Of a stretch of 64,000 bases of DNA, positions 1-64,000 are shown one piece after another (position 1 is the stretch's first letter; every line of letters begins with the position of its first letter). Origin of the DNA: Rhodococcus oryzae (GTDB taxonomy: Bacteria; Actinomycetota; Actinomycetes; Mycobacteriales; Mycobacteriaceae); NCBI RefSeq assembly GCF_005049235.1, contig NZ_SUMD01000008.1:1-64000 (forward strand), read 5' to 3'. The position numbers were made by a program, and so were the translations under genes. A model generated the notes under the pieces. It saw nothing but the letters and a program-made list of their open reading frames with translations, did not search any database and was not told the DNA's origin.

Positions 1-330
1 CGACGGAAGAAGGAAAAGAGCCAGCAAATACCCACACCAAATGGTGTGGAGTACCAAAATTTGGCACTGACATTCATCGGCACACTGTTGAGTTCTCAAA
101 GAACACGCACACACCATCACCACCAAGAAACTCGTTCTCGGCCGCTCCGGGGCAACTGTTCCAGCCTATCTCATCGAGCAGACCCGGTCAAAACCGGCCC
201 CGCCACACCAAGAAGGCAGTGAAGCGCAGCCGATCGAAACCGGCTACAAACTTCGGGATTGCCAGGCGCCTGACGTCCAACCTCGTGTCCCGCGCCTCTC
301 GGCCGGGTCGGTGTCCGTGTCGCTCTGACT
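1..330 (-). other. rRNA operon leader; 16S gene lies off the left edge
   Basis: Read on the minus strand this is an untranslated leader that follows a strong promoter and runs out of the window to the left. It carries a GTTCTTTGAGAACT block (rc of 91-104) followed by a conserved-looking stretch, features I associate with rrn leaders and spacers of Rhodococcus-like actinobacteria. A perfect hairpin CCACACC-aaat-GGTGTGG sits at 32-49. No protein gene is credible here. It could instead be a 16S-23S spacer, but the promoter at 337-365 favours the leader. Confidence 0.65.
91..104 (-). promoter_or_regulatory. boxA-like antitermination element in rrn leader
   Basis: The minus-strand sequence GTTCTTTGAGAACT resembles rrn boxA (E. 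coli core TGCTCTTTAACA) and is also a small dyad (GTTCT-ttg-AGAAC). Known rrn boxA elements load NusB/NusE to stop premature termination of rRNA transcription. Assignment is by motif and context only. Confidence 0.5.
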
Positions 331-336
331 CGACAA

Positions 337-365
337 AAGTTACGCGAACAAGAACACAGCGTCAA
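337..365 (-). promoter_or_regulatory. sigma-70-type promoter of the rRNA operon
   Basis: On the minus strand, TTGACG (360-365) and TAACTT (337-342) are separated by exactly 17 bases. Transcription would begin near 330 and run left into the rRNA leader. This is one of the closest matches to a housekeeping promoter in the window. The bases from 366 to 443 hold no other clear feature. Confidence 0.65.
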
Positions 366-443
366 ATCGCCTGGTCAGCGCCATTGGAGAGAATTGGTTT
401 CGCTTGCGCCCCTGCATTCGGAGCGCGCGGATAGCCTGGCGTC

Positions 444-1589
444 ATGCTCCTCGCACCCCGTTATGGACAGGCGACGCTGTCCGACCTCATCCCGTCCGTG
501 CTCGCTCATCTCGGCGTGGCCGGCGAGACGGATCGGATCGGCCTCGATCTCTCGGGCGTCTCGCGTGTCTGTGTGCTGTTGATCGACGGACTAGGCGCCG
601 AGCTGTTGGCGTCACACCCCGAGGCGGCGCCCTTTCTCTCCGCCAGACTCGGCCCCATCCTGACCGCGGGCTTCCCCACCACGACCGCGACCAGCCTCGC
701 CTCGCTGGGCACCGGACTGCCCTCCGGACAGCACGGAGTTGTCGGCTACCTCATCCCCGCGGCCGGGCAGGACCGGTTGATGAATCCGTTGAAGTGGCGC
801 CTGCACGGCGAGGGCCCCCGGGTGGACCTGCTCAAGGAATTGGTGCCCGAGGAGTTTCAGCCGACACCGACCGCTTTCGAGCGTGCCGCCGCGGACGGTA
901 TCTCCGTGTCCAGGGTGGCCCCGCCCTATCAGGGCGGTTCCGGGCTGACCCGCGCCGCGTTGCGCGGTGGCGAGTTCCGACCCAGCTTCTCCCTCGGCGA
1001 CCTGGTCGACGCGTCGGCGAGTGCACTCCGACTGGGTACCCGATCCCTGGTCTACGCCTATCACGGTGAATTGGACCTGACCGGGCATGCCAGGGGTCCG
1101 GCATCGGCCGCGTGGGCCCTGGAGCTGGCGCAGGTCGACCTGATGGCGCGCCAGCTCGCGGAGCGGCTGCCGAGCGACGGCGCGCTGATCGTCACCGCCG
1201 ACCACGGCATGGTCGAGGTGCGATCCCCCGTCGACATCGACACGTCTCCCGAATTGACAGAGGGCGTCCGTCTGATCGGCGGCGAGCCCCGGGCCCGCCA
1301 CGTCTATACGGACGACGGCGCGGCCGACCAGGTCGTCGCGTCCTGGCGGGACCGCCTCGGTGACGAGTTCGCGGTGCTGACCCGCGCGGAGGCAATCGAC
1401 AACGGCTGGTTCGGTCCGACTGTCTCCCCCGCAGCCACCGAACGGATCGGTGACGTGATCGCGATAGCCCGCGGATCGAGCGCGCTGATCCGGACCGGCG
1501 CCGAGCCGCTCCAGTCCATGCTCATCGGTCACCACGGATCACTCACCTCCGCCGAGCTACACGTGCCACTGCTGGTGTTCCGGGGGTAA
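444..1589 (+). CDS. alkaline-phosphatase-fold phosphodiesterase / nucleotide pyrophosphatase family protein
   Basis: This 381-residue protein belongs to the type I phosphodiesterase/nucleotide pyrophosphatase group of the alkaline phosphatase superfamily. It shows a first metal aspartate in LLIDGLG (Asp48), the nucleophile loop FPTTTATS (77-84), a metal pair in HGELDLTGH (207-215), TADHGM (Asp253, His254) and a late GHHGS histidine. No signal peptide is visible, so it is probably cytoplasmic. The substrate cannot be told from sequence. A TAGCCT box at 432-437 lies six bases before the ATG, which suggests a leaderless transcript. Confidence 0.8.
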   Translation: MLLAPRYGQATLSDLIPSVLAHLGVAGETDRIGLDLSGVSRVCVLLIDGLGAELLASHPEAAPFLSARLGPILTAGFPTTTATSLASLGTGLPSGQHGVVGYLIPAAGQDRLMNPLKWRLHGEGPRVDLLKELVPEEFQPTPTAFERAAADGISVSRVAPPYQGGSGLTRAALRGGEFRPSFSLGDLVDASASALRLGTRSLVYAYHGELDLTGHARGPASAAWALELAQVDLMARQLAERLPSDGALIVTADHGMVEVRSPVDIDTSPELTEGVRLIGGEPRARHVYTDDGAADQVVASWRDRLGDEFAVLTRAEAIDNGWFGPTVSPAATERIGDVIAIARGSSALIRTGAEPLQSMLIGHHGSLTSAELHVPLLVFRG

Positions 1590-1655
1590 TCGGCCGGCCC
1601 GTCGCGGGTTCCGCATCGGGGGTACCCCTAAGCCAGACATCTCCGACATCGGAGT

Positions 1656-1685
1656 CGGCTACTACCTCGGACCAGGCAGTAGCCG
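1656..1685. terminator. hairpin between convergent genes
   Basis: CGGCTACT (1656-1663) pairs perfectly with AGTAGCCG (1678-1685) across a 14-base loop. It lies between the ends of the converging phosphodiesterase and LacI genes. There is no T-run, so a terminator role is an inference from position. Confidence 0.35.
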
Positions 1686-1724
1686 GACTTTGGCCACGCG
1701 GAACTCCGCCAGGTACCGAGCCGG

Positions 1725-2813
1725 TCAGGCGGGCGGCGGCGCCGCGGTGTGACCGCGCACCAGTTCGGTGTCGAGCATCTCGACGGTGGCCACACCGGAA
1801 TGTGAGGGCGTCAGGAGCAGCGCCCCCGCCCGCCTGCCCTTTTCCTCCGCGGGCTGACGGACCGTCGTCAGGCCCTCGCGCAGCGCCTCGTCGACGCCGT
1901 CGAATCCGGTGATCGACAGCTGGCCCGGCACATCGATGCCGCGCCACCTCGCAAAGTCCAGGGCACCGAGCGCCAACACATCTGTGGTGCACAGCAGCGC
2001 GGTGATCCGTGGATTGGTCGCGAGCGCCTGCTCGGCCGCCGAGTGACCTGACCGGGAGCTGTGCTCCGCGCGCTCGATCACGGTCAACGATCGCGGGTCC
2101 AGCCCGGCGGAGGCAAGGGCGTCGCGCACCCCGGCGATCCGTTCGCGCTGGACGTGGAATTTCGGTGAATCGAGCCGGTCGGAGCCCGCCACACCGTCCC
2201 GCTGGTCCCGGCCGAGCCTCATGCAGATCACGCCGATGTCCTTGTGCCCCAACGACAACAGATAGTCGGCGATCTTGCGCATCGCGCCTCGATCGTCGAT
2301 CCCGACCAGCGAGGCGCCCTCGATCTCGCGCGGCTGGTCGCAGATCACCATCGGCAGGCGGCGCTCGAGAACCGCGGCCAGGTACGGGTCGTCGTCGGCC
2401 ACGGAGTAGACGACGAAACCGTCCACCCCGGCCTGCTGCACCACGGCTGCGGACTGGACGTCGTCACGCCCCGGCCCGGCCGGGATCAGCAACAGTCCCT
2501 CCCCCGCCGCCTCACAGGACTCGGCCAGACCGGCCAGGAAACTCATCGCGGCCGGGTCACGGAAGGAGTAGCTCAACGCCTCGGTGAGCAGCAGGCCGAC
2601 CGCACCCGCCTTGCGGGTGCGCAGCGAGCGCGCGACCGGGTCCGGGCCGGGGTAACCGCGCCGCTTGGCCGCCTCGAGCACCCGTTCACGGAGTTCGGTC
2701 GACAGCTGATCGGGCCGGTTGTAGGCGTTCGAGACCGTCGTCCGGGAGACCTTGAGCTCCGCCGCGAGGGACGCCAGCGTCGCCTGACGGCGCGGATGAC
2801 GGGACCTGGGCAT
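1725..2813 (-). CDS. LacI-family transcriptional regulator
   Basis: A 362-residue regulator with an N-terminal LacI helix-turn-helix (ATLASLAAELKVSRTTVSNA, residues about 10-29) and the hinge motif RRGY, followed by a periplasmic-binding-protein-like effector domain. The ATG at 2813 is preferred over in-frame upstream codons because TACCGT (2820-2825) lies six bases before it, giving a leaderless start. It is divergent from the zinc importer, but the operator there is Zur-like, so control of that operon by this protein is not implied. Its ligand is unknown; the family mostly binds sugars or nucleosides. Confidence 0.85.
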   Translation of the reverse strand: MPRSRHPRRQATLASLAAELKVSRTTVSNAYNRPDQLSTELRERVLEAAKRRGYPGPDPVARSLRTRKAGAVGLLLTEALSYSFRDPAAMSFLAGLAESCEAAGEGLLLIPAGPGRDDVQSAAVVQQAGVDGFVVYSVADDDPYLAAVLERRLPMVICDQPREIEGASLVGIDDRGAMRKIADYLLSLGHKDIGVICMRLGRDQRDGVAGSDRLDSPKFHVQRERIAGVRDALASAGLDPRSLTVIERAEHSSRSGHSAAEQALATNPRITALLCTTDVLALGALDFARWRGIDVPGQLSITGFDGVDEALREGLTTVRQPAEEKGRRAGALLLTPSHSGVATVEMLDTELVRGHTAAPPPA

Positions 2814-2863
2814 AACGGGACGGTACGCAATGCCGGGAGTGACCGTCAGCACGCCCCCTCCAA

Positions 2864-2892
2864 TGTACAACGGAAACGATTTCCATTAGTAT
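2864..2892 (+). promoter_or_regulatory. znu promoter with a Zur-like box in its spacer
   Basis: TGTACA (2864-2869) and TAGTAT (2887-2892) form a promoter with a 17-base spacer, and the predicted start is at the znuA ATG (2900). The spacer holds the dyad GGAAA-cga-TTTCC (2872-2884). Read on the minus strand it is ATGGAAATCGTTTCC, close to actinobacterial Zur boxes. Zinc-loaded Zur bound here would occlude RNA polymerase, so the importer should be on when zinc is scarce. Confidence 0.65.
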
Positions 2893-2899
2893 CTAGGCC

Positions 2900-3976
2900 A
2901 TGCCCAAGGGAGATCTGACGCCGCTCACCGCCCCGACCCGGCGCCGCTCGGCGTTCACCATTGCCGGCCTGGCGCTCGTTGGGGCACTGACCCTCGCCGC
3001 CTGCTCGTCCGACCCGGACGCAGGCGCAGGCACCCCACTCGCCAACGGGCAGCGCGCCAATATCGTCGCCTCCACCGACGTCTGGGGCTCGGTGGCCGCG
3101 GCCGTCGCGGGCGACCGGGCCGACGTCACGTCGATCATCGACGACGCGTTCGCCGACCCGCACTCGTTCGAGGCCAGCCCAAGGGACGCCGCCGCCATCA
3201 CCGATGCCGACCTGGTCGTCTACAACGGCGGCGGCTACGACGAGTTCATCGACGACGTCCTCGCAGGCACACCGGGCAAGCGGACCGTCGATGCGTTCGC
3301 CCTGTACGGCACCGATTCGGACCTTCACGGCGACCACGATCACGTGGCCGAGGCCGCTGCCGCCCCGGCAGGCGCCACGACCGCCCCCGCGGAACCCGCT
3401 GCCGCTGAGCACGACTCGCACGACGGCCACGACCACGACCACGGCGGCGTGAACGAGCATGTCTGGTACGACACCCCGACCGTGGACGCCGTCGCCAAGC
3501 AGATCGCCGCCGAACTCGGCGCGATCGACCCCACCAACGCCGCCGCGTACACCGCCAACGCAGCGACCTTCCATGAACAACTGCACGCCGTCACGGCCAT
3601 CACCGATTCGATCGCCGCCGGGCATCCGCAGGCGCCGGTCGCACAGACCGAGCCGATCGCGCACTACCTGCTGGTGGCGACCGACCTCAGGGACGAGACG
3701 CCGCAGGACTTCACGAAGGCCATCGAGGACGGCAACGATCCGCCGCCCGCGGCCGTCGCCGCGACGCGGGATCTGCTCGCCGACAAGAAGGTGAAGGTCC
3801 TGATCTACAACAGCCAGACGCAGGACAAGGCGACCCAGAACATCCGTGAAGCCGCCGAATCGGCTGGCATCCCGGTCGTCGAAGTCACCGAGACCCTGCC
3901 CGACGGGTTCGACTACATTCAGTGGCAGACCCGCACCGCCGAATCGCTCGCTGCGGCCCTGAACGCCGCCCACTGA
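2900..3976 (+). CDS. znuA: zinc ABC transporter substrate-binding lipoprotein (ZnuA/AztC-like)
   Basis: A 358-residue cluster A-I metal-binding protein. The signal sequence ends in the lipobox LAAC (Cys35), so it is membrane-anchored outside the cell. Likely metal ligands include His88 in DPHSFE and His187 in NEHVWYD. Between them, residues 143-181 form a His/Asp-rich loop (HGDHDH, HDSHDGHDHDHGG) typical of zinc-specific family members. It is the first gene of an operon with the ATPase and permease. The transcript is probably leaderless, because the -10 box ends seven bases before the ATG. Manganese is possible, but the loop and the Zur-like box argue for zinc. Confidence 0.88.
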   Translation: MPKGDLTPLTAPTRRRSAFTIAGLALVGALTLAACSSDPDAGAGTPLANGQRANIVASTDVWGSVAAAVAGDRADVTSIIDDAFADPHSFEASPRDAAAITDADLVVYNGGGYDEFIDDVLAGTPGKRTVDAFALYGTDSDLHGDHDHVAEAAAAPAGATTAPAEPAAAEHDSHDGHDHDHGGVNEHVWYDTPTVDAVAKQIAAELGAIDPTNAAAYTANAATFHEQLHAVTAITDSIAAGHPQAPVAQTEPIAHYLLVATDLRDETPQDFTKAIEDGNDPPPAAVAATRDLLADKKVKVLIYNSQTQDKATQNIREAAESAGIPVVEVTETLPDGFDYIQWQTRTAESLAAALNAAH

Positions 3977-4055
3977 GAACCGCGCGCCGAAGAAGAATCC
4001 ACCGGTCACGCGTACCGGCAACGAGCCGCGTGACAACCAGACCCGGAATGGCCCC

Positions 4056-4916
4056 GTGACCCACCCTGCCCCCGACGCACCGAGCGTCAGCCGAACACCC
4101 GCCGTCGAACTGAGAGGCGCCCGGCTGGCCTACGGCGACCGCACGCTGTGGTCCGGACTGGACCTGAGCGTCGAGCAGGGCGAGTTCATCGCGGTCCTCG
4201 GCCCCAACGGGTCCGGCAAGACCTCGCTCCTGAAGGTCCTGCTCGGCCAGCTCCCCCTGTCCGAGGGCACCGCCACGATCGCGGGAACGCCTGCCCGGAC
4301 CGGGAACTCACACGTCGGATACGTGCCGCAGCAGAAGACGATGGACGAGGGCCTGCCGCTGCGCGGGCGCGACCTGGTCGGGCTCGGCGTCGACGGCCAC
4401 CGCTGGGGCACCGGGTTCCGCTCCCGCCGTTCCCGCCGGATCATCGTCGATGCCGCCATCGACCAGGTGGGCGCCCGGGCCTTCGCCGATGCGCCGGTCG
4501 GCTCGCTGTCCGGCGGCGAGCAGCAGCGACTGCGGGTCGCGCAGGCCCTGGTCGGCGATCCCAAGGTGCTGCTCTGCGACGAGCCGCTGCTCAGCCTGGA
4601 CCTGGCCAACCAGCATCGGGTCTCCGACCTGATCAATCAGCGCCGGCTCGGTCACGACACGGCCGTGCTGTTCGTCACCCACGAGATCAACCCGATCCTG
4701 CCGCTGGTCGACCGGGTGCTGTACCTGGTCGACGGGCGGTTCCGGATCGGGACGGCCGCCGAGGTGATGACCTCGGAGGTGCTCTCCGAGCTGTACCAGA
4801 CGGACGTCGAGGTGCTGCATGTGCGCGGACGGCTCGTCGTCGTCGGCACCGGCGACGCCATCGACGCGCTCGGTTCCACGGGCGCCGACGGAATCCACCA
4901 CGAGGCGCACGAATGA
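4056..4916 (+). CDS. znuC: zinc ABC transporter ATP-binding protein
   Basis: A 286-residue ABC ATPase with Walker A GPNGSGKTSLLK, signature LSGGEQQRLRVAQAL, Walker B LLCDEPLLSLD and the switch histidine in VTHE. It powers uptake through the permease encoded next door. It starts with GTG about 80 bases after znuA, and its stop overlaps the permease start (ATGA), so the two are translationally coupled. The first 20 residues, before the ABC fold, are a Pro/Ser-rich extension without recognised function. Confidence 0.88.
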   Translation: MTHPAPDAPSVSRTPAVELRGARLAYGDRTLWSGLDLSVEQGEFIAVLGPNGSGKTSLLKVLLGQLPLSEGTATIAGTPARTGNSHVGYVPQQKTMDEGLPLRGRDLVGLGVDGHRWGTGFRSRRSRRIIVDAAIDQVGARAFADAPVGSLSGGEQQRLRVAQALVGDPKVLLCDEPLLSLDLANQHRVSDLINQRRLGHDTAVLFVTHEINPILPLVDRVLYLVDGRFRIGTAAEVMTSEVLSELYQTDVEVLHVRGRLVVVGTGDAIDALGSTGADGIHHEAHE

Positions 4917-5791
4917 ACGAGAAGCTCGCAGACACGTTTTCGAAGATGTTCGACTGGCAGGCCACCATCGACCTGCTGCAGTACGACTTCGTCCAGCAGG
5001 CCCTGCTCGCCGCGGCCATCCTGGGCCTGCTCGCGGGTGCGATCGGACCGCTGATCATCAGCAGGCAGATGTCGTTCGCGGTGCACGGCACCAGCGAGCT
5101 GTCACTGACCGGTGCCTCCGCCGCGCTGCTGGCCGGGATCAGTGTCGGACTCGGCGCCATCGTCGGCTCGGTGTTCGCCGCCGTGTTGTTCGCGCTGCTC
5201 GGATCCAAAGTGCGCGAACGGGACTCGGTGATCGGCGTGGTCCTCTCGTTCGGCCTCGGCCTGTCGGTGCTGTTCATGTGGCTGTATCCGGGACGCACCG
5301 GCACCAGCTTCTCGCTGCTGGTCGGCCAGATCGTCGGGGTGGGCAACAGCGGCCTGCAGCTGCTGCTGGTGTGCGCGGTACTGGTGCTGGCGGTGCTGGT
5401 CGTGGTGTACCGGCCGCTCCTGTTCGCGAGCACCGATCCGGACGTCGCGCGGGCCCGCGGCGTTCCGGTCCGGGCGCTGTCCATCGTGTTCGCGGTGCTG
5501 GTCGGCGTCGCCGCGGCGCTCGGCGTGCAGATCGTCGGCGCGCTGCTGGTGCTCTCACTGCTGATCACCCCCGCGGCCGCCGCGGCCAGGATCACCTCGA
5601 GCCCGCTCAAGACGACGCTGTTCTCGATCCTGTTCGCCGAGATCGCCGCGGTCGGCGGCATCCTGCTGTCGCTGGCCCCAGGCGTGCCGGTGTCCAGTTT
5701 CGTCACCACCATCTCGTTCGTGATCTACCTGGCCTGCCGGGCGATCGGGTCGCGTAGCGGCAGCACCGGACGGGTCGCGGTCCCGGCCTGA
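4913..5791 (+). CDS. znuB: zinc ABC transporter permease
   Basis: A 292-residue integral membrane protein of the ABC-3 metal permease family with about eight hydrophobic segments. [18 protein letters not shown] near residue 45 is the family's first conserved loop, and [20 protein letters not shown] the late conserved stretch. The ATG at 4913 overlaps the ATPase stop codon, which fixes the start; the frame is open far upstream but that part is out-of-frame znuC. It completes the importer. Confidence 0.88.
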
Positions 5792-5820
5792 GTCCACGCC
5801 GCGAACTAGGATCGAAGGCC

Positions 5821-6579
5821 GTGGCATCCATCGACCTCAACAGCGACCTCGGCGAGAGCTTCGGCGCCTGGCGGCTCGGCGACGACGAGGCCATGCTTGC
5901 CCTGGTGACCAGCGCGAATGTCGCGTGCGGGTTCCACGCGGGTGATCCGACCACACTGCTGAACACCTGCCGGTCCGCGGCGCAGCGGACCGTGCGGATC
6001 GGCGCGCAGGTCGGCTATCGGGACCTGGCCGGTTTCGGGCGGCGGTTCATCGACATCGCCCCCGCGGACCTGACCGCGGACGTGATCTATCAGATCGGCG
6101 GCCTCGACGCCCTCGCGCAGACCGTCGGCTCAGCCGTCGCCTACGTCAAACCCCATGGCGCCCTGTACAACGCGATCGTGCACCACCGCGAGCAGGCCCG
6201 CGCCGTCGTCGCGGCCGTGGTCGCGTACGACCCCACGCTCCCGGTGCTCGGCCTGCCGGGTTCGGTCTTCCTGGCGGAGGCGGAGTCCGCCGGCCTGCGC
6301 ACTGTGGCAGAGGCATTCGCCGACCGCGGATACACCCCGACCGGCGAGCTGGTGCCCCGCGGACTGCCAGGCGCGATGCTCTCGGACCCGGAGTCCGTCG
6401 CCGCGCGGGTGCTGCGGATGGTCGAGCACGCGGAGATCGAGGCCGTCGACGGCACGGTTCTGGCCTCGCCTGCCGAATCCGTCTGCGTGCACGGGGATTC
6501 GCCGTCGGCGGTCGCGATGGCCGCCGCCATCCGCGCGCGACTCGACGACGCGGGCGTGCGCGTGGAGCCGTTCGTCTGA
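5821..6579 (+). CDS. pxpA: 5-oxoprolinase subunit A (LamB/YcsF family)
   Basis: A 252-residue protein with the family marks [11 protein letters not shown] (residues 5-15), [12 protein letters not shown] and [10 protein letters not shown]. PxpA acts with PxpB and PxpC to hydrolyse 5-oxoproline (pyroglutamate) to glutamate at the cost of ATP, a housekeeping repair step. GTG start with TAGGAT at 5807-5812 just upstream. It is coupled to pxpB by a one-base stop-start overlap (TGATG), but pxpC is displaced almost 3 kb downstream. Confidence 0.9.
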
Positions 6580-7190
6580 TGCGCCTGCTGGACGCGGGCG
6601 ACGGCGGGGTGCTCGCCGAGTTCGACGACCTGGACACCGTGCTCGCGCACTACCGGGCGCTGGACTCGAACCGCCCGGCGGGCGTCGTCGACCTGGTCCC
6701 GGCCGCCCGGACGATCCTGGTGCGGTTCGACCCCGGTCGCACCGATCGAGCCCGCATCGCGCGCTGGCTGCGCGAGACCGGTCCGGAGTCCGGAACCTAC
6801 GCGGAGACCGGTGCGCTGGTACGGATTCCCGTTCACTACGACGGCCCGGACCTGGCCGCGGTCGGTGAACTGACGGGCCTCGGTCCGGACGGCGTCGTCG
6901 CGGCGCACACGGGCGGTGATTGGACCGTCGCCTTCGCCGGGTTCGCCCCCGGGTTCGGGTACCTCGTCGGGGGCGATTCCCGGCTGCGGGTACCCCGCCG
7001 GGACGACCCCCGCACCGAGGTGCCCGCGGGCGCGGTCGGGCTGGCGGGCGAGTTCTCCGGCGTCTACCCGCGGAAGTCGCCGGGCGGCTGGCAGCTGATC
7101 GGCCACACCACCGAGCGGATGTGGGACGCCGACCGCGAGCCGCCCGCGCTGCTCCGACCAGGGGACACGGTCCGGTTCGTCGCGGTCTGA
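6579..7190 (+). CDS. pxpB: 5-oxoprolinase subunit B (KipI-like)
   Basis: A 203-residue protein of the carboxyltransferase subdomain C/D (KipI, AHS1) family. The family's conserved core FAGFAPGFGYLVG and VPAGAVGLAGEFSGVYP lie in the second half. It pairs with PxpC to form the ATP-dependent part of 5-oxoprolinase. It overlaps the pxpA stop codon. The usual neighbour pxpC is absent immediately downstream, where a repeated 64-bp element and an exporter gene intervene. Confidence 0.88.
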   Translation: MRLLDAGDGGVLAEFDDLDTVLAHYRALDSNRPAGVVDLVPAARTILVRFDPGRTDRARIARWLRETGPESGTYAETGALVRIPVHYDGPDLAAVGELTGLGPDGVVAAHTGGDWTVAFAGFAPGFGYLVGGDSRLRVPRRDDPRTEVPAGAVGLAGEFSGVYPRKSPGGWQLIGHTTERMWDADREPPALLRPGDTVRFVAV

Positions 7191-7195
7191 GCGGT

Positions 7196-7259
7196 CGCCG
7201 AGTGTGCACCTGCTGACGCGCCTACTCGGCCGATGCGCCGGCAGGTGCACACTCGGCGG
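7196..7259. repeat. 64-bp palindromic element, copy A
   Basis: Perfect 18-bp arms CGCCGAGTGTGCACCTGC (7196-7213) and their complement (7241-7258) enclose a 27-base loop. A second copy lies inverted at 8713-8776 with about 57 of 64 bases identical by eye, including the loop. Conservation of the loop is more than a simple terminator requires, so a REP- or MITE-like repeat is possible. By position, copy A could also end transcription of pxpB and of the facing exporter gene. Confidence 0.75.
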
Positions 7260-7261
7260 GG

Positions 7262-8659
7262 TCAGGGGCGCGGCCGCGTACTGCGCCAGGCGGTCAATAC
7301 ACCGGCGGCGGCGAACGCCGCGAAAAACCCGAACAACAGTCTGGCCGAATCCGCCATCGTCCCGCCGAGATTGACCAGGACGCCCGCCGACGCCGACCCC
7401 ACCGCGTTGGAGACCAACTGCACGGTGTTGATCGCGGCGGCTGCCTTCCCGCCCTCGACCTCGTCGGCCTCGGCGCCCATCGCGAAGGTCGACAGGTGCG
7501 GCCACGCCATGCCGATGCCCGCGCCGCCGAGCACCAGCGCCGCAACCCAGACGCCGATCACCCAGGCCGTCGCACCCTCCCGCTGCGTCGCCGCCGCGAC
7601 GAGGAACCCGATCGTCACCAGGGCGGGGCCCGCGACGACCAGTGCGCGCACCGTCGACCTGCGGGAAGCGCCCGCGCTGGAGATCTCGCCCAGGGTCCAG
7701 CCGACGGCCAGCGCGGCCCCGAGGAATCCCGCCGCCAAGGGCTCGAGGCCGCCCAGCCGCTGACCGAACAGCGGCACAAAGGTCTCGGCGGTCGACGCGA
7801 CCGCCAACAGCCCAAACGTCGCGTAAGTCCACTTCAGGGTGTTGCCGGGGGTGAACGTCACCGCGGGGAGCACCCTGGTGCCCGCGCGGCGCTCGTGCGC
7901 GACGAAGGCGACCAGCAGCGCGACGCCCGCGACCACGCCCAGCGCGGTGAGCGCAACGTTCGTCGCGATGCCCGCCACGCTCACCAGCAGCGCCGCCGCG
8001 GACAGCAGCAGCATCGACACGGCGGGGACGCCGACCCGGGGCCCCTCGATCCGCTCCCCCGTGATGTACCGGGGGACGATCGCCGCGATGCCCGCCGCCA
8101 GCACCGCGAGCACGACGAACGCCAGCCGCCAGGCCCCGAACTGGGCGAACACCCCACCCAGCGCGGGACCAACGAACGTCCCGACGCCCCACATCCCGGA
8201 GACCAGCGCCGAGGCGCGGGCCCACAGATGCTGCGGCAGCGTGGACCGGATCAGCGCGTAGCCCAGCCCGCTGAGCAGCCCGCCGCCGAAGCCCTGCAGG
8301 CCACGGCCCGCCAGCAACACGAACATGTCGGGCGCGGCGGCGCACACCACCGTGCCCGCCGCGAACAACCCGATGGCGGCGAGGTACGCGCCCCGCGGCC
8401 CCGCGACCGCGAGCAGCCGGCTCACCAGCACCGCCGAGATCACCGAGGCGACAAGGAAAATCGTGGTGGCCCACGCGTAGAACCGCGCTCCCCCGATCTC
8501 GTCGACGGCGGACGGGAGCAGGCTGGTGGTCAGGTAGATGTTGATCGCGTACAGCGCGACGCCGCCTGCCAGCACCACCATCGGCCCGAGGTAGTCCGGG
8601 CCGAGCAGCTGCCGCCAGCCGCGGTCGAGCCGAGTGGTCGTGGTGTCGGTCGGCGCCAT
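7262..8659 (-). CDS. MFS drug-efflux-type transporter
   Basis: A 465-residue major facilitator superfamily protein with about 12-14 hydrophobic segments. The early helix ends DEIGGARFYAWATTIFLVAS, and a LSRLLAVAGPRG loop lies where family motif A occurs. Exporters of this type usually pump small toxic molecules out by proton antiport; the substrate is unknown. The ATG at 8659 is seven bases after a -10 box in a promoter with a SoxR-like operator, so it may respond to redox-active compounds. The gene is bracketed by inverted copies of a 64-bp repeat and splits the pxp genes, hinting at later insertion. Confidence 0.82.
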   Translation of the reverse strand: MAPTDTTTTRLDRGWRQLLGPDYLGPMVVLAGGVALYAINIYLTTSLLPSAVDEIGGARFYAWATTIFLVASVISAVLVSRLLAVAGPRGAYLAAIGLFAAGTVVCAAAPDMFVLLAGRGLQGFGGGLLSGLGYALIRSTLPQHLWARASALVSGMWGVGTFVGPALGGVFAQFGAWRLAFVVLAVLAAGIAAIVPRYITGERIEGPRVGVPAVSMLLLSAAALLVSVAGIATNVALTALGVVAGVALLVAFVAHERRAGTRVLPAVTFTPGNTLKWTYATFGLLAVASTAETFVPLFGQRLGGLEPLAAGFLGAALAVGWTLGEISSAGASRRSTVRALVVAGPALVTIGFLVAAATQREGATAWVIGVWVAALVLGGAGIGMAWPHLSTFAMGAEADEVEGGKAAAAINTVQLVSNAVGSASAGVLVNLGGTMADSARLLFGFFAAFAAAGVLTAWRSTRPRP

Positions 8660-8666
8660 GACTACC

Positions 8667-8697
8667 AGGCTAAGACCTCAAGCGCAGTCGAGGTCAA
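8667..8697 (-). promoter_or_regulatory. promoter with SoxR/MerR-type operator for the MFS gene
   Basis: Read on the minus strand, TTGACC (8692-8697) and TAGCCT (8667-8672) are 19 bases apart, the long spacer typical of MerR-family control. The spacer carries the dyad GACCTC (8674-8679) and GAGGTC (8690-8695), similar to the known SoxR target pattern CCTCAAG-N-CTTGAGG. The transcript would start at the ATG. No soxR gene is in the window. Confidence 0.55.
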
Positions 8698-8712
8698 GGC
8701 GCAGAGTGGCCC

Positions 8713-8776
8713 CGCCGAGTGTGCAGTTGCCGGGGCATCGCCCGAGTAGCGGCGCCAGCAGGTGCACACTCGGCGG
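8713..8776. repeat. 64-bp palindromic element, copy B (inverted relative to copy A)
   Basis: Arms at 8712-8730 and 8758-8776 pair with two mismatches around a 27-base loop. The reverse complement matches copy A at 7196-7259 in both arms and loop, with seven differences by eye. It sits between the exporter promoter and the end of the ZIP gene. Confidence 0.75.
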
Positions 8777-8800
8777 ACGGGGAGTGCGGGCAGTCGGGTG

Positions 8801-9490
8801 CTAGCCGCCGAGCGCGAACGCGACGAGGAAACCGAGCGCGGTGGACAGCCCGACCCACCAACCGCCCTCCCGATACGCCTCCGGCATCAGCGAATCCGCG
8901 AGCACCGCGATCGTCGCGCCGCCCGCGAACGCCTGGATCACCGAGATCTGCCGATCCGGGATGGCGTCGGCGGCCGCGTTCGCGGCGATCACCACCAGCA
9001 CCAGCACGACCGCGGTCACCGTCCACAGCAGAATTGCGCGGCGGCGGTTGAAGTTCGGCTGCTTGCGCATCGACGCCGCGCCCGCGACCGCCTCGGGCAC
9101 ATTGCCGACCGCGACAGCGACCAGCAGCACGAGGCCGCCACCCGCGCTCAGCGAGACACCGAGCGCGGTGTTCTCCGGGATACCGTCGAGCAGCGTGCCG
9201 AGCATCAGCGCCCAGCCGAGCGCCGCGGGGCCGAGCTTGTTCTCGATGAGGTGATCGGACACCACGTAGACGAGTGCGCCCGCCATCAAGGCGGTTCCGG
9301 CGACCAGCACGCCCTCGGCCTCGAAGGCCGGCTGGAACAGCTCCGTCGACACCGCCGCGACCATGGTGCCCGCGCCGAACGCCATCAGGGCCGCCAGCAG
9401 TGGGCGGGGCAGGTCGTAGCGAAGCCCGACGACCGCCCCGATGAGCAGGGGGACCGCGGTTCCCAGCCCGTACAGCGCGGCAGTGACCAT
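8801..9490 (-). CDS. ZIP-family metal transporter
   Basis: A 229-residue membrane protein of the ZIP/GufA type with about seven to eight hydrophobic segments. GTLLDGIPENTALG is the ZIP helix IV metal site (His replaced by Asp, with Pro-Glu-Asn kept), and VGNVPEAVAGA is the paired helix V site with Asn and Glu. These sites normally carry zinc or other divalent cations; the substitutions make the substrate uncertain. The ATG at 9490 follows TACGAT (9497-9502) by six bases, so the longer open frame upstream is not used. Confidence 0.75.
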   Translation of the reverse strand: MVTAALYGLGTAVPLLIGAVVGLRYDLPRPLLAALMAFGAGTMVAAVSTELFQPAFEAEGVLVAGTALMAGALVYVVSDHLIENKLGPAALGWALMLGTLLDGIPENTALGVSLSAGGGLVLLVAVAVGNVPEAVAGAASMRKQPNFNRRRAILLWTVTAVVLVLVVIAANAAADAIPDRQISVIQAFAGGATIAVLADSLMPEAYREGGWWVGLSTALGFLVAFALGG

Positions 9491-9536
9491 CGGGCGATCG
9501 TACTGTCGCGGCCCGCGGATGCGCGACAATCGTTGG

Positions 9537-10418
9537 GTGGCTTGGCTCGAGGTGTTGCGCACCGGGGCACTGACCACGGTCCAGGACCGTGGCAGGCCCG
9601 GATTCGGCGCGCTCGGCGTCGGCGCGTCGGGGGCCGCCGATCGCGGATCCCACGACAGCGCAAACCGGTTGGTGGGCAACGACCCCGGCGCCGCGACCCT
9701 GGAGGTGACGCTCGGCGGGCTCGCGGTCAGGGCACACGGCGACCTGACCGTCGCGGTCACCGGGGCCCGGGTCCCGTTGTCGGTCAACCACACCCCGAGC
9801 GCGGACTACAGCGTTGTGCACCTGTCCGACGGCGACGTGCTGGCCCTCGGCAACGCCACCGACGGCCTGCGCTGCTACCTCGCCGTGCGCGGTGGGGTGG
9901 ATGCCCCGCCGACGCTCGGCAGCCGCGCGACCGACACGCTCGCCGGGCTCGGCCCGGAGCCCGTGCGGGCCGGTGACCGGCTTGCCGTCGGCGAGCTGAG
10001 CTCGGACTGGCCCGCCGACGAGATCATCCCGCCGCCCCCGGCGAAACCCTCCCCCGCTCGGCTGCGGGTTCGGCTCGGGCCGCGGTCGGAACTGTTCGAG
10101 ACCGCCGCCGTCGACACCCTGTTCGGCCAGCCGTGGACGGTGTCGACGGACAGCAACCGGGTGGGCGCGCGGCTGAGGGGCGACGAGCCGCTGCGGCGCC
10201 GGGACACCTCCGAGCTGGCGAGCGAGGGCATGGTGCCGGGTTCGCTGCAGGTGCCGAGCGGCGGGCAGCCGGTGCTTTTCCTGGCGGACCATCCGGTGAC
10301 CGGCGGCTATCCGGTGATCGCGGTGGTCGTCGACGCCGACCTGGGCGTGGCCGCGCAGCTGGTGCCGGGCGCACAGGTGCGATTCGAGCGCGCGAGCAGC
10401 TCGTCTCAGCGGGGCTGA
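9537..10418 (+). CDS. pxpC: 5-oxoprolinase subunit C (KipA-like)
   Basis: A 293-residue biotin-dependent-carboxylase-like (KipA, AHS2) protein, starting VAWLEVLRTGALTTVQDRGR and carrying the family's GFGALGVGASGAAD loop. With PxpA and PxpB it makes the ATP-dependent 5-oxoprolinase. GTG at 9537 is chosen because GACAAT (9525-9530) lies six bases before it; an ATG at 9519 is the alternative. It has its own promoter, divergent from the ZIP gene, so subunit balance is not set by a shared operon. The 3' end overlaps the converging amidase gene by 13 bases. Confidence 0.88.
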   Translation: MAWLEVLRTGALTTVQDRGRPGFGALGVGASGAADRGSHDSANRLVGNDPGAATLEVTLGGLAVRAHGDLTVAVTGARVPLSVNHTPSADYSVVHLSDGDVLALGNATDGLRCYLAVRGGVDAPPTLGSRATDTLAGLGPEPVRAGDRLAVGELSSDWPADEIIPPPPAKPSPARLRVRLGPRSELFETAAVDTLFGQPWTVSTDSNRVGARLRGDEPLRRRDTSELASEGMVPGSLQVPSGGQPVLFLADHPVTGGYPVIAVVVDADLGVAAQLVPGAQVRFERASSSSQRG

Positions 10419-11596
10419 AGGGCGCGCGACAGGTCGCGGGCCAGCCGCAGCAGGTCCAGGTCACGTCCGCGCGGCCCGAGGATGCCCAGCCCGACGGGAA
10501 CGCCGTCGGCTGTCGGCAGCGGCACGCTCACCGCGCATCGGCCGCTCAGGCCCGCGATGCAGGTCAGCTCCAGGGTGGTGGCGCGGGTCCCCTCGATCAC
10601 CGGGCCGCCGAGCGTCGCGTCCGCCCGGGTCGGCGCCGCCGATGACGCGGACGGCAGCACCAGAAGGTCGTCGCCGAGCCATCGGTCGATGTCGTCGCGG
10701 ATCTGTCGCATCCGGTCGACGGCGCGGTCCCGCTGCGCGTCGGTGTAGCCGGCCGCCGTCTCGAACCGCGAACCGACGTCCGGGCCGAGGCTGTCGCGAT
10801 GCCGGGAGATCCACGCGCCGTGCGCCCGCCACGCCTCCCAGCCCTGCACCGTGCGGAACACCTCGGCCCAGCCGGGCAGCACCCTCGCGTCGAAGGCGCT
10901 CCGCTCGATCCGCGGGAGGTCGCCCGCGCCCCGCCACAGTGCCACCGCGCCCTCGATCGCGTCGCGCACCTGCGGCGAGGCCAGCCCGATGAGCTCATCG
11001 GACACGACCGCTCGAGCGAACCGGCGCTCGGGGGCCGCGGGCAGCAGCACCTGCCCAACCGCGAGGAGCGTGTGCGGGTCGCGCGTCAGCCACCCGACGG
11101 TGTCGAAGGTCGGCGCCAACGGGAGCACGCCGTCGGCGCGGACGACGCCGTGCGTGGGCCGGATCCCGCACAGCCCCTGATAGGAGGCGGGGACGCGGAT
11201 CGAGCCGCCGGTGTCGGTGCCGAGCCCGATGGCGGCCTCGCCGAGCGCGACCGCCGCGGCGGGTCCCGCGCTGGAGCCGCCGGGAATCCGGTCCGGCGCG
11301 CTCGGATTCGGCGGGGTCCCGTAGTGGGCGTTGGTGCCCGCCAGGCTGTAGGCGAACTCGTCGCTGCGCGCGATCCCGGCGATCGCCGCGCCCGCCTCGA
11401 GCAGCGCGGCGACGGCGGGCGCCGTCGACCTTGCCGGTCTGGCTTCGGCGAGCCACCGCTCGTTGCCCGCCCCGGCCGGGTACCCGGCGACGTCGAACAG
11501 CTCCTTGACCGCGACGGTCATCCCGTCGAGCGGTCCCCGCCCGGTCGGCAGGGCCAGGGGCGTGCCGAATTCCCGCCACACCGTCGGGTCGACCAC
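10406..11596 (-). CDS. amidase-signature-family hydrolase
   Basis: A 396-residue amidase with the Ser-cisSer-Lys triad visible: Lys in MTVAVKELFDVAG near residue 32, the GGSSAG serine near residue 110 and the nucleophile serine in DTGGSIRVPA. The domain resembles AtzF/allophanate-hydrolase-type amidases. GTG at 11596 is favoured over GTG at 11617 because AGGAGG (11602-11607) sits six bases upstream. Its position next to pxpC suggests work on small amides or cyclic amides, but the substrate is unknown. Confidence 0.82.
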   Translation of the reverse strand: MVDPTVWREFGTPLALPTGRGPLDGMTVAVKELFDVAGYPAGAGNERWLAEARPARSTAPAVAALLEAGAAIAGIARSDEFAYSLAGTNAHYGTPPNPSAPDRIPGGSSAGPAAAVALGEAAIGLGTDTGGSIRVPASYQGLCGIRPTHGVVRADGVLPLAPTFDTVGWLTRDPHTLLAVGQVLLPAAPERRFARAVVSDELIGLASPQVRDAIEGAVALWRGAGDLPRIERSAFDARVLPGWAEVFRTVQGWEAWRAHGAWISRHRDSLGPDVGSRFETAAGYTDAQRDRAVDRMRQIRDDIDRWLGDDLLVLPSASSAAPTRADATLGGPVIEGTRATTLELTCIAGLSGRCAVSVPLPTADGVPVGLGILGPRGRDLDLLRLARDLSRALQPR

Positions 11597-11618
11597 GGAA
11601 ACCTCCTGGTCAGGCACT

Positions 11619-11658
11619 GTGAGTGAATTGCGGCCCCATAGGAGTGCAATTCACTCAC
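11619..11658 (-). terminator. hairpin terminator between rlmB and the amidase gene
   Basis: Perfect 13-bp arms GTGAGTGAATTGC (11619-11631) and GCAATTCACTCAC (11646-11658) enclose a 14-base loop, 16 bases past the rlmB stop. The arms are AT-richer than their surroundings. There is no T-run. Confidence 0.55.
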
Positions 11659-11673
11659 GGGCGGCGGAGCCGC

Positions 11674-12660
11674 CTATCGCCTGCGCTGCCGGGCGATGTC
11701 GGCGAGCACGACGCCCGCGGCGACCGAGGCGTTGAGCGACTCGACCGGACCCGCCATCGGGATGCTGAGGATGGAGTCGCAGGACTCGCGGACCAAACGG
11801 GACAGGCCCTTGCCCTCCGAGCCGACGACCACGACAACCGGTCCGGTGCCGTCGTACTCGTCGAGGGTGGTGTCGCCCCCGGCATCGAGGCCGACGATCT
11901 GCACGCCCTTGGCCGCCCAGTCCTTCAGCGTCCGGGTCAGGTTGGTGGCCTGCGCGATCGGCAGCCGGGCCGCCGCGCCCGCGCTGGTGCGCCACGCGAC
12001 CGCGGTGACGCTGGCGCTGCGGCGCTGCGGGATGACCACGCCGTGGCCGCCGAACGCCGCCACCGAACGCACCACGGCGCCCAGGTTGCGCGGGTCGGTG
12101 ATGTTGTCGAGCGCCACCAGCAGCGCGGGCTCCTGGTGCTTGCGAGCCTCGGCGATCAGGTCGTCCGGGTGCGCGTACCGGTACGGGGGCACCTGCAGGG
12201 CGACGCCCTGGTGCAACCCGTTGGCGCTCATCCGGTCCAGGTCCGTGCGCGGGACCTCGAGGATCGAGATGCCCGCCTCGGCCGCCAGCTGCACGCTCTC
12301 GGTGAGCCGCTCGTCGCTCTCGGTGCCGACCGCGACGTACAGCGCGGTCGCGGGCACGCCCGCCCGCAGGCACTCCACGACCGGGTTACGGCCCAACACG
12401 TTCTCGGGTCCGGCATCGCCCTTGCGCGGCGAGCCGCCGCGGCCGCGCGGCGCGCTGCCACCGGTGCGGCCACTGGCGTCGGCGGCGCGGGCCGCCGCCC
12501 TGGCGCGCTTGGCGGCGGGGTGCTTGGTGCGCTCGACCGCGGGCGGGGTGGCCCCGCGCCCCTCGAGGCTGCGCCTGCCCTTGCCTCCGGAGCCCGCGAC
12601 CTGGCCCTTCTTGGTGCCGCTCTTGCGGATCGCGCCGCGCCTGCTCGAATTGCCAGCCAT
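11674..12660 (-). CDS. rlmB: 23S rRNA 2'-O-methyltransferase (TrmH/SpoU family, RlmB-like)
   Basis: A 328-residue SPOUT methyltransferase, probably modifying a guanosine of 23S rRNA with S-adenosylmethionine. The N-terminal ~80 residues are basic and low in complexity (RNA-binding tail). Then come a substrate-binding domain and the knotted domain with [27 protein letters not shown] and [17 protein letters not shown] (SpoU motifs 1-3). The ATG at 12660 overlaps the cysS stop (TAATG), so the pair is coupled, as in M. tuberculosis (Rv3579c-cysS). The exact target base is inferred from the family. Confidence 0.85.
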
Positions 12661-14069
12661 TACAGTCCCGCTTCGTTGTGGTTCGTCTTGAGGGACCACT
12701 CGGGCCCGCTCGGTGTGTCGGTGACCTCGACGCCCGCCGCGGCGAGCCGGTCCCGGATCTCATCGGCGGCGGCCCAGTCCTTGTCCGCCTTTGCCTTCTG
12801 GCGCGCATCGAGATTCGCGCGCACCAGAACATCGAGCGCCGCGTGGGCCGCCGAGCCGTCGTCGGCATCGGCCGCCCAGTGCGGGTCGAGCGGGTCCACC
12901 CCGAGGATGCCCATCATGGCCCGCACCTGACCGGCGATCTCCAACGCCGCGGTCAGGTCGCCGGCGTCGAGCGCCTTGTTCCCCTCGGTCTTGCTGCCGT
13001 GGATCTCGGCCAGCGCCTTCGGCACCGCAAGGTCGTCGTCGAGCGCGGCCGCGAACCCCTCGGTCCACTTGCCGACCGGGATCTCACCCGCCCGCTCGCG
13101 GGTCTTGAGGATGAAGGCCTCCAGGCCGCGGTAGGACTCGGCGGCCACCTCGAGCGCGTGATCGGAGTACTCGAGCATGGAGCGGTAGTGCGCTCCGCCC
13201 AGGTAGTACCGGAGCTCTTGCGGCCGAACCTTCTTCAGCACGTTCGGCACCGACAGCACGTTGCCGAGCGACTTCGACATCTTCTCGCCGCCCATGGTGA
13301 CCCAGCCGTTGTGCAGCCAGTACCGGGCGAACCCGTCGCCCGCGGCCCGGCTCTGCGCCATCTCGTTCTCGTGGTGCGGGAACACCAGGTCCAGCCCGCC
13401 GCAGTGGATGTCGAACTCCGCACCCAGGTAGGCCTCCGCCATCGCCGAGCACTCCAGGTGCCAGCCCGGACGTCCCCGTCCCCACGGCGTCGGCCAGGAC
13501 GGCTCCCCCGGCTTCTCTGCCTTCCACAGCGTGAAGTCCCGCGGGTCCCGCTTGCCCTCGGCCGCGCTCTCGCCCTGGTGCACGTCGTCGAGCTTGTGCC
13601 CGGACAGCGCGCCGTACGGCGCGTAGCTGCGCACGTCGAAGTACACGTCGCCGGCGGCGGCGTAGGCGTGGCCGGCGTCGATCAGGCGCTGCATCATGTC
13701 GACCATCTGGGTGACGTGGCCGGTCGCGCGGGGCTCAGCCGAGGGCGGCAGCACGCCGAGCCGGTCGTAGGCCCAGTCGAAGGCGCGCTCGTAGGTCGCC
13801 GCCCACTCCCACCACGGCCGCCCGGCGTCGGCGGCCTTGTTCAGGATCTTGTCGTCGATGTCGGTGACGTTCCGGATGAACGCGACGTCGTAGTCATGCG
13901 CGAGCAGCCAGCGCCGCAGCACGTCGAACGCGACGCCGCTGCGCACATGGCCGATGTGCGGCTCGCCCTGGACGGTCGCACCACAGAGATAGATCGACGC
14001 GTGTCCGGGGGCCAGCGGAACGAAGTCACGCAGGGCCCGCGTCTCGGTGTCGAATAGGCGCAGGGTCAC
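12660..14069 (-). CDS. cysS: cysteinyl-tRNA synthetase
   Basis: A 469-residue class I synthetase that charges tRNA-Cys. HIGH is at residues 38-41 ([11 protein letters not shown]) and KMSKSLGN near residue 270. The first zinc cysteine is in YLCGATV (Cys29), with further ligands in LECSAMAE and the following HHENE. It starts with GTG eleven bases after ispF, in a run ispD-ispF-cysS-rlmB matching M. tuberculosis order. Confidence 0.95.
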
Positions 14070-14080
14070 GACGTGCGATC

Positions 14081-14557
14081 TTACCGGCCCGAACCGGTGT
14101 CAAGTACCAGCGCGGTCGCGACGGCCGCGATGCCCTCGCCCCGGCCGGTGAGCCCGAGACCGTCGGTGGTCGTCGCGGAGACGGAGACGGGAGCCCCGAG
14201 CACCTCGGAGAGCACGTCCTGCGCCTCCACCCGGCGGGGACCGATCTTGGGACGATTCCCGATGACCTGGACCGCCGCGTTACCGATCCGCAGGCCGTCG
14301 GCCTCGATCAGCCTGCGCACCTCGGTCAGCAGCACCGCACCGCTGGCCCCGTCCCATTCCGGCCTGCCGGTGCCGAACACCGAGCCGAGGTCGCCCAGTC
14401 CCGCCGCCGACAACAGCGCGTCGCACAGCGCGTGCGCGGCGACGTCGCCGTCGGAGTGGCCGGCGCAGCCGTCCTCGTCCGCGAACAACAGCCCGGCGAT
14501 CCAGCACGGCCTGCCGACCTCGATCGGATGGACGTCGGTGCCGATTCCCACTCGCAC
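14081..14557 (-). CDS. ispF: 2-C-methyl-D-erythritol 2,4-cyclodiphosphate synthase
   Basis: A 158-residue enzyme of the non-mevalonate isoprenoid pathway that closes the cyclic diphosphate. The zinc site is visible as Asp8 and His10 in GTDVHP and His42 in [21 protein letters not shown] near the end is the family signature. It starts with GTG 14 bases after ispD. IspD and IspF act on successive intermediates, so joint transcription fits their role. Confidence 0.95.
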
Positions 14558-14571
14558 GGTTGCCCGGCTCC

Positions 14572-15282
14572 CTACTGCTCGATCGGTTCGTCGTTCGCCA
14601 GCGCCCTGGCCAGCGCCAGGTCCAGCGGGGTGGTGATCTTGAAGGCCAGCGGATCCCCGACGATGGTCCTGACCCGCCCGCCGATCCGTTCGACCAGGCC
14701 CGCGTCGTCGGTGGCAAGCGAGTCGGCGGCCGCGTAGGCGCGGCGCAGCAGATCCGCGGTGAATCCCTGCGGCGTCTGCACGGCTCGCAGCTCCGAGCGT
14801 TCCGGGGTACCGGTCACCGCGCCGAGCAGGTCAACCGTCTTGATGGTGTCGGAGACCGGCAGTGCGGGCACCACCGCATCGCGGCCGGCACGCAGCTCCG
14901 CCACGACGCGGGCGATCAGGGGCGGCGGGGTCAGTGCCCGGGCCGCGTCGTGCACGAGCAGCAGGTCCGCGTCCTCCGCGGCGGCGAGCCCCGCGCGCAC
15001 CGAGTCGGTCCGCTCGGCGCCACCTGCGACGATGTCGACGCCGTCGGGCAGTTCCGCGCGCACCGAGTCGATCCGGTCCGCGGGCACGATCACCACGACA
15101 CGGTCGACGACACCGGACTCGATCAGTCCATCGACGGCGAGCCGGAGCATGGAGACACCGCGCAGCGTGACGAACGCCTTCGGGATGCCCTCCCCGAGGC
15201 GCTCCCCGCGCCCGGCAGCGGGCACCAAAGCAATGACCCGGCCTCCGCTGCTCACTTCGGCCGGGTCAGTCACGTTGTTCAT
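14572..15282 (-). CDS. ispD: 2-C-methyl-D-erythritol 4-phosphate cytidylyltransferase
   Basis: A 236-residue nucleotidyltransferase that joins CTP and methylerythritol phosphate. The nucleotide-binding loop [11 protein letters not shown] is at residues 19-29, with [10 protein letters not shown] and the late QTPQGF conserved. It lies three bases after carD, and CarD, IspD and IspF are co-directional, as in mycobacteria. The first 13 residues before the fold are variable; an internal start cannot be excluded. Confidence 0.94.
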
Positions 15283-15285
15283 GTG

Positions 15286-16048
<763 letters not shown>

Positions 16049-16660
16049 GTGACAGCCCTGAATGCGCCGACTCGACGAGTCGCGACCGCCGTTGCCCTGG
16101 CCGCAGCCGCGGCGATCTCGCTGTCCGCCTGCAGCGCGGGCCAGATCACCCAGACCGCAACCCAGGTCGCGGCCGTGAACGGCAACTACGCCAACCAGGG
16201 TGATATCTCCCTGCGCAACGTGCACATCCTGTACCCCGACAGCGAGGAGTACAGCCTCGAGCCCGGCGGAAAGGCCGCTCTCGCGTTCACCGCGGTGAAC
16301 AACAACGAGGAGAAGGCCGACCGCCTGACCAAGATCACCACCGATGCGGCCGACTCGGTCACCATCGCGGGCGAGGTCGGCGGCCGGATCATCAAGCCGC
16401 AGACATCCCTCGGCGCCGGCACCCGCGCCGCGACCGTCCTCGACGACCCCGAGGACCCCACCCAGCTGATCCTGGTGGTGCTCAACGACATCAACGAGGG
16501 CGTCTACCCCGGCCTGACGGTCCCGATCACCTTCAGCTTCGAGCGCGCGGGCGACATCGTCGTCTCGGTGCCGGTCGATGCGGGGCCGAAGACCGAGCGC
16601 CACGAGTCGGACAAGTCCGGCAACGCAGATGCCGAGCCCCTCGGCAGCGGCGGACACTAG
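16049..16660 (+). CDS. lpqE: LpqE-like lipoprotein
   Basis: A 203-residue secreted lipoprotein; the signal sequence ends in the lipobox LSAC (Cys28). The middle part (residues 50-180) looks like a beta-sandwich similar to the DUF461/PCuAC group, but I do not see the usual Met/His copper ligands, so copper handling should not be assumed. The tail is charged and disordered. The position between carD and radA matches lpqE (Rv3584) in M. tuberculosis. It starts with GTG behind a GGAGG site and is followed by a strong terminator, so it is probably monocistronic. Confidence 0.8.
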   Translation: MTALNAPTRRVATAVALAAAAAISLSACSAGQITQTATQVAAVNGNYANQGDISLRNVHILYPDSEEYSLEPGGKAALAFTAVNNNEEKADRLTKITTDAADSVTIAGEVGGRIIKPQTSLGAGTRAATVLDDPEDPTQLILVVLNDINEGVYPGLTVPITFSFERAGDIVVSVPVDAGPKTERHESDKSGNADAEPLGSGGH

Positions 16661-16673
16661 TCCCAACGGTTCA

Positions 16674-16714
16674 ACGAGAACGGCCCCGACGCTCAGCGTC
16701 GGGGCCGTTCTCGT
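16674..16714 (+). terminator. strong hairpin terminator of lpqE
   Basis: Perfect 20-bp arms (16674-16693 and 16695-16714) form a very stable, GC-rich stem starting 14 bases after the lpqE stop, followed by a short TC-rich stretch. It isolates lpqE from radA. Confidence 0.8.
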
Positions 16715-16802
16715 CGTTGCGGCGCAGCGTATTTCGGCCCGAACGACACACCCTGCCGCGCCACGGCCATGCCGCTCCTGCCGCACTGTCGGACCCCACC
16801 CC

Positions 16803-16808
16803 TAGGCT
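16803..16808 (+). promoter_or_regulatory. radA -10 box
   Basis: TAGGCT ends six bases before GTG 16815 and three before GTG 16812. The spacing used elsewhere in this window supports the second GTG as the start. No clear -35 is seen. Confidence 0.45.
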
Positions 16809-16814
16809 GCGGTG

Positions 16815-18197
16815 GTGGCCAAACCCAAATCGAGCTTTCGCTGCTCGTCCTGTCAGCACTCGATGGCCAAATGGGTCGGCCGCTGCCCCGACTGCGGGTC
16901 GTGGGGCTCGATCGAGGAGGTGGCCGTTCTCGCCGCCGTCGCGAGCAGGCCGGGCGCCACCGCCGCCCGCGGGGTGTCCATGGTGCCGACCTCCCCGGCG
17001 ACCCCGATCTCTCAGATCAACGGCACCTCAACCAGGGCCAAGCCCACGGGCGTGTCCGAGCTCGACCGGGTGCTCGGCGGCGGCCTGGTCCCCGGTTCGG
17101 TGGTGCTGCTCGCGGGCGAGCCGGGCGTCGGCAAGTCCACCCTGCTCCTCGAGGTCGTGCACCGGTGGGCGCAGCGCGACCCGCAGGACCGCGCCCTCTA
17201 CGTCACCGGCGAGGAGTCGGCCGGGCAGGTCCGGCTCCGGGCCGACCGGACCAACTCCGTGCACGAGCGGGTCTTCCTGGCCGCCGAGTCCGACCTGGCC
17301 ACCGTGTTCGGGCACGTCGAACAGGTCCGCCCGACGCTCCTGATCGTGGACTCGGTGCAGACGATGCTCGCCGCCGACGTCGAGGGCGTGGTCGGCGGCG
17401 TCACCCAGGTCCGCGCCATCACCAGCGCGCTCACCTCCCTGGCGAAGTCCAGCGGCATCCCGGTGCTGCTGATCGGCCACGTCACCAAGGACGGTGCGGT
17501 GGCCGGGCCGCGCGCACTGGAGCACCTGGTGGACGTGGTGCTGCACTTCGAGGGCGACAAGCACTCCACCCTGCGCATGGTGCGGGGCGTCAAGAACCGC
17601 TTCGGCGCGGCCGACGAGGTGGGCTGTTTCGAGCTACGCGAGGACGGTATCGAATGCGTCAGCGACCCGTCCGGGCTCTTCCTGCACCACCGCGACGACA
17701 CCGTCCCCGGCACCGCCGTCACCGTCACCATGGACGGCAAGCGCCCGCTGCTCGGCGAGGTGCAGGCACTCGTCGCGACGTCACACAACCCCTCGCCCCG
17801 GCGCGCGGTCAGCGGCATGGACTCGGCGCGGGTGTCGATGGTGCTGGCCGTGCTCGAACGGCGCTGCGGGGTCAAGGTCTCCGACAAGGAGGTGTACGCG
17901 GCGACGGTCGGCGGAATGCGGCTGACCGAACCGTCCGCGGACCTGGCCCTTGCCGTCGCGGTGGCGTCCGCGTTCAAGGACGCGGCGCTGCCGCCGGGGG
18001 TGGTGGTGCTCGGCGAGGTCGGGCTGGCGGGCGAGGTGCGCCGGGTCACGGGCGTGGACCGGCGGCTCGCCGAGGCGAAGCGGCTCGGCTTCACCCACGC
18101 GGTTGTGCCCCGCGACTCCGGGACACCGCCGCCGGGGATGCGGGCCACCGAGGTCACCAATCTCGGTGAGGCCCTGCGGGTGCTGCCCCGGGGCTGA
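16815..18197 (+). CDS. radA: DNA repair protein RadA
   Basis: A 460-residue RecA-like branch-migration ATPase used in recombinational repair. Order: a four-cysteine zinc finger (Cys10, 13, 24, 27), Walker [14 protein letters not shown], the RadA-specific VKNRFG motif, and a Lon-protease-like C-terminal domain. GTG at 16815 is chosen over 16812 from the -10 spacing and because the resulting [10 protein letters not shown] start resembles mycobacterial RadA. It precedes disA, as in M. tuberculosis, with a thioesterase gene inserted between them. Confidence 0.93.
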
Positions 18198-18203
18198 GCG
18201 GTC

Positions 18204-18764
18204 CTACAGCGAGGAGGACGTGCCGAACGGGGAGGTGGCGTCGCCGTCCACGAAGTCCTGCATCGGCGCGAAGTGCTCGGGCTTGATGGTCAGGAACAGC
18301 CCGCGGGAGGTGGCGACGATGTCGTCACCCGCGGTCGGTCCCTCGACGATCCGGGCCTCGGCGGTGGTGTAGACCTTGCGCCGGACCATGCCGTCGATCC
18401 GGGCGCGGAACTCGAGCACCGATCCGAGCGGGATCGGCTTCGCGAAATCGATCTCCAGGTGACCGGTGACCACGGGGCCGCCGAGCACCATGCAGGCCAT
18501 GCCCTGGACCTCGTCGAAGGCGACGGACAGGATGCCGCCGTGGATCACCCCTGGTCCGCCCTGGTATCGGTTCGCCACGGTCAGCCGGCCGGACACCTCG
18601 AGGCCCTCACCCGCGGTGAAGGTCATCGCCATCCCGGCGGGCTGGTCGTCGCCGCAGCCGAAGCACTTGGACCAGTGCTGCGGGAGGGCCCCGCCCGGTG
18701 CAGGGAAGAAGTCGGGGCGGATCGGCAACACGAGATCATCGGGCAAGGTCCAGGTACTACTCAC
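18204..18764 (-). CDS. hotdog-fold thioesterase (PaaI-like)
   Basis: A 186-residue protein with a hotdog core: GPGVIHGGILSVAFDEVQG carries the family's HGG motif and the catalytic Asp/Glu region. Such proteins hydrolyse acyl-CoA thioesters. A CFGCG motif near the N terminus, seen in some actinobacterial members, could bind a metal. GTG at 18764 is supported by TACTTT (18772-18777) seven bases upstream; the longer frame would cross the disA promoter side. The gene is absent from the matching M. tuberculosis position. Confidence 0.75.
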   Translation of the reverse strand: MSSTWTLPDDLVLPIRPDFFPAPGGALPQHWSKCFGCGDDQPAGMAMTFTAGEGLEVSGRLTVANRYQGGPGVIHGGILSVAFDEVQGMACMVLGGPVVTGHLEIDFAKPIPLGSVLEFRARIDGMVRRKVYTTAEARIVEGPTAGDDIVATSRGLFLTIKPEHFAPMQDFVDGDATSPFGTSSSL

Positions 18765-18952
18765 AGCTAACAAAGTATCGGTCCGCCGATCGCGGTCCCG
18801 ATGCGCCCCTGGCCGGTCCCGCACCGGCGCGTCCGGCCCCGGGGAGGCCGCAGCCTCTCCCCCGCTGGGTAACCTGGACGCGAAGCGACGGCGGATCGAC
18901 CGACTCCGCCCGGCGATGAGGCGCCGCGCACCGCGAGCGAGGGGGGACGGCA

Positions 18953-20038
18953 ATGGACGACGCCACGCCGTCTGCCACCGTCCGCGAGACGATCGCTCGG
19001 CTGGCGCCCGGGACCGAGCTCCGCGACGGCCTGGAACGGATCATGCGCGGCCGTACCGGCGCCCTGATCGTGCTCGGTTACGACGCCGAGATCGAGGAAC
19101 TCTGCGACGGCGGCTTCGAGCTGGACGTGGAGTTCGCGCCGACCCGGCTGCGGGAACTCTCCAAGATGGACGGGGCCGTGGTGTTGTCCACCGACGGCAC
19201 CCGCATTGTGCGGGCCAACGTGCAGTTGGTACCCGACTACAAGATCCCGACCGTGGAATCCGGCACCCGGCACCGCGCGGCGGAGCGGACCGCGATCCAG
19301 ACCGGCTACCCGGTGGTCTCGGTGAGCCAGTCGATGAGCATCGTCAGCGTGTACGTCGGCGGCATCCGGCACGTGCTCGAGGGCTCGCCGACCATCCTGT
19401 CGAGGGCGAACCAGGCCGTCGCGACGCTCGAGCGGTACAAATCCAGGCTCAACCAGGTCACCAACCAGCTCTCCGTCGTGGAGATCGAGGATTTCGTGAC
19501 CCTGCGCGACGCCCTCACCGTCGTGCAGCGCCTCGAGATGGTGCGCCGGGTGTCGGTGGAGATCGAGCGCGACGTGCTGGAGCTCGGCACCGACGGCAGG
19601 CAGCTCGCCCTGCAGCTGGAGGAGCTGGTTGGCGACAACGACATCGCCCGCCAGCTGGTCGCCCGCGACTATCTGGCCGGCCAGGGCCAGGCCCCGACCG
19701 AGGCCGTCGAGCGAACCCTCCAGGCGCTCGACAAGCTCACCGACGCGGACCTGCTCGACCTGACCACGCTGGCCCGCGCCTACGGGTACCCGGCGACGAT
19801 CGAGGCGCTCGAGGCGCCTATGAGCCCGCGCGGCTACCGGGTGCTGACCCGGGTGCCGCGCCTGCAGTTCCACCAGATCCACCGGCTGGTCGGATCGTTC
19901 GGGACCCTGCAGGGCCTGCTCGCCGCGACCGCGGCCGACCTGCAGTCGGTTGAGGGCATCGGCGGGCTGTGGGCCCGGCACATCAGGGAGGGTCTGTCCC
20001 GCCTCGCCGAGACGTCGATCTCCGGCCCGTTCGACTGA
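18953..20038 (+). CDS. disA: DNA integrity scanning protein DisA, di-adenylate cyclase
   Basis: A 361-residue protein that makes the second messenger c-di-AMP from two ATP and scans DNA. The N-terminal DAC domain shows both nucleotide motifs: DGA (73-75, [11 protein letters not shown]) and RHR (106-108, [11 protein letters not shown]). A helical spine follows, then a C-terminal helix-hairpin-helix ([15 protein letters not shown]) for branched DNA. Its neighbour radA acts on the same recombination intermediates, and in other bacteria RadA controls DisA activity. Confidence 0.95.
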
Positions 20039-20045
20039 CCGCGAA

Positions 20046-20088
20046 CCGTGCGGGATCCGTACCCCGACCGGGGACAGATCACGCACGG
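20046..20088. terminator. hairpin between convergent disA and membrane-protein gene
   Basis: CCGTGCGGGATC (20046-20057) pairs with GATCACGCACGG (20077-20088) with one mismatch. It lies between the two facing stop codons and may terminate both transcripts. Confidence 0.5.
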
Positions 20089-20102
20089 GCCGCGGAGCGG
20101 CG

Positions 20103-20843
20103 TCAGCTGATGTTGAACGGCTCCGGGGTGCTGCGCAGCGCGCCGAGCTGACCGACGACCGTGTAGGCGCCTGCACCGACCGGGTTGCGCTGGGCGGTGC
20201 AGCCGGGCTCGGACGTGGCGCCCGACCACTTGACCGTGAACGCGGCCTGCTCGCCGGGCTTGAGGGAGCGGATGTCCGGCGCCGTGTTGGGGAAGCAGTC
20301 CGTGTTCGACCAGATCCTCTGCTGCCCGTCCAGGCTGTAGACCAGCACCTGCTGCATGCCCGCACCGAGATCGCGCTCGCAGGTCGCGGAGCCGATGTTG
20401 GTGACCACGATGCCGAACTGCGGCTCCTGGCCCGCCGGATAGTTCGGCTGGTTCGAGCTGGCCTTGATGGCGAGCGACTGGTCGGGGCACTGGCCCGCGG
20501 GGACCGTGGCCGACGAGGACGCCGCCGCCTCACCCGAGACGGACCCGGACACCGCGGTGTCCCCGCCCGAACCGCCGGACCCCGAACCGGAGGCGGACGC
20601 CTCACCGGATCCGGAACCGGACCCGCCCGCGTCGCCCGCGGAACTGGGCGCCGCCTGGCCGGAGGAGGTGCTGCTCTGCGAGCTGCTGGCGGCCGCGGCC
20701 TCGGCCTCTGGGTCGTCGCCGCCGCCACCGAGCGACGTCACGATCCAGACAAAGAGGATGAGCGCGACCACACCCGCCCCGATTGCGAGTGCGCGTCGTC
20801 GCCAGTAGATCTCGGGGGGCAGCGGCCCGTTTGGTTCCAACAC
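20103..20843 (-). CDS. single-pass membrane protein with extracytoplasmic domain (Rv3587c-like)
   Basis: A 246-residue protein of unknown function. A short basic N terminus precedes one membrane helix (AIGAGVVALILFVWIVTSLG), then a Ser/Gly/Ala-rich linker of about 85 residues, then a folded outer domain with four or five cysteines (in QCPDQS, TCERD, DCFPN, GCTAQ). Position next to disA and length match Rv3587c. GTG at 20843 is preferred over 20852 because TAACGT (20851-20856) is seven bases upstream of it. Confidence 0.75.
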   Translation of the reverse strand: MLEPNGPLPPEIYWRRRALAIGAGVVALILFVWIVTSLGGGGDDPEAEAAAASSSQSSTSSGQAAPSSAGDAGGSGSGSGEASASGSGSGGSGGDTAVSGSVSGEAAASSSATVPAGQCPDQSLAIKASSNQPNYPAGQEPQFGIVVTNIGSATCERDLGAGMQQVLVYSLDGQQRIWSNTDCFPNTAPDIRSLKPGEQAAFTVKWSGATSEPGCTAQRNPVGAGAYTVVGQLGALRSTPEPFNIS

Positions 20844-20900
20844 AGAACCCACGTTAGGTCCCCGGGCCCGGGCGGACCTCCACCAGCCCCGGCGTGTCGC

Positions 20901-21536
20901 TCAGTCGACAACCTCTCCGACGTCGCCGACGGAGGCCTGCAGCTGCACGCGGCCGTCGGAGAGCTTGTATGTGACGCCGACGATGGCGCAGGATCCCCGC
21001 TCCACCCGGTCCGCGATGATCCGGGACCGCTGCATCAACAGGCTGCCGGTCTCGACGACGTGCCGGGCCTCGAGCTCGTCGATCTCCTTCAGGCCCTCGT
21101 TGCGGCCCATCAGGATCGACGGCGCGACCCGCTCGACGACATCGCGGATGAATCCGTTCGGGATCGCCCCCTTGTCGAGCGCGTCGAGGGTCGCCTTGAC
21201 CGCGCCGCAGCTGTCGTGGCCGAGGACCACGATCAGCGGCACGTTGAGGATCTCCACCGCGTACTCGATGGACCCGAGCACGGAGCTGTCGATGACGTGG
21301 CCGGCCGTGCGCACCACGAACATGTCGCCGAGGCCTTGGTCGAAGATGATCTCCGCGGCGACGCGCGAGTCACCACAGCCGAACAGCACCGCGGTGGGGT
21401 GCTGTCCGTCGACGAGTTTCGCCCGGTCGGCGATGCCCTGGCTGGGGTGCAGCGAGGCGTCGTTCACGAAGCGGTCGTTACCCTGCTTCAGTGCCTTCCA
21501 GGCCGAGATGGGGTTCGAGTTGGGCATGTCAGTCAT
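20901..21536 (-). CDS. beta-class carbonic anhydrase
   Basis: A 211-residue enzyme interconverting carbon dioxide and bicarbonate. The zinc ligands are Cys54 (GCGDSR, with the Asp56-Arg58 dyad), His107 and Cys110 (LGHDSCGA). Length and context match Rv3588c (CanB) beside mutY. ATG at 21536 fits the homologue's length; ATG 21527 is possible. It is divergent from mutY. Confidence 0.92.
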   Translation of the reverse strand: MTDMPNSNPISAWKALKQGNDRFVNDASLHPSQGIADRAKLVDGQHPTAVLFGCGDSRVAAEIIFDQGLGDMFVVRTAGHVIDSSVLGSIEYAVEILNVPLIVVLGHDSCGAVKATLDALDKGAIPNGFIRDVVERVAPSILMGRNEGLKEIDELEARHVVETGSLLMQRSRIIADRVERGSCAIVGVTYKLSDGRVQLQASVGDVGEVVD

Positions 21537-21607
21537 TGTGCACCCGGCGCTTTCTGCGTTTCGTTCGCCACCTGGCAAAACCGTGAAATGGGAGGTGTGA
21601 AGTTCAA

Positions 21608-22477
21608 GTGAACACCTCCGCACTGATCGCATGGTACGAGCGTCAGGCCCGTGACCTGCCCTGGAGACGCGAGGGCGTCACCGCGTGGCAGATCCTGATG
21701 AGCGAGATCATGCTGCAGCAGACGCCGGTGGTCCGCGTCGCGCCGATCTGGGAGCAATGGGTGCAGCGCTGGCCGGTGCCCTCGTTGATGGCCGCGTCGA
21801 GCCAGGGCGAGGTGCTGCGCGCCTGGGGCAAGCTCGGCTACCCGCGCCGGGCCCTGCGGCTGCACGAATGCGCGCGGGTGCTGGCCGCCGAACACGGCGA
21901 CGCCGTCCCCGCCGACGTGGACGTCCTGCTCGGTCTGCCGGGAATCGGCGCGTACACCGCCCGCGCGGTGGCCTGCTTCGCCTACGGGCAGCGGGTCCCG
22001 GTGGTGGACACCAACGTCCGGCGCGTGGTGGCCCGCGCCGTGCACGGCGCCGCCGAGCCCGGCAATCCGTCCACCACCCGCGACCTCGCCGACGTCGACG
22101 CGCTGCTCCCGCGGACCAGGGCGAGGGCCGCGGTGTTCTCGGCCGCGCTGATGGAGTTGGGCGCGACCGTGTGCACCGCGCGCAACGCCGACTGCGACCG
22201 CTGCCCGCTGACCGACTGCGCGTGGGTCAGCGCGGGTCGCCCGGCCCACACCGGGCCCGCGCGCAAGGTGCAGAAGTTCGCGGGCACCGATCGTCAGGTC
22301 CGCGGCCGCTTGCTGGACGTGCTGCGGCAGACCCATGCGCCGGTCGAACGGGCGCGGCTCGACCAGGCGTGGCTGACGGACCCCGCGCAGCGGGACCGGG
22401 CGCTGGACTCGCTTCTCATGGACGGACTGGTCGAACAGACCGAGGACGGGTTGTTCGCGCTCGCAGGGGAAGCCTGA
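21608..22477 (+). CDS. mutY: A/G-specific adenine DNA glycosylase
   Basis: A 289-residue base-excision repair enzyme that removes adenine paired with 8-oxoguanine. The catalytic Glu33 lies in SEIMLQQTP, the helix-hairpin-helix in LLGLPGIGAYTARA, and Asp134 in VVDTNVRR. An iron-sulphur cluster is expected from Cys189, 196, 199 and 204; the last spacing is four residues, one fewer than the usual C-x6-C-x2-C-x5-C. It lacks the long C-terminal MutT-like domain of the E. coli protein. GTG start. Confidence 0.92.
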   Translation: MNTSALIAWYERQARDLPWRREGVTAWQILMSEIMLQQTPVVRVAPIWEQWVQRWPVPSLMAASSQGEVLRAWGKLGYPRRALRLHECARVLAAEHGDAVPADVDVLLGLPGIGAYTARAVACFAYGQRVPVVDTNVRRVVARAVHGAAEPGNPSTTRDLADVDALLPRTRARAAVFSAALMELGATVCTARNADCDRCPLTDCAWVSAGRPAHTGPARKVQKFAGTDRQVRGRLLDVLRQTHAPVERARLDQAWLTDPAQRDRALDSLLMDGLVEQTEDGLFALAGEA

Positions 22478-22497
22478 CGGCAGTCGCGGGGCCCGGT

Positions 22498-22866
22498 CTA
22501 GTCGTCGTCGACGCCGAGTTCGACAGCGCGGGTCAGCGCGGCGTCGAGCGCGTCCGCGTCCAGCACCAGGGTGTGCAGGGTCCTCGCCGCGACGAGCAGT
22601 GCATCGAGATCGTTCCCGTAGACGCTCACCATGCCTGCCTCCGGATCGAAACCGACCGCGCCCAGGGTGGCGGGGGCCCGGTCGGTGAGCACCGCGCGAA
22701 GGGCACCGGCGAACTCGTACCCGGAGCCTTCGATGCCGTGCCCCTCCAACGCGGACCGGTGCTGGTGATACTCCGGGCCGCCGGGCGAGTAGATGATGCT
22801 GGAACTGTTGTCGCCGGACACGAGGAGAATCGGACCGAGGGCGTCGAAATCGCTTGGCGTTGCCAT
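22498..22866 (-). CDS. small protein, possibly Imm51-like
   Basis: A 122-residue acidic protein. The segment YHQHRSALEGHGIEGSGYEF resembles what I recall of immunity protein family Imm51, which protects against polymorphic toxins; this is a weak match and no toxin gene is nearby. ATG at 22866 is backed by TACGGT (22873-22878) six bases upstream. It may equally be a conserved protein of unknown function. Confidence 0.55.
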   Translation of the reverse strand: MATPSDFDALGPILLVSGDNSSSIIYSPGGPEYHQHRSALEGHGIEGSGYEFAGALRAVLTDRAPATLGAVGFDPEAGMVSVYGNDLDALLVAARTLHTLVLDADALDAALTRAVELGVDDD

Positions 22867-22934
22867 GCCGAGACCGTACCCAAGCGGTGCGACAGTGCGC
22901 GGTGGCCTCTGGTCGCGGACGCCAGGGGCCTCGA

Positions 22935-23699
22935 TCACCGACCGGACGTGCGAGCGGGCAACTCCTCGAGGAACGCCTCCACCGCCGCGCGGTACTCGAC
23001 CGGCCGGTCGTCGTGCACCAGGTGACCGGCACCCGCGACCAACTCGTAGCGCGTCGCCGATTCCCTTGCGGTGTCGGCCATTGCGCGCATCTGACCGGCC
23101 GGGGTGATGGTGAACTCGCCCTCCAGCAGCAGGGCGGGTGCCCGGACCGCGGACCACTGCGCCCAGAAGTCGCGGGTCCCCCACTCCTCGGAGATGTCCC
23201 GCCACACCGGCACCTCGCCGTGCAGATGGAAACCGTCGGACCGTTCCTCGAATGAATCCATGAAGTACTGCGCCGCTACGGGTCCGAAGAAGTCGATCAT
23301 GTGCTCCCGGTCGCGGAACGGCTGCGGCCAGGACCCGATCATCTCGGCCCAGTCGCGCGCGGTGCGCCCCTGGAAGTCGGGCGCCATGTCCTCGACGACG
23401 AGCGCGCTGACACGGTCGGGGTGCGCGGCGGCGAAGCACCAGGCGTGCAACCCGCCCATCGAATGTCCGATGACCACCATCGGCTCGGTGATCGGCGTCA
23501 GTGCGGCCGTGAGGTCCTCGACGAACGCCTCGGTGGTCAGTTCGGCGGGGGCGGGCCTGCCGTGCCCTGCCGCGTCGAAGGTGTAGACGTGCCCGTACTC
23601 ACGCAGCCACGGCACGTGCCTGCGCCAGGTCCTGGCGCTGCCCATCAGTCCGTGGAGCAACAGAATCGGCCGACCGGTCCCACCCTCGTCATGCAGCAC
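22935..23699 (-). CDS. alpha/beta hydrolase (Rv3591c-like)
   Basis: A 254-residue alpha/beta hydrolase with the oxyanion-hole start LLLHGLMGSARTW, nucleophile elbow GHSMGG, and late catalytic His in GAGHLVHDDRP. Substrate unknown. The start is uncertain: GTG at 23699 is the first usable codon close to the fold, since the stretch just before it lacks ATG or GTG. Placement after mutY matches M. tuberculosis Rv3591c. Confidence 0.78.
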   Translation of the reverse strand: MLHDEGGTGRPILLLHGLMGSARTWRRHVPWLREYGHVYTFDAAGHGRPAPAELTTEAFVEDLTAALTPITEPMVVIGHSMGGLHAWCFAAAHPDRVSALVVEDMAPDFQGRTARDWAEMIGSWPQPFRDREHMIDFFGPVAAQYFMDSFEERSDGFHLHGEVPVWRDISEEWGTRDFWAQWSAVRAPALLLEGEFTITPAGQMRAMADTARESATRYELVAGAGHLVHDDRPVEYRAAVEAFLEELPARTSGR

Positions 23700-23749
23700 G
23701 GCACCGAGGTTAACCCGGTGCCGTGCTGCCTCGCGGTGGGTGTGCCCGG

Positions 23750-25222
23750 TCAGGCCTGGCTCGCCTCCGGCACGGCCGAGTAGCGGCGTCCGCGGATCAG
23801 CGGCCAGACGGTGATCGCCAGCCCGAGCAGCGCCACACCGGTGACCAGGATCAGGCCGGGGCGGAACTGCTCGAAGCTCGCGGTGCCCGCCCCGGTGTGC
23901 GAACCGGCGGTGACGAGCGCGGTGGTCAGCGCCAGCACCAGCGCCGCGCCGACCTGCATCGAGGTCTGGACCAGACCCGAGGCCAGGCCCTGCTCGGAGT
24001 CGTCGACGCCCGAGGTGGCCTGGGCCATGATCGAGGTGAAGCCGAACGTGAATCCGAAGCCGAGCAGGATCACGCTGGGCAGGATGGCGACCGCGTAGTT
24101 CGGCTGGTCGCTGCCGACGAACAGGAACCACAGGTAGCCCGCGCTCAGCGAGCCGAGCGCGGCGATGATCATCCGCGGCGTGCCGAACCGGTCGACGAGA
24201 CGTCCCACGAACGGCGAGCCGAACGCGACGATCAGTCCGGCAGGGAGCAGCGCCATCGCCATCTTCAGCGGCGACCAGCCGAGCCCGGACTGCAGGAAGA
24301 TCGTCACCATGAACTGGAAGCTCAGGTAGGAACCGAACAACGCGATGATGCTCAGGTTGGCCCGCACGATCGCGCCCACCTTGAGGATGCTCAACCGGAC
24401 GAGCGGATGCGCAATTCGCCTCTCCACCAAGACGAACGAGGCCAGCAGGACCGCCGCGAGCGCGAAGAGTCCGAGCGTGAGCGGATCAGCCCAGCCCCGT
24501 GCGGGTGCGGAGACAACGGTGTAGACGGCGAGCATCATGCCTGCGACCAGGGTGACCGCGCCCACCAGATCGTGCCCGCCGGTGTCGGCAGGCCGGTCCC
24601 GCGGGATGAGGACGACAGCGGCGACGAGGGTTGCGACGGCGAACGGCACCGGCATCAGGAACGTCCACCGCCAGCCGGCGCTGGTGAGCAGCCCGCCGAG
24701 GATCAGCCCCGACGAGTAGCCGCTGGCACCGAACACGGAGAAGATCGACAGCGCCCGGTTGCGGGCAGGCCCCTCCTTGAATGTGGTGGTCAGGATCGAC
24801 ATCGCGGTCGGCGCGGTGAAGGCCGCGGCGAGACCCTTCACGAAGCGGGTCACGATGAGCAGGGTGCCGTTGTCGACGAGCCCGCCGACCAGCGAGGCGA
24901 CGGCGAAGACCGCCAGCGCCACCAGGAAGACGTTGCGCCTGCCGAGCAGGTCGGCGGTGCGCCCACCGAGCAGCAGCAGGCCGCCGAAGCCGAGCACATA
25001 GCCGTTGATGATCCATTGCAGCGAGGTGGTGTCGAGGCCGAGTTCGGTGCCGATCGAGGGCAGCGCGACGCCCACCATCGAGACGTCGAGCCCATCGAGG
25101 AACATCACGACGCACAGCACCGCGAGGATCCCCCAGAGGCGGGCCGTCCATGCCTGCCCTGCGGCAGGAGCGGTCGAACCCGGCGAGGCGGTGAGGTTCG
25201 GAGTGGTTTCGGTGATAGTCAC
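23750..25222 (-). CDS. MFS drug exporter (DHA2-type)
   Basis: A 490-residue transporter with about 14 hydrophobic segments. VMFLDGLDVSMVGVALPSIG (motif D1) near the start and LLLLGGRTADLLGRRNVF (motif A) mark the 14-helix drug:H+ antiporters. GTG at 25222 is supported by TACAGT (25230-25235) seven bases upstream; the frame opens 30 bases earlier at TTG. It is divergent from a MarR gene, whose product is its likely repressor. Confidence 0.85.
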   Translation of the reverse strand: MTITETTPNLTASPGSTAPAAGQAWTARLWGILAVLCVVMFLDGLDVSMVGVALPSIGTELGLDTTSLQWIINGYVLGFGGLLLLGGRTADLLGRRNVFLVALAVFAVASLVGGLVDNGTLLIVTRFVKGLAAAFTAPTAMSILTTTFKEGPARNRALSIFSVFGASGYSSGLILGGLLTSAGWRWTFLMPVPFAVATLVAAVVLIPRDRPADTGGHDLVGAVTLVAGMMLAVYTVVSAPARGWADPLTLGLFALAAVLLASFVLVERRIAHPLVRLSILKVGAIVRANLSIIALFGSYLSFQFMVTIFLQSGLGWSPLKMAMALLPAGLIVAFGSPFVGRLVDRFGTPRMIIAALGSLSAGYLWFLFVGSDQPNYAVAILPSVILLGFGFTFGFTSIMAQATSGVDDSEQGLASGLVQTSMQVGAALVLALTTALVTAGSHTGAGTASFEQFRPGLILVTGVALLGLAITVWPLIRGRRYSAVPEASQA

Positions 25223-25323
25223 GTCGAGGACTGTATGTGCATGTGCAATCAATGCGCAAGCACTAATTTCGTTAACATTTAATTCGCTTGCATCAATCGG
25301 CGGAGGGGAACTAGGATGCGGCC
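25223..25323. promoter_or_regulatory. divergent MFS/MarR promoter-operator region
   Basis: This AT-rich island carries both -10 boxes: minus-strand TACAGT (25230-25235) for the exporter and TAGGAT (25312-25317), with TTGCAT (25288-25293) 18 bases upstream, for marR. GCAAGC (25256-25261) and GCTTGC (25286-25291) form an inverted pair about a GTTAAC core, and could be the MarR-family operator. Confidence 0.55.
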
Positions 25324-25716
25324 ATGACGTCAGAAGCGGAGCTCCGCGACACCTGGCGAGCGCTGCTCGACCGGTACAACGGGATCGCGTGCGACCTCGA
25401 TCGCCAGATGCAGAACGCGCACGGCCTGAGCATGAGCGACTTCGAGACCCTCGACCGCCTGATGAGCGTCACCTGCAAGCACCCGCGGATGCAGGAGCTC
25501 GCCGCGGACATGTACCTGAGCCCGAGCGCCCTCTCCCGGAGCGTCGCGCGGCTGGAGAAGGCAGGACTGGTCGCACGGTCGCTGTGCGAATCGGATCGTC
25601 GCGGGGTTTTCGTCGACGTCACCGACGCCGGCCGCGCGGTCCACGCCGACGCGGGCAAGATCCAATTGGCCGTCCTGACCGAGCATCTCGCCGAACCCGA
25701 CACCACCGGCACCTGA
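25324..25716 (+). CDS. MarR-family transcriptional regulator
   Basis: A 130-residue winged-helix protein: recognition helix LSPSALSRSVARLEKAGLVA and wing ESDRRGVFVDVTDAG are typical of MarR repressors, which leave DNA when a phenolic or drug ligand binds. Three cysteines could allow redox sensing, but this is unproven. It is divergent from a DHA2 exporter, the classic arrangement of a repressor and its target. The ATG lies seven bases after the -10 box, so the mRNA is probably leaderless. Confidence 0.88.
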   Translation: MTSEAELRDTWRALLDRYNGIACDLDRQMQNAHGLSMSDFETLDRLMSVTCKHPRMQELAADMYLSPSALSRSVARLEKAGLVARSLCESDRRGVFVDVTDAGRAVHADAGKIQLAVLTEHLAEPDTTGT

Positions 25717-25741
25717 CCGCGAGCGGAGTACGCTCGCCCGC

Positions 25742-26059
25742 ATGGCAGTCGTGAAGATCAATGCAATCGAGGTTCCCGAGGGCGCAGGCCCCGAGCTGGA
25801 GAAGCGCTTCGCGAACCGCGCGCACGCGGTCGAGAACTCCCCCGGCTTCCTCGGCTTCCAGTTGCTGCGCCCCGTCAAGGGCGACGAGCGCTATTTCGTC
25901 GTGACGCAGTGGGAATCCGAGGAGGCCTTCAAGGCGTGGGCCGACGGCCCGGCCCGGGCCGCCCACTCCGGTGAGCGCGCCAAGCCGGTGGCAACCGGGG
26001 CGTCGCTCCTCGAGTTCGAGGTCGTGCTCGACGTGGCCGCCGCGACGAAGGACGCCTGA
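25742..26059 (+). CDS. mhuD: heme-degrading monooxygenase MhuD
   Basis: A 105-residue ABM-fold enzyme very close to M. tuberculosis MhuD (Rv3592). The residues known to bind and orient haem are all present: Asn7 (VKINAIE), Arg26, Trp66 (AFKAWADG) and His75 (AAHSGE). The family opens the haem ring without releasing carbon monoxide, giving mycobilins and iron. TACGCT (25729-25734) sits seven bases before the ATG. It is probably transcribed alone. Confidence 0.93.
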   Translation: MAVVKINAIEVPEGAGPELEKRFANRAHAVENSPGFLGFQLLRPVKGDERYFVVTQWESEEAFKAWADGPARAAHSGERAKPVATGASLLEFEVVLDVAAATKDA

Positions 26060-26074
26060 GCCCCGAACCGGGGC
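26060..26074 (+). terminator. short hairpin after mhuD
   Basis: GCCCCG-aac-CGGGGC begins at the base after the stop codon and is followed by AAAACG. The stem is only six pairs, so any terminator role is tentative. Confidence 0.3.
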
Positions 26075-26109
26075 AAAACGCCCCTGGTCGAGCGGGTACG
26101 TTCGCACGT

Positions 26110-27192
26110 ATGACCCGGGCGCTCGAAGCCGCGAGGCGGCACACGCTGCAGATCCTCCTGCGGATGCCCGCGGGCGTCCTCCGCCGCGTGGCGGGGCGGC
26201 CGGTGGAGATCGAAGGCAACGTCCTCGACCCCGAGATGCAGCTCATCCTCGCGTTGCAGAAGGTCGAGGGCAGGCCGTTCGAGGAGCGTCCGATCCCTGA
26301 AGGTCGGCGCGTGCTGCTGTCCAGTTCCAGGGTCGTCGGCGGCAACCTGCCGATCGGCGCGGTCACCGACCGCGACATCGACGGCCCGGCAGGCCCGCTC
26401 CGACTGCGGATCTACACCCCTCGCGGCCTGACCACCACCTCGCCCGCGCTGTTCTTCATCCATGGTGGCGGCTGGGTCTACTGCGACCTCGACAGCCACG
26501 ACGCGGTGTGCCGTTTCCTCGCCGAGCGGGCCGGGGTGCGGGTCGTCGCCGTCGACTATCGACTGGCTCCCGAGTCGCCCTTCCCCGCCGCGGTGCACGA
26601 CGTCGAGGCGGCGTACTCGTTCGTGACCGCCAACGCGGCCGGCCTCGGCATCGACCCGGACCGGATCGCGGTCGGTGGTGACAGCGCGGGCGGAAACCTC
26701 GCCGCCGTACTGGCCCAGCGCGCCGCGCACGGGGAACTCGGGGTGCCGCCTGCGTTCCAGTTGCTGATCTATCCCGCAGTGGATTTCGCCGTCAAACGGC
26801 CCAGCCGGGCGACCTTCTCGACGAATTTCTTCCTGACCAAACGGTTCATGGACGTGGCCGACGAGAGCTACGTCCCGGTTGGGGCGGACCGGACCGATCC
26901 GCTGCTGTCACCGATCTACGGCGACCTCACCGGCCTGCCGCCCGCCTACCTCGTGACCGCGGGGTTCGATCCGCTGCGCGACGAGGGCGAGGCCTACGCC
27001 GAGAAGCTCCGCGACGCGGGGGTCGAGGTGCAATACGTCCTCGAGCCCGGGCTGATCCACTCCTTCGCGAACATGGTGGACGTCGGCCGCTCGGGCCCTG
27101 AGGCGATGGGCCGGGCCGCGGCCGCATTGCGGCGGGCGCTGTCCACCCCGCCGTCAGTTCCCCGCGAGCACCGAGAGCATCCCGTCGACTGA
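26110..27192 (+). CDS. alpha/beta hydrolase of the hormone-sensitive lipase (HGGG) family
   Basis: A 360-residue esterase. The oxyanion motif FIHGGGWVY, nucleophile GGDSAGGN, acid Asp in GFDPLRDEG and His in GLIHSFANM are all present. This family cleaves short-chain acyl esters; the natural substrate is unknown. TACGTT (26097-26102) lies seven bases before the ATG. The last 39 bases overlap the 3' end of the converging glycosyltransferase gene. Confidence 0.88.
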   Translation: MTRALEAARRHTLQILLRMPAGVLRRVAGRPVEIEGNVLDPEMQLILALQKVEGRPFEERPIPEGRRVLLSSSRVVGGNLPIGAVTDRDIDGPAGPLRLRIYTPRGLTTTSPALFFIHGGGWVYCDLDSHDAVCRFLAERAGVRVVAVDYRLAPESPFPAAVHDVEAAYSFVTANAAGLGIDPDRIAVGGDSAGGNLAAVLAQRAAHGELGVPPAFQLLIYPAVDFAVKRPSRATFSTNFFLTKRFMDVADESYVPVGADRTDPLLSPIYGDLTGLPPAYLVTAGFDPLRDEGEAYAEKLRDAGVEVQYVLEPGLIHSFANMVDVGRSGPEAMGRAAAALRRALSTPPSVPREHREHPVD

Positions 27193-28284
27193 CGCCGACC
27201 AGCTGAACTGCTCAGCCCGCAGCCGGGCGGATTCCCGGCGCGCGACCGCCGGGATGGCCAGCACCCCGGTGACCGCGTCCGCCAGCGCGACGCCCCGCCC
27301 GTGCGCAAGCGCCCCGCACTCCGGGGTGATGATCTCGGACAGGGCGGACGATCGCGCCGCGACCACCGGCGTCCCCGCGGCCAGCGACTCCAGGGCCGAC
27401 AGGCAGAACGTCTCGTGCGGGCCGGGCGCCAGGGTGATGTCGGCGGAGGCGAACAGCGTCGCCAGCCGCGCTGCGTCGCCGATGAACCCGGTGAAGTGCA
27501 CAGGCAGCTTCCGCGCCCTGTGCCGCAAGGCTTCTCGCTTCGGCCCGTCGCCCGCGATCACCAGCCGGATGTCCTGCCCCTGCCCGACGAGGGACCGGAC
27601 CGCGTCGATGCTGCGATCGACCTGCTTCTCCACCGACAGCCGTCCGCAGTGCAGCAGCAGCCGTTGCGATGGCCGGGCGTAGTGCTCGCGCACGCCCTCG
27701 TCCCGCCGATCAGGATGGAACAGCGCCAGGTCGACGCCAAGCGGAACGCGGAACAGGTTTCCCGCGCCGATCCGGACGAACTCCTCGGACGCGAACGCGG
27801 TGGTGCAGACCACCGCATCGAAGTTGCGCACCATCCGCGCGTTGGCGACGTCCGCCCACGAACGCGCCGTGCGCGGCGGCAGCACCTGCCCGAGCAGCCG
27901 GTCGAGTCGCTCATGGGACACCACCACGCTCCGCACGTCCCGCCGCCGCGCCCACTGCCCGAAGCCGCGCAGCGTCAGCCGGTCCGACACCTCGAGGGCG
28001 GCGGGGCGCAGACCCCGCACCACGTCCGCCACCCGGCGCGGGTTGACGGCGCGATAGCCACCGGTGGCCGGGATCGGCACCGCCGCAAGGGTGATCCGGA
28101 GGACCCCGCTCGGCATCACCTCCTCGGCATCGCGCCTGCCAGGAACCACCAGGATCACCTCGTGCCCGCGTCCGCAGTAGCCGGCGCCCCAGTTGTGCAG
28201 CGCGGTGCGCAGCCCGCCCGATCGGGGACCGTAGAAGTTGGCCAGCTGGACTATTCGCACCGACCCATCGATCCCTGTCGGCAT
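27154..28284 (-). CDS. GT4-type glycosyltransferase
   Basis: A 376-residue GT-B enzyme. The N-terminal domain begins VRIVQLANFYGPRSGGLRTA, and the C-terminal nucleotide-sugar domain shows LLLHCGRLSVEKQVD and the EX7E region PGPHETFCLSALESLAAGTP. It recalls mycobacterial Rv0225-like and mannosyltransferase-type proteins of cell-envelope synthesis, but donor and acceptor cannot be named. ATG at 28284 has a GGCGGG site upstream. Confidence 0.82.
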   Translation of the reverse strand: MPTGIDGSVRIVQLANFYGPRSGGLRTALHNWGAGYCGRGHEVILVVPGRRDAEEVMPSGVLRITLAAVPIPATGGYRAVNPRRVADVVRGLRPAALEVSDRLTLRGFGQWARRRDVRSVVVSHERLDRLLGQVLPPRTARSWADVANARMVRNFDAVVCTTAFASEEFVRIGAGNLFRVPLGVDLALFHPDRRDEGVREHYARPSQRLLLHCGRLSVEKQVDRSIDAVRSLVGQGQDIRLVIAGDGPKREALRHRARKLPVHFTGFIGDAARLATLFASADITLAPGPHETFCLSALESLAAGTPVVAARSSALSEIITPECGALAHGRGVALADAVTGVLAIPAVARRESARLRAEQFSWSASVDGMLSVLAGN

Positions 28285-28387
28285 GGCGATCCCGCCAACA
28301 GTCGCGGACCGCCCGATGAAGTACGCGCGAACGTCTCGCCGGTCGACTGGACGCGGTGCGATTGACACCACCGGCGGGTGAATGCGA

Positions 28388-28500
28388 GAGTGCGCTGGTA
28401 ATAGCGATGGTTGACGGGAATCCGGTGAGAGTCCGGAGCGGTCGCGCCACTGTGATCGAGGCACACCCTCGACAGCCAGATACCGGGGCCATCGCATGGG
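28388..28500 (+). ncRNA. cobalamin riboswitch controlling cbtBA
   Basis: The hallmarks are in order: GGGAATCCGGTGAGAGTCCGG (in 28416-28436), GCGGTCGCGCCACTGTGA (28438-28455) and the B12-box-like AGCCAGATACC (28474-28484). GCGATGG (28404-28410) pairs with CCATCGC (28489-28495) to close the aptamer. High adenosylcobalamin should shut off cbtB-cbtA. A CTTTTT run at 28501-28506 directly follows the closing stem, so control may be by termination or by masking the AGGAGGA site at 28524-28530. Confidence 0.93.
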
Positions 28501-28533
28501 CTTTTTAAGGGACGCGGAATCCCAGGAGGAACC

Positions 28534-28728
28534 ATGGCACTCGTACACAATCCCAGCACGGCGACCGATTCTGTCGGCATCGCGATGATCATCGCGGGCG
28601 TGGTCCTGCTCGCGATGCTGACCCTCTACCTGGTCGGCTTCGACCAGGGTGCGGTCTCGCGCACCGGCATGTACATGCACGAACTGATGCATGACGGTCG
28701 GCACCTGCTGGGCCTGCCGTGCCACTGA
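28534..28728 (+). CDS. cbtB: CbtB cobalt transport subunit, copy 1
   Basis: A 64-residue protein with one membrane helix (residues 15-35) and a His-rich C terminus MYMHELMHDGRHLLGLPCH that fits metal binding. CbtB is a known partner of the CbtA cobalt transporter in B12-regulated operons. It starts 10 bases... more exactly at ATG 28534 behind a perfect AGGAGGA site and overlaps cbtA by 10 bases. A paralogue 75% identical by hand count lies at 33244. Confidence 0.93.
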   Translation: MALVHNPSTATDSVGIAMIIAGVVLLAMLTLYLVGFDQGAVSRTGMYMHELMHDGRHLLGLPCH

Positions 28729-29528
28729 CCGGAACCTTCAAGAACCTCCTCATCCGCGGCCTGCTGGCCGGCCTCGTCGCCGGACTGCTCGCCGGTGCCG
28801 TCGCGTTCGTGATCGGCGAACCGCACATCGACGCGGCCATCGCGATCGAGGAGGCCGCGGCGGCGCCCGTCGAGCCGCACGGGCACGGCGCGGCAGCGAC
28901 CGAGGCTGTGACCGACGAGCCCGCGGGGCACTCGCACGGCGACTCCGAGGAACCACTGGTCAGCAGGGACGGGCAGCGGTTCGGCCTGTTCCTCGCGACC
29001 AGCCTCGCCGGTCTCGCGCTCGGCGCCCTGTTCGCCGCGGTCGCGTACTACGCGCGGCGGGTCAGCGGCCTGTCCGGACCGATCCTCGCCCTGACCCTTG
29101 CCGGTCTCGGCTGGCTTGCGGTCGAGGCGGTGCCGTTCTTCAAGTATCCGGCGAACCCGCCCGCGGTCGGGGACCCGGAGACCATCAACAACCGGACGTG
29201 GCTGTGGCTCGCCGCGGTGGCGCTCGGCCTCGCCGCGGTGTCGATCGCCGCCTACGTGGCAAAGGTGGTGGCGGCCAACCAGTTCCTGACCGTCCGGATC
29301 GCCGCCCCGCTGCTCGCCTTCCTGGCGGTCGCCGGAATCGGCTACCTGGTGCTCCCGGACATCAACGAGGTCGGCCCCGACTTCCCCGCCAGCCTGCTGT
29401 GGGACTTCCGGGTGTCCTCGCTGACGATCCAGGCCACGTTGTGGCTGGCGCTCGGCCTCGGGTTCGCGTTCCTCACAGAGCGCGCCGCGAAGGCGAGCTC
29501 CCGGTCGGAGGCGCTGACCGCCCGCTGA
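28719..29528 (+). CDS. cbtA: CbtA cobalt transporter
   Basis: A 269-residue membrane protein with about six hydrophobic segments. A His/Glu-rich loop follows the first helix (EPHGHG at 51-56, GHSHGD near 68-73) and may collect cobalt outside the membrane. CbtA proteins are predicted cobalt importers from their B12-riboswitch context. It starts with GTG inside the end of cbtB, so the two are coupled, and ends before a strong terminator. Cobalt supplied here can feed cobalamin or the cobalt enzyme encoded at 33490-34885. Confidence 0.88.
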   Translation: MPLTGTFKNLLIRGLLAGLVAGLLAGAVAFVIGEPHIDAAIAIEEAAAAPVEPHGHGAAATEAVTDEPAGHSHGDSEEPLVSRDGQRFGLFLATSLAGLALGALFAAVAYYARRVSGLSGPILALTLAGLGWLAVEAVPFFKYPANPPAVGDPETINNRTWLWLAAVALGLAAVSIAAYVAKVVAANQFLTVRIAAPLLAFLAVAGIGYLVLPDINEVGPDFPASLLWDFRVSSLTIQATLWLALGLGFAFLTERAAKASSRSEALTAR

Positions 29529-29544
29529 CGGTCACCACGCGAGC

Positions 29545-29587
29545 GAAGCGGTGGAGCCCGGTGCATTGCACCGGGCTCCACCGCTTC
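29545..29587 (+). terminator. strong hairpin terminator of cbtBA
   Basis: Perfect 21-bp arms (29545-29565 and 29567-29587) start 16 bases after the cbtA stop and are followed by TTCCGTTGT. It should end the riboswitch operon. Confidence 0.8.
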
Positions 29588-29687
29588 TTCCGTTGTCCCA
29601 CACGGTCAACCGATACCGTGGGGTGAGCCCGGATTCACGCCACAGGGTGATGCCCGCTGCCGCTGCAGGGCGGCACGCTCGGAAACC

Positions 29688-30140
29688 ATGACCACCACCG
29701 AGATCCGCACCCGCCCGCCACACCAGGTCGAGCTCTCCTTCACCCTGCTCTCCGTCGCACTGCTCGCGGGCATCGTCGAGGCGATCCTCCAGGCCGCTCG
29801 CGCGCTGGAAGAGGGCGGCGCGAGTCCGTCCGCGATTGCCGTCCAGGGCGCGATCCGGCTGGCGATCTACGGCGCGGTGTACGCGCTCGCCGTCGCGATG
29901 CGGCGCGGCTCGAACCCCGCCCGGCTGACCCTGCTGGTCGGCCTCGGGACGGTGGGAATCGGGTCGCTGGTCATCGAGCCTGCGGCCTGGCTGTTGTCAG
30001 CGAACGGATTCGACGTCGCGGACCTCACGGTCGCATCGACCCTCATCGGCCTGGCACGCACCGTCCACCTGATAGCCGTGGTCGTCGGGCTCGGCCTGCT
30101 GCTGGGCGCGGGCGCCCGAAGGTACTTCGCGCGCCGCTAG
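29688..30140 (+). CDS. four-helix membrane protein of unknown function
   Basis: A 150-residue protein with four predicted membrane helices (residues about 16-36, 55-70, 80-103 and 122-143) and short loops. I do not recognise a family. It lies after the cbtBA terminator and overlaps by four bases the end of the converging DsbA-like gene, so it is probably transcribed alone. There are no obvious metal-binding motifs. Confidence 0.65.
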   Translation: MTTTEIRTRPPHQVELSFTLLSVALLAGIVEAILQAARALEEGGASPSAIAVQGAIRLAIYGAVYALAVAMRRGSNPARLTLLVGLGTVGIGSLVIEPAAWLLSANGFDVADLTVASTLIGLARTVHLIAVVVGLGLLLGAGARRYFARR

Positions 30141-30889
30141 ACGGCGCAGGAGTCATCGGCGCAGCTGCCTACGTCATCGCCGAGCACGGCGATCGCCCCG
30201 GACTGCGCGTAGGCCTGCTCGAGCAGTTGGATGAACACCTCGACGGGCTGCGCGCCGGAGATGCCGATCGCCCGGTTGGCGGCGAAGAACGGCACCCCGG
30301 TGACACCGAGCAGGCGCGCCTCCTCGATGTCCCCGCGCACCTGCTCCGCCGCGGCGTCGGTCTCGAGCGCTGCGCGGATCGCGGTCGCGTCGAGCCCGCT
30401 CTCGGCGGCGATCGCGACGAGTTCATCGCGGTCGTCCACCACCCGGCCGTCGGTGAAGTGGGCGCGGAACAGCGCCTCCATCACGTCCTCGCCCCGGTCC
30501 CCCGCGAGGTGGACCAGCCGGTGGGCGTCGAAGGTGTTCGCGGCGATCACGGTGTCGAAGTCCATCGTGAGGCCGTCGGCCGCGGCAGTGGACGCGACGT
30601 GGGCGAACATCTGCCTGATCTGATCGGCGGGCAGGCCCTTGTGCCTGGCCAGCGCCTCGAGCTCGCTGGCCCCGGCACCGACCGGCGTCTCGGGGGCGAG
30701 CTGGTAGGAACGCCACACCACTCGGACTCGGTCACGGTGTTCGAACTTTTCCAGCGCGGCCGCGAAGCGGCGCTTACCGATGTAGCACCAGGGGCAGGCG
30801 ATGTCCGACCAGACCTCCATCACCACGGCGGGCTCGGTGGCGGATTCGGGCCGGCTGTTCGTTTCGAGGCTCACAGATGGTTGAAACAT
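30137..30889 (-). CDS. DsbA-family (FrnE-like) thiol oxidoreductase
   Basis: A 250-residue thioredoxin-fold protein with active site CPWC (Cys32, Cys35) and the cis-Pro loop GVTGVPFF. It lacks a signal peptide, so it belongs to the cytoplasmic FrnE/2-hydroxychromene isomerase-like branch. A cysteine pair at the very C terminus (SCADDSCAV) is typical of FrnE. It may handle thiol redox or act as a disulphide isomerase. Start at ATG 30889, with later GTG codons possible. Confidence 0.83.
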   Translation of the reverse strand: MFQPSVSLETNSRPESATEPAVVMEVWSDIACPWCYIGKRRFAAALEKFEHRDRVRVVWRSYQLAPETPVGAGASELEALARHKGLPADQIRQMFAHVASTAAADGLTMDFDTVIAANTFDAHRLVHLAGDRGEDVMEALFRAHFTDGRVVDDRDELVAIAAESGLDATAIRAALETDAAAEQVRGDIEEARLLGVTGVPFFAANRAIGISGAQPVEVFIQLLEQAYAQSGAIAVLGDDVGSCADDSCAV

Positions 30890-30916
30890 CCACCATCGCG
30901 ATTCTGTTCCGGTCCC

Positions 30917-31354
30917 CTAGGTGACCAGCGCCGCATCGAGGGTGATCGGGACCCCGGTCAGGGCCTTACTCACCGGGCAGGTCTGCTTGGCGGCCTGCGC
31001 CGCCGCGGCGAATCCGTCGGCGTCGAGTCCGTCGACCTCGCCTCGGACGGTGAGCGCGATCCCGGTCAGCTTGAATCCGGGGTCGTCGGGACCAAGCGTC
31101 ACGTCCGCGGTGACCTCAAGGCTCTGCGGGGTGCCGCCCGCCTCGGCGATCAACGCGGAGAGCTGCATGGCGTAGCAGGACGTGTGCGCCGCGGCGATCA
31201 ACTCCTCCGGGCTCGTGGTCCCGTCGGCGTCGTCGGCGGCACGCTTGGGGAACGAGACCTCGAAGGTGCCCGCACCGGAACTGCTGAGTTCGACCTGACC
31301 GGACCCGTCCTGCAGGGTGCCGTTCCAGGCCGTGCGGGCGGTGCGTGTCGGCAT
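30917..31354 (-). CDS. OsmC-family peroxiredoxin-like protein
   Basis: A 145-residue OsmC/Ohr-type protein with the two redox cysteines in AAAHTSCYAMQLS (Cys60) and AKQTCPVSKAL (Cys126). Such enzymes reduce organic hydroperoxides, drawing electrons from lipoyl or mycothiol-type donors. An AAGGAA site precedes ATG 31354. It lies next to the DsbA-like gene on the same strand, 28 bases away, so the two may form a thiol-redox pair. Confidence 0.87.
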   Translation of the reverse strand: MPTRTARTAWNGTLQDGSGQVELSSSGAGTFEVSFPKRAADDADGTTSPEELIAAAHTSCYAMQLSALIAEAGGTPQSLEVTADVTLGPDDPGFKLTGIALTVRGEVDGLDADGFAAAAQAAKQTCPVSKALTGVPITLDAALVT

Positions 31355-31448
31355 GAGTGTTCCTTCCGTCGGGCGAGCGTGCGGTCAGGACCAGTGTTAC
31401 CCCCGTTCGCGCCCCGAACCACCCGAATCCGGCACCCGATCCCCGGCG

Positions 31449-33038
31449 CTACACGCCGCTCGACTGCTCCGCGGCGGTGTCCACCTCGTGGTAGTGCGCC
31501 AACAGGGTTCGTTCCTCCTCGCGCTTCGGGAACGCGAAGAAGACCAGGACGGCGCCGACCAGCACGATGAGGATCGCGGCGGCGTACGCCTTGGTGTCGC
31601 CGTCGAGGAAGGCCGAACGGGCCGCGGTCATGATCGGCTCCGCGTACTGCGGATACCGCTCCGCGATGTTCGCGGCGCCCGCGAAGGACTTCTCCAGCGT
31701 GGACTCCACCTCCGAGCTCACCTGGCTCGCCTCCGGGGTCGCGTTGATCGCCGCGGTGAACGAAGCCGTGTAGCCCGCCGTCAGCAGCGCGCCGAGCACG
31801 GACTGGACGATGGCGCCGCCGAGGTCGCGCTGCAGATCCGCCGTGCCCGAGGCCATCCCGGCCCGGGACACCGGCACCGAGCCGGTCAGCGACCGGGAGG
31901 CAGGCGTACCCGCGAGCCCCACCCCGATGCCGAGGAAGATGTAGCCGAGCGCGATCTTCCAGTACTGCGCGTCCTCCTTCCACAGCAGCAACGCCACCAC
32001 CAGGCCCGCCAGGATTGCCGTGTACCCGAGCAGCAGGGTGAACCGGGCACCGTGGGATTCGACCAGCTTCGCCGACTGCGGCGCGACCAGCACCATCACT
32101 GCGGCTGCGGGCAGCCCCGCCGATCCCGCGGCGAGCGTGGAGTACCCCAACACGTTCTGCATGAACTGCTGGCCGATGTACATCGTGCCCATCAGGGTTC
32201 CGAACACGACGATGCCCGCCACCGCGGCCACCCAGAAGATCCGTCGACTCGCGATCTGCAGGTCGAACAGGGGCGCGGGCGCGCGCAGCTGCCGGAACAC
32301 GAAGACCACGCCTGCCGCCAACGCGATGATCAGCAGCCCCACCGCGGTCGCGCCCATCCCGTCGACCGGCGCGAAGTTGATGCCGAGGACAAGCGCGGCA
32401 ACGAGGACGACGGACACCATGCCGCCGAGGTGATCGACGGGATCGGTCGACTCGTTGACGTGGCTTGGCACGAAGGTGATCGCCAGGGCGAGCGCGATCA
32501 ACGCCAGGGGCAGCGTGATGAAGAAGACCGATCCCCACTCGAACCACTGCAGCAACGCCCCCGATGCGAGCGGCCCCAACGCCGAGATGCCGCCACCGAT
32601 CGCCGACCACAGCGCGATCGCCTTGGTCCTCGCTGCGCCGGACCACAGCGCCGTGATCAGTGCCAGCGTGGTCGGAAAGGCCAGGCCCGCGCTGATGCCG
32701 CCGAACAGCCGGGCCAGGAACAGCACCTCGACGTTCGGCGCGAAGGCGGCGACCAGGCTGGCCGGTATCGACAACACCATGCCCAGCACCAGCATCGTCT
32801 TGCGGCCGTACCGGTCGCCGAGGGCGCCGAGGTACAGCACCGACGCCGCCAGACCGACCGAGTAGCCGACCGCGATCAGGTTCAGCTGGGTCTGGCTGGC
32901 GTCGAACGCCTTTCCGATGTCCGGGAGCGCGACGTTCGCGACCGCGAGGTTCAGGTTCGCCACGGCGGCGACGATGATGAGCGAGAGCAGGACGAGGCGG
33001 GCCCGCGAGGGCCGGTCTCCGGAGGTAGTGATCGCCAC
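31449..33038 (-). CDS. MFS multidrug exporter (DHA2, EmrB/QacA type)
   Basis: A 529-residue transporter with about 14 membrane helices. LNLAVANVALPDIGKAF near residue 30 and LYLGALGDRYGRKTML (motif A) are family marks. The helix 13-14 loop is long (residues about 410-480), as in QacA-like pumps, and the C terminus is acidic. The substrate is unknown. GTG start. It is divergent from the cbtB2-thiocyanate-hydrolase operon. Confidence 0.83.
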   Translation of the reverse strand: MAITTSGDRPSRARLVLLSLIIVAAVANLNLAVANVALPDIGKAFDASQTQLNLIAVGYSVGLAASVLYLGALGDRYGRKTMLVLGMVLSIPASLVAAFAPNVEVLFLARLFGGISAGLAFPTTLALITALWSGAARTKAIALWSAIGGGISALGPLASGALLQWFEWGSVFFITLPLALIALALAITFVPSHVNESTDPVDHLGGMVSVVLVAALVLGINFAPVDGMGATAVGLLIIALAAGVVFVFRQLRAPAPLFDLQIASRRIFWVAAVAGIVVFGTLMGTMYIGQQFMQNVLGYSTLAAGSAGLPAAAVMVLVAPQSAKLVESHGARFTLLLGYTAILAGLVVALLLWKEDAQYWKIALGYIFLGIGVGLAGTPASRSLTGSVPVSRAGMASGTADLQRDLGGAIVQSVLGALLTAGYTASFTAAINATPEASQVSSEVESTLEKSFAGAANIAERYPQYAEPIMTAARSAFLDGDTKAYAAAILIVLVGAVLVFFAFPKREEERTLLAHYHEVDTAAEQSSGV

Positions 33039-33148
33039 CCGCCAAGTTCACACCAAACCCGGGCCCGCCGCCGCATCGGCGCGCCCACGTGGCCCTTCGG
33101 GACTCCGCGGAAAAGCCGGGATCGGCGCGGAGCCGCGGTGTAGCCTCA

Positions 33149-33229
33149 GAATGCGGTGAACGTGATGGGGATCACTCCCCCGCGCCGCGGGCACACGCCG
33201 AGCTTCAGCTGGATCACGGGACGTCCCGT
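33149..33229 (+). promoter_or_regulatory. diverged cobalamin-riboswitch-like leader of the cbtB2 operon
   Basis: Blocks shared with the true riboswitch at 28418 occur in the same order: GAAT-n-CGGTGA (33149-33159), CGCGCC (33181), GGCACAC (33190), CAGC (33206), GAT (33212), CGGG (33217). Offsets agree within two bases except CGCGCC, which is shifted by seven. The CACTGT core and the exact B12 box are lost, and the new hairpins GTGAT-gggg-ATCAC (33162-33175) and the 14-bp palindrome ACGGGACGTCCCGT (33216-33229) appear. It may no longer bind cobalamin. Confidence 0.5.
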
Positions 33230-33243
33230 CACCAGGAGGAACC

Positions 33244-33438
33244 ATGGCCCTAGTCCATTCACCAAGCGGGACAGCGGAGTCGCTGCGCGCGATCACCCTC
33301 GTCGTCGGCGTGATCCTGCTCGCGCTGCTCACCCTCTACCTGGTCGGATTCGACCAGGGGGCGATCTCACGCACCGGCATGTACATGCACGAACTGATGC
33401 ACGACGGCCGTCACCTGCTCGGCTTGCCCTGCCACTAG
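33244..33438 (+). CDS. CbtB-like cobalt-binding membrane protein, copy 2
   Basis: A 64-residue paralogue of the CbtB at 28534. The membrane helix (residues 16-35) is variable, but the last 35 residues, including HELMHDGRHLLGLPCH, are almost unchanged. The bases before the start (CCAGGAGGAACCATGGC) are identical in both copies, pointing to duplication of leader plus gene. No cbtA follows; instead the cobalt hydratase subunit genes begin 51 bases downstream, so this copy probably supplies cobalt for that enzyme. Confidence 0.88.
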   Translation: MALVHSPSGTAESLRAITLVVGVILLALLTLYLVGFDQGAISRTGMYMHELMHDGRHLLGLPCH

Positions 33439-33489
33439 CCGAAGCAGCGAGCACGATCGGCCAGAGGCTCACGAACGACGGAGACCTCG

Positions 33490-33915
33490 ATGAGTTCACC
33501 GGACAGTTTCGACGCACTGCAGACTCGGGTCGCGGATATCGCACCGGTCTATCGCGATCCGCTCGACTCGCCCTACGAGATCTCCAATGAGATGTTCGCG
33601 GCGTTGCGGCACGTCCTCCACGATGTCGGCGGCCAACCCGACCTCCCGATCGACTACAAGGAGAAGGTCGAAGAACCCTGGGAGATGAGCACGTACGTCA
33701 CCTGCGAATGCCTGGGCTGGCGCGGCGTGTGGAACTCCGAGGAGCGGCGCCGGGCGGAGAACGACCTCGGCGCGACGCTCTACTTCGGACTCCCCTACTA
33801 CGCCCGTTGGGCCACCGTCGCCGCGAAGACCCTCATCAACAAGGGCCTGATCACCCCCGACGAACTGTCGGCCAAGCTGGACGAGGTGCGGGCACGTACG
33901 AAGGCGGCGTCATGA
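33490..33915 (+). CDS. thiocyanate hydrolase/nitrile hydratase beta subunit (N-terminal half type)
   Basis: A 141-residue protein matching the helical N-terminal half of nitrile hydratase beta: LPYYARWATVAAKTLINKGL with ITPDELSAKL aligns with the helix pair before the SH3-like domain. In thiocyanate hydrolase the beta chain is split in two genes, as here. A CECLGWRG motif (Cys72, Cys74) is shared with the protein at 34885. Its stop overlaps the next start (ATGA). It could be called a nitrile hydratase subunit instead; substrate is not settled by sequence. Confidence 0.78.
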   Translation: MSSPDSFDALQTRVADIAPVYRDPLDSPYEISNEMFAALRHVLHDVGGQPDLPIDYKEKVEEPWEMSTYVTCECLGWRGVWNSEERRRAENDLGATLYFGLPYYARWATVAAKTLINKGLITPDELSAKLDEVRARTKAAS

Positions 33916-34208
33916 CGAAGTTCCAGATCGGAGACCGCGTCACCGTAAGGGACGCGACATCGATGTTCCACACCAGGACCCAGGCGTACACCCGCGGCCG
34001 GACCGGGGTGGTGGTCGAGCACCGCCCGGAGTGGGTGATCCCCGAGGACGAGGCATGGGGACGCGAGGACGGCCGCAAGGAACCCTTCTACGTCGTGCGG
34101 TTCCGGCAGCGCGACCTGTGGCCGAAGTACACCGGATTTGACGCCGACACCCTCGAGACCGAGTGCTCGGAGCGGTGGCTGGAACCCGCCGAGGAGGAGC
34201 CGAAGTGA
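33912..34208 (+). CDS. thiocyanate hydrolase/nitrile hydratase alpha subunit (SH3-like, C-terminal half of NHase beta)
   Basis: A 98-residue SH3-like barrel that corresponds to the C-terminal half of nitrile hydratase beta. FQIGDRVTVRD, FHTRTQAYTRGRTGVVV, PFYVVRFRQRDLW and the final CSERWLEPAE follow the family in order. The HTR arginine contacts the oxidised cysteine claw in solved relatives. It is encoded between the other two subunits and overlaps both genes (ATGA before, GTGA after), so equal synthesis is expected. Confidence 0.82.
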   Translation: MTKFQIGDRVTVRDATSMFHTRTQAYTRGRTGVVVEHRPEWVIPEDEAWGREDGRKEPFYVVRFRQRDLWPKYTGFDADTLETECSERWLEPAEEEPK

Positions 34209-34885
34209 GCCAGACGCACGATCACCACGCACCGATCCAGGAGTCAGGAGAGATCAGCGAGTTCGAGATCCTGGAGACGGCCGTCCGGGAACTGGCGATC
34301 GAGAAGGGCCTGTTCTCTGCCGAGGACCACCGGCGCTTCTCGGAGTGGGCCGAGTCCGTCGGTCCCGCAGGCGGATCGCGGCTGGTGGCCAAGGCCTGGA
34401 CGGACCCCGAGTTCAAGGCACGACTGCTCGCCGACGGCACCGAGACCTGCAAGGAGGTCGGCATCGACTGGCGGGACCCGACCGGGTCAGGGACCCCGAG
34501 CGACTACACGTACTTCTACGTCCTGGAAAACACCCCGACGGTGCACAACGTGATCGTCTGCACCCTGTGTTCCTGCTACCCGCGGCCGGTGCTCGGCATG
34601 TCGCCGGACTGGTACCGCACGCCGAATTACCGGAGGCGCCTGGTCCGCTGGCCGCGAGAGGTGCTCGCGGAGTTCGGGTTACACATGCCGCCCGAGGTCG
34701 AGGTGCGGGTGCACGACTCGAACCAGAAGTCGCGGTTCATGGTGATGCCGATGCGTCCAGAGGGCACCGAGGGGTGGACCGAGGAACAGCTCGCCGCCAT
34801 CGTCACCCGCGACACCATGATCGGGGTCGCGCTGCCCCAGGTCGACTGGACCGCCTCCGAGCCCCCGTCCAAGGTCGGTGCGTGA
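34205..34885 (+). CDS. cobalt-type catalytic subunit of thiocyanate hydrolase/nitrile hydratase
   Basis: A 226-residue catalytic subunit (gamma in thiocyanate hydrolase, alpha in nitrile hydratase). The metal claw VCTLCSCYP (Cys119, 122, 124, Ser123) has Thr after the first Cys, which marks the cobalt class; iron enzymes have Ser. Two of the cysteines should be oxidised to sulphenate and sulphinate. WYRTPNYRRRLVRWPREVL follows, as in the family. The His-rich start (SQTHDHHAP) may help capture cobalt. The reaction is hydration of a nitrile or thiocyanate carbon. GTG start overlaps the preceding stop. Confidence 0.9.
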   Translation: MSQTHDHHAPIQESGEISEFEILETAVRELAIEKGLFSAEDHRRFSEWAESVGPAGGSRLVAKAWTDPEFKARLLADGTETCKEVGIDWRDPTGSGTPSDYTYFYVLENTPTVHNVIVCTLCSCYPRPVLGMSPDWYRTPNYRRRLVRWPREVLAEFGLHMPPEVEVRVHDSNQKSRFMVMPMRPEGTEGWTEEQLAAIVTRDTMIGVALPQVDWTASEPPSKVGA

Positions 34886-35211
34886 TGAGCGACGGATACC
34901 GAGTGCTGTTCGACACGCTCGAGCCCGGGTCCCGGCGCGAGTCGAGCCTGCCCGATCTGGACGGGAAGCCGGCGCCGTGGGAGTCGAGCATGCAGGCCAC
35001 CTGCGAATGCCTGTCCTGGCGGGGGGCGCTGGACAACCTGGAGCGACGCGAGGCCGAGGACGAGCTCGGCGAGACCATCTACCTCGATTTCCCGGTCCGG
35101 GCGCGCTCGGCGGTGGTGACCGCGCACGCCCTGCTGGACCTGGGCATCATCGACCAGGAGGAACTGCGGTCGAAGATGGAGGCGGTGCGGGAGCGGTTCG
35201 AGCGCGAGTGA
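34885..35211 (+). CDS. probable maturation protein of the cobalt hydratase (P15K/activator-like)
   Basis: A 108-residue protein related to the beta subunit at 33490: both have the CECLxWRG motif and an alike helical end (VVTAHALLDLGII with DQEELRSKM). In thiocyanate-hydrolase and cobalt nitrile-hydratase operons a small beta-like activator follows the catalytic subunit and inserts oxidised-claw cobalt by subunit exchange; this gene has that position. Overlap with the upstream stop is one base (TGATG). Function is inferred from position and similarity. Confidence 0.7.
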   Translation: MSDGYRVLFDTLEPGSRRESSLPDLDGKPAPWESSMQATCECLSWRGALDNLERREAEDELGETIYLDFPVRARSAVVTAHALLDLGIIDQEELRSKMEAVRERFERE

Positions 35212-35217
35212 TGCCAC

Positions 35218-35232
35218 CGGCGAGCATCGCCG
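35218..35232. terminator. hairpin after the cobalt-hydratase operon
   Basis: CGGCGA-gca-TCGCCG lies between the operon's last stop and the stop of the converging thioesterase gene. It is short and lacks a T-run. Confidence 0.35.
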
Positions 35233-35236
35233 CCGG

Positions 35237-35671
35237 TCAGCCGACCTGATAGGTCCCCATGCCCTTGGCCACCAGCGTGCCCCCGGCGGTGGTCACGATG
35301 TCCACGGAGCAACTGCTCAGCCGGCGGCCCTGCCGCACGCGCGTTCCGATGATGTCGACGTCCTCGGCGAACGCCGGCTCGAGGAACTGGATCGACATGG
35401 CGACGGTGACGCCCCGCAGCTTCTCGGGGACCCGCGGCCCGGCCCACGCCGCGGCCATGATCCCGATGTCGATACACCCGGCGAGCGCGCCGCCGTGGAC
35501 CATCTCGCCGACGGTGACCAGGTTTTCGCGGAACGGCATGCGCAGGCGTGCGTGATCGTCGCCGATGTCGATGAGCTCGATACCGAGGTGTTGCACGAAG
35601 GGCGAATGCGGCAGGAACAGCCTCATCGCCTCGGAGCCCGTGGTGGGTGCCTGAATTGTTGCTTCGGACAT
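35237..35671 (-). CDS. hotdog-fold thioesterase (PaaI-like)
   Basis: A 144-residue hotdog protein: GEMVHGGALAGCIDIGIMAA holds the HGG motif and the catalytic acidic residue. It should hydrolyse acyl- or aryl-CoA. ATG 35671 is taken as the start; GTG 35680 is possible. It is divergent from a TetR gene with a 60-base gap, and TetR regulators of acyl-CoA metabolism are often arranged like this. Confidence 0.8.
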   Translation of the reverse strand: MSEATIQAPTTGSEAMRLFLPHSPFVQHLGIELIDIGDDHARLRMPFRENLVTVGEMVHGGALAGCIDIGIMAAAWAGPRVPEKLRGVTVAMSIQFLEPAFAEDVDIIGTRVRQGRRLSSCSVDIVTTAGGTLVAKGMGTYQVG

Positions 35672-35694
35672 GACCCTCACCCCTCAATCAGAGT

Positions 35695-35724
35695 TTGACT
35701 ACGTTTTCGGAACTGTACTACGGT
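35695..35724 (+). promoter_or_regulatory. tetR promoter and possible operator
   Basis: TTGACT (35695-35700) and TACGGT (35719-35724) are 18 bases apart, and the ATG is seven bases past the -10 box. Two direct repeats, ACTACG followed by G or T and TTTC (35698 and 35717), overlap both promoter boxes and may be where TetR binds. Confidence 0.45.
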
Positions 35725-35731
35725 TTCTGCC

Positions 35732-36346
35732 ATGAGCCTAGACCCGCCAGCCGACCGCAGGCGCCGCCGCACGCACACGGCTGTCCTCGATGCCGCGGAT
35801 CTGCTGTTCACCCGGGACGGCTACCGCGCGACGAGCGTCGATGCCCTGGCGAACGAGGCAGACGTCGCGCTCAGCTCCATCTACGCGAACTTCCCCGGCG
35901 GCAAGTCCGACGTGTACGCCGCCCTCGCCTGCCGCACGGCGAGCGAGCACGCGGAGGGCATGCGCGAGGCGATGACCGGCGACACCGCCGAGGACCGACT
36001 CCTGGCAACCTTCGACGCGTACGTCGCGTTCCATCGCGCCCGACCGCTGGCCTTCCGGATCCTCGGCCTGACGGACGTCGACGACCGGGATTCCGAGGTC
36101 GTGGCGCAGGCCCGAACGCGCATCGACGCGACGCTGATCGGGATCACCCGCGACCTGGTGGCGGCGATCGGTTCGACCCTCCCCGGCACCGAGGAGATCG
36201 TGCTGCTGGCGTGGGCGACCGTCAACGGCGTGCTCAGCCTCGAGCTTCGCCGCACGATCTCCCGCGGCAGCGCGGATTCGCTCATCGAGATGGCCCGGGC
36301 GGACGGCGCCCGCAGATTGAAGGAGTCGGCACATGCTCAGAGGTGA
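35732..36346 (+). CDS. TetR-family transcriptional regulator
   Basis: A 204-residue repressor. The N-terminal helix-turn-helix reads LLFTRDGYRATSVDALANEA then VALSSIYANFPGGKSDVY. The C-terminal ligand domain is unlike any I can name. It is divergent from a thioesterase gene and overlaps the HD-domain gene by 14 bases, so it probably controls both directions. Transcript likely leaderless. Confidence 0.88.
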   Translation: MSLDPPADRRRRRTHTAVLDAADLLFTRDGYRATSVDALANEADVALSSIYANFPGGKSDVYAALACRTASEHAEGMREAMTGDTAEDRLLATFDAYVAFHRARPLAFRILGLTDVDDRDSEVVAQARTRIDATLIGITRDLVAAIGSTLPGTEEIVLLAWATVNGVLSLELRRTISRGSADSLIEMARADGARRLKESAHAQR

Positions 36347-37055
36347 ACTGGGCCGGGCCGACCGGCTCCGGATCATGCTGCAGGCGGCCACCATCCAGAC
36401 CCGCTCGCTGCCAAGCCAATTGGCGAGAGCGCCGAAGTCCGGCCCGGCGACCCCGGCGCTGATCGACCCGCCCGATTCCGCCCTGGCCGGGCAGGCCCTC
36501 GAGCACGCCCGCGAGGTGCTCAGCCCCGGCGTCCTCGCGCACAGCCTGCGATGCTGGCAGTGGGCCATGCGATTTCGCGCTGTGGACGGCCTCGAACCCG
36601 ACCCCGAGGCACTGTTCGTCGCGTGCGTCCTGCACGACACGGCACTGGGCGCGCCCGCCGACGCGCACGTCGGCTGCTTCGCGCTGCTGGGGGCCGACGA
36701 GGCCAGGCGGTTCGTGGTCGCCCGCGGCGCCCCCGCCGCCTCGGCGGAGACGGTGGCCACCGCGATCGCGCGCCACATGGATCCGCGCACGCCGACCGGG
36801 CACGGCCCCGAGGCCGCCCTGCTGCACGACGCCGCCCACCTCGACGTCGCCGGGTATCGGGTTCGGGACCTGCCTCCGGACGTGCTGCGCTCCGTCATCG
36901 CGGCGCTCCCCCGCGACGGGCTGGGCGCGGAGTTCGGCGAGCTGGCCCGGCGCGAGAGCCGGGTCAGGCCACGATCGACTGTCGCCGTGCTGTGGCGGAG
37001 CGGGATGCGGATCCCCCTGCGCCTCAACCCCCTCGACCGGCTCGGAGATCACTGA
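36333..37055 (+). CDS. HD-domain protein
   Basis: A 240-residue protein with an HD metal-binding core: His in LAHSLRCWQWAM, then the HD pair in ACVLHDTALG, and a later His/Asp in LLHDAAHLD. The HSxR start is shared with the cyanamide-hydratase-like HD branch, which hydrates a nitrile carbon; a phosphohydrolase is the other option. It overlaps the tetR end by 14 bases, so it is coupled to it. It lies about 1 kb from the nitrile-hydratase-type operon, which may be coincidence. Confidence 0.7.
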   Translation: MLRGELGRADRLRIMLQAATIQTRSLPSQLARAPKSGPATPALIDPPDSALAGQALEHAREVLSPGVLAHSLRCWQWAMRFRAVDGLEPDPEALFVACVLHDTALGAPADAHVGCFALLGADEARRFVVARGAPAASAETVATAIARHMDPRTPTGHGPEAALLHDAAHLDVAGYRVRDLPPDVLRSVIAALPRDGLGAEFGELARRESRVRPRSTVAVLWRSGMRIPLRLNPLDRLGDH

Positions 37056-37082
37056 CCGCGACGACGGCATAGCGTGCTGTTC

Positions 37083-37715
37083 ATGACCCCCGATGACGAT
37101 CCGACAACCCCGGCGCCTGTCGGCGGTGCCACCCGGATCGTGGCGCTGGCGCGCGCCGCCCACCGGAGGAGGCCGCGGAGGCGGGGGCCGGTCCTGGTCG
37201 GCATCGATGGCCCCTCGGGCAGCGGGAAATCCGCCCTCGCCGAGCGGGTCTCCGCGGCACTGGACAACGCGCCGGTCGTCCGGATGGACGACCTGTACCC
37301 CGGCTGGGACGGCCTCGCCGCGGCCGTTCCCCGGCTGGTGCGGTGGGTCCTCTCCCCCGCAGGGCGCGGCCGGGTCCCGCGCTATCGGCGCTACGACTGG
37401 CATCGCGGCGGCTACGCGGAGTGGCGCGCGGTCCACCGCCACCGATACCTGATCGTCGAGGGCGCGGGCGCGACGACCGGGCGGGCTCGGGGCCACTACG
37501 CGGTACGGGTGTGGGTCGACGCCGACCAGGACGAGCGGATGCGGCGCGCCCTGCTGCGCGACGGCGACATGTTCCGGCCGCACTGGGACCGCTGGGCCCG
37601 GCAGGAGGCGGCGCTGTTCGGGCCGGACCGGACGCGGCGGGCCGCCCACGTCGTCGTCATCACGAGTGCCGGTGCGGCGCCGGGCCTGATGCCCCCGTCA
37701 CTGGGCCCACGGTAG
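37083..37715 (+). CDS. uridine-kinase-like P-loop protein
   Basis: A 210-residue P-loop protein with Walker A GIDGPSGSGKSALAE and a following MDDLYPGW, as in uridine/cytidine kinase-like enzymes. A DWHRGGYAEWR segment and RYLIVEG (Walker B-like) come next. The phosphate acceptor is unknown. ATG 37083 is preferred over GTG 37074 because TAGCGT (37070-37075) is seven bases upstream of it. Confidence 0.78.
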   Translation: MTPDDDPTTPAPVGGATRIVALARAAHRRRPRRRGPVLVGIDGPSGSGKSALAERVSAALDNAPVVRMDDLYPGWDGLAAAVPRLVRWVLSPAGRGRVPRYRRYDWHRGGYAEWRAVHRHRYLIVEGAGATTGRARGHYAVRVWVDADQDERMRRALLRDGDMFRPHWDRWARQEAALFGPDRTRRAAHVVVITSAGAAPGLMPPSLGPR

Positions 37716-37811
37716 GAGACCGGGGGGACCAAGATCAGTTCCGGGGTGGATGCCCCCGGAGGGGTGCCCGCGCGAGGCTGGGCCGGTCGGTCTCCCGAAA
37801 GAAGGTCCCGC

Positions 37812-38648
37812 GTGTTCCCACGCCTTTCCGATCGCGCCGCGTCGATCGTCTACATCGCCCTCGTCCTGGCGGTCGCGCTCGGCACCGCGAACATCGCCGA
37901 GGGCCTGCTGCTCGCCTTCTCGCCGCTGCTGGTGGTGCTGGTCATGATGCTGGTCGTCACGCGGGAGGGTCACCGCCGCGCCGGGTGGCGCCCGCTCGGC
38001 ATGACCCGACTGGGCCTGCGGTACTGGCCCTTCGCGCTGCTGGCCACCGCGGGGGTGTCGGCACTCGCGATCGTCGGCGTCGCGCTGGCAGGCGCCGGGA
38101 GCCTCACCGCTCGTTCGGGTGACTGGCTGCAGTCACTGCTCGTCCTCTGCATCACGGGGCCGATCCTCGCGTTCGCCGAGGAGATCGGCTGGCGGGGATA
38201 CCTGCAGCCGCGCCTGGAGTTCCTCGGCGAGCGGCGAGCGATGCTCGTGGTGGGCGCGGTGTGGATCTGCTGGCACCTCCCCTACATCCTGCTGACGCCG
38301 TACTACCACGCCGAGGGGCAGCGCGCCCTCGTGCTGATCCTGTTCGGCGGCACGGTGGTCGCGTTTTCGTTCCTGTTCGGCTACCTGCGCATTCGCTCCG
38401 GCAGCGTGTGGCCCGCCGTCCTCGCGCATTTCGCGCACAACGCCTCGTTCGCGGTTCTCGCCACCTACGTGATCACCACCGACCATCCCGTCCTGGTGAA
38501 CGAGTACTTGGCCGGCGACACCGGCCTGTTCGTGTTGGTCGGCACCGCGGCTTGCGCGATCGCGCTCGCGCGACGCGGTGCCACCGAGATGACCGCATTT
38601 CGGGGGCGCCCGACACCGCACCCCGATGTTCGCCCGGCCGACGGCTGA
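37812..38648 (+). CDS. CPBP-family intramembrane metalloprotease
   Basis: A 278-residue membrane protein of the CAAX protease/bacteriocin-processing (ABI) family with about eight helices. The three active-site motifs are clear: EEIGWRGYL, HLPYIL and HFAHNASF. These enzymes cut membrane peptides or help self-immunity to bacteriocins; the target here is unknown. GTG 37812 is chosen because AGAAGG (37800-37805) lies six bases before it; an earlier ATG at 37746 lacks such a site. Confidence 0.85.
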   Translation: MFPRLSDRAASIVYIALVLAVALGTANIAEGLLLAFSPLLVVLVMMLVVTREGHRRAGWRPLGMTRLGLRYWPFALLATAGVSALAIVGVALAGAGSLTARSGDWLQSLLVLCITGPILAFAEEIGWRGYLQPRLEFLGERRAMLVVGAVWICWHLPYILLTPYYHAEGQRALVLILFGGTVVAFSFLFGYLRIRSGSVWPAVLAHFAHNASFAVLATYVITTDHPVLVNEYLAGDTGLFVLVGTAACAIALARRGATEMTAFRGRPTPHPDVRPADG

Positions 38649-38679
38649 TGGTCACCCGGCCGCCCTAGGTTCAGCCCTC

Positions 38680-39936
38680 ATGCGCACTCACACAACCATG
38701 TTGACCGCGGCGGCAGCCGCGGTCCTCGCCGCCGTCGCGGCCGCACCCGCCTCCGCGGCGCCGCCCGCGGCCCCGATCGTGAAGTCGTCCGCGATGCTGC
38801 CCGCCACCCCGCTCTCCGACGTCCAGAAGCAGATCGCCGACGACCGGGGCGTCGCCCTCGGTGGCATCGGCAGCGGCATCTTCCCCGTCGGCGGCAACGA
38901 ATACTGGACCGTCACCGATCGTGGACCGAACGGCGAGGTGAAGGTGGACGGCTCGGACCGACGCACCTTCGTCGTCCCGGAGTTCACCCCCGCGCTGGTC
39001 CGGATCCGGGTCCAGGGCGACCGGATCGCCGTGCTCGAGACGGTGCCGTTGACCACTCCGGCAGGCGCGCCCGTCACCGGCCTCTCGAACCTCCCCCGCG
39101 ACGAGAAGCCGTACGCCGCCGATGCCGCCACGCCGCTCCCGCTGAACCCCAACGGACTCGACACCGAGGGCGTGGTCCGCACCCCGGACGGCCATTTCTG
39201 GCTGGTCGACGAGTACGGTCCCTCCATCGTCGAGGCCGACGCCAAGGGCCGCGTCGTCGCCCGGCACGTGCCCGCCGGCCTCGAGGACGACTACACCGCG
39301 GCCGGGGTCGCGTACCCGGTGACCGGCAGCCTCCCCGCGGGCCTGGCCGACCGGAAGGTCAACCGCGGCTTCGAGGACATCGCCCTGCTGCCCGACGGCC
39401 ACACCGTCGCCGTCGCGCTGCAGAGTTCGCTCGTGGTCAGCGGCGACAAGGACCGCACCGTCACCGAGCTGCTCACCTTCGACACCGCGACCCGTGCCAC
39501 CGTGCACGAGTTCGGGTACCAGTTCGACGACCCGTCCACCTTCGCCGCGGGCACCAGGGGCCGCGACCTGAAGATCTCGGCGCTGATCCCGCTGTCGCAG
39601 ACCCGGGTCCTCGTCGAGGAGCGCACCGACACCGAGGCCCGCTTCCACGCCGTGGACCTGGACCCCAGCCGCGCGCTGATCACCAGCGCCGACAAGACGC
39701 TGTTCGCGAACCTCGCAGGCGTCGCGGGTGTGCCCGGCAAGATCGAGGGCGCCGCGCTGCACGGCAACCGGCTGATCCTGATCTCCGACAACGACTTCGG
39801 ATTCGACGGAACCCGCGCCTACGCGGCAGGCCAGGACGTCGCGGACAGCGGCATCGAGACGGTTCTGGTCGAGGTGAAGGTCGACGAGGGCGGCGGATCC
39901 TCGGATCTTCCCTTCCCGGTGACGCCGCTCTCCTGA
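38680..39936 (+). CDS. secreted esterase-like protein of the phytase-like family
   Basis: A 418-residue exported protein. A Sec signal peptide ends near ASAAPPAAP (about residue 27). The rest is a beta-propeller-like, Asp-rich domain of the phytase-like esterase group (GGIGSGIFPVGGNEYWTVTD, DTEGVVRTPDGHFWLVDEYG, NRGFEDIALLPDG, SDNDFGFDG). Members hydrolyse phosphate or acyl esters outside the cell; the substrate is unknown. TAGGTT (38666-38671) lies eight bases before the ATG. A strong hairpin follows. Confidence 0.82.
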   Translation: MRTHTTMLTAAAAAVLAAVAAAPASAAPPAAPIVKSSAMLPATPLSDVQKQIADDRGVALGGIGSGIFPVGGNEYWTVTDRGPNGEVKVDGSDRRTFVVPEFTPALVRIRVQGDRIAVLETVPLTTPAGAPVTGLSNLPRDEKPYAADAATPLPLNPNGLDTEGVVRTPDGHFWLVDEYGPSIVEADAKGRVVARHVPAGLEDDYTAAGVAYPVTGSLPAGLADRKVNRGFEDIALLPDGHTVAVALQSSLVVSGDKDRTVTELLTFDTATRATVHEFGYQFDDPSTFAAGTRGRDLKISALIPLSQTRVLVEERTDTEARFHAVDLDPSRALITSADKTLFANLAGVAGVPGKIEGAALHGNRLILISDNDFGFDGTRAYAAGQDVADSGIETVLVEVKVDEGGGSSDLPFPVTPLS

Positions 39937-39961
39937 GGTCGCGATTGCGTCTGAGACACGA

Positions 39962-39995
39962 AAACGCCCCGCGAGCTCTCGCTCGCGGGGCGTTT
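39962..39995. terminator. bidirectional hairpin terminator between the esterase gene and clpC
   Basis: A perfect 15-bp stem AAACGCCCCGCGAGC (39962-39976) and its complement (39981-39995) around TCTC ends in T-rich flanks on both strands. It should stop both converging transcripts. Confidence 0.85.
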
Positions 39996-40009
39996 GTCGT
40001 ACGTGAAAC

Positions 40010-42562
<2,553 letters not shown>

Positions 42563-42778
42563 CGCTCTCCCTCACGTTCTTCTTGGGGTAGATCCCTACA
42601 CGGAATCCACGAGCCGCACCTCTACTCTAGTGGCCAGTGGTACGACCTGCGCCGCCTCCATCCCATTCACTGCGGGACAGTGTGCCTGCTTACTGGTCCT
42701 AACGCAGCAGCCAGGGGTTTCGTTTCCCGTCGGCTCTACGCCAGCAGCGAACAGGGGCAGATGCGACGTCGGTCGCGC
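42563..42778 (-). other. clpC upstream region
   Basis: This gap should hold the clpC promoter and 5' leader. A GTAG-atcc-CTAC dyad (42588-42599) lies 26 bases before the start codon and could be an operator. TAGAGT on the minus strand further up is a possible -10, without a convincing -35. No gene is credible. Confidence 0.4.
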
Positions 42779-42840
42779 ACCTTTTCCCAAGATCGCACAC
42801 CGATTGCACACCCAACGCATGTGCGACCTTGTCAAAAGGT
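42779..42840. repeat. 62-bp imperfect palindrome between clpC and the lipase gene
   Basis: Arms of 21 bp at 42779-42799 and 42820-42840 match with three mismatches (outer ACCTTTT, inner CAAG and TCGCACA) around a 20-base centre. It begins 26 bases after the lipase stop (minus strand). It may be that gene's terminator or a control site for clpC; no T-run follows. Confidence 0.55.
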
Positions 42841-42865
42841 GTGCGCAGTGGATCGGGAGAATGAC

Positions 42866-43801
42866 TCAGCCTGCGATGGGCGGCACGAAAACGCAGGGCA
42901 CCTCGCGCTGATGCGCGGGATCGAGTGCGTTGAGCACCATCGTCCGCGCGCGCCGCTCGCCCGCGATCGAGAGATGGTCCGAGTAGTCCTGTTCGCAGCC
43001 GTCCTGCACGACGATATTGGTCGCCTGCGGCCCCGGCTCGATGCCGGAGGTGTACGGAACCACGATCTCGTCGTAGCGGGTGACGATATTGGTGTACTCG
43101 ATCCCCGGCACGTACAGCCCGCCGGACCGCATGCGGTCCACGAACGCCGAGCCGTGCATCATCTCGGGGCAGGCCTTGCACGCCGGGAACCCGAGCTGGA
43201 ACTCGTCGTCGACGCCCAGCCCGCGCAGCGCGGCGCCGAGGCTGAACCCATCGACCCCGTAAGTCCCGTCCCACGGCGGCGCCAACGAGACGATCCGGCC
43301 CACCTTGGTCGCCCCGCCACCGAACTTCACATAGTTGTTGGCCACCACGGTGCCCTGGGAGTGGCCGACCAGATCCACCTTGTCGGCGCCGGTCGCGGCG
43401 AGCACCAGGTCCACGAACGCCGCGAGCTGCTCGGTGCTCTCGTCCATGGGGAGCATGCCGCCGATCGCGCTCAGCGGCCACGGCAGGTCGGCGTAATTGC
43501 CGTAGGTGAGGGCGAAGACACAGAATCCCTCGTTCGCCAGCATCGGCGCGTAGGCGGCCCAATTGTCCTGTCGATTGCCCGCGGTGCCGTGCACCAGGAC
43601 GACGGGGGTGGGATGTTCCGCGGTCGGCCGGCACGACCAGTCATTGCTGCCGGGCGCCGATCCGCCCGGATTGGTCAATTCCGGCATGACGCCGGAAAGA
43701 AAGGTATCGGGCTCGGGGAGGGGCGCTGCGCCCGCGGCGCCTGTGCTCCAGAACAACGCGGCCGCCGAAATCAATGAACCGATCACAATTCGCCAGCGCA
43801 T
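42866..43801 (-). CDS. secreted lipase/esterase (alpha/beta hydrolase)
   Basis: A 311-residue exported hydrolase. The Sec signal ends about GAAGAAP (residue 26). The oxyanion region VVLVHGTAGNRQDNW precedes the nucleophile GHSQG (Ser148); a DGCEQDYSDHLS region holds the probable His. Four or more cysteines suggest disulphides. It is close to actinobacterial class 2 lipases that cleave triacylglycerol or wax-like esters. It sits between lsr2 and clpC, where M. tuberculosis has no such gene. Confidence 0.85.
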   Translation of the reverse strand: MRWRIVIGSLISAAALFWSTGAAGAAPLPEPDTFLSGVMPELTNPGGSAPGSNDWSCRPTAEHPTPVVLVHGTAGNRQDNWAAYAPMLANEGFCVFALTYGNYADLPWPLSAIGGMLPMDESTEQLAAFVDLVLAATGADKVDLVGHSQGTVVANNYVKFGGGATKVGRIVSLAPPWDGTYGVDGFSLGAALRGLGVDDEFQLGFPACKACPEMMHGSAFVDRMRSGGLYVPGIEYTNIVTRYDEIVVPYTSGIEPGPQATNIVVQDGCEQDYSDHLSIAGERRARTMVLNALDPAHQREVPCVFVPPIAG

Positions 43802-43905
43802 GACACTCCCCCTCGAGTTGCTCCCTCGTCCGCCCGCCCGATCGCGAGGCTAACAGCCTGCGTGCGATGGGGCGGGCGAAACGAGAGCACAAAACTTCAG
43901 GAAGA

Positions 43906-44250
43906 TCAGTTGGCTTTGTTGTACGCCTCGGTGATTTCCGCCGAGATACGACCGCGGGCCGAAACCTTGTGGCCATTACGCCGCGCCCACTCACGAATCG
44001 CCGCACTCTGTTCGCGGTCGATCGCCACCCGACTCTTGCCGCCCGCTACCGCGGCCTTGGCCCGCCGACGCCCGGTGGACCGTCGTGCGTGGGAAACCCA
44101 AACCTCAAGCTGCTCGCGCAGTTTTGCGGCATTCGCTGACGACAGGTCGATCTCGTAGGTGACGCCATCGAGACCGAACTCGACCGTTTCGTCGGCGGCC
44201 GCTTCCTGGTCCACATCATCGATCAGGGTGACGGTGACCTTTTTCGCCAT
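43906..44250 (-). CDS. lsr2: Lsr2, nucleoid-associated xenogeneic silencer
   Basis: A 114-residue protein with the N-terminal dimerisation domain ([27 protein letters not shown]) and a C-terminal DNA-binding domain with the AT-hook-like ARGR (SARGRIS). Lsr2 binds AT-rich DNA and silences acquired genes, the actinobacterial counterpart of H-NS. A GAAAGGAAA site precedes ATG 44250. Order lysS-lsr2-clpC matches mycobacteria except for the lipase insertion. Confidence 0.95.
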
Positions 44251-44369
44251 GGATCGAGTTTCCTTTCAATGAACTGCAATTTTGCGCTTCCCCGCGCCGG
44301 CTGCGACGAGTCTACGCCCATTCCGACGGACGCAATACCGGAGAAAAGCAAATTAGCAATTGAAAGAGG

Positions 44370-45881
44370 TCAGCGAGTCGAGGGTCGCACAATTGGGAAG
44401 AGGATAGTTTCGCGGATACCCAATCCCGTCAACGCCATCAACAGGCGGTCGATCCCCATACCGGTGCCCGTCGTGGGCGGCATTCCCTGCTCCATCGCGG
44501 CGAGGAACTCCTCGTCCAGGGCCATCGCCTCGTCGTCGCCGGCCGAGGCCAGCCGCGCCTGGTCGACGAACCGCTCGCGCTGGATCACCGGGTCGACGAG
44601 TTCCGAGTAGCCGGTGGCCAGCTCGAACCCGCGCACGTAGAGGTCCCACTTCTCCGTCACGCCCGGCTCGCTGCGGTGCTGACGGGTCAGCGGCGAGGTC
44701 TCCACCGGGAAGTTCCGCACGAAGGTCGGCGCGAAGAGCTGGTCGCCGCACTGGTGCTCCCACAGCTCCTCGACGAGCTTGCCGTGGCCGTACCCCTTGT
44801 CCTTGGGCACCTCGAGTCCGACCTTCTCCGCGAGGGCCAGCAGTTCGTCGACGGTCGTCTCGGGGGTGACGGACACCCCGATCGCCTCGGACAGCGACGG
44901 GTACATCTCGAGCGTCTTCCACTCGCCTCCGAGGTCGTACTCGGTGCCGTCCGCGAGCGTCACCAGCTGGGTCCCGAAGGCGGCCTGCGCCACCTCCTGG
45001 ATCAATTCGCGGGTCATCGTCGCGGAATCGTCGTAGGTGCCGTACGCCTCGTACGTCTCGAGCATCGCGAACTCCGGCGAGTGCGTCGAATCGATGCCCT
45101 CATTGCGGAAGTTCCGGTTGATCTCGAAAACCTTCTCGATACCGCCGACGACGCATCGCTTGAGGAACAGTTCCGGGGCGATACGCAGATACAGATCGAT
45201 GTCGAGGGCATTCGAATGGGTGATGAACGGGCGCGCCGCGGCGCCGCCCGCCAGCGTCTGCAGCATCGGGGTCTCCACCTCGAGGAACCCGCGCCGCTCG
45301 AGCGCGTTGCGCAGCTCACGGACCACCGCGACGCGCTTGCGGGCCATCTCCCGCGCCTCGGGCCGCACGATCAGGTCGGCGTACCGCTGGCGGACCCGCG
45401 ACTCCTCGTTCATCTCCTTGTGCGCGACCGGCAGCGGGCGCAGCGACTTCGAGGCGATCTGCCAGGCGTCGGCCATCACCGAGAGCTCACCGCGGCGGGA
45501 GCTGATCACCTCGCCGTGCACGAACACGAAGTCGCCAAGGTCGACGTCCGACTTCCACGCGGCCAGCGCGTCCTCGCCGACGGAGGCCAGGCTGATCATG
45601 GCCTGCAGCTGGGTGCCATCGCCTTCCTGCAACGTCGCGAAGCAGAGCTTGCCGGTGTTGCGGACGAAGATCACCCGGCCGACGACGCCGACCTCGGTGC
45701 CCGTGGCCGTGTCCGGCTCCAGGTCAGGGTGCTGCGCTCGCACCTGCGCGAGCGAGTGGGTGCGCGGCACCGAGACCGGATAGGCCTCCTGCCCCTGCGC
45801 CAGGATCCGGTCCCGCTTCTCTCGGCGGATCCGGAGCTGCTCGGGGGTGTCATCGGCCGGCTGGATTGCTGCATCACTCAC
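44370..45881 (-). CDS. lysS: lysyl-tRNA synthetase (class II)
   Basis: A 503-residue synthetase that charges tRNA-Lys. An OB-fold anticodon domain (residues 55-160, [19 protein letters not shown]) precedes the catalytic domain with motif 2 [13 protein letters not shown] and motif 3 [16 protein letters not shown] 45881 is chosen since TATGCT lies eight bases before it; upstream frame overlaps the rhodanese gene. It matches Rv3598c in place. Confidence 0.94.
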
Positions 45882-45903
45882 GGGTGACCAGCATAATGCG
45901 CCC

Positions 45904-46326
45904 TCAGTGAGCGGCGACGGCCGCGGCCTCCTGAACGTAGTGCCGGGCCCTGGTGGCGACGCCGAGCAGGCCGGCGGAACGGAGCGCCTGGTACCCGCCG
46001 ACGAGGTCGGTCGCCCGGTGCAGACCCAGTTCCTGCAGCGCCGCGGCCGCCAGGCTGGACGTGTAGCCCTCCGAGCAGACCACGATCCACTCGACGTCGT
46101 GATCGGCGGCCAGCGCGATGCGCGCGCTGCTCGCCGGGTCCAGACGCCACTCGAGCACGTTCCGTTCGATCGCCAGCGCGCCCGGCAGCGCGCCCTCGGC
46201 GGCACGCTGGGCCTGCGGCCGGATGTCGACGATGATCGCGCCGCGGGCGACGGCCTCGGCGACCTCGAACACGTACATGCGGCGGTAGCTGCCGCGGGCC
46301 TTCTCGAGCATCTCGTCGATGGTCAT
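45904..46326 (-). CDS. rhodanese-like domain protein
   Basis: A 140-residue single rhodanese domain. [11 protein letters not shown] starts the fold and the active loop [10 protein letters not shown] carries the catalytic cysteine and arginine-poor loop. Rhodaneses move sulphane sulphur, for example thiosulphate to cyanide or thiols. It overlaps the upstream cysteine-dioxygenase-like gene by four bases, so both serve one pathway, most likely cysteine sulphur turnover. Confidence 0.82.
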
Positions 46327-46889
46327 GCCGACTGTCCTTCCGGGAGATCGGTCAGCTCGGTGCGGGTGCGTCGCAGGGTGCCCTGATCGGTCACCTCGTA
46401 GTAGGACATCGCCGCGAGCGGCGGCGAGTAGGCGTGCACGCTCAGCGTCGGAGCGGTCTGAGCACCAGCGTCACCGGGGGCCTGCATGACGTCGTGCACC
46501 CAGCCGAGCGGGAACGAGGCCTGATCGCCCGCATCGAGCGTGCGGTACTTCAGTTCACCACCGCTCCAACGGTATTCGGCCAGCACACCGCTCAGTACGG
46601 TGAGCGCGCCGAGCGATCCGGCATGGTCGTGCAGTTCGGTCGCGAGGCCGGGCGCCCAGCTGATCAGCCAGACATCGACGTCATCGTCGGCGTGCAGGCG
46701 GGTGGACCAACGCTCGTCCGTCGGCCACGACCCGGTACCGGGCAGCAGATCGGCGAAGCGGCCGTCGAGCACGTCCTGCGCGCCCTGGTCGGTGATGCGC
46801 AGCAGGTCGGCAGGCCGCAAACGGCTCGGCGAGGACAGCGCGTTGACTGGTGATGGCACCAAAGAAGAGACCACTGATGTGGAAAGCAT
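46323..46889 (-). CDS. cysteine-dioxygenase-type cupin
   Basis: A 188-residue cupin of the type I cysteine dioxygenase family. The iron ligands are visible as His87 and His89 (ELHDHAGS) and His152 (VHAYSPP); His132 is also near. These enzymes oxidise cysteine or related thiols to sulphinates. It is coupled to a rhodanese gene, which supports thiol catabolism. The first ~25 residues are Ser/Pro-rich and may not be translated; ATG 46889 is the first start. Confidence 0.82.
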   Translation of the reverse strand: MLSTSVVSSLVPSPVNALSSPSRLRPADLLRITDQGAQDVLDGRFADLLPGTGSWPTDERWSTRLHADDDVDVWLISWAPGLATELHDHAGSLGALTVLSGVLAEYRWSGGELKYRTLDAGDQASFPLGWVHDVMQAPGDAGAQTAPTLSVHAYSPPLAAMSYYEVTDQGTLRRTRTELTDLPEGQSA

Positions 46890-47053
46890 GGGAGAGACTC
46901 CAGGAGGGTGAATTGGTCAAGGCCGTTGTGACGTGCCTCAACGAATCGAGGCGGCGTTCAGCCTCGACAACACTCCGGAGCGACCATGCGGCGATTCACG
47001 GCAACCAGTGTGGCACAGAACTCCGGATTGGCAAACCCTCCGGCCATCGGCTG

Positions 47054-47869
47054 TCAGCCGACCGGCGGGTGCTTCGCGGCCCGTCGGGCCTGGTTGCGCT
47101 CGTAGACGATCCGCAGCCCCTCGAGCGCGAGGTCCCGTTCGATGTGTGCGATGGTCTCCGACTCCGGCATCACCAGGGGGGCGCTCTCCCCCGTGGCGAT
47201 CACGTTCACGTCGTTGCCCGCGAACGCAGGCACCTCGGCGCGCACCCGTCGCACCAGACCGTCCACCAACCCGGCGAACCCGAAGATCGCCCCGGCCTGC
47301 ATGCACTCGACGCTGTTCTTGCCGACCACCGCCCGCGGACGCACCAACTCGAACTTCCGCAGCGCCGCCGAGTGCGAGGCGAGCGCGTCCGTCGAGGTCT
47401 CCAGACCGGGCGCGATCGCACCACCCAGGAACTCGCCCTTCGCCGAGACAACATCGACACAGGTCGCGACCCCGAAGTCCACGACGATGCACGGTCCCCC
47501 GTAAAGGTGGTGCGCGGCAAGACTGTTGACGATCCGGTCGGCCCCGACCTCCTTGGGGTTGTCGACCAGCAGCGGCACCCCGGTTCGCACACCGGGCTCG
47601 ACCACCACGTGCGGGACGTGCTCCCAGTACCGGGACAGCATCACCCGCAGTTCCCGCAGCACCGACGGAACGGTCGACAGCGCCGACACCCCGACTATCT
47701 GGTCCACGCTCTCTCCGAGCAGGCCCCGCAGCATCCAGGCCAACTCGTCCGCCGTCATCCGCGGATCCGTGCGCATCCGCCAGTCCCGCACCAACTTCGA
47801 GTGGTCACCCGCGCCGGTGAACAACCCGAGCGAGATGTTGGTGTTGCGGACGTCGACGGTGAGCAGCAC
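47054..47869 (-). CDS. coaX: type III pantothenate kinase
   Basis: A 271-residue enzyme for the first step of CoA synthesis, using ATP. The ASKHA-fold P-loop region [13 protein letters not shown] is at residues 5-17, with [13 protein letters not shown] and [11 protein letters not shown] following. It starts with GTG two bases after panD, in the panC-panD-coaX order of M. tuberculosis, so the vitamin and its activation are co-transcribed. The 164 bases between this stop and the cupin gene hold nothing I can name. Confidence 0.92.
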
Positions 47870-47871
47870 GG

Positions 47872-48312
47872 CTACACCAGCGCCGAGGCGTCTTCGAGGG
47901 TGGAGAGCATCCGCGGCGTGATCAGGCCCGACCCCTCGGGGGCGTGCGCCGGGTCGGCACCGAGCTCGATGGCCTTGTTGTCGGCGTCGACGAAGACCAC
48001 ACGAGGCTGGTAGTCGCGGACCTCCTGCTCGTTCATCACGCCGTAGGCAATGAGGATGACCAGGTCGCCGGGGTGAACCAGATGCGCTGCCGCACCGTTG
48101 ATCCCGATCACTCCGGAGCCGCGCTCACCCGCGATGACGTAGGTCTCGAGGCGGGCGCCGTTGTTGATGTCCACGATGCACACCTGCTCGCCCTCGAGCA
48201 GGTCGGCGGCGTCCATCAGGTCCTGGTCCACGGTGACCGAACCGACGTAGTGCAGGTCGGCGTGGGTCACGGTGGCGCGGTGGATCTTCGACTTCATCAT
48301 GGTGCGAAACAT
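47872..48312 (-). CDS. panD: aspartate 1-decarboxylase proenzyme
   Basis: A 146-residue proenzyme that makes beta-alanine for pantothenate. Self-cleavage at Gly24-Ser25 (HYVGSVTVD) creates the pyruvoyl group on Ser25. Lys9 and Tyr58-type residues of the active site are present, and [16 protein letters not shown] is the core signature. The C-terminal tail, the site of pyrazinamide-resistance changes in mycobacteria, is present but different in sequence. Confidence 0.95.
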
Positions 48313-48364
48313 GTTGTGTCCTTCGGGTCTGGCTGGAAATCAGGGTCGGTTAGAGGGGGCGCTC

Positions 48365-49279
48365 TTACCCCGCCGCTGTCGTCTGCGTGGTGCGGGAATC
48401 CTCTTCCCGTTCGAGGAATCCGGTGCCGACGGCGACGCCGACGTTGTCGATCAATCGGGTGCTACCGACCTTGGCCGCGACGAGCAGCCGCCCGTCCCCG
48501 CGCTCGGGCGCGGGTCCCAGGTCGACCCCGCGGACCTCGAGGTAATCGACCTCCACCTCCGGGGTCGTCGCCAGCACCTCGCGGGCGGTGGCGAGGATCG
48601 CCTCGGCTCCACCGGCCGCCGCGTGCGCCCCCGCCACCAGCGCGGCGGAGATGGTCGCGGCCGCGGTGCGCTGGGCCTCGTCGAGGTACCGGTTCCGCGA
48701 GGACAGCGCGAGGCCGTCCTGCTCGCGCACCGTCGGGACGCCGTAGACCTCGACGTCCAGGTTCAGGTCCCGGACCATCTGCCGGATCAGCGCGAGCTGC
48801 TGGTAGTCCTTCTCACCGAAGTACGCGAGGTTGGGGCCGACGATCTGGAACAGCTTGTTCACGACGGTCAGCATCCCGGCGAAGTGAGTCGGGCGGCTGG
48901 CGCCTTCGAGCTCACTGCCCAGCGGTCCCGGGTGGATCATGGTGCGCCTGCCCGCCGGGTACATCGCGGCCGCCGACGGCGCGAACACCAGCTCCACCCC
49001 GGCCTCGCGCAGCAGTTCGAGGTCCCGGTCCAGGGTGCGCGGGTATGCGTCGAGATCCTCGCCCGCACCGAACTGCAACGGGTTGACGAAGATGGACACC
49101 ACCACCACGCTGCCGCGCAGCTTGGCCTGGCGGACGATCTCCAGGTGACCCGCGTGCAGCGCGCCCATGGTCGGCACCAACGCCACCTGGCGCCCGACGC
49201 CGCGCAGCGCCTTGGTGACCTTGGTCAGCTCGGCGGGTTCGTGGTGCACGGTCAGTTCACCGCGTGTGTAGCCGTTCAC
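48365..49279 (-). CDS. panC: pantoate-beta-alanine ligase
   Basis: A 304-residue ligase that joins pantoate and beta-alanine with [18 protein letters not shown] holds the HxGH nucleotide motif, FVNPLQFG and [15 protein letters not shown] the pantoate region, and LSSRNRYL the KMSKS-like loop. GTG 49279 overlaps the upstream stop by four bases. PanC and PanD are made from one message with coaX. Confidence 0.95.
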
Positions 49280-50202
49280 GAGCGGCCCTCCAGGATCTCG
49301 ATCAGTTCGGGCTTGGACCCGGTCCGCTGAGCGGACCGGAGCGAGAGGGCGCGGTAGCCGGCCGCGATCCGGGGGTCGACGTCCTCGAGGACCCGGAGGT
49401 GGGTCGCGACGGCCGCGGCGTCGCCGCGGGCCACCGGCCCGGTCAGCGCCGCAGGACCGCGCCGGAGCGCGTTGTCCAGGGCGGCCGACAGCAGCGGGCC
49501 CAGCACCCGCTCGGCCACCCCGTTGGGCTGGTCGTCGACGAGCTGCTGGCCGAGGAGTTCGTCTCCCGCCAACGCGACGCGGAGCGCGGCGACGGCGTCC
49601 ACGACCAGGGTGACCAGGTGATTGCTGCCGTGCGCGAGCGCCGCGTGGTACAGCGCACGGGCCTCCTCGCGGACCCGGACGGGCTCCCCGCCGATCTCGA
49701 GGACCAGCGACTGCGCGATCGCGTAACCGATCTCGTCCGCCGCGGTGATACCGAAACACGCGGAGGACAGCCGCGCGGTGTCCTCGTCGTGCCCGGTGAA
49801 GGTCATGGCGGGATGGATCGCCATCGGTAGCGCGCCGAGGGCGGTCAGCGGCGCGAGCACACCGACGCCGTTGGCGCCCGAGGTGTGTACGACGAGGGTG
49901 CCGGGCTTGACGGAGCGGGTGGCGGCCAGGCCGCTGACCAGCCCCGCGAGCTCTGCGTCCGGGACGGCGAGCAGCAACAGCTCGCAGCGTGACGCCACCT
50001 CGGCGGCGGGCAGGATCTCGGTCTCGGGAAGCCTGGTCTCGGCCCGGCGAATCGACGCGTCGGACACCGCGGAACAGGCGACGACGATGTGGCCGACGCG
50101 CTCGAGCGCGGCACCGATCGCCGTTCCCACGCGTCCCGCCGAGACGATTCCGATGGTCAATCGTGCGGGCGCGGGGTCTTGAGTGATCTCGGAGGAGGTC
50201 AC
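49276..50202 (-). CDS. Rossmann-fold/DUF2520 protein (Rv3603c-like)
   Basis: A 308-residue protein with an NAD(P)-binding start [14 protein letters not shown] and a C-terminal DUF2520 domain ([16 protein letters not shown]). It resembles 6-phosphogluconate-dehydrogenase-like reductases. Its constant place before panC suggests a pantoate-related role, perhaps ketopantoate reduction, but this is not shown. GTG 50202 is used because AGAGGA lies about six bases upstream; GTG 50253 would add 17 residues. Confidence 0.82.
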
Positions 50203-50331
50203 CGTTGTCCTCTCGTTCGTTCCAGTCCCGCAGGGCGGGTACCAGACGTTCACAGCGAGGATAGCCGCCGCGCCGGGACAGCCGCCATGGCGGAACAGAG
50301 TGATCTAGGGCACGCCCCGGATGGGATCGGC

Positions 50332-51345
50332 TCAGTCGCGGCGACGGCGACCGGACCTCGGCCCGTCCGTCTCGGGCTCCGCGGTCTTCATGTTCGCCAT
50401 GATCTCGGCGACCGAGAGCCCCGTCGAGTGCGCGCCTGCCGGAACCGCCTGCTCACCCTCGGCCTCGGCCGCGGGCTCCGACTCGGCTGCGCGCCGCCGC
50501 GCCCTGCGGGACGAGACCTCGTCCGTGGGCGTCGGCGTGGGCTCGGGCACCGGGACGGGCTCCGGTTCGGGCAGCGGTGCGGGTTCCGGAGCGGGCGGCA
50601 CCGGTTCGGGAACCGGGATCGGAGGCATCGGCGCGGGCGGCGGCTGCGTCGCGGCGGGCTGCGGGGCGGCGGGCTGCGGGGCCGGGCGCGGTGGGGGCAC
50701 CTGCCTCGGGATCGGGAACGCCTCTGCCGAAGCGGCGGGCTCCGGCTCGGGCTCGCCGACGACCATGACCTCTGCGGTGACCGGGTCGTCATCCGGTGTG
50801 GCGAAGGTCGGCCTCGCGCCTGGGGTGGCCGAGTACGCGGGGTCGGGGGTGAACGTCTTCGGCCGCGCCGGGCTCGCCAGCTCCGGGATCCGGGTGGCAT
50901 CGGCCTGCAGAGCGACCCGGTCGACGGGCAGCCTGCCCTCGAACAACACCTCGAGGCTGCCGCGCAGCGCCGCCAATTCCGCCCGCAGGGCCGCGATCTC
51001 GGAGACATCGAGATTCGCCTCGTCGCGGACCTTGGCCTCGACGCCCATCTCGTACTCACGCCTGGCGGTGATCTCACGCTCGAGCTGCAACTCGTACACG
51101 GTCTGCAGATCGCGCACCTTCGCCTTGTCGGCGGCCGATTCGCGGCGGTACTTGGTCATCGCGATGGCCGCGATGACCGCCGCCCAGAGGGCGACGACCA
51201 GGCCGACACGCAACAACTGGACGCTGTTGCTGAAGATCATGAACAGGCTCGCGATCACCGCCAGCGCCACCAACGCGGCGACGAACATCTGGCTCGTGCT
51301 GCGCTTGTACCGCCGAAGCGAGCCCGCGCGACCAGAAACCGTCAT
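50332..51345 (-). CDS. membrane protein with proline-rich tail (Rv3604c-like)
   Basis: A 337-residue protein with two membrane helices near residues 17-60, a coiled-coil-like stretch ([18 protein letters not shown] and after), then a long Pro/Glu/Ala-rich region and a basic end. The function is unknown. Position beside the Rossmann gene and the helix layout match Rv3604c. TATCCT (51353-51358) seven bases before ATG 51345 supports this start and a leaderless message. Confidence 0.75.
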
Positions 51346-51522
51346 GCAGCCGAGGATAGCCGTCCGCACCGACCACCCGCCGTCACAACGGGCCGAGACC
51401 GTGTCCGGCCGGAGCGGAATCGACGGAATTCGGTAGGCATGTCCTGAGCTGAGACCACCCGGGGATGTGCGGCCGAACGGTACCGTAGCCAGAGGGGACC
51501 ACGAGACGAGAGGGACGGTGCG

Positions 51523-53838
51523 ATGCCGCCCGCTACCAGGGCCAAGGTCATCGGGAACCTACCCATCGAACCGACGAGCTTCGTCGGGCGTCGGCCCGAA
51601 CTCGCCGAGGCCAAGCGGCTGCTCTCTGTTGCCCGATTGGTGACGCTGACCGGGATCGGTGGCGTCGGGAAGACCCGTCTCGCACTACGGGTGGCGGAGG
51701 ACTCGCGTCGCGCGTTCGAGGACGGGGTGTGGCTCGTCGAGTTCGGAGAGCTCCAGGACGAGGCGCTGGTACCCGACACCGTCGCCACCGCGTTGGGCCT
51801 CCGGGAACATCCGGCGCACCCGCCGCTGGTGCTGCTGACCGAGTACCTGGCGACCCGCACCCTGTTGTTGGTGCTGGACAACTGCGAGCACCTGATCGAC
51901 GCGGTCGCGAAGCTCACGGATTCCCTGCTCCGGTCCTGCCCGGACCTGCGGATCCTCGCGACGAGCCGGGAACCGCTCGTCATCGGCGGCGAGGCGGTTC
52001 TGCGGGTGCCCGCGCTGACGGTCCCGGATGCCACTCCGACGCCGCAGGCCCTGGCGGGCTCCGAGGCGGTGACACTGTTCGTCGAACGCGCCACCGCGGC
52101 GCTGCCGGGCTTCACTCTCACCGAGGAGAACCTGGAGCCCGTCGCACAGATCTGTCGTCAGCTGGACGGGTTGCCGCTGCCGATCGAGTTGGCTGCGGTG
52201 CGGCTGCGGGCCATGACCGCAGAGCAGATCCTGGACCGGCTGACCGACCGGTACCGGTTGCTGACAACCGGCAATCGGGGCGCGCCGACTCGACTGCAGT
52301 CACTGCAGATGAGCATCGACTGGAGCCACGAGCTGTGCACGGAGACCGAGCAGGTGCTGTGGCGCCGGCTCTCGGTGTTCGCGGGCAGCTTCGGGCTGGA
52401 TGCGGCCGAAGGCGTCTGTGCGGGCGGCACAGTCGATCCGCGCGACCTGCTCGACGTGTTGGCCTCGCTGGTGGACAAGTCGATCCTGATCCGCGAGGAG
52501 GCAGGCGCCGCGGTGCGGTACCGGATGCTCGAAACCCTCCGCGAATACGGGCGCGAGAAGCTGCACGAAGCGCACGAGTTCGATGACCTGCTCCGGCGGA
52601 ACCGGGACTGGTACGAGGGGCTGGTGCTGGGAGCCCGCTCCGAGTGGATCGGCCCCCGGCAGCCGGACCTGATGGTCCGTATCGCCAGGGAACAACCGAA
52701 CCTGCGCGAGGCCATGCAGTTCAGTGCGACCGAGCCCGGCGAGGCGGACCACGCCCTGCGGATCGCCATCGCGCTGTTCCCCTTCTGGCTCTCCCGCGGC
52801 CTGCTCAGCGAGGGGCGATACTGGCTCGACCGCGCGCTCGGCCTGCCGGGAGAGGTCCCGACCGCGCATCGGATCAAGGCGCTGTGTGCCGACTGCCTGC
52901 TCACCAGCAACCAGGGCGACATCGCCGCCGGGACGGCACAGGCGGAAGAGGCGCTCCAGCTCGCCGACGATCTCGGTGATCCGGGCACCCGCGCGCTCGT
53001 GATGCACGCTGCCGGGTACCTGGCAGCCTTCAGCGGTGATCTCCCCCGCGCGGTGGCCTGCCTGGAAGAGGCCCTCGAGGTCTTCCGCACGCAGGGGAAT
53101 CCCATCCGACAGATCTCGACCCTGCTCGGGCTCGCCGTGGCGTACGGGTTGATCGACGATGCCGCTCGAGCCATCGAGTACCAGGAACAGGCCCTCGCGA
53201 TCAGCGAGGCCACCGGCGAGTTCGTCTACCGCGCCTACGCGGTCTGCGCCCTCGGGCTGGCGCTGTGGAAGACCGATCCGCAGCGGGCGGACGGGCTGCT
53301 CGAGAAGGGCCTGCGGCTCTCCCGTGAGGCCGACGACATGCTCGCGACCGCGATGTGCGTGGAGGCCAAGGCCTGGACGGCCATCGTCACGGACCGGGCC
53401 CGCCGTGCCGCGCTGCTGTTCGGCGCGGCACGGACCATGTGGCAGCGGGTGGGTAGCCCGGGAGCGGTGGTCCCGAAGCTGGAGTCGTACCACGAGGAGT
53501 GCGAGCTACGGACCCGGCGGGCGCTGGGCGAGCAGGCGTTCGAGACGGCCTTTCGCAGCGGCGAGCGCTGGACGGCGCAGGAGACGATCGCGTTCGCACT
53601 CGGGGAGGACCTCGGCGAGGAGAATCCGGAGCCTGCTGGTACTGCGACGGCCCTGACGCCGCGCGAACTCCAGGTCGCCGAGCTGGTCGCGCAGGGCCTG
53701 ACCAACAAGGCCATCGCCGCCAAGCTGGTGATCGCGCAGCGGACCGCGCAGGGACACGTCGAGCACGTGCTGGCGAAGCTGGGATTCAACTCCCGCACGC
53801 AGATCGCCGCATGGGTGGTCGAGCGCCAATCCGGCTGA
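51523..53838 (+). CDS. LuxR-type regulator with NB-ARC-like ATPase
   Basis: A 771-residue signal-transduction ATPase. Residues 20-60 hold FVGRRPEL and the P-loop TGIGGVGKTRLAL, followed by Walker B LLLVLDNCEH. A long helical, TPR-like middle (about 350-690) should bind a ligand or partner. The end (about 710-765) is a LuxR helix-turn-helix (TPRELQVAELVAQGLTNKAI). Such proteins oligomerise with ATP and activate genes. It lies on the opposite strand inside an otherwise conserved pan/fol block and so looks inserted. Confidence 0.85.
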   Translation: MPPATRAKVIGNLPIEPTSFVGRRPELAEAKRLLSVARLVTLTGIGGVGKTRLALRVAEDSRRAFEDGVWLVEFGELQDEALVPDTVATALGLREHPAHPPLVLLTEYLATRTLLLVLDNCEHLIDAVAKLTDSLLRSCPDLRILATSREPLVIGGEAVLRVPALTVPDATPTPQALAGSEAVTLFVERATAALPGFTLTEENLEPVAQICRQLDGLPLPIELAAVRLRAMTAEQILDRLTDRYRLLTTGNRGAPTRLQSLQMSIDWSHELCTETEQVLWRRLSVFAGSFGLDAAEGVCAGGTVDPRDLLDVLASLVDKSILIREEAGAAVRYRMLETLREYGREKLHEAHEFDDLLRRNRDWYEGLVLGARSEWIGPRQPDLMVRIAREQPNLREAMQFSATEPGEADHALRIAIALFPFWLSRGLLSEGRYWLDRALGLPGEVPTAHRIKALCADCLLTSNQGDIAAGTAQAEEALQLADDLGDPGTRALVMHAAGYLAAFSGDLPRAVACLEEALEVFRTQGNPIRQISTLLGLAVAYGLIDDAARAIEYQEQALAISEATGEFVYRAYAVCALGLALWKTDPQRADGLLEKGLRLSREADDMLATAMCVEAKAWTAIVTDRARRAALLFGAARTMWQRVGSPGAVVPKLESYHEECELRTRRALGEQAFETAFRSGERWTAQETIAFALGEDLGEENPEPAGTATALTPRELQVAELVAQGLTNKAIAAKLVIAQRTAQGHVEHVLAKLGFNSRTQIAAWVVERQSG

Positions 53839-53845
53839 GCCGCCG

Positions 53846-54313
53846 CTAGACGGCGGGCTCGTCCGGCGGTTCGTCCGGGGCCTTGCAGCAGTGCTCGAGC
53901 CAGAGCGCCGCGGCGACCAGCGCCACGCCCGCGACAAGACCGACGACGGTGCCCACGGTGTCGTCGGAAGCCGCCTGAACGGTCGAGCGCTGCGGCAGCA
54001 GATACAGGAGCAATCCGAGCCAGACACCTGAGGTGGCGGCCCCCACCAGCGCCGAAGCCTTGGCCAGCGCCACCGCCCGCGCCGCGGTGATGGGGTGGAG
54101 CTGGCGCGGGCCCTGCCCGAGCTGATGCCCCCTGACCCGCGAACGGATCATGAAGGCGACACCCACCTCGATGGCGGCGACGGGATAGAGCGAGGCGCCT
54201 GCGAACAGCGGGATCGGCGGGAGCGACCCGTAGAAGGCGCGAACCAGCAGCCAGGTCGCGATGGCCGCGAAGGCCGCCAGCCCGAGCAGGTCCCGGATCC
54301 GGGTGGTCGACAT
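53846..54313 (-). CDS. DUF3180 membrane protein (Rv3605c-like)
   Basis: A 155-residue protein with four membrane helices (about residues 7-28, 35-52, 78-100 and 120-140). It always follows folK in this group, but its job is unknown. ATG 54313 is preferred; the longer frame runs into folK. In M. tuberculosis its neighbour is Rv3604c, here displaced by the LuxR-type gene. Confidence 0.78.
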   Translation of the reverse strand: MSTTRIRDLLGLAAFAAIATWLLVRAFYGSLPPIPLFAGASLYPVAAIEVGVAFMIRSRVRGHQLGQGPRQLHPITAARAVALAKASALVGAATSGVWLGLLLYLLPQRSTVQAASDDTVGTVVGLVAGVALVAAALWLEHCCKAPDEPPDEPAV

Positions 54314-54329
54314 CACCGGCGCACCACCG

Positions 54330-54836
54330 TCACGGCCGCACCAACAGGAGCTCGGTCCGCCGCACCCCGCCGCGCTCGGTGGCGTCGAGGTCACCGAGCA
54401 GCTCTCGGGCCGGCACCCTCGCTCCCCGCACGGTCAGCGTGGCATCGGGGTCGATCTCCAGCCACGGGACGAGCACGAACGCCCGCTCGTGGGCCCGCGG
54501 ATGCGGCAACGTCAATTCCGGGTCGGCACTGACGAGGCCGTCGCAGTCGACCACGTCCACGTCCAGGCTGCGCGGACCCCAGCGCTGTTCGCGCACCCGG
54601 TCCGCGGCGGCCTCCAGCTCCTGCCCCAACCGCAGCCAGCCGCGGCAGTCCAGCTCGGGATCGTCGGCGATCAGCGTCGCGTTGAGGAAATCCTGCTGCT
54701 CGACGCCGCCCCACGGCGCCGTCGCGTACACCCCCGACACCGCGACCAGCCGATCGCCGAGCGCGTCGACGACGGACCGCAGGTTCTCGAGCGGGTCGCC
54801 GAGATTCGACCCGATGGAGAGCACAGCGCGACTCAT
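54330..54836 (-). CDS. folK: 2-amino-4-hydroxy-6-hydroxymethyldihydropteridine diphosphokinase
   Basis: A 168-residue kinase that adds pyrophosphate to the pterin in folate synthesis. SIGSNLGDP (residues 7-15) and the signature [12 protein letters not shown] with [13 protein letters not shown] are clear. ATG 54836 overlaps the folB stop by four bases. The genes folE, folP, folB and folK are contiguous, so four folate steps are under one control. Confidence 0.94.
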
Positions 54837-55207
54837 CCGCGCAGGCCCTTGCGGGACCGGCGCGCCACGACGGCGACATCGACAAAGGTCAGCGGGATCG
54901 GTGCCGACGGCTTGTGGACCGTCACCTCCACCGCGTTCACCCGATCATCGGTCAGCACCGCGTCGGCGATCTCCCCTGCCACCGTCTCGATGAGGTCGCG
55001 CGAGGGGCCTGCCACGATCGCGGCCGCCGTCTCGGCGAGCTCGCCGTAGTGCATGGTGTCGGCGAGATCGTCCGAGGCCGCGGCTGGCGCCAGGTCCATC
55101 CACACCGTGACGTCGACGACGAAGTCCTGGCCGTCCCGCTTCTCGTGTTCGAAGACGCCGTGATTGCCGCGGACCCGCAACCCGCGCAACTCGATTCGAT
55201 CAGCCAT
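54833..55207 (-). CDS. folB: dihydroneopterin aldolase
   Basis: A 124-residue aldolase/epimerase that converts dihydroneopterin to the hydroxymethyl pterin used by Fol[21 protein letters not shown] with the conserved Glu, and the late [14 protein letters not shown] with its catalytic Lys, fit the family. Its start overlaps the folP stop by eight bases. Confidence 0.94.
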
Positions 55208-56048
55208 CGTGCTTCTCCTCAGCCGCGCTCCACGCGTTCACCACCGCGATCGCGTCGAGGGATCCCCGCGCGTCGTGCACCCGCACACCCCAGGCGCCGC
55301 CGCGCGCGGCGAGGGCCGAGACGACAGCCGTTGCGACCTCACGTCCGTCGGGAGCTCGGTCGCCGTGTTCATCCGCGAGCAGGCTGCCGAGGAAGCGCTT
55401 GCGGGAGGCCCCGATCAGCACCGGGAAACCCAGCGCATTGAGCCGTGGCAGCGCGCCGAGAAGCGCCCAGTTGTGTTCGGCGGTCTTTGCGAATCCAAGC
55501 CCGGGATCGAGGATCAGCCGGCCCGGATCGACGCCGGCCCGAACCGCGAGGTCGACCTGGGTCAGCAGTTCTTCACCGACCTCCGCCACCACGTCGTCGT
55601 AGTGTTCCACCCCGCCCGCGTGCACGTATTCGCCCGCGGAGCGCCAGTGCATCAGGATCCAGGGCAGGCCCGCGTCCGCCATCACCGCTGCCATCGCCGG
55701 ATCCGCGCGGCCACCGGAGACATCGTTGACGATCGTGGCCCCGGACTCGATGGCGGCCGCGGCCACCGAGGCACGCATGGTGTCGACGCTGACCGTGACC
55801 TTCTCGGCTGCCAGGGCCGCGATCACCGGACGGATCCGCTCGGCCTCGACCGCCGGATCCACTCGCGCCGCGCCGGGCCGGGTCGATTCGCCGCCCACGT
55901 CGACGATGTCCACGCCCAGCCGGCTCAGCTCGAGACCGTGCTCGATCGCGGCGTCCTGGTCCAGGTAGCGGCCACCGTCCGAGAACGAGTCGCTGGTGAC
56001 GTTGAGGACTCCCATCACCACGCAGCGGCTCGGCATCGGCACCGTCAC
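55200..56048 (-). CDS. folP: dihydropteroate synthase
   Basis: A 282-residue TIM-barrel enzyme that joins pterin and p-aminobenzoate, the target of sulphonamides. [16 protein letters not shown] starts the first loop, GGESTRPGA the second, with NDVSGG and [11 protein letters not shown] following. GTG 56048 overlaps the folE stop (GTGA), which fixes it; the further open frame lies inside folE. Confidence 0.95.
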
Positions 56049-56734
56049 TTGCGCAGGATCAGGTCCAGAGCCTCGGAACGCGAGGCGGCACTCGACTGCA
56101 GCAGACCGCGCACGGCGGAGGTGGTGGTGCTGGCACCCGGCTTCCTGATGCCGCGCATCGCCATGCACAGGTGCTCGGCCTCCACCACGACGATGACCCC
56201 GCGGGGATCGAGCTTGCGCACCATCGCGTCGGCGATCTGACTGGTCAACCGCTCCTGCACCTGCGGACGCTTCGCGTACAGGTCGACCAGTCGCGCGAGC
56301 TTCGAGAGCCCGGTGACCCGGCCGGTGGAGCCCGGGATGTAGCCGACGTGCGCGACGCCGTGGAACGACACCAGGTGATGCTCGCAGGTCGAGTACATCG
56401 GGATGTCGCGGACCAGCACCAGTTCCTGGTGTCCCTCGTCGAAGGTGGTGTTGAGCACCGAATCCGGATCCGTGTAGAGGCCTGCGAAGACCTCCCGGTA
56501 CGCCCGGGCCACCCGGGCCGGGGTGTCGAGCAGACCCGGCCGATCCGGGTTCTCGCCGACCGCGATCAGCAGTTCACGAATCGCGGCCTCGGCGCGCGGC
56601 TGGTCGAAGACCCGCCCGGTCTCGACGCACTGGAGCGGCGCCGCCGCGACACGCTCCGGGGACTCCGCTGCGTCGCGTTCCTGTGACGTCGATGCGTCAC
56701 GGGCATTCGCACCACCGAGTTGATTGACCGACAC
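56045..56734 (-). CDS. folE: GTP cyclohydrolase I
   Basis: A 229-residue enzyme for the first folate step, making dihydroneopterin triphosphate. The zinc site shows as Cys and His in [13 protein letters not shown] and a second Cys in [12 protein letters not shown] 50-residue variable start precedes the fold. GTG 56734 has GGAGG (56744-56748) nine bases before it, better than ATG further upstream at 56770. Confidence 0.94.
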
Positions 56735-56762
56735 GCGACCGAACCTCCACTCTTGCCGACCG

Positions 56763-56803
56763 TTACCCACCGACCACGCCGGTGCGACGCGATCAGTGGG
56801 TAA
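56763..56803. repeat. inverted repeat between ftsH and folE
   Basis: TTACCCAC (56763-56770) and GTGGGTAA (56796-56803) are perfect complements 25 bases apart, just past the ftsH stop on the minus strand. It may be the ftsH terminator or an operator for the fol operon. Confidence 0.4.
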
Positions 56804-56820
56804 GCCTAGTTACCGCCGGA

Positions 56821-59127
56821 CTACTGCTGGCCGTTCGGCCCTTCCCAGCGCTCGGTTGCCGGCCCGCCCTCGTCTTCGGGCTTCTGCGGCGGACTCCACT
56901 GCGGATACCCGCCGTACGGGTTCTGCGGGTTCTGGGCGTGCTGCTGCGGCTGCTGCTGGTGCTCGCCCGCATCCCGTGGCGGCCAACCGGGCGCCGACCA
57001 ACCGGCAGGCGCGCCGTAGTCCGGCATGGTGCCGTGCTGAGGCTGCTGCTGTCGCGGGTCCGGGTACGGCTGGTAGCCGCCGCCATTCGGAGCCGGCATC
57101 GGGTAGCCGTTCTGCGGACCCGGGACCGGAGCGGTTGGCGGAACCGTCTCGCGGGGCTTGCTGAAGGTCGGCTGCCGCACCGAGTCGTCGGGCAACGGCT
57201 CGCCGCGCTCGATCGCCAGCTCACGCGGCGTCTTCACCGGCGGCTTGTCGGACGGCGTCCGACCACCGAAGTCGTTGAACGCGGTGATCCGGGGTCGCTT
57301 CTCCACACTCGAGAAGATCTGCTCCAGATCCTTGCGGGTGAGGGTCTCGCGCTCGAGCAGCTCGGTGGCCACCACGTCCAGCAGGTCGCGGTGCTCGTTG
57401 AGGATCGCCCACGCCTCGGTGTGCGCGGCCTCGATGAGGTTGCGCACCTCCTCGTCGATCTCCCTTGCGACCTCGTGTGAGTACTCGGAGCTCACCCCCA
57501 TCGACCGACCGAGGAACGGATCGCCCTGCTCCTGCCCGTAGCGGACCGCACCCAGCTTGGCGCTCATGCCGTATTCGGTGACCATCGCGCGGGCAATCTT
57601 GGTGGCCTGGTCGATATCGGACGAGGCACCGGTGGTCGGCTCGTGGAAAACGAGCTCCTCGGCGGCGCGGCCGCCCATCGCCATCACCAGCCGGGCGATC
57701 ATCTCCGAGCGGGTCATCAGGCCCTTGTCGTCCTCGGGCACCGTCATGGCGTGTCCGCCGGTGCGACCGCGGGCCAGGATGGTGACCTTGTAGATCGGCT
57801 CGATGTCCGGCATCGCCCAGGCGGCCAGGGTGTGCCCGCCCTCGTGGTACGCGGTGATCTTCTTCTCGTGCTCGCTGATGATCCGGCTCTTGCGGCGCGG
57901 GCCGCCGATGACGCGGTCGACCGACTCCTCGAGCGCCGCCTCCGTGATCAGGGCGCCGTTCTCGCGGGCGGTCAGGAGCGCGGCCTCGTTGATGACATTC
58001 GCCAGATCCGCGCCCGACATGCCGACGGTCCGCTTGGCCAGGCCCTCGAGGTCCGCGTGCTGATCGAGCGGCTTCCCCTGCGAATGCACCTTGAGGATCG
58101 CCCGGCGGCCCGCCAGGTCCGGGTTGCTCACCGGGATCTGCCGGTCGAACCGGCCCGGACGCAGCAGCGCCGGGTCGAGGATGTCGGGACGGTTGGTCGC
58201 GGCGATCAGGATGATGCCGGTGCGGTCGCCGAAGCCGTCCATCTCGACCAGCAGCTGGTTGAGGGTCTGCTCGCGCTCATCGTGTCCGCCGCCGAGGCCG
58301 GCACCACGCTGACGGCCGACCGCGTCGATCTCGTCGACGAAGATGATGCAGGGGCTGTTCTGCTTGGCCTGTTCGAACAGGTCGCGCACCCGGGAGGCGC
58401 CGACACCGACGAACATCTCGACGAAGTCCGAGCCGGAGATGGTGAAGAACGGCACCCCGGCCTCGCCTGCGACGGCCCTCGCGAGCAGCGTCTTACCGGT
58501 TCCTGGCGGGCCGTAGAGCAGGACGCCCTTCGGGATCTTCGCGCCGAGCGCCTGGTAGCGGGCCGGATTCTGCAGGAAGTCCTTGATCTCGTACAGCTCT
58601 TCGACGGCCTCATCGGCGCCTGCCACATCCGCGAATGTGGTCTTGGGCATGTCCTTGGTGAGCTGCTTGGCCTTCGACTTCCCGAAGCCCATAACGCCGC
58701 CACGGCCACCGCCCTGCATCCGCCCCATCACGAAGACGAACAGGCCGAGCAGGATCACCATCGGCAGCACGAACAGCAGGATCGAGGTCAGCCAGCTCTC
58801 CTGGCTCACCTTGGTGTTGTACTTCTCCACGCCCGCGTTCTGGACGGCGGTGAAGATCTGCTCGGAGGCCGCGCTCGGGTACTTCGCGAGGATCTGGTTC
58901 GAGTTGTCGGTCGCGTCGTTGCCCTGCTTGAGCGTGAGGCGGAGCTGTTGCTCGCGGTCGTCGATCTGCGCATCGGTGACGTTCTTCGCGTCGAGTTGGG
59001 CGATGGCCACCGAGGTGTCGACGTTCTTGTACCCGCGGGTGTCGTTACCGAAATAGCTGAACGCGTAAATGATCAGCAGGATGCCGGCGACAATCGCCAG
59101 GTTGCGAAACACAGTCTTGCGATTCAT
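56821..59127 (-). CDS. ftsH: FtsH membrane AAA protease
   Basis: A 768-residue membrane-anchored zinc protease that removes faulty membrane and regulatory proteins. Two membrane helices (about 8-25 and 112-132) flank an outer domain. Then come Walker [14 protein letters not shown], the SRH region and the zinc motif HEGGH in AYHEGGHTL. The last ~150 residues are Pro/Gln-rich and probably disordered, longer than in E. coli. The gene precedes folE as in M. tuberculosis. Confidence 0.96.
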
Positions 59128-59371
59128 ACAGGTTCAGCCTCTGCAGGCCAGTCCTTTCCAGTTCCGGTCGAGCACAGTGCGCCGGGTTCCGGCTGCTCAC
59201 CGGAGGTTCAAGGTTACCGCGACCGCCGCGAGCAGTGTCCGTTAGCGCGGGCATCGGCGCGGAGCAGCTGTCGCAGCGGCTTCTGCCAAGTAGAACGCGC
59301 GGGCACAGCGGATGGTTCCGTGAGCCCCGCCACCGCGGGCGGCCTGATCCGGATGTCGATAGGCTGCGGCC

Positions 59372-60004
59372 ATGACGCTGCCGTATCCCGAGGTCCTGGC
59401 GGAGATCGAGCGCTCGCAGGCGCGACTGGAATCCTCGGTGGCCGACCTGTCGGACGAGCAGGCCAGGGGCGACTCGCTGCTTCCCGGCTGGAGCCGCGGT
59501 CACGTCGTCACGCACCTCGCCCGCAACGGCGACGCGCTGAACCGGCTGGCCGTCGGCGTGTTGTCCGGGACCCGGCCCGAGATGTACCCGGGCGGGCGGG
59601 AGGCGCGCGGCGCCGCGATCGAGGAGGGCGCGGACCGCCCCGTCGAGCTGCTGGACGCCGACCTGCGCTTCGCCGGGCGACGGGTGATCGAATCACTGCG
59701 GAAGATCGGGCCCGACCAGCTCGACACCCCGGTGTCCTGGCGCAAGCCCACCGCGGCGCGCGGCATCCCGCTGCTCCGCTGGTGCGAGCTCGAGATCCAT
59801 CACGTCGACCTCGGCACCGGATACACCGCCCCGGACTGGCCCGGCGCGTTCGTCGAGGAGATCCTGACGCGGGATCTACCCGAACTCGCCGAGGCGGCGC
59901 CCGAGGTCGTGCCGCCGGACCTGCCGCGGGCCGAGCTGCTGGCCTGGCTGGTCGGTAGGCCGACGCGCGCCGGGCTCCCCGAGCTGCCCGCCTGGCCGTT
60001 CTGA
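59372..60004 (+). CDS. maleylpyruvate-isomerase-type mycothiol-dependent family protein
   Basis: A 210-residue DinB-like four-helix protein. The metal histidines are seen in GHVVTHLARNGD (about His50) and the pair in CELEIHHVDLG (ExxHxxD-type), followed by a C-terminal lid. The family uses mycothiol to isomerise or transfer groups; the substrate is unknown. TAGGCT (59360-59365) lies six bases before the ATG. The 244 bases between ftsH and this gene hold both promoters and no other gene. Confidence 0.8.
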   Translation: MTLPYPEVLAEIERSQARLESSVADLSDEQARGDSLLPGWSRGHVVTHLARNGDALNRLAVGVLSGTRPEMYPGGREARGAAIEEGADRPVELLDADLRFAGRRVIESLRKIGPDQLDTPVSWRKPTAARGIPLLRWCELEIHHVDLGTGYTAPDWPGAFVEEILTRDLPELAEAAPEVVPPDLPRAELLAWLVGRPTRAGLPELPAWPF

Positions 60005-60037
60005 CCCTCGGCTCTCACACACCACGACCCGCGGCCG

Positions 60038-61405
60038 TCACATCACCGCGATCCGCGGCCATGGCTGCAGCGCCTGCAACTGCGCGGCCAGCGCCAGGAT
60101 CCGCGCCTCCCCGCCCGGCGGCGCCGCGATCTGCACACCCAGCGGGGTTCCGGACTCGGGGTGCATTCCCACCGGCACGGTCACGGCCGGCCAGCCGACC
60201 AGGTTCCACACCGGGGTGAACGGCGCGAAACGCACTGCCGCCATGACGTTCGACGGCCAGGACCGATCGCTCCAGCCGTGCGCCTCCATCGGCGGCCTGG
60301 CCAGCGTCGGGGTCAGCACCACGTCGAAATCCGCGAAGAACGCACGCATCGCGGCCTCCATCCTGTCCACCTGCCGGGGCCGGACGAGCCTGCGCATGGC
60401 GTGCCCGACCGCGATGTGCGTCCTGGTGCGCGCCTGCAGCAACGTGTGGTCGAGGCCCTCCGCATAGGCGGCAGTGCCCGCGGTCCAGCGCGACACCAAC
60501 GGAATCGGGTTCCTCGGGTACGGCAGTCTCGCTGCCGTGACCGTGTGCCCGGCACCGCCGAGCACCTGTGCGGTGCGCTCTGCCCCGCCCCGCCAGTGCC
60601 GGTCCACCGGCGTCAACGGACTCGGCGAGCCTGCCGCCACCGCGACGCGCAGCCGCCCCGGATCGGCGAGCTCCGCCAGCTCGGGACGGTCCGCCATCAC
60701 CGACAACAGCAACGCGGAGTCCTCGACCGTCGTCGTCAGCGGACCGTTCTCCGCCATCCCGAACCAGTTCTCGCCCAACTCACGGGGCACCAGGCCGCTG
60801 CCGGGTTTGATGCCGACCAACCCGCAGGCGGCGGCCGGGATCCGGATCGAGCCGAGACAGTCCGATCCGTGTGCCACCGGCACCATCCCCGCGGCCACCG
60901 AGGCGCCCGCGCCGCCGGATGACCCACCCGCCGTCAGCTCGTGATTCCACGGGTTCTTGACGATCGAGTCGTGCGAATCGGTCGACGGCCACACACACAG
61001 TTCGGACAGCCTGGTCATTGCCACCGGAACCGCGCCCGCCCGACGCAACCGATCGAGCACGGGATGGTTCTCTGTCGAGGCCTCCGCAACGGTGGTCGCG
61101 GATCCGTTCCCCAGCGGGTGCCCCAGGATCGGGATGTTGTCCTTGATCGCGATGGGCACGCCCGCCAAGGGCAGCGCCGACAGGTCCGGCCGCTCGGCCA
61201 GGGCCTCGGCCTCGGCGCGGGCCTGCTCGCCCCGCACGATCACGAACGAGTCCAGCTCGGGATCACGTTCGGAGATCCGCCTCAACGCGTCCTCGACCGC
61301 GTCGATCGGCGACAGCGCACCCGAGCGCACCCGAGCCGCGATCGCGGCAGCGGTGAATTCGAGTTGGGTGCCGGTGGACAGGGCCTCCACCGAAGGGTTG
61401 GACAT
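60038..61405 (-). CDS. amidase-signature-family hydrolase
   Basis: A 455-residue amidase with the triad Lys in [10 protein letters not shown], Ser in [16 protein letters not shown] and the nucleophile Ser in [13 protein letters not shown]. It is longer than the amidase at 10406 and of the classic AS family (possibly amide, aryl-amide or 6-aminohexanoate-type). ATG 61405 starts the fold region directly; an open frame goes far upstream without motif. Not obviously linked to the cobalt hydratase, although nitrile hydratases make amides that amidases use. Confidence 0.85.
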
Positions 61406-61606
61406 ATGCAATAACCGCCTCACCTGGTTGGTCACTCGATCCTCCGGCCTCACGGCACCCGTCGCCAGGCACCCAGGGGTTGGGATCGACCACCCCGCAG
61501 CGGGCCGCGAACACCCTGGTGTCAAGCGAAAACGGTTGCTGCGGCGGGACCGGAGTGCGATCGTTGCAGGGCAAGCCCCAACCATCCACGTCACGCGGAG
61601 GTAGGC

Positions 61607-62623
61607 ATGGCTGATGCAATCGTGGCCGAGGGACTGGTCAAGCGGTACGGCAAGGTGGTCGCCCTCGACGGGCTCGACCTCGCGGTACCCGAGGCCACCG
61701 TCCTCGCGCTCCTCGGCCCGAACGGTGCCGGGAAGACGACGGCGGTGCGCGTCTTCACGACGCTGCTCGAACCCGACGAGGGACACGCCACCGTCGACGG
61801 ACTGGACGTGGTCGCGGACGCGAAGGACCTGCGCTCCCGGATCGGTGCGTCCGGCCAGTACGCGGCGGTGGACGAGTACCTGACCGGCTTCGAGAACCTG
61901 GAGATGGTCGGGCGCCTGTACCACCTCGGCACCAAGTTCAGCAGGGACCGGGCGCGCGAGCTACTCGAGCAGTTCGACCTCGTGGACGCCGCCGACCGCC
62001 CGGTCAAGGGGTATTCCGGCGGCATGCGCCGCCGTCTCGACCTGGCCGGTGCGCTGGTCGCGAACCCACCGGTGCTGTTCCTCGACGAGCCGACGACCGG
62101 GCTCGACCCAAGGGCGCGACTCGGCCTCTGGGACGTCATCGACGAACTCGTCTCGGGCGGCACCACGCTCCTGCTCACCAGCCAGTACATGGACGAGGCG
62201 GACCGGCTCGCCGACTCCATCGCCGTGGTCGACCACGGCAAGGTGATCGCGCGAGGCACCTCGGACGAGCTCAAGGACCAGGTCGGCGGGGAGCGCATCG
62301 AGCTCGCCCTCGACCCGGGCGCCAGCCTCGACGACGCGCGGGCGGCACTGATCCCGCTTGCCGACGGTGAAATCCAGGTGGACCAGCACGCACGCCGGAT
62401 CACCGTTCCGGTGGCCGACGGTTCCAGCGCCCTCGTCGCCGCCCTCGGCAGTCTGGCGGGGCGGAACGTCACGGTGACCGACGTCGCCCTGCGCAGACCA
62501 ACCCTCGACGACGTGTTCCTCGCGCTGACCGGCCACCAGGCCGAATCGGCCGGGAACGGAGCCGACGAGGCCGATGTCGGCAACCAGAGCAGCGAGGGTC
62601 GGCATCGGGAGCGTGCGTCGTGA
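61607..62623 (+). CDS. DrrA-like ABC transporter ATP-binding protein
   Basis: A 338-residue ABC ATPase of the daunorubicin-resistance (DrrA) type: Walker A GPNGAGKTTAVR, signature YSGGMRRRLDLA, Walker B VLFLDEPTTGLD. The C-terminal extension with GRNVTVTDVALRRPTLDDVF is specific to that group. It powers a two-gene exporter with the next gene. A GGAGG site precedes the ATG. The substrate could be a lipid, drug or pigment. Confidence 0.88.
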   Translation: MADAIVAEGLVKRYGKVVALDGLDLAVPEATVLALLGPNGAGKTTAVRVFTTLLEPDEGHATVDGLDVVADAKDLRSRIGASGQYAAVDEYLTGFENLEMVGRLYHLGTKFSRDRARELLEQFDLVDAADRPVKGYSGGMRRRLDLAGALVANPPVLFLDEPTTGLDPRARLGLWDVIDELVSGGTTLLLTSQYMDEADRLADSIAVVDHGKVIARGTSDELKDQVGGERIELALDPGASLDDARAALIPLADGEIQVDQHARRITVPVADGSSALVAALGSLAGRNVTVTDVALRRPTLDDVFLALTGHQAESAGNGADEADVGNQSSEGRHRERAS

Positions 62624-63423
62624 ACGGGCTGGAGATGGCGGTCCGCGACGGGGCGACGATCGCCAAGCGCAACGTCATCAAGATCAGGCGGGTGCCGGAC
62701 CTGCTGATCTTCACCACGCTGTCACCGATCATGTTCGTGTTGCTGTTCGCGTACGTCTTCGGCAGTTCCATCGAGGTGCCGGGGATGTCGTACAAGGAGT
62801 TCCTGATCGCGGGCATCTTCACCCAGTCGGTCATCTTCGGCGCCACCTGGACCGGACTCGGGCTCGCCGAGGACATCCAGAAGGGGTTCATCGACCGGTT
62901 CCGGTCGCTGCCGATGGCCCAGTCGGCGGTGCTCGTCGGGCGCACCACCAGTGACGTGCTGATCAACGTCGTGAGCCTGGTCGTGATGTCGCTGGCCGGG
63001 CTGGCGGTGGGCTGGCGGATCCACACCTCTCTGCTCGAGGCCGCGGCCGCCTATGTGTTGCTGCTGCTGTTCGCCTACGCCCTGTCCTGGGTGATGGCGG
63101 TGGTAGGGCTGTGGATCCGCACTCCGGAGGTCTACAGCAACGCCAGCTTCATGGTGATCTTCCCGCTGTCGTTCATCGCGAACACCTTCGTCCCCACCAC
63201 GAATCTGCCCCCGGTGCTCAAGGTCATCGCCGAGTGGAACCCCGTCTCGGCGGTGACACAGGCGGTCCGCGAACTTTTCGGCAACACCAATCCCGCGCTC
63301 GTGGTACCGGACGTGTGGCCCCTGCAGAACCCGGTGGTGGCCTCCCTCGCCTGGATCGTCGGGATTCTCGTGGTGTTCGTGCCGTTCGCGATCCATCGCT
63401 ACAAGAAGGCGGTCAGTCGCTGA
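62620..63423 (+). CDS. DrrB-like ABC-2 transporter permease
   Basis: A 267-residue ABC-2 permease with about six membrane helices. It has the DrrB core (LIFTTLSPIMFVLLFAYVFG and MSYKEFLIAGIFTQSV). GTG 62620 overlaps the ATPase stop (GTGA), and its own stop overlaps the kinase start (TGATG). The three genes are thus coupled. Such pumps export hydrophobic compounds. Confidence 0.88.
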   Translation: MNGLEMAVRDGATIAKRNVIKIRRVPDLLIFTTLSPIMFVLLFAYVFGSSIEVPGMSYKEFLIAGIFTQSVIFGATWTGLGLAEDIQKGFIDRFRSLPMAQSAVLVGRTTSDVLINVVSLVVMSLAGLAVGWRIHTSLLEAAAAYVLLLLFAYALSWVMAVVGLWIRTPEVYSNASFMVIFPLSFIANTFVPTTNLPPVLKVIAEWNPVSAVTQAVRELFGNTNPALVVPDVWPLQNPVVASLAWIVGILVVFVPFAIHRYKKAVSR

Positions 63424-64000
63424 TGGACCCGACCGTTCGGTCGACGCCCGAGGCGACGGTCGCGGCGGACTCGACGGGTGATTCCTACCCGCGCATCCTG
63501 TCCCCCGAGCGGATCGACGACGAACGCTCATCGTCGCTCGGTCCGAGCGAGGCGGTCGGCGACATCGACGTCGACGTGGGACAACGCATCGACGACTTCG
63601 ACCTGCTCATGAGGCTCGGCCGCGGAGCGTTCGCCCGGGTGTTCCTCGCCCGGCAACGCTCGATGCACCGTCTGGTCGCGGTGAAGATCTCGCGAGACCA
63701 CGGCACCGAACCGCAGACGATGGCCCAGCTCGACCACGATTACATCGTCCGGGTCTTCGACCAGCGCCAACTCGAGGGGCTCGGGGTGAAACTGCTCTAC
63801 ATGCAGTACGTCCCCGGCGGCACCCTGCTCGCCGTGTTGCGCCGGATCCGGAAAGCCCCGCAGGAGCCACGGGGTGGCCAGGTACTGCTGGACGCGATCG
63901 ACAGCGAGCTCGAGGCCAAGGGCGAGATCAGGCCAACCGACTCCAGCGTGCGGGCCGAGATCGCCGCCCTGTCCTGGCCGGAGACGATCGCCTGGCTGGG
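63423..64000 (+). CDS. serine/threonine protein kinase, N-terminal part (runs off the window)
   Basis: The frame from ATG 63423 is open to the window's end, 192 full codons. After an acidic, Ser-rich 55-residue start, a kinase fold begins: glycine loop LGRGAFARVFLA (residues 65-76), the lysine in VAVKIS (Lys88) and the hinge MQYVPGG. The catalytic HRD and DFG motifs are beyond the edge. One-base overlap with the DrrB-like stop couples it to the exporter, so it may regulate it or respond to the same signal. It is not PknA/B-like in context. Confidence 0.8.
   Translation, partial: MDPTVRSTPEATVAADSTGDSYPRILSPERIDDERSSSLGPSEAVGDIDVDVGQRIDDFDLLMRLGRGAFARVFLARQRSMHRLVAVKISRDHGTEPQTMAQLDHDYIVRVFDQRQLEGLGVKLLYMQYVPGGTLLAVLRRIRKAPQEPRGGQVLLDAIDSELEAKGEIRPTDSSVRAEIAALSWPETIAWL

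Follow-up and report, generated by a model that had tools for sequence, protein, structure and literature searches.

Thiocyanate hydrolase (SCNase) catalyzes the reaction SCN- + 2 H2O -> COS + NH3 + OH-, and in Thiobacillus the scn genes are arranged in the order beta, alpha, gamma and activator (P15K). Nitrile hydratases with three subunits, such as ToyJKL, also exist. The window analyzed here, a 64,000-nucleotide stretch of Rhodococcus oryzae contig NZ_SUMD01000008.1, carries an operon in which scn-type genes follow a second gene for the small uptake subunit CbtB. The five gene positions of the initial annotation were confirmed, all on the + strand at 33244–35211. The first gene, cbtB2 (33244–33438; Pfam PF09489, 54.8 bits, cut-off 27), is separated by 51 bases from scnB, the beta subunit gene (33490–33915; NHase_beta_N, 71.8 bits; 2dd4_B, E 5.1e-38). 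This is followed by scnA for the alpha subunit (33912–34208; NHase_beta_C, 77.4 bits; 2dd4_A, E 5.9e-23), scnC for the catalytic gamma subunit (34205–34885; NHase_alpha, 266.7 bits; 2dd4_C, E 2.6e-93) and a gene for a small beta-N-like protein (34885–35211). From scnB onward the junctions overlap (ATGA at 33912, GTGA at 34205 and TGATG at 34883–34887), and the operon is probably read as one transcript. Profile and structure matches of each gene bear out the beta-alpha-gamma-activator order with three subunits proposed earlier, the beta chain split over two genes (NHase_beta_N and NHase_beta_C on separate genes) and the cobalt-type claw VCTLCSCYP in the scnC product. The last gene product matches NHase_beta_N weakly (22.0 bits, cut-off 21.5), and its sole significant match among solved structures is 2dd4_B, a thiocyanate hydrolase beta chain (E 3.6e-11); among the 80 nearest SCNase loci, the majority have a relative downstream of scnC. 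Judged by its place after scnC and this beta-N-like match, it is best read as a P15K-type activator, in agreement with the initial annotation.

The fold and the claw are common to cobalt nitrile hydratases, and the operon was accordingly also considered as encoding a three-subunit nitrile hydratase or an enzyme for another cyano compound. The scnC product scores 402.7 bits against the SCNase gamma model TIGR03887 (cut-off 291.45; E 2.9e-121) but 229.6 bits against the nitrile hydratase alpha model TIGR01323, below its cut-off of 249.85, whereas eight nitrile hydratase rows show the reverse pattern (266.9–294.2 bits for TIGR01323, over the cut-off, with TIGR03887 under). In a tree of the catalytic subunit, the split between SCNases and nitrile hydratases is supported at 100/100, and scnC of the window falls on the SCNase side. 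Three positions after the claw, all 82 SCNase rows carry Arg and all eight nitrile hydratase rows carry Trp. In the window this residue is Arg127, matching Arg136 in 2dd4_C numbering, and the 3vyg chain carries Trp at this position. A literature search on arginines in substrate selectivity returned nothing useful; in PMC2947987, a text search turned up a reagent and nothing else. Among solved structures, the small protein and the products of scnB, scnA and scnC each match a chain of T. thioparus thiocyanate hydrolase best. On sequence grounds, the two model scores, the fully supported tree split and the pocket residue Arg127 identify the enzyme as a cobalt thiocyanate hydrolase with three subunits (EC 3.5.5.8), an already known kind of enzyme, and thiocyanate would be its physiological substrate. 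Of the two identities offered earlier, thiocyanate hydrolase thus stands, on both the HMM search and the tree that had been suggested, and nitrile hydratase is rejected. The enzyme has the same claw and adjacent Arg as T. thioparus ScnBAC (2dd4), with scnC in another branch of the family and with different subunit lengths (beta 141 versus 157 residues, alpha 98 versus 126).

A search of the genome for a COS hydrolase returned a single gene (20901–21632), a beta-carbonic anhydrase. It was rejected as a COS hydrolase, its best solved matches being 2a5v/1ym3 (~4e-90), with the COS hydrolase 3vqj at only 5.3e-4. A laxer search of the genome again returned only this gene; such enzymes may escape PF00484. 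The genome also contains zero matches to the back-translated pattern CMD[AS]R, a COS hydrolase motif. The failure of these searches to reveal a COS hydrolase-like gene speaks mildly against a complete thiocyanate pathway. Even so, given the model scores, the position of scnC in the tree and Arg127, a substrate other than thiocyanate appears very improbable.

In having a cobalt importer gene next to a cobalt hydratase operon, the window resembles the cobalt nitrile hydratases with NiCoT/NhlF or CbtBA beside them (NiCoT is a transporter unrelated to CbtB). The initial annotation regarded CbtB in place of an NhlF-type importer as unusual, which the comparison does not support. Within ~3.2 kb of scnC, CbtB is found in 23 of the 80 nearest SCNase loci and NiCoT in 9; within ~3 kb of the alpha gene, CbtB is found in 5 and NiCoT in 3 of 12 nitrile hydratase stretches from the same family, a hand-picked, non-random set in which nine were chosen for the CbtBs listed in their genomes. 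In relatives, CbtBA also adjoins nitrile hydratase genes of the cobalt type, as would suit a supplier of non-corrin cobalt. In the nitrile hydratase stretches with a viewable contig (L112, L113, L117 and L118), CbtB is accompanied by CbtA, unlike in the window operon. At 48 of the 80 SCNase loci, including all 17 from Nocardia, no recognised importer lies within ~3.2 kb, so the importer link is dispensable. A lone cbtB stands directly before scnB at eight of the 80 loci, with cbtBA 0.1–3.7 kb further upstream, and at seven cbtBA itself stands directly before scnB. Thiocyanate hydrolase together with CbtB was not found in a literature search with most subscription papers outside its scope. One paper places a subunit of a cobalt transporter ahead of the Thiobacillus scn genes (PMC5328954), another contains both terms, thiocyanate hydrolase and cobalt transporter (PMC8635114), and in one genome paper CbtB and nitrile hydratase co-occur.

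The survey of genomes proposed in the initial annotation showed that the cbtB-scn association recurs. Of the 27 genomes in four related genera whose scnC exceeds the cut-off, 26 have a CbtB within 3 kb. At least two CbtBs are present in 25 of these 27 genomes versus 0 of 35 counted without scnC, although the counted genomes are related to each other and a Fisher value for the link therefore overstates independence. Genomes from outside these genera show a second CbtB uncoupled from scn, as in G080, which has two CbtBs and no scnC match listed. Two CbtBs each, none near scnC, are present in G020 and G046.

The operon contains no CbtA, as initially annotated, but a cbtB1-cbtA pair stands 3.7 kb upstream on the same strand. 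CbtA is thus still encoded nearby, though outside the operon. A cobalamin riboswitch (28391–28507, +; Rfam RF00174, 41.0 bits, gathering 31.5, E 6.2e-07) precedes cbtB1 (28534–28728, +; PF09489, 52.2 bits) and cbtA (28719–29528, +; Pfam PF09490, 239.8 bits). The latter is the only CbtA match in the whole genome, which with two CbtBs in the window gives a CbtB to CbtA ratio of 2:1. The two CbtBs belong to the same small-subunit family, with almost identical metal-binding tails in the alignment, the His tail of CbtB2 ending in PCH; against the narrower CbtB model TIGR02459 the window copies score 21.7 and 19.0 bits, far below the cut-off of 64.4. Unlike cbtB1-cbtA, which also occurs in genus members without scnC (G002 and G004), cbtB2 has no riboswitch: a hidden cobalamin riboswitch ahead of it was rejected, with no match in 32990–33300 at E up to 5.

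The CbtB tree, built on few alignment columns for a protein of 64 residues, has a branch (94/91) that separates riboswitch-type CbtBs, including CbtB1, from both lone and paired scn-linked CbtBs. CbtB2 groups with the CbtBs beside SCNase operons of Prescottella-type relatives, apart from the riboswitch-linked copy, a placement that looks new. In these relatives (L034, L035, L037, L039, L040, L041 and L043) cbtBA has the same position before scnB as cbtB2 in the window, but CbtA, missing from the window lineage, lies between CbtB and scnB. No riboswitch was found before scn-linked cbtBA pairs in the stretches searched, among them six of Prescottella type. The scn-linked CbtAs form one group in the CbtA tree (86/90). 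The ancestral cbtB2 was probably paired with a CbtA of its own, which seems to have been lost in the window's Rhodococcus lineage.

Such a loss could have left CbtB2 as a remnant of an ancestral cbtB2-cbtA2-scn cassette, retained by position and of little use. The Prescottella-type scn-linked CbtBA resembles the fuller state, and between close species the lone copy diverges more than the riboswitch-linked one (dN for the window versus R. maanshanensis, 0.081 for CbtB2 and 0.0 for CbtB1). However, in all 15 pairwise comparisons of lone cbtB copies, which drew on 6 of the 10 copies, dS exceeds dN, and each of the 10 retains an intact reading frame and metal-binding tail, even where scn is broken, as in G003, with an intact cbtB2 and broken scnB, scnA and scnC. 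We therefore regard a remnant as quite unlikely.

On these comparisons, it is probable that CbtB2 acts as an scn-dedicated cobalt-uptake subunit that shares the sole CbtA and ties cobalt uptake to SCNase synthesis, not to B12 alone. The operon would yield a three-subunit cobalt thiocyanate hydrolase matured by the P15K-like activator, and CbtB2, with cobalt as the presumed cargo, would most likely partner the remaining CbtA under the cobalamin riboswitch. Because cbtB2 lies inside the scn operon and has no riboswitch, cobalt capture could rise with SCNase synthesis instead of following B12 status alone. Against this reading speaks G003, where cbtB2 is whole although the three scn genes are disrupted. 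There is also a gap in the shared-CbtA idea: when B12 closes the riboswitch, CbtA would be scarce while CbtB2 alone is made. A NiCoT (NicO) gene elsewhere in the genome could be the cobalt source instead. That gene also leaves room for a CbtA-independent CbtB2, which would be a membrane protein of one helix that collects cobalt with its His/Cys tail and delivers it either to the activator or to a different importer, for instance the NiCoT. Lone-cbtB Rhodococcus loci indeed lack an operon cbtA, the tail HExMHDxRHLLGxPCH is kept in actinobacterial lone copies, and two mycobacterial loci (L019 and L024), with a different CbtB group, likewise have CbtB next to scn without a neighbouring CbtA. Yet CbtA is retained somewhere in the genome for all 21 handles searched, representing 16 distinct lone-cbtB genomes (of the 14 distinct lone-cbtB Rhodococcus genomes searched besides that of the window, 12 have exactly one CbtA), and the near-identity of the CbtB1 and CbtB2 tails fits a common partner. 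CbtA independence thus seems unlikely beside a shared CbtA.

A more tentative extension of the shared-CbtA reading is that one CbtA permease may serve two interchangeable CbtBs, CbtB1, controlled by the B12 riboswitch, supplying corrin cobalt and CbtB2, in the scn operon, supplying non-corrin cobalt, with the small subunit assigning uptake to a named enzyme. The presence of two copies of one small uptake subunit under separate control, one linked to B12 and the other to a cobalt hydrolase, bears on the little-known way in which cells divide scarce cobalt among vitamin B12 and enzymes with non-corrin cobalt, and a CbtB without its own CbtA raises the question of each subunit's task. In this group, where the laboratory species R. 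jostii (L017) shares the layout, the lone CbtB is open to direct deletion tests. Work elsewhere reports that CRISPRi of a cbtB in Methylococcus improved growth, as did lower cobalt (PMC13108547), which favours a role of CbtB in cobalt uptake, and, as a point against, that CbtAB overexpression in Methylobacterium did not improve stress growth (PMC2773004).

Regulatory signals were also sought around the operon. Scans of 32900–35700 gave no match to a sigma-70 consensus and no terminator. GlnR sites are GNAAC repeats; no GlnR-like site was matched in 33040–33244, and one-mismatch matches to the repeat number 35 across the window versus 25.6 expected. A weak, possible -10 region, GTGTAGCCTCAG, was picked out by eye in alignments upstream of cbtB2 (33138–33149, +), at a position where the sigma-70 scan gave no match. 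It is kept in L003, differs at one position in L088 and lies further upstream in L007.

The five genes reported in the initial annotation were borne out, all on the forward strand. The operon opens with cbtB2 (33244-33438), followed after 51 bases by scnB (beta; 33490-33915), scnA (alpha; 33912-34208), scnC (gamma, catalytic; 34205-34885) and lastly a short gene for a beta-like protein (34885-35211). The four genes after cbtB2 overlap. The genome holding the window comprises 5.37 Mb in 31 contigs, and the nearest named locus is that of Rhodococcus maanshanensis, whose scnC is 98% identical.

The subunit model searches and catalytic-subunit tree suggested at that stage were performed and place the enzyme with the thiocyanate hydrolases (SCNases). 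The window's scnC scores 402.7 bits against the SCNase gamma model (cut-off 291.45) and 229.6 bits, below the cut-off of 249.85, against the nitrile hydratase (NHase) alpha model. The best solved relatives are chains of T. thioparus SCNase 2dd4: chain C for scnC (E 2.6e-93), chain B for scnB (5.1e-38), chain A for scnA (5.9e-23) and chain B for the small last protein (3.6e-11). In the tree, 34 SCNase rows (the window, T. thioparus and 32 loci hand-chosen from 80, themselves the best of 330 confirmed relatives) separate from 8 NHase rows with 100/100 support; the latter, drawn from the 37 below-cut-off matches listed in the family genome survey, all exceed the NHase cut-off (266.9-294.2 bits) and fall under the SCNase one. 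In a 90-row alignment, the residue three positions after the cobalt-binding claw is Arg in 82/82 SCNase rows (80 loci, window, T. thioparus), whose claw reads CTLCSC in 62 and CALCSC in 20, and Trp in 8/8 NHase rows, as in the solved chain 3vyg. In SCNases this Arg aids selection of thiocyanate. The small last gene presumably occupies the position of the T. thioparus activator P15K, which Kataoka reportedly described in 2006 as activating SCNase. The enzyme of the scn operon is of a known kind, and in the window it is very probably a thiocyanate hydrolase; no NHase-type alpha gene besides scnC was found in the genome. scnC also exceeds the cut-off of the NHLP leader peptide model TIGR03793 (57.9 vs 50.9), which the NHase rows match too; NHase alpha chains and NHLP leader peptides are known to be akin.

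The initial annotation described a CbtB lacking its partner CbtA. There is indeed no cbtA in the operon, but a cbtB1-cbtA pair (28534-28728 and 28719-29528) lies 3.7 kb upstream on the same strand. A cobalamin riboswitch precedes cbtB1 (28391-28507; 41.0 bits, gathering score 31.5), and none was found upstream of cbtB2. As named from translations, the genes between cbtA and cbtB2 are a small predicted membrane protein on the plus strand (29688-30140), placed between cbtA and the FrnE-like gene and with relatives in 5 of the 80 loci (L003, L016, L017, L018, L033), and FrnE-like, OsmC-like and MFS genes on the minus strand. The genome as a whole holds two CbtBs, one CbtA and one NicO (an unrelated cobalt transporter family), the last elsewhere than the operon region.

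Importers around the 80 SCNase loci were surveyed with models from actinobacterial seeds, and distances were counted from scnC. A lone cbtB directly before scnB, with cbtBA further up, was seen in eight loci (L003, L007, L016, L017, L018, L020, L022, L033). In seven of these, cbtB2 follows cbtA at a distance of 2.0-3.7 kb; the distance is 0.1 kb in L020, a short contig with the unbroken order cbtB, cbtA, cbtB2, scnB, scnA, scnC, activator. The pair cbtBA stands directly before scnB in seven loci (L034, L035, L037, L039, L040, L041, L043), downstream in four (L046, L047, L048, L050) and on the opposite strand in two (L044, L045). NicO lies within 3 kb in nine (L029, L031, L036, L038, L042, L052, L063, L066, L082). 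Two mycobacterial loci have cbtB without neighbouring cbtA (L019, other strand; L024, downstream); their CbtBs belong to a different group and sit in other positions than the Rhodococcus lone cbtB, and they may be separate cases of the lone-CbtB arrangement. No CbtB, cbtBA or NicO was found within ~3.2 kb in 48/80 loci (17 Nocardia, 17 mycobacterial, 14 other), some of which have short flanks; L004 has a NicO ~7 kb away, and weak matches to CbtB or CbtA occur 4-5 kb downstream in L054, L055, L057 and L060.

A survey for cbtB beside scn genes, also proposed initially, drew on 401 family genomes, with scnC over the cut-off in 113 and CbtB present in 287. Because CbtB positions were available only among the matches listed, co-occurrence was counted in genera g1, g10, g23 and g27, which account for 27 of the 113 scnC genomes. 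CbtB lies within 3 kb of scnC in 26 of the 27. The exception, G129, has none within 3 kb and none in its 11 kb scn stretch (L124), where one continuous frame (5870-6697) matches both scnB and scnA models, so that beta and alpha may be fused. At least two CbtBs were found in 25/27 genomes with scnC vs 0/35 without such scnC (Fisher 2e-15, among related genomes); the 35 comprise only genomes of the four genera among those listed, and outside them stand G003, with two CbtBs and broken scn genes, and G277 (g23), with no CbtB among the matches listed. Within the window's genus, three genomes (G000, G001, G005) have scnC and two CbtBs, and both scnC and a second CbtB are missing from G002 and G004. 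In G003, of the same genus, the scn genes (L088, 4100-5400) are broken: scnB is shortened, scnC lacks the claw stretch and no scnA was matched. Its cbtB2 and activator gene appear undamaged. The rule fails outside the four genera: in g16, G080 has two CbtBs and no scnC among the matches listed, and G020 and G046 each have two CbtBs, neither near scnC. By eye, no CbtB adjoins scnC among the matches listed for g22, probably Nocardia.

Twelve NHase alpha stretches were also inspected, picked rather than random (eight from genomes listed with at least two CbtBs, and G190 for its listed CbtB). All 12 carry the claw-side Trp. CbtB lies within ~1 kb of the NHase genes in five; in four of these (L112, L113, L117, L118, from G180, G262, G021, G371) CbtBA is directly downstream, and the fifth CbtB (L122) is at a contig end. 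NicO lies within 2 kb in three stretches (L119, L120, L123), and four (L114, L115, L116, L121) have neither CbtB nor NicO. CbtBA therefore also adjoins cobalt nitrile hydratases, and the CbtB link extends beyond SCNase. What is unusual about scn in Rhodococcus is that its operon has a lone CbtB.

The riboswitch, at gathering score, precedes cbtB1 in 7/8 lone-cbtB loci (all except L020) and was found in 0/8 further loci (six with scn-linked cbtBA, two with cbtBA downstream). It occurs at cbtB1 in 6/11 further stretches, at least two of the six repeating earlier loci, and in the stretches searched no match precedes cbtB2 or an scn-linked pair. In a 43-row CbtB tree, a branch (94/91) separates off 14 riboswitch-type CbtBs: 11 have the riboswitch at gathering score, L105 is just below (29.3 vs 31.5), and none was found for L020 and L106. 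On the other side, 10 lone and 11 scn-paired rows (8 genomes, three entered twice) stand together, their order not separated by 64 columns; the CbtA tree unites the 11 scn-paired rows in a single group (86/90). Most simply, CbtB would have divided long ago into one copy for B12 and one for scn, with the second CbtA lost in the window's lineage; alternatively, CbtA may have been gained in Prescottella-type genomes. Among six lone cbtB copies, dS exceeds dN in 15/15 pairs; cbtB2 of the window and that of R. maanshanensis differ by a dN of 0.081 and a dS of 0.24, so constraint is moderate.

CbtA was found in all 21 entries searched, which after removal of repeats are 16 genomes: 14 lone-cbtB Rhodococcus besides the window's and two mycobacterial. 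A single CbtA is present in 12 of the 14; G237 carries three, and G271 carries one together with another that is divided between two matches. Of the mycobacterial genomes, that with L019 has one CbtA and that with L024 has two above the cut-off. We consider it probable that CbtB2 serves the cobalt supply of SCNase, and an evenly balanced proposition that it does so jointly with the single CbtA.

Published work names CbtAB a cobalt transporter by comparative-genomics prediction (PMC2667541), and reports that Methylococcus grew better under CRISPRi of a cbtB, as it did when cobalt was lowered (PMC13108547), which fits CbtB in cobalt uptake; overexpressing CbtAB did not improve growth of Methylobacterium under stress (PMC2773004). 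Coupling to CbtB had initially been thought unusual. The findings do not support that view: CbtB recurs in relatives, and in Thiobacillus one subunit of a cobalt transporter is encoded upstream of scnABC, along with genes for a cyanase and a methylase (PMC5328954). Importer-SCNase coupling as such is therefore already known; a figure legend there adds that cobalt uptake systems differ between the two species compared. What may be new is the cobalt-supply arrangement, as no description of a lone CbtB linked to scn and close to a CbtB1-CbtA pair with a riboswitch was found in the open-access literature searched. Actinobacterial SCNases figure in a published tree (PMC10098168), and two SCNase subunits are among the proteins raised in an M. 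smegmatis PII mutant at 1 mM nitrate (PMC11001197), which suggests a nitrogen role.

A beta-carbonic anhydrase at 20901-21632 (minus strand), the only one found in the genome, is closest among solved relatives to 2a5v and 1ym3, not to COS hydrolase. Convergent with the scn operon is a thioesterase-like gene (35237-35680, minus strand). A minus-strand family of 145 residues recurs near the operon end in 13/80 loci, all of Rhodococcus or Prescottella type, and position and length suggest that the thioesterase-like gene belongs to it.
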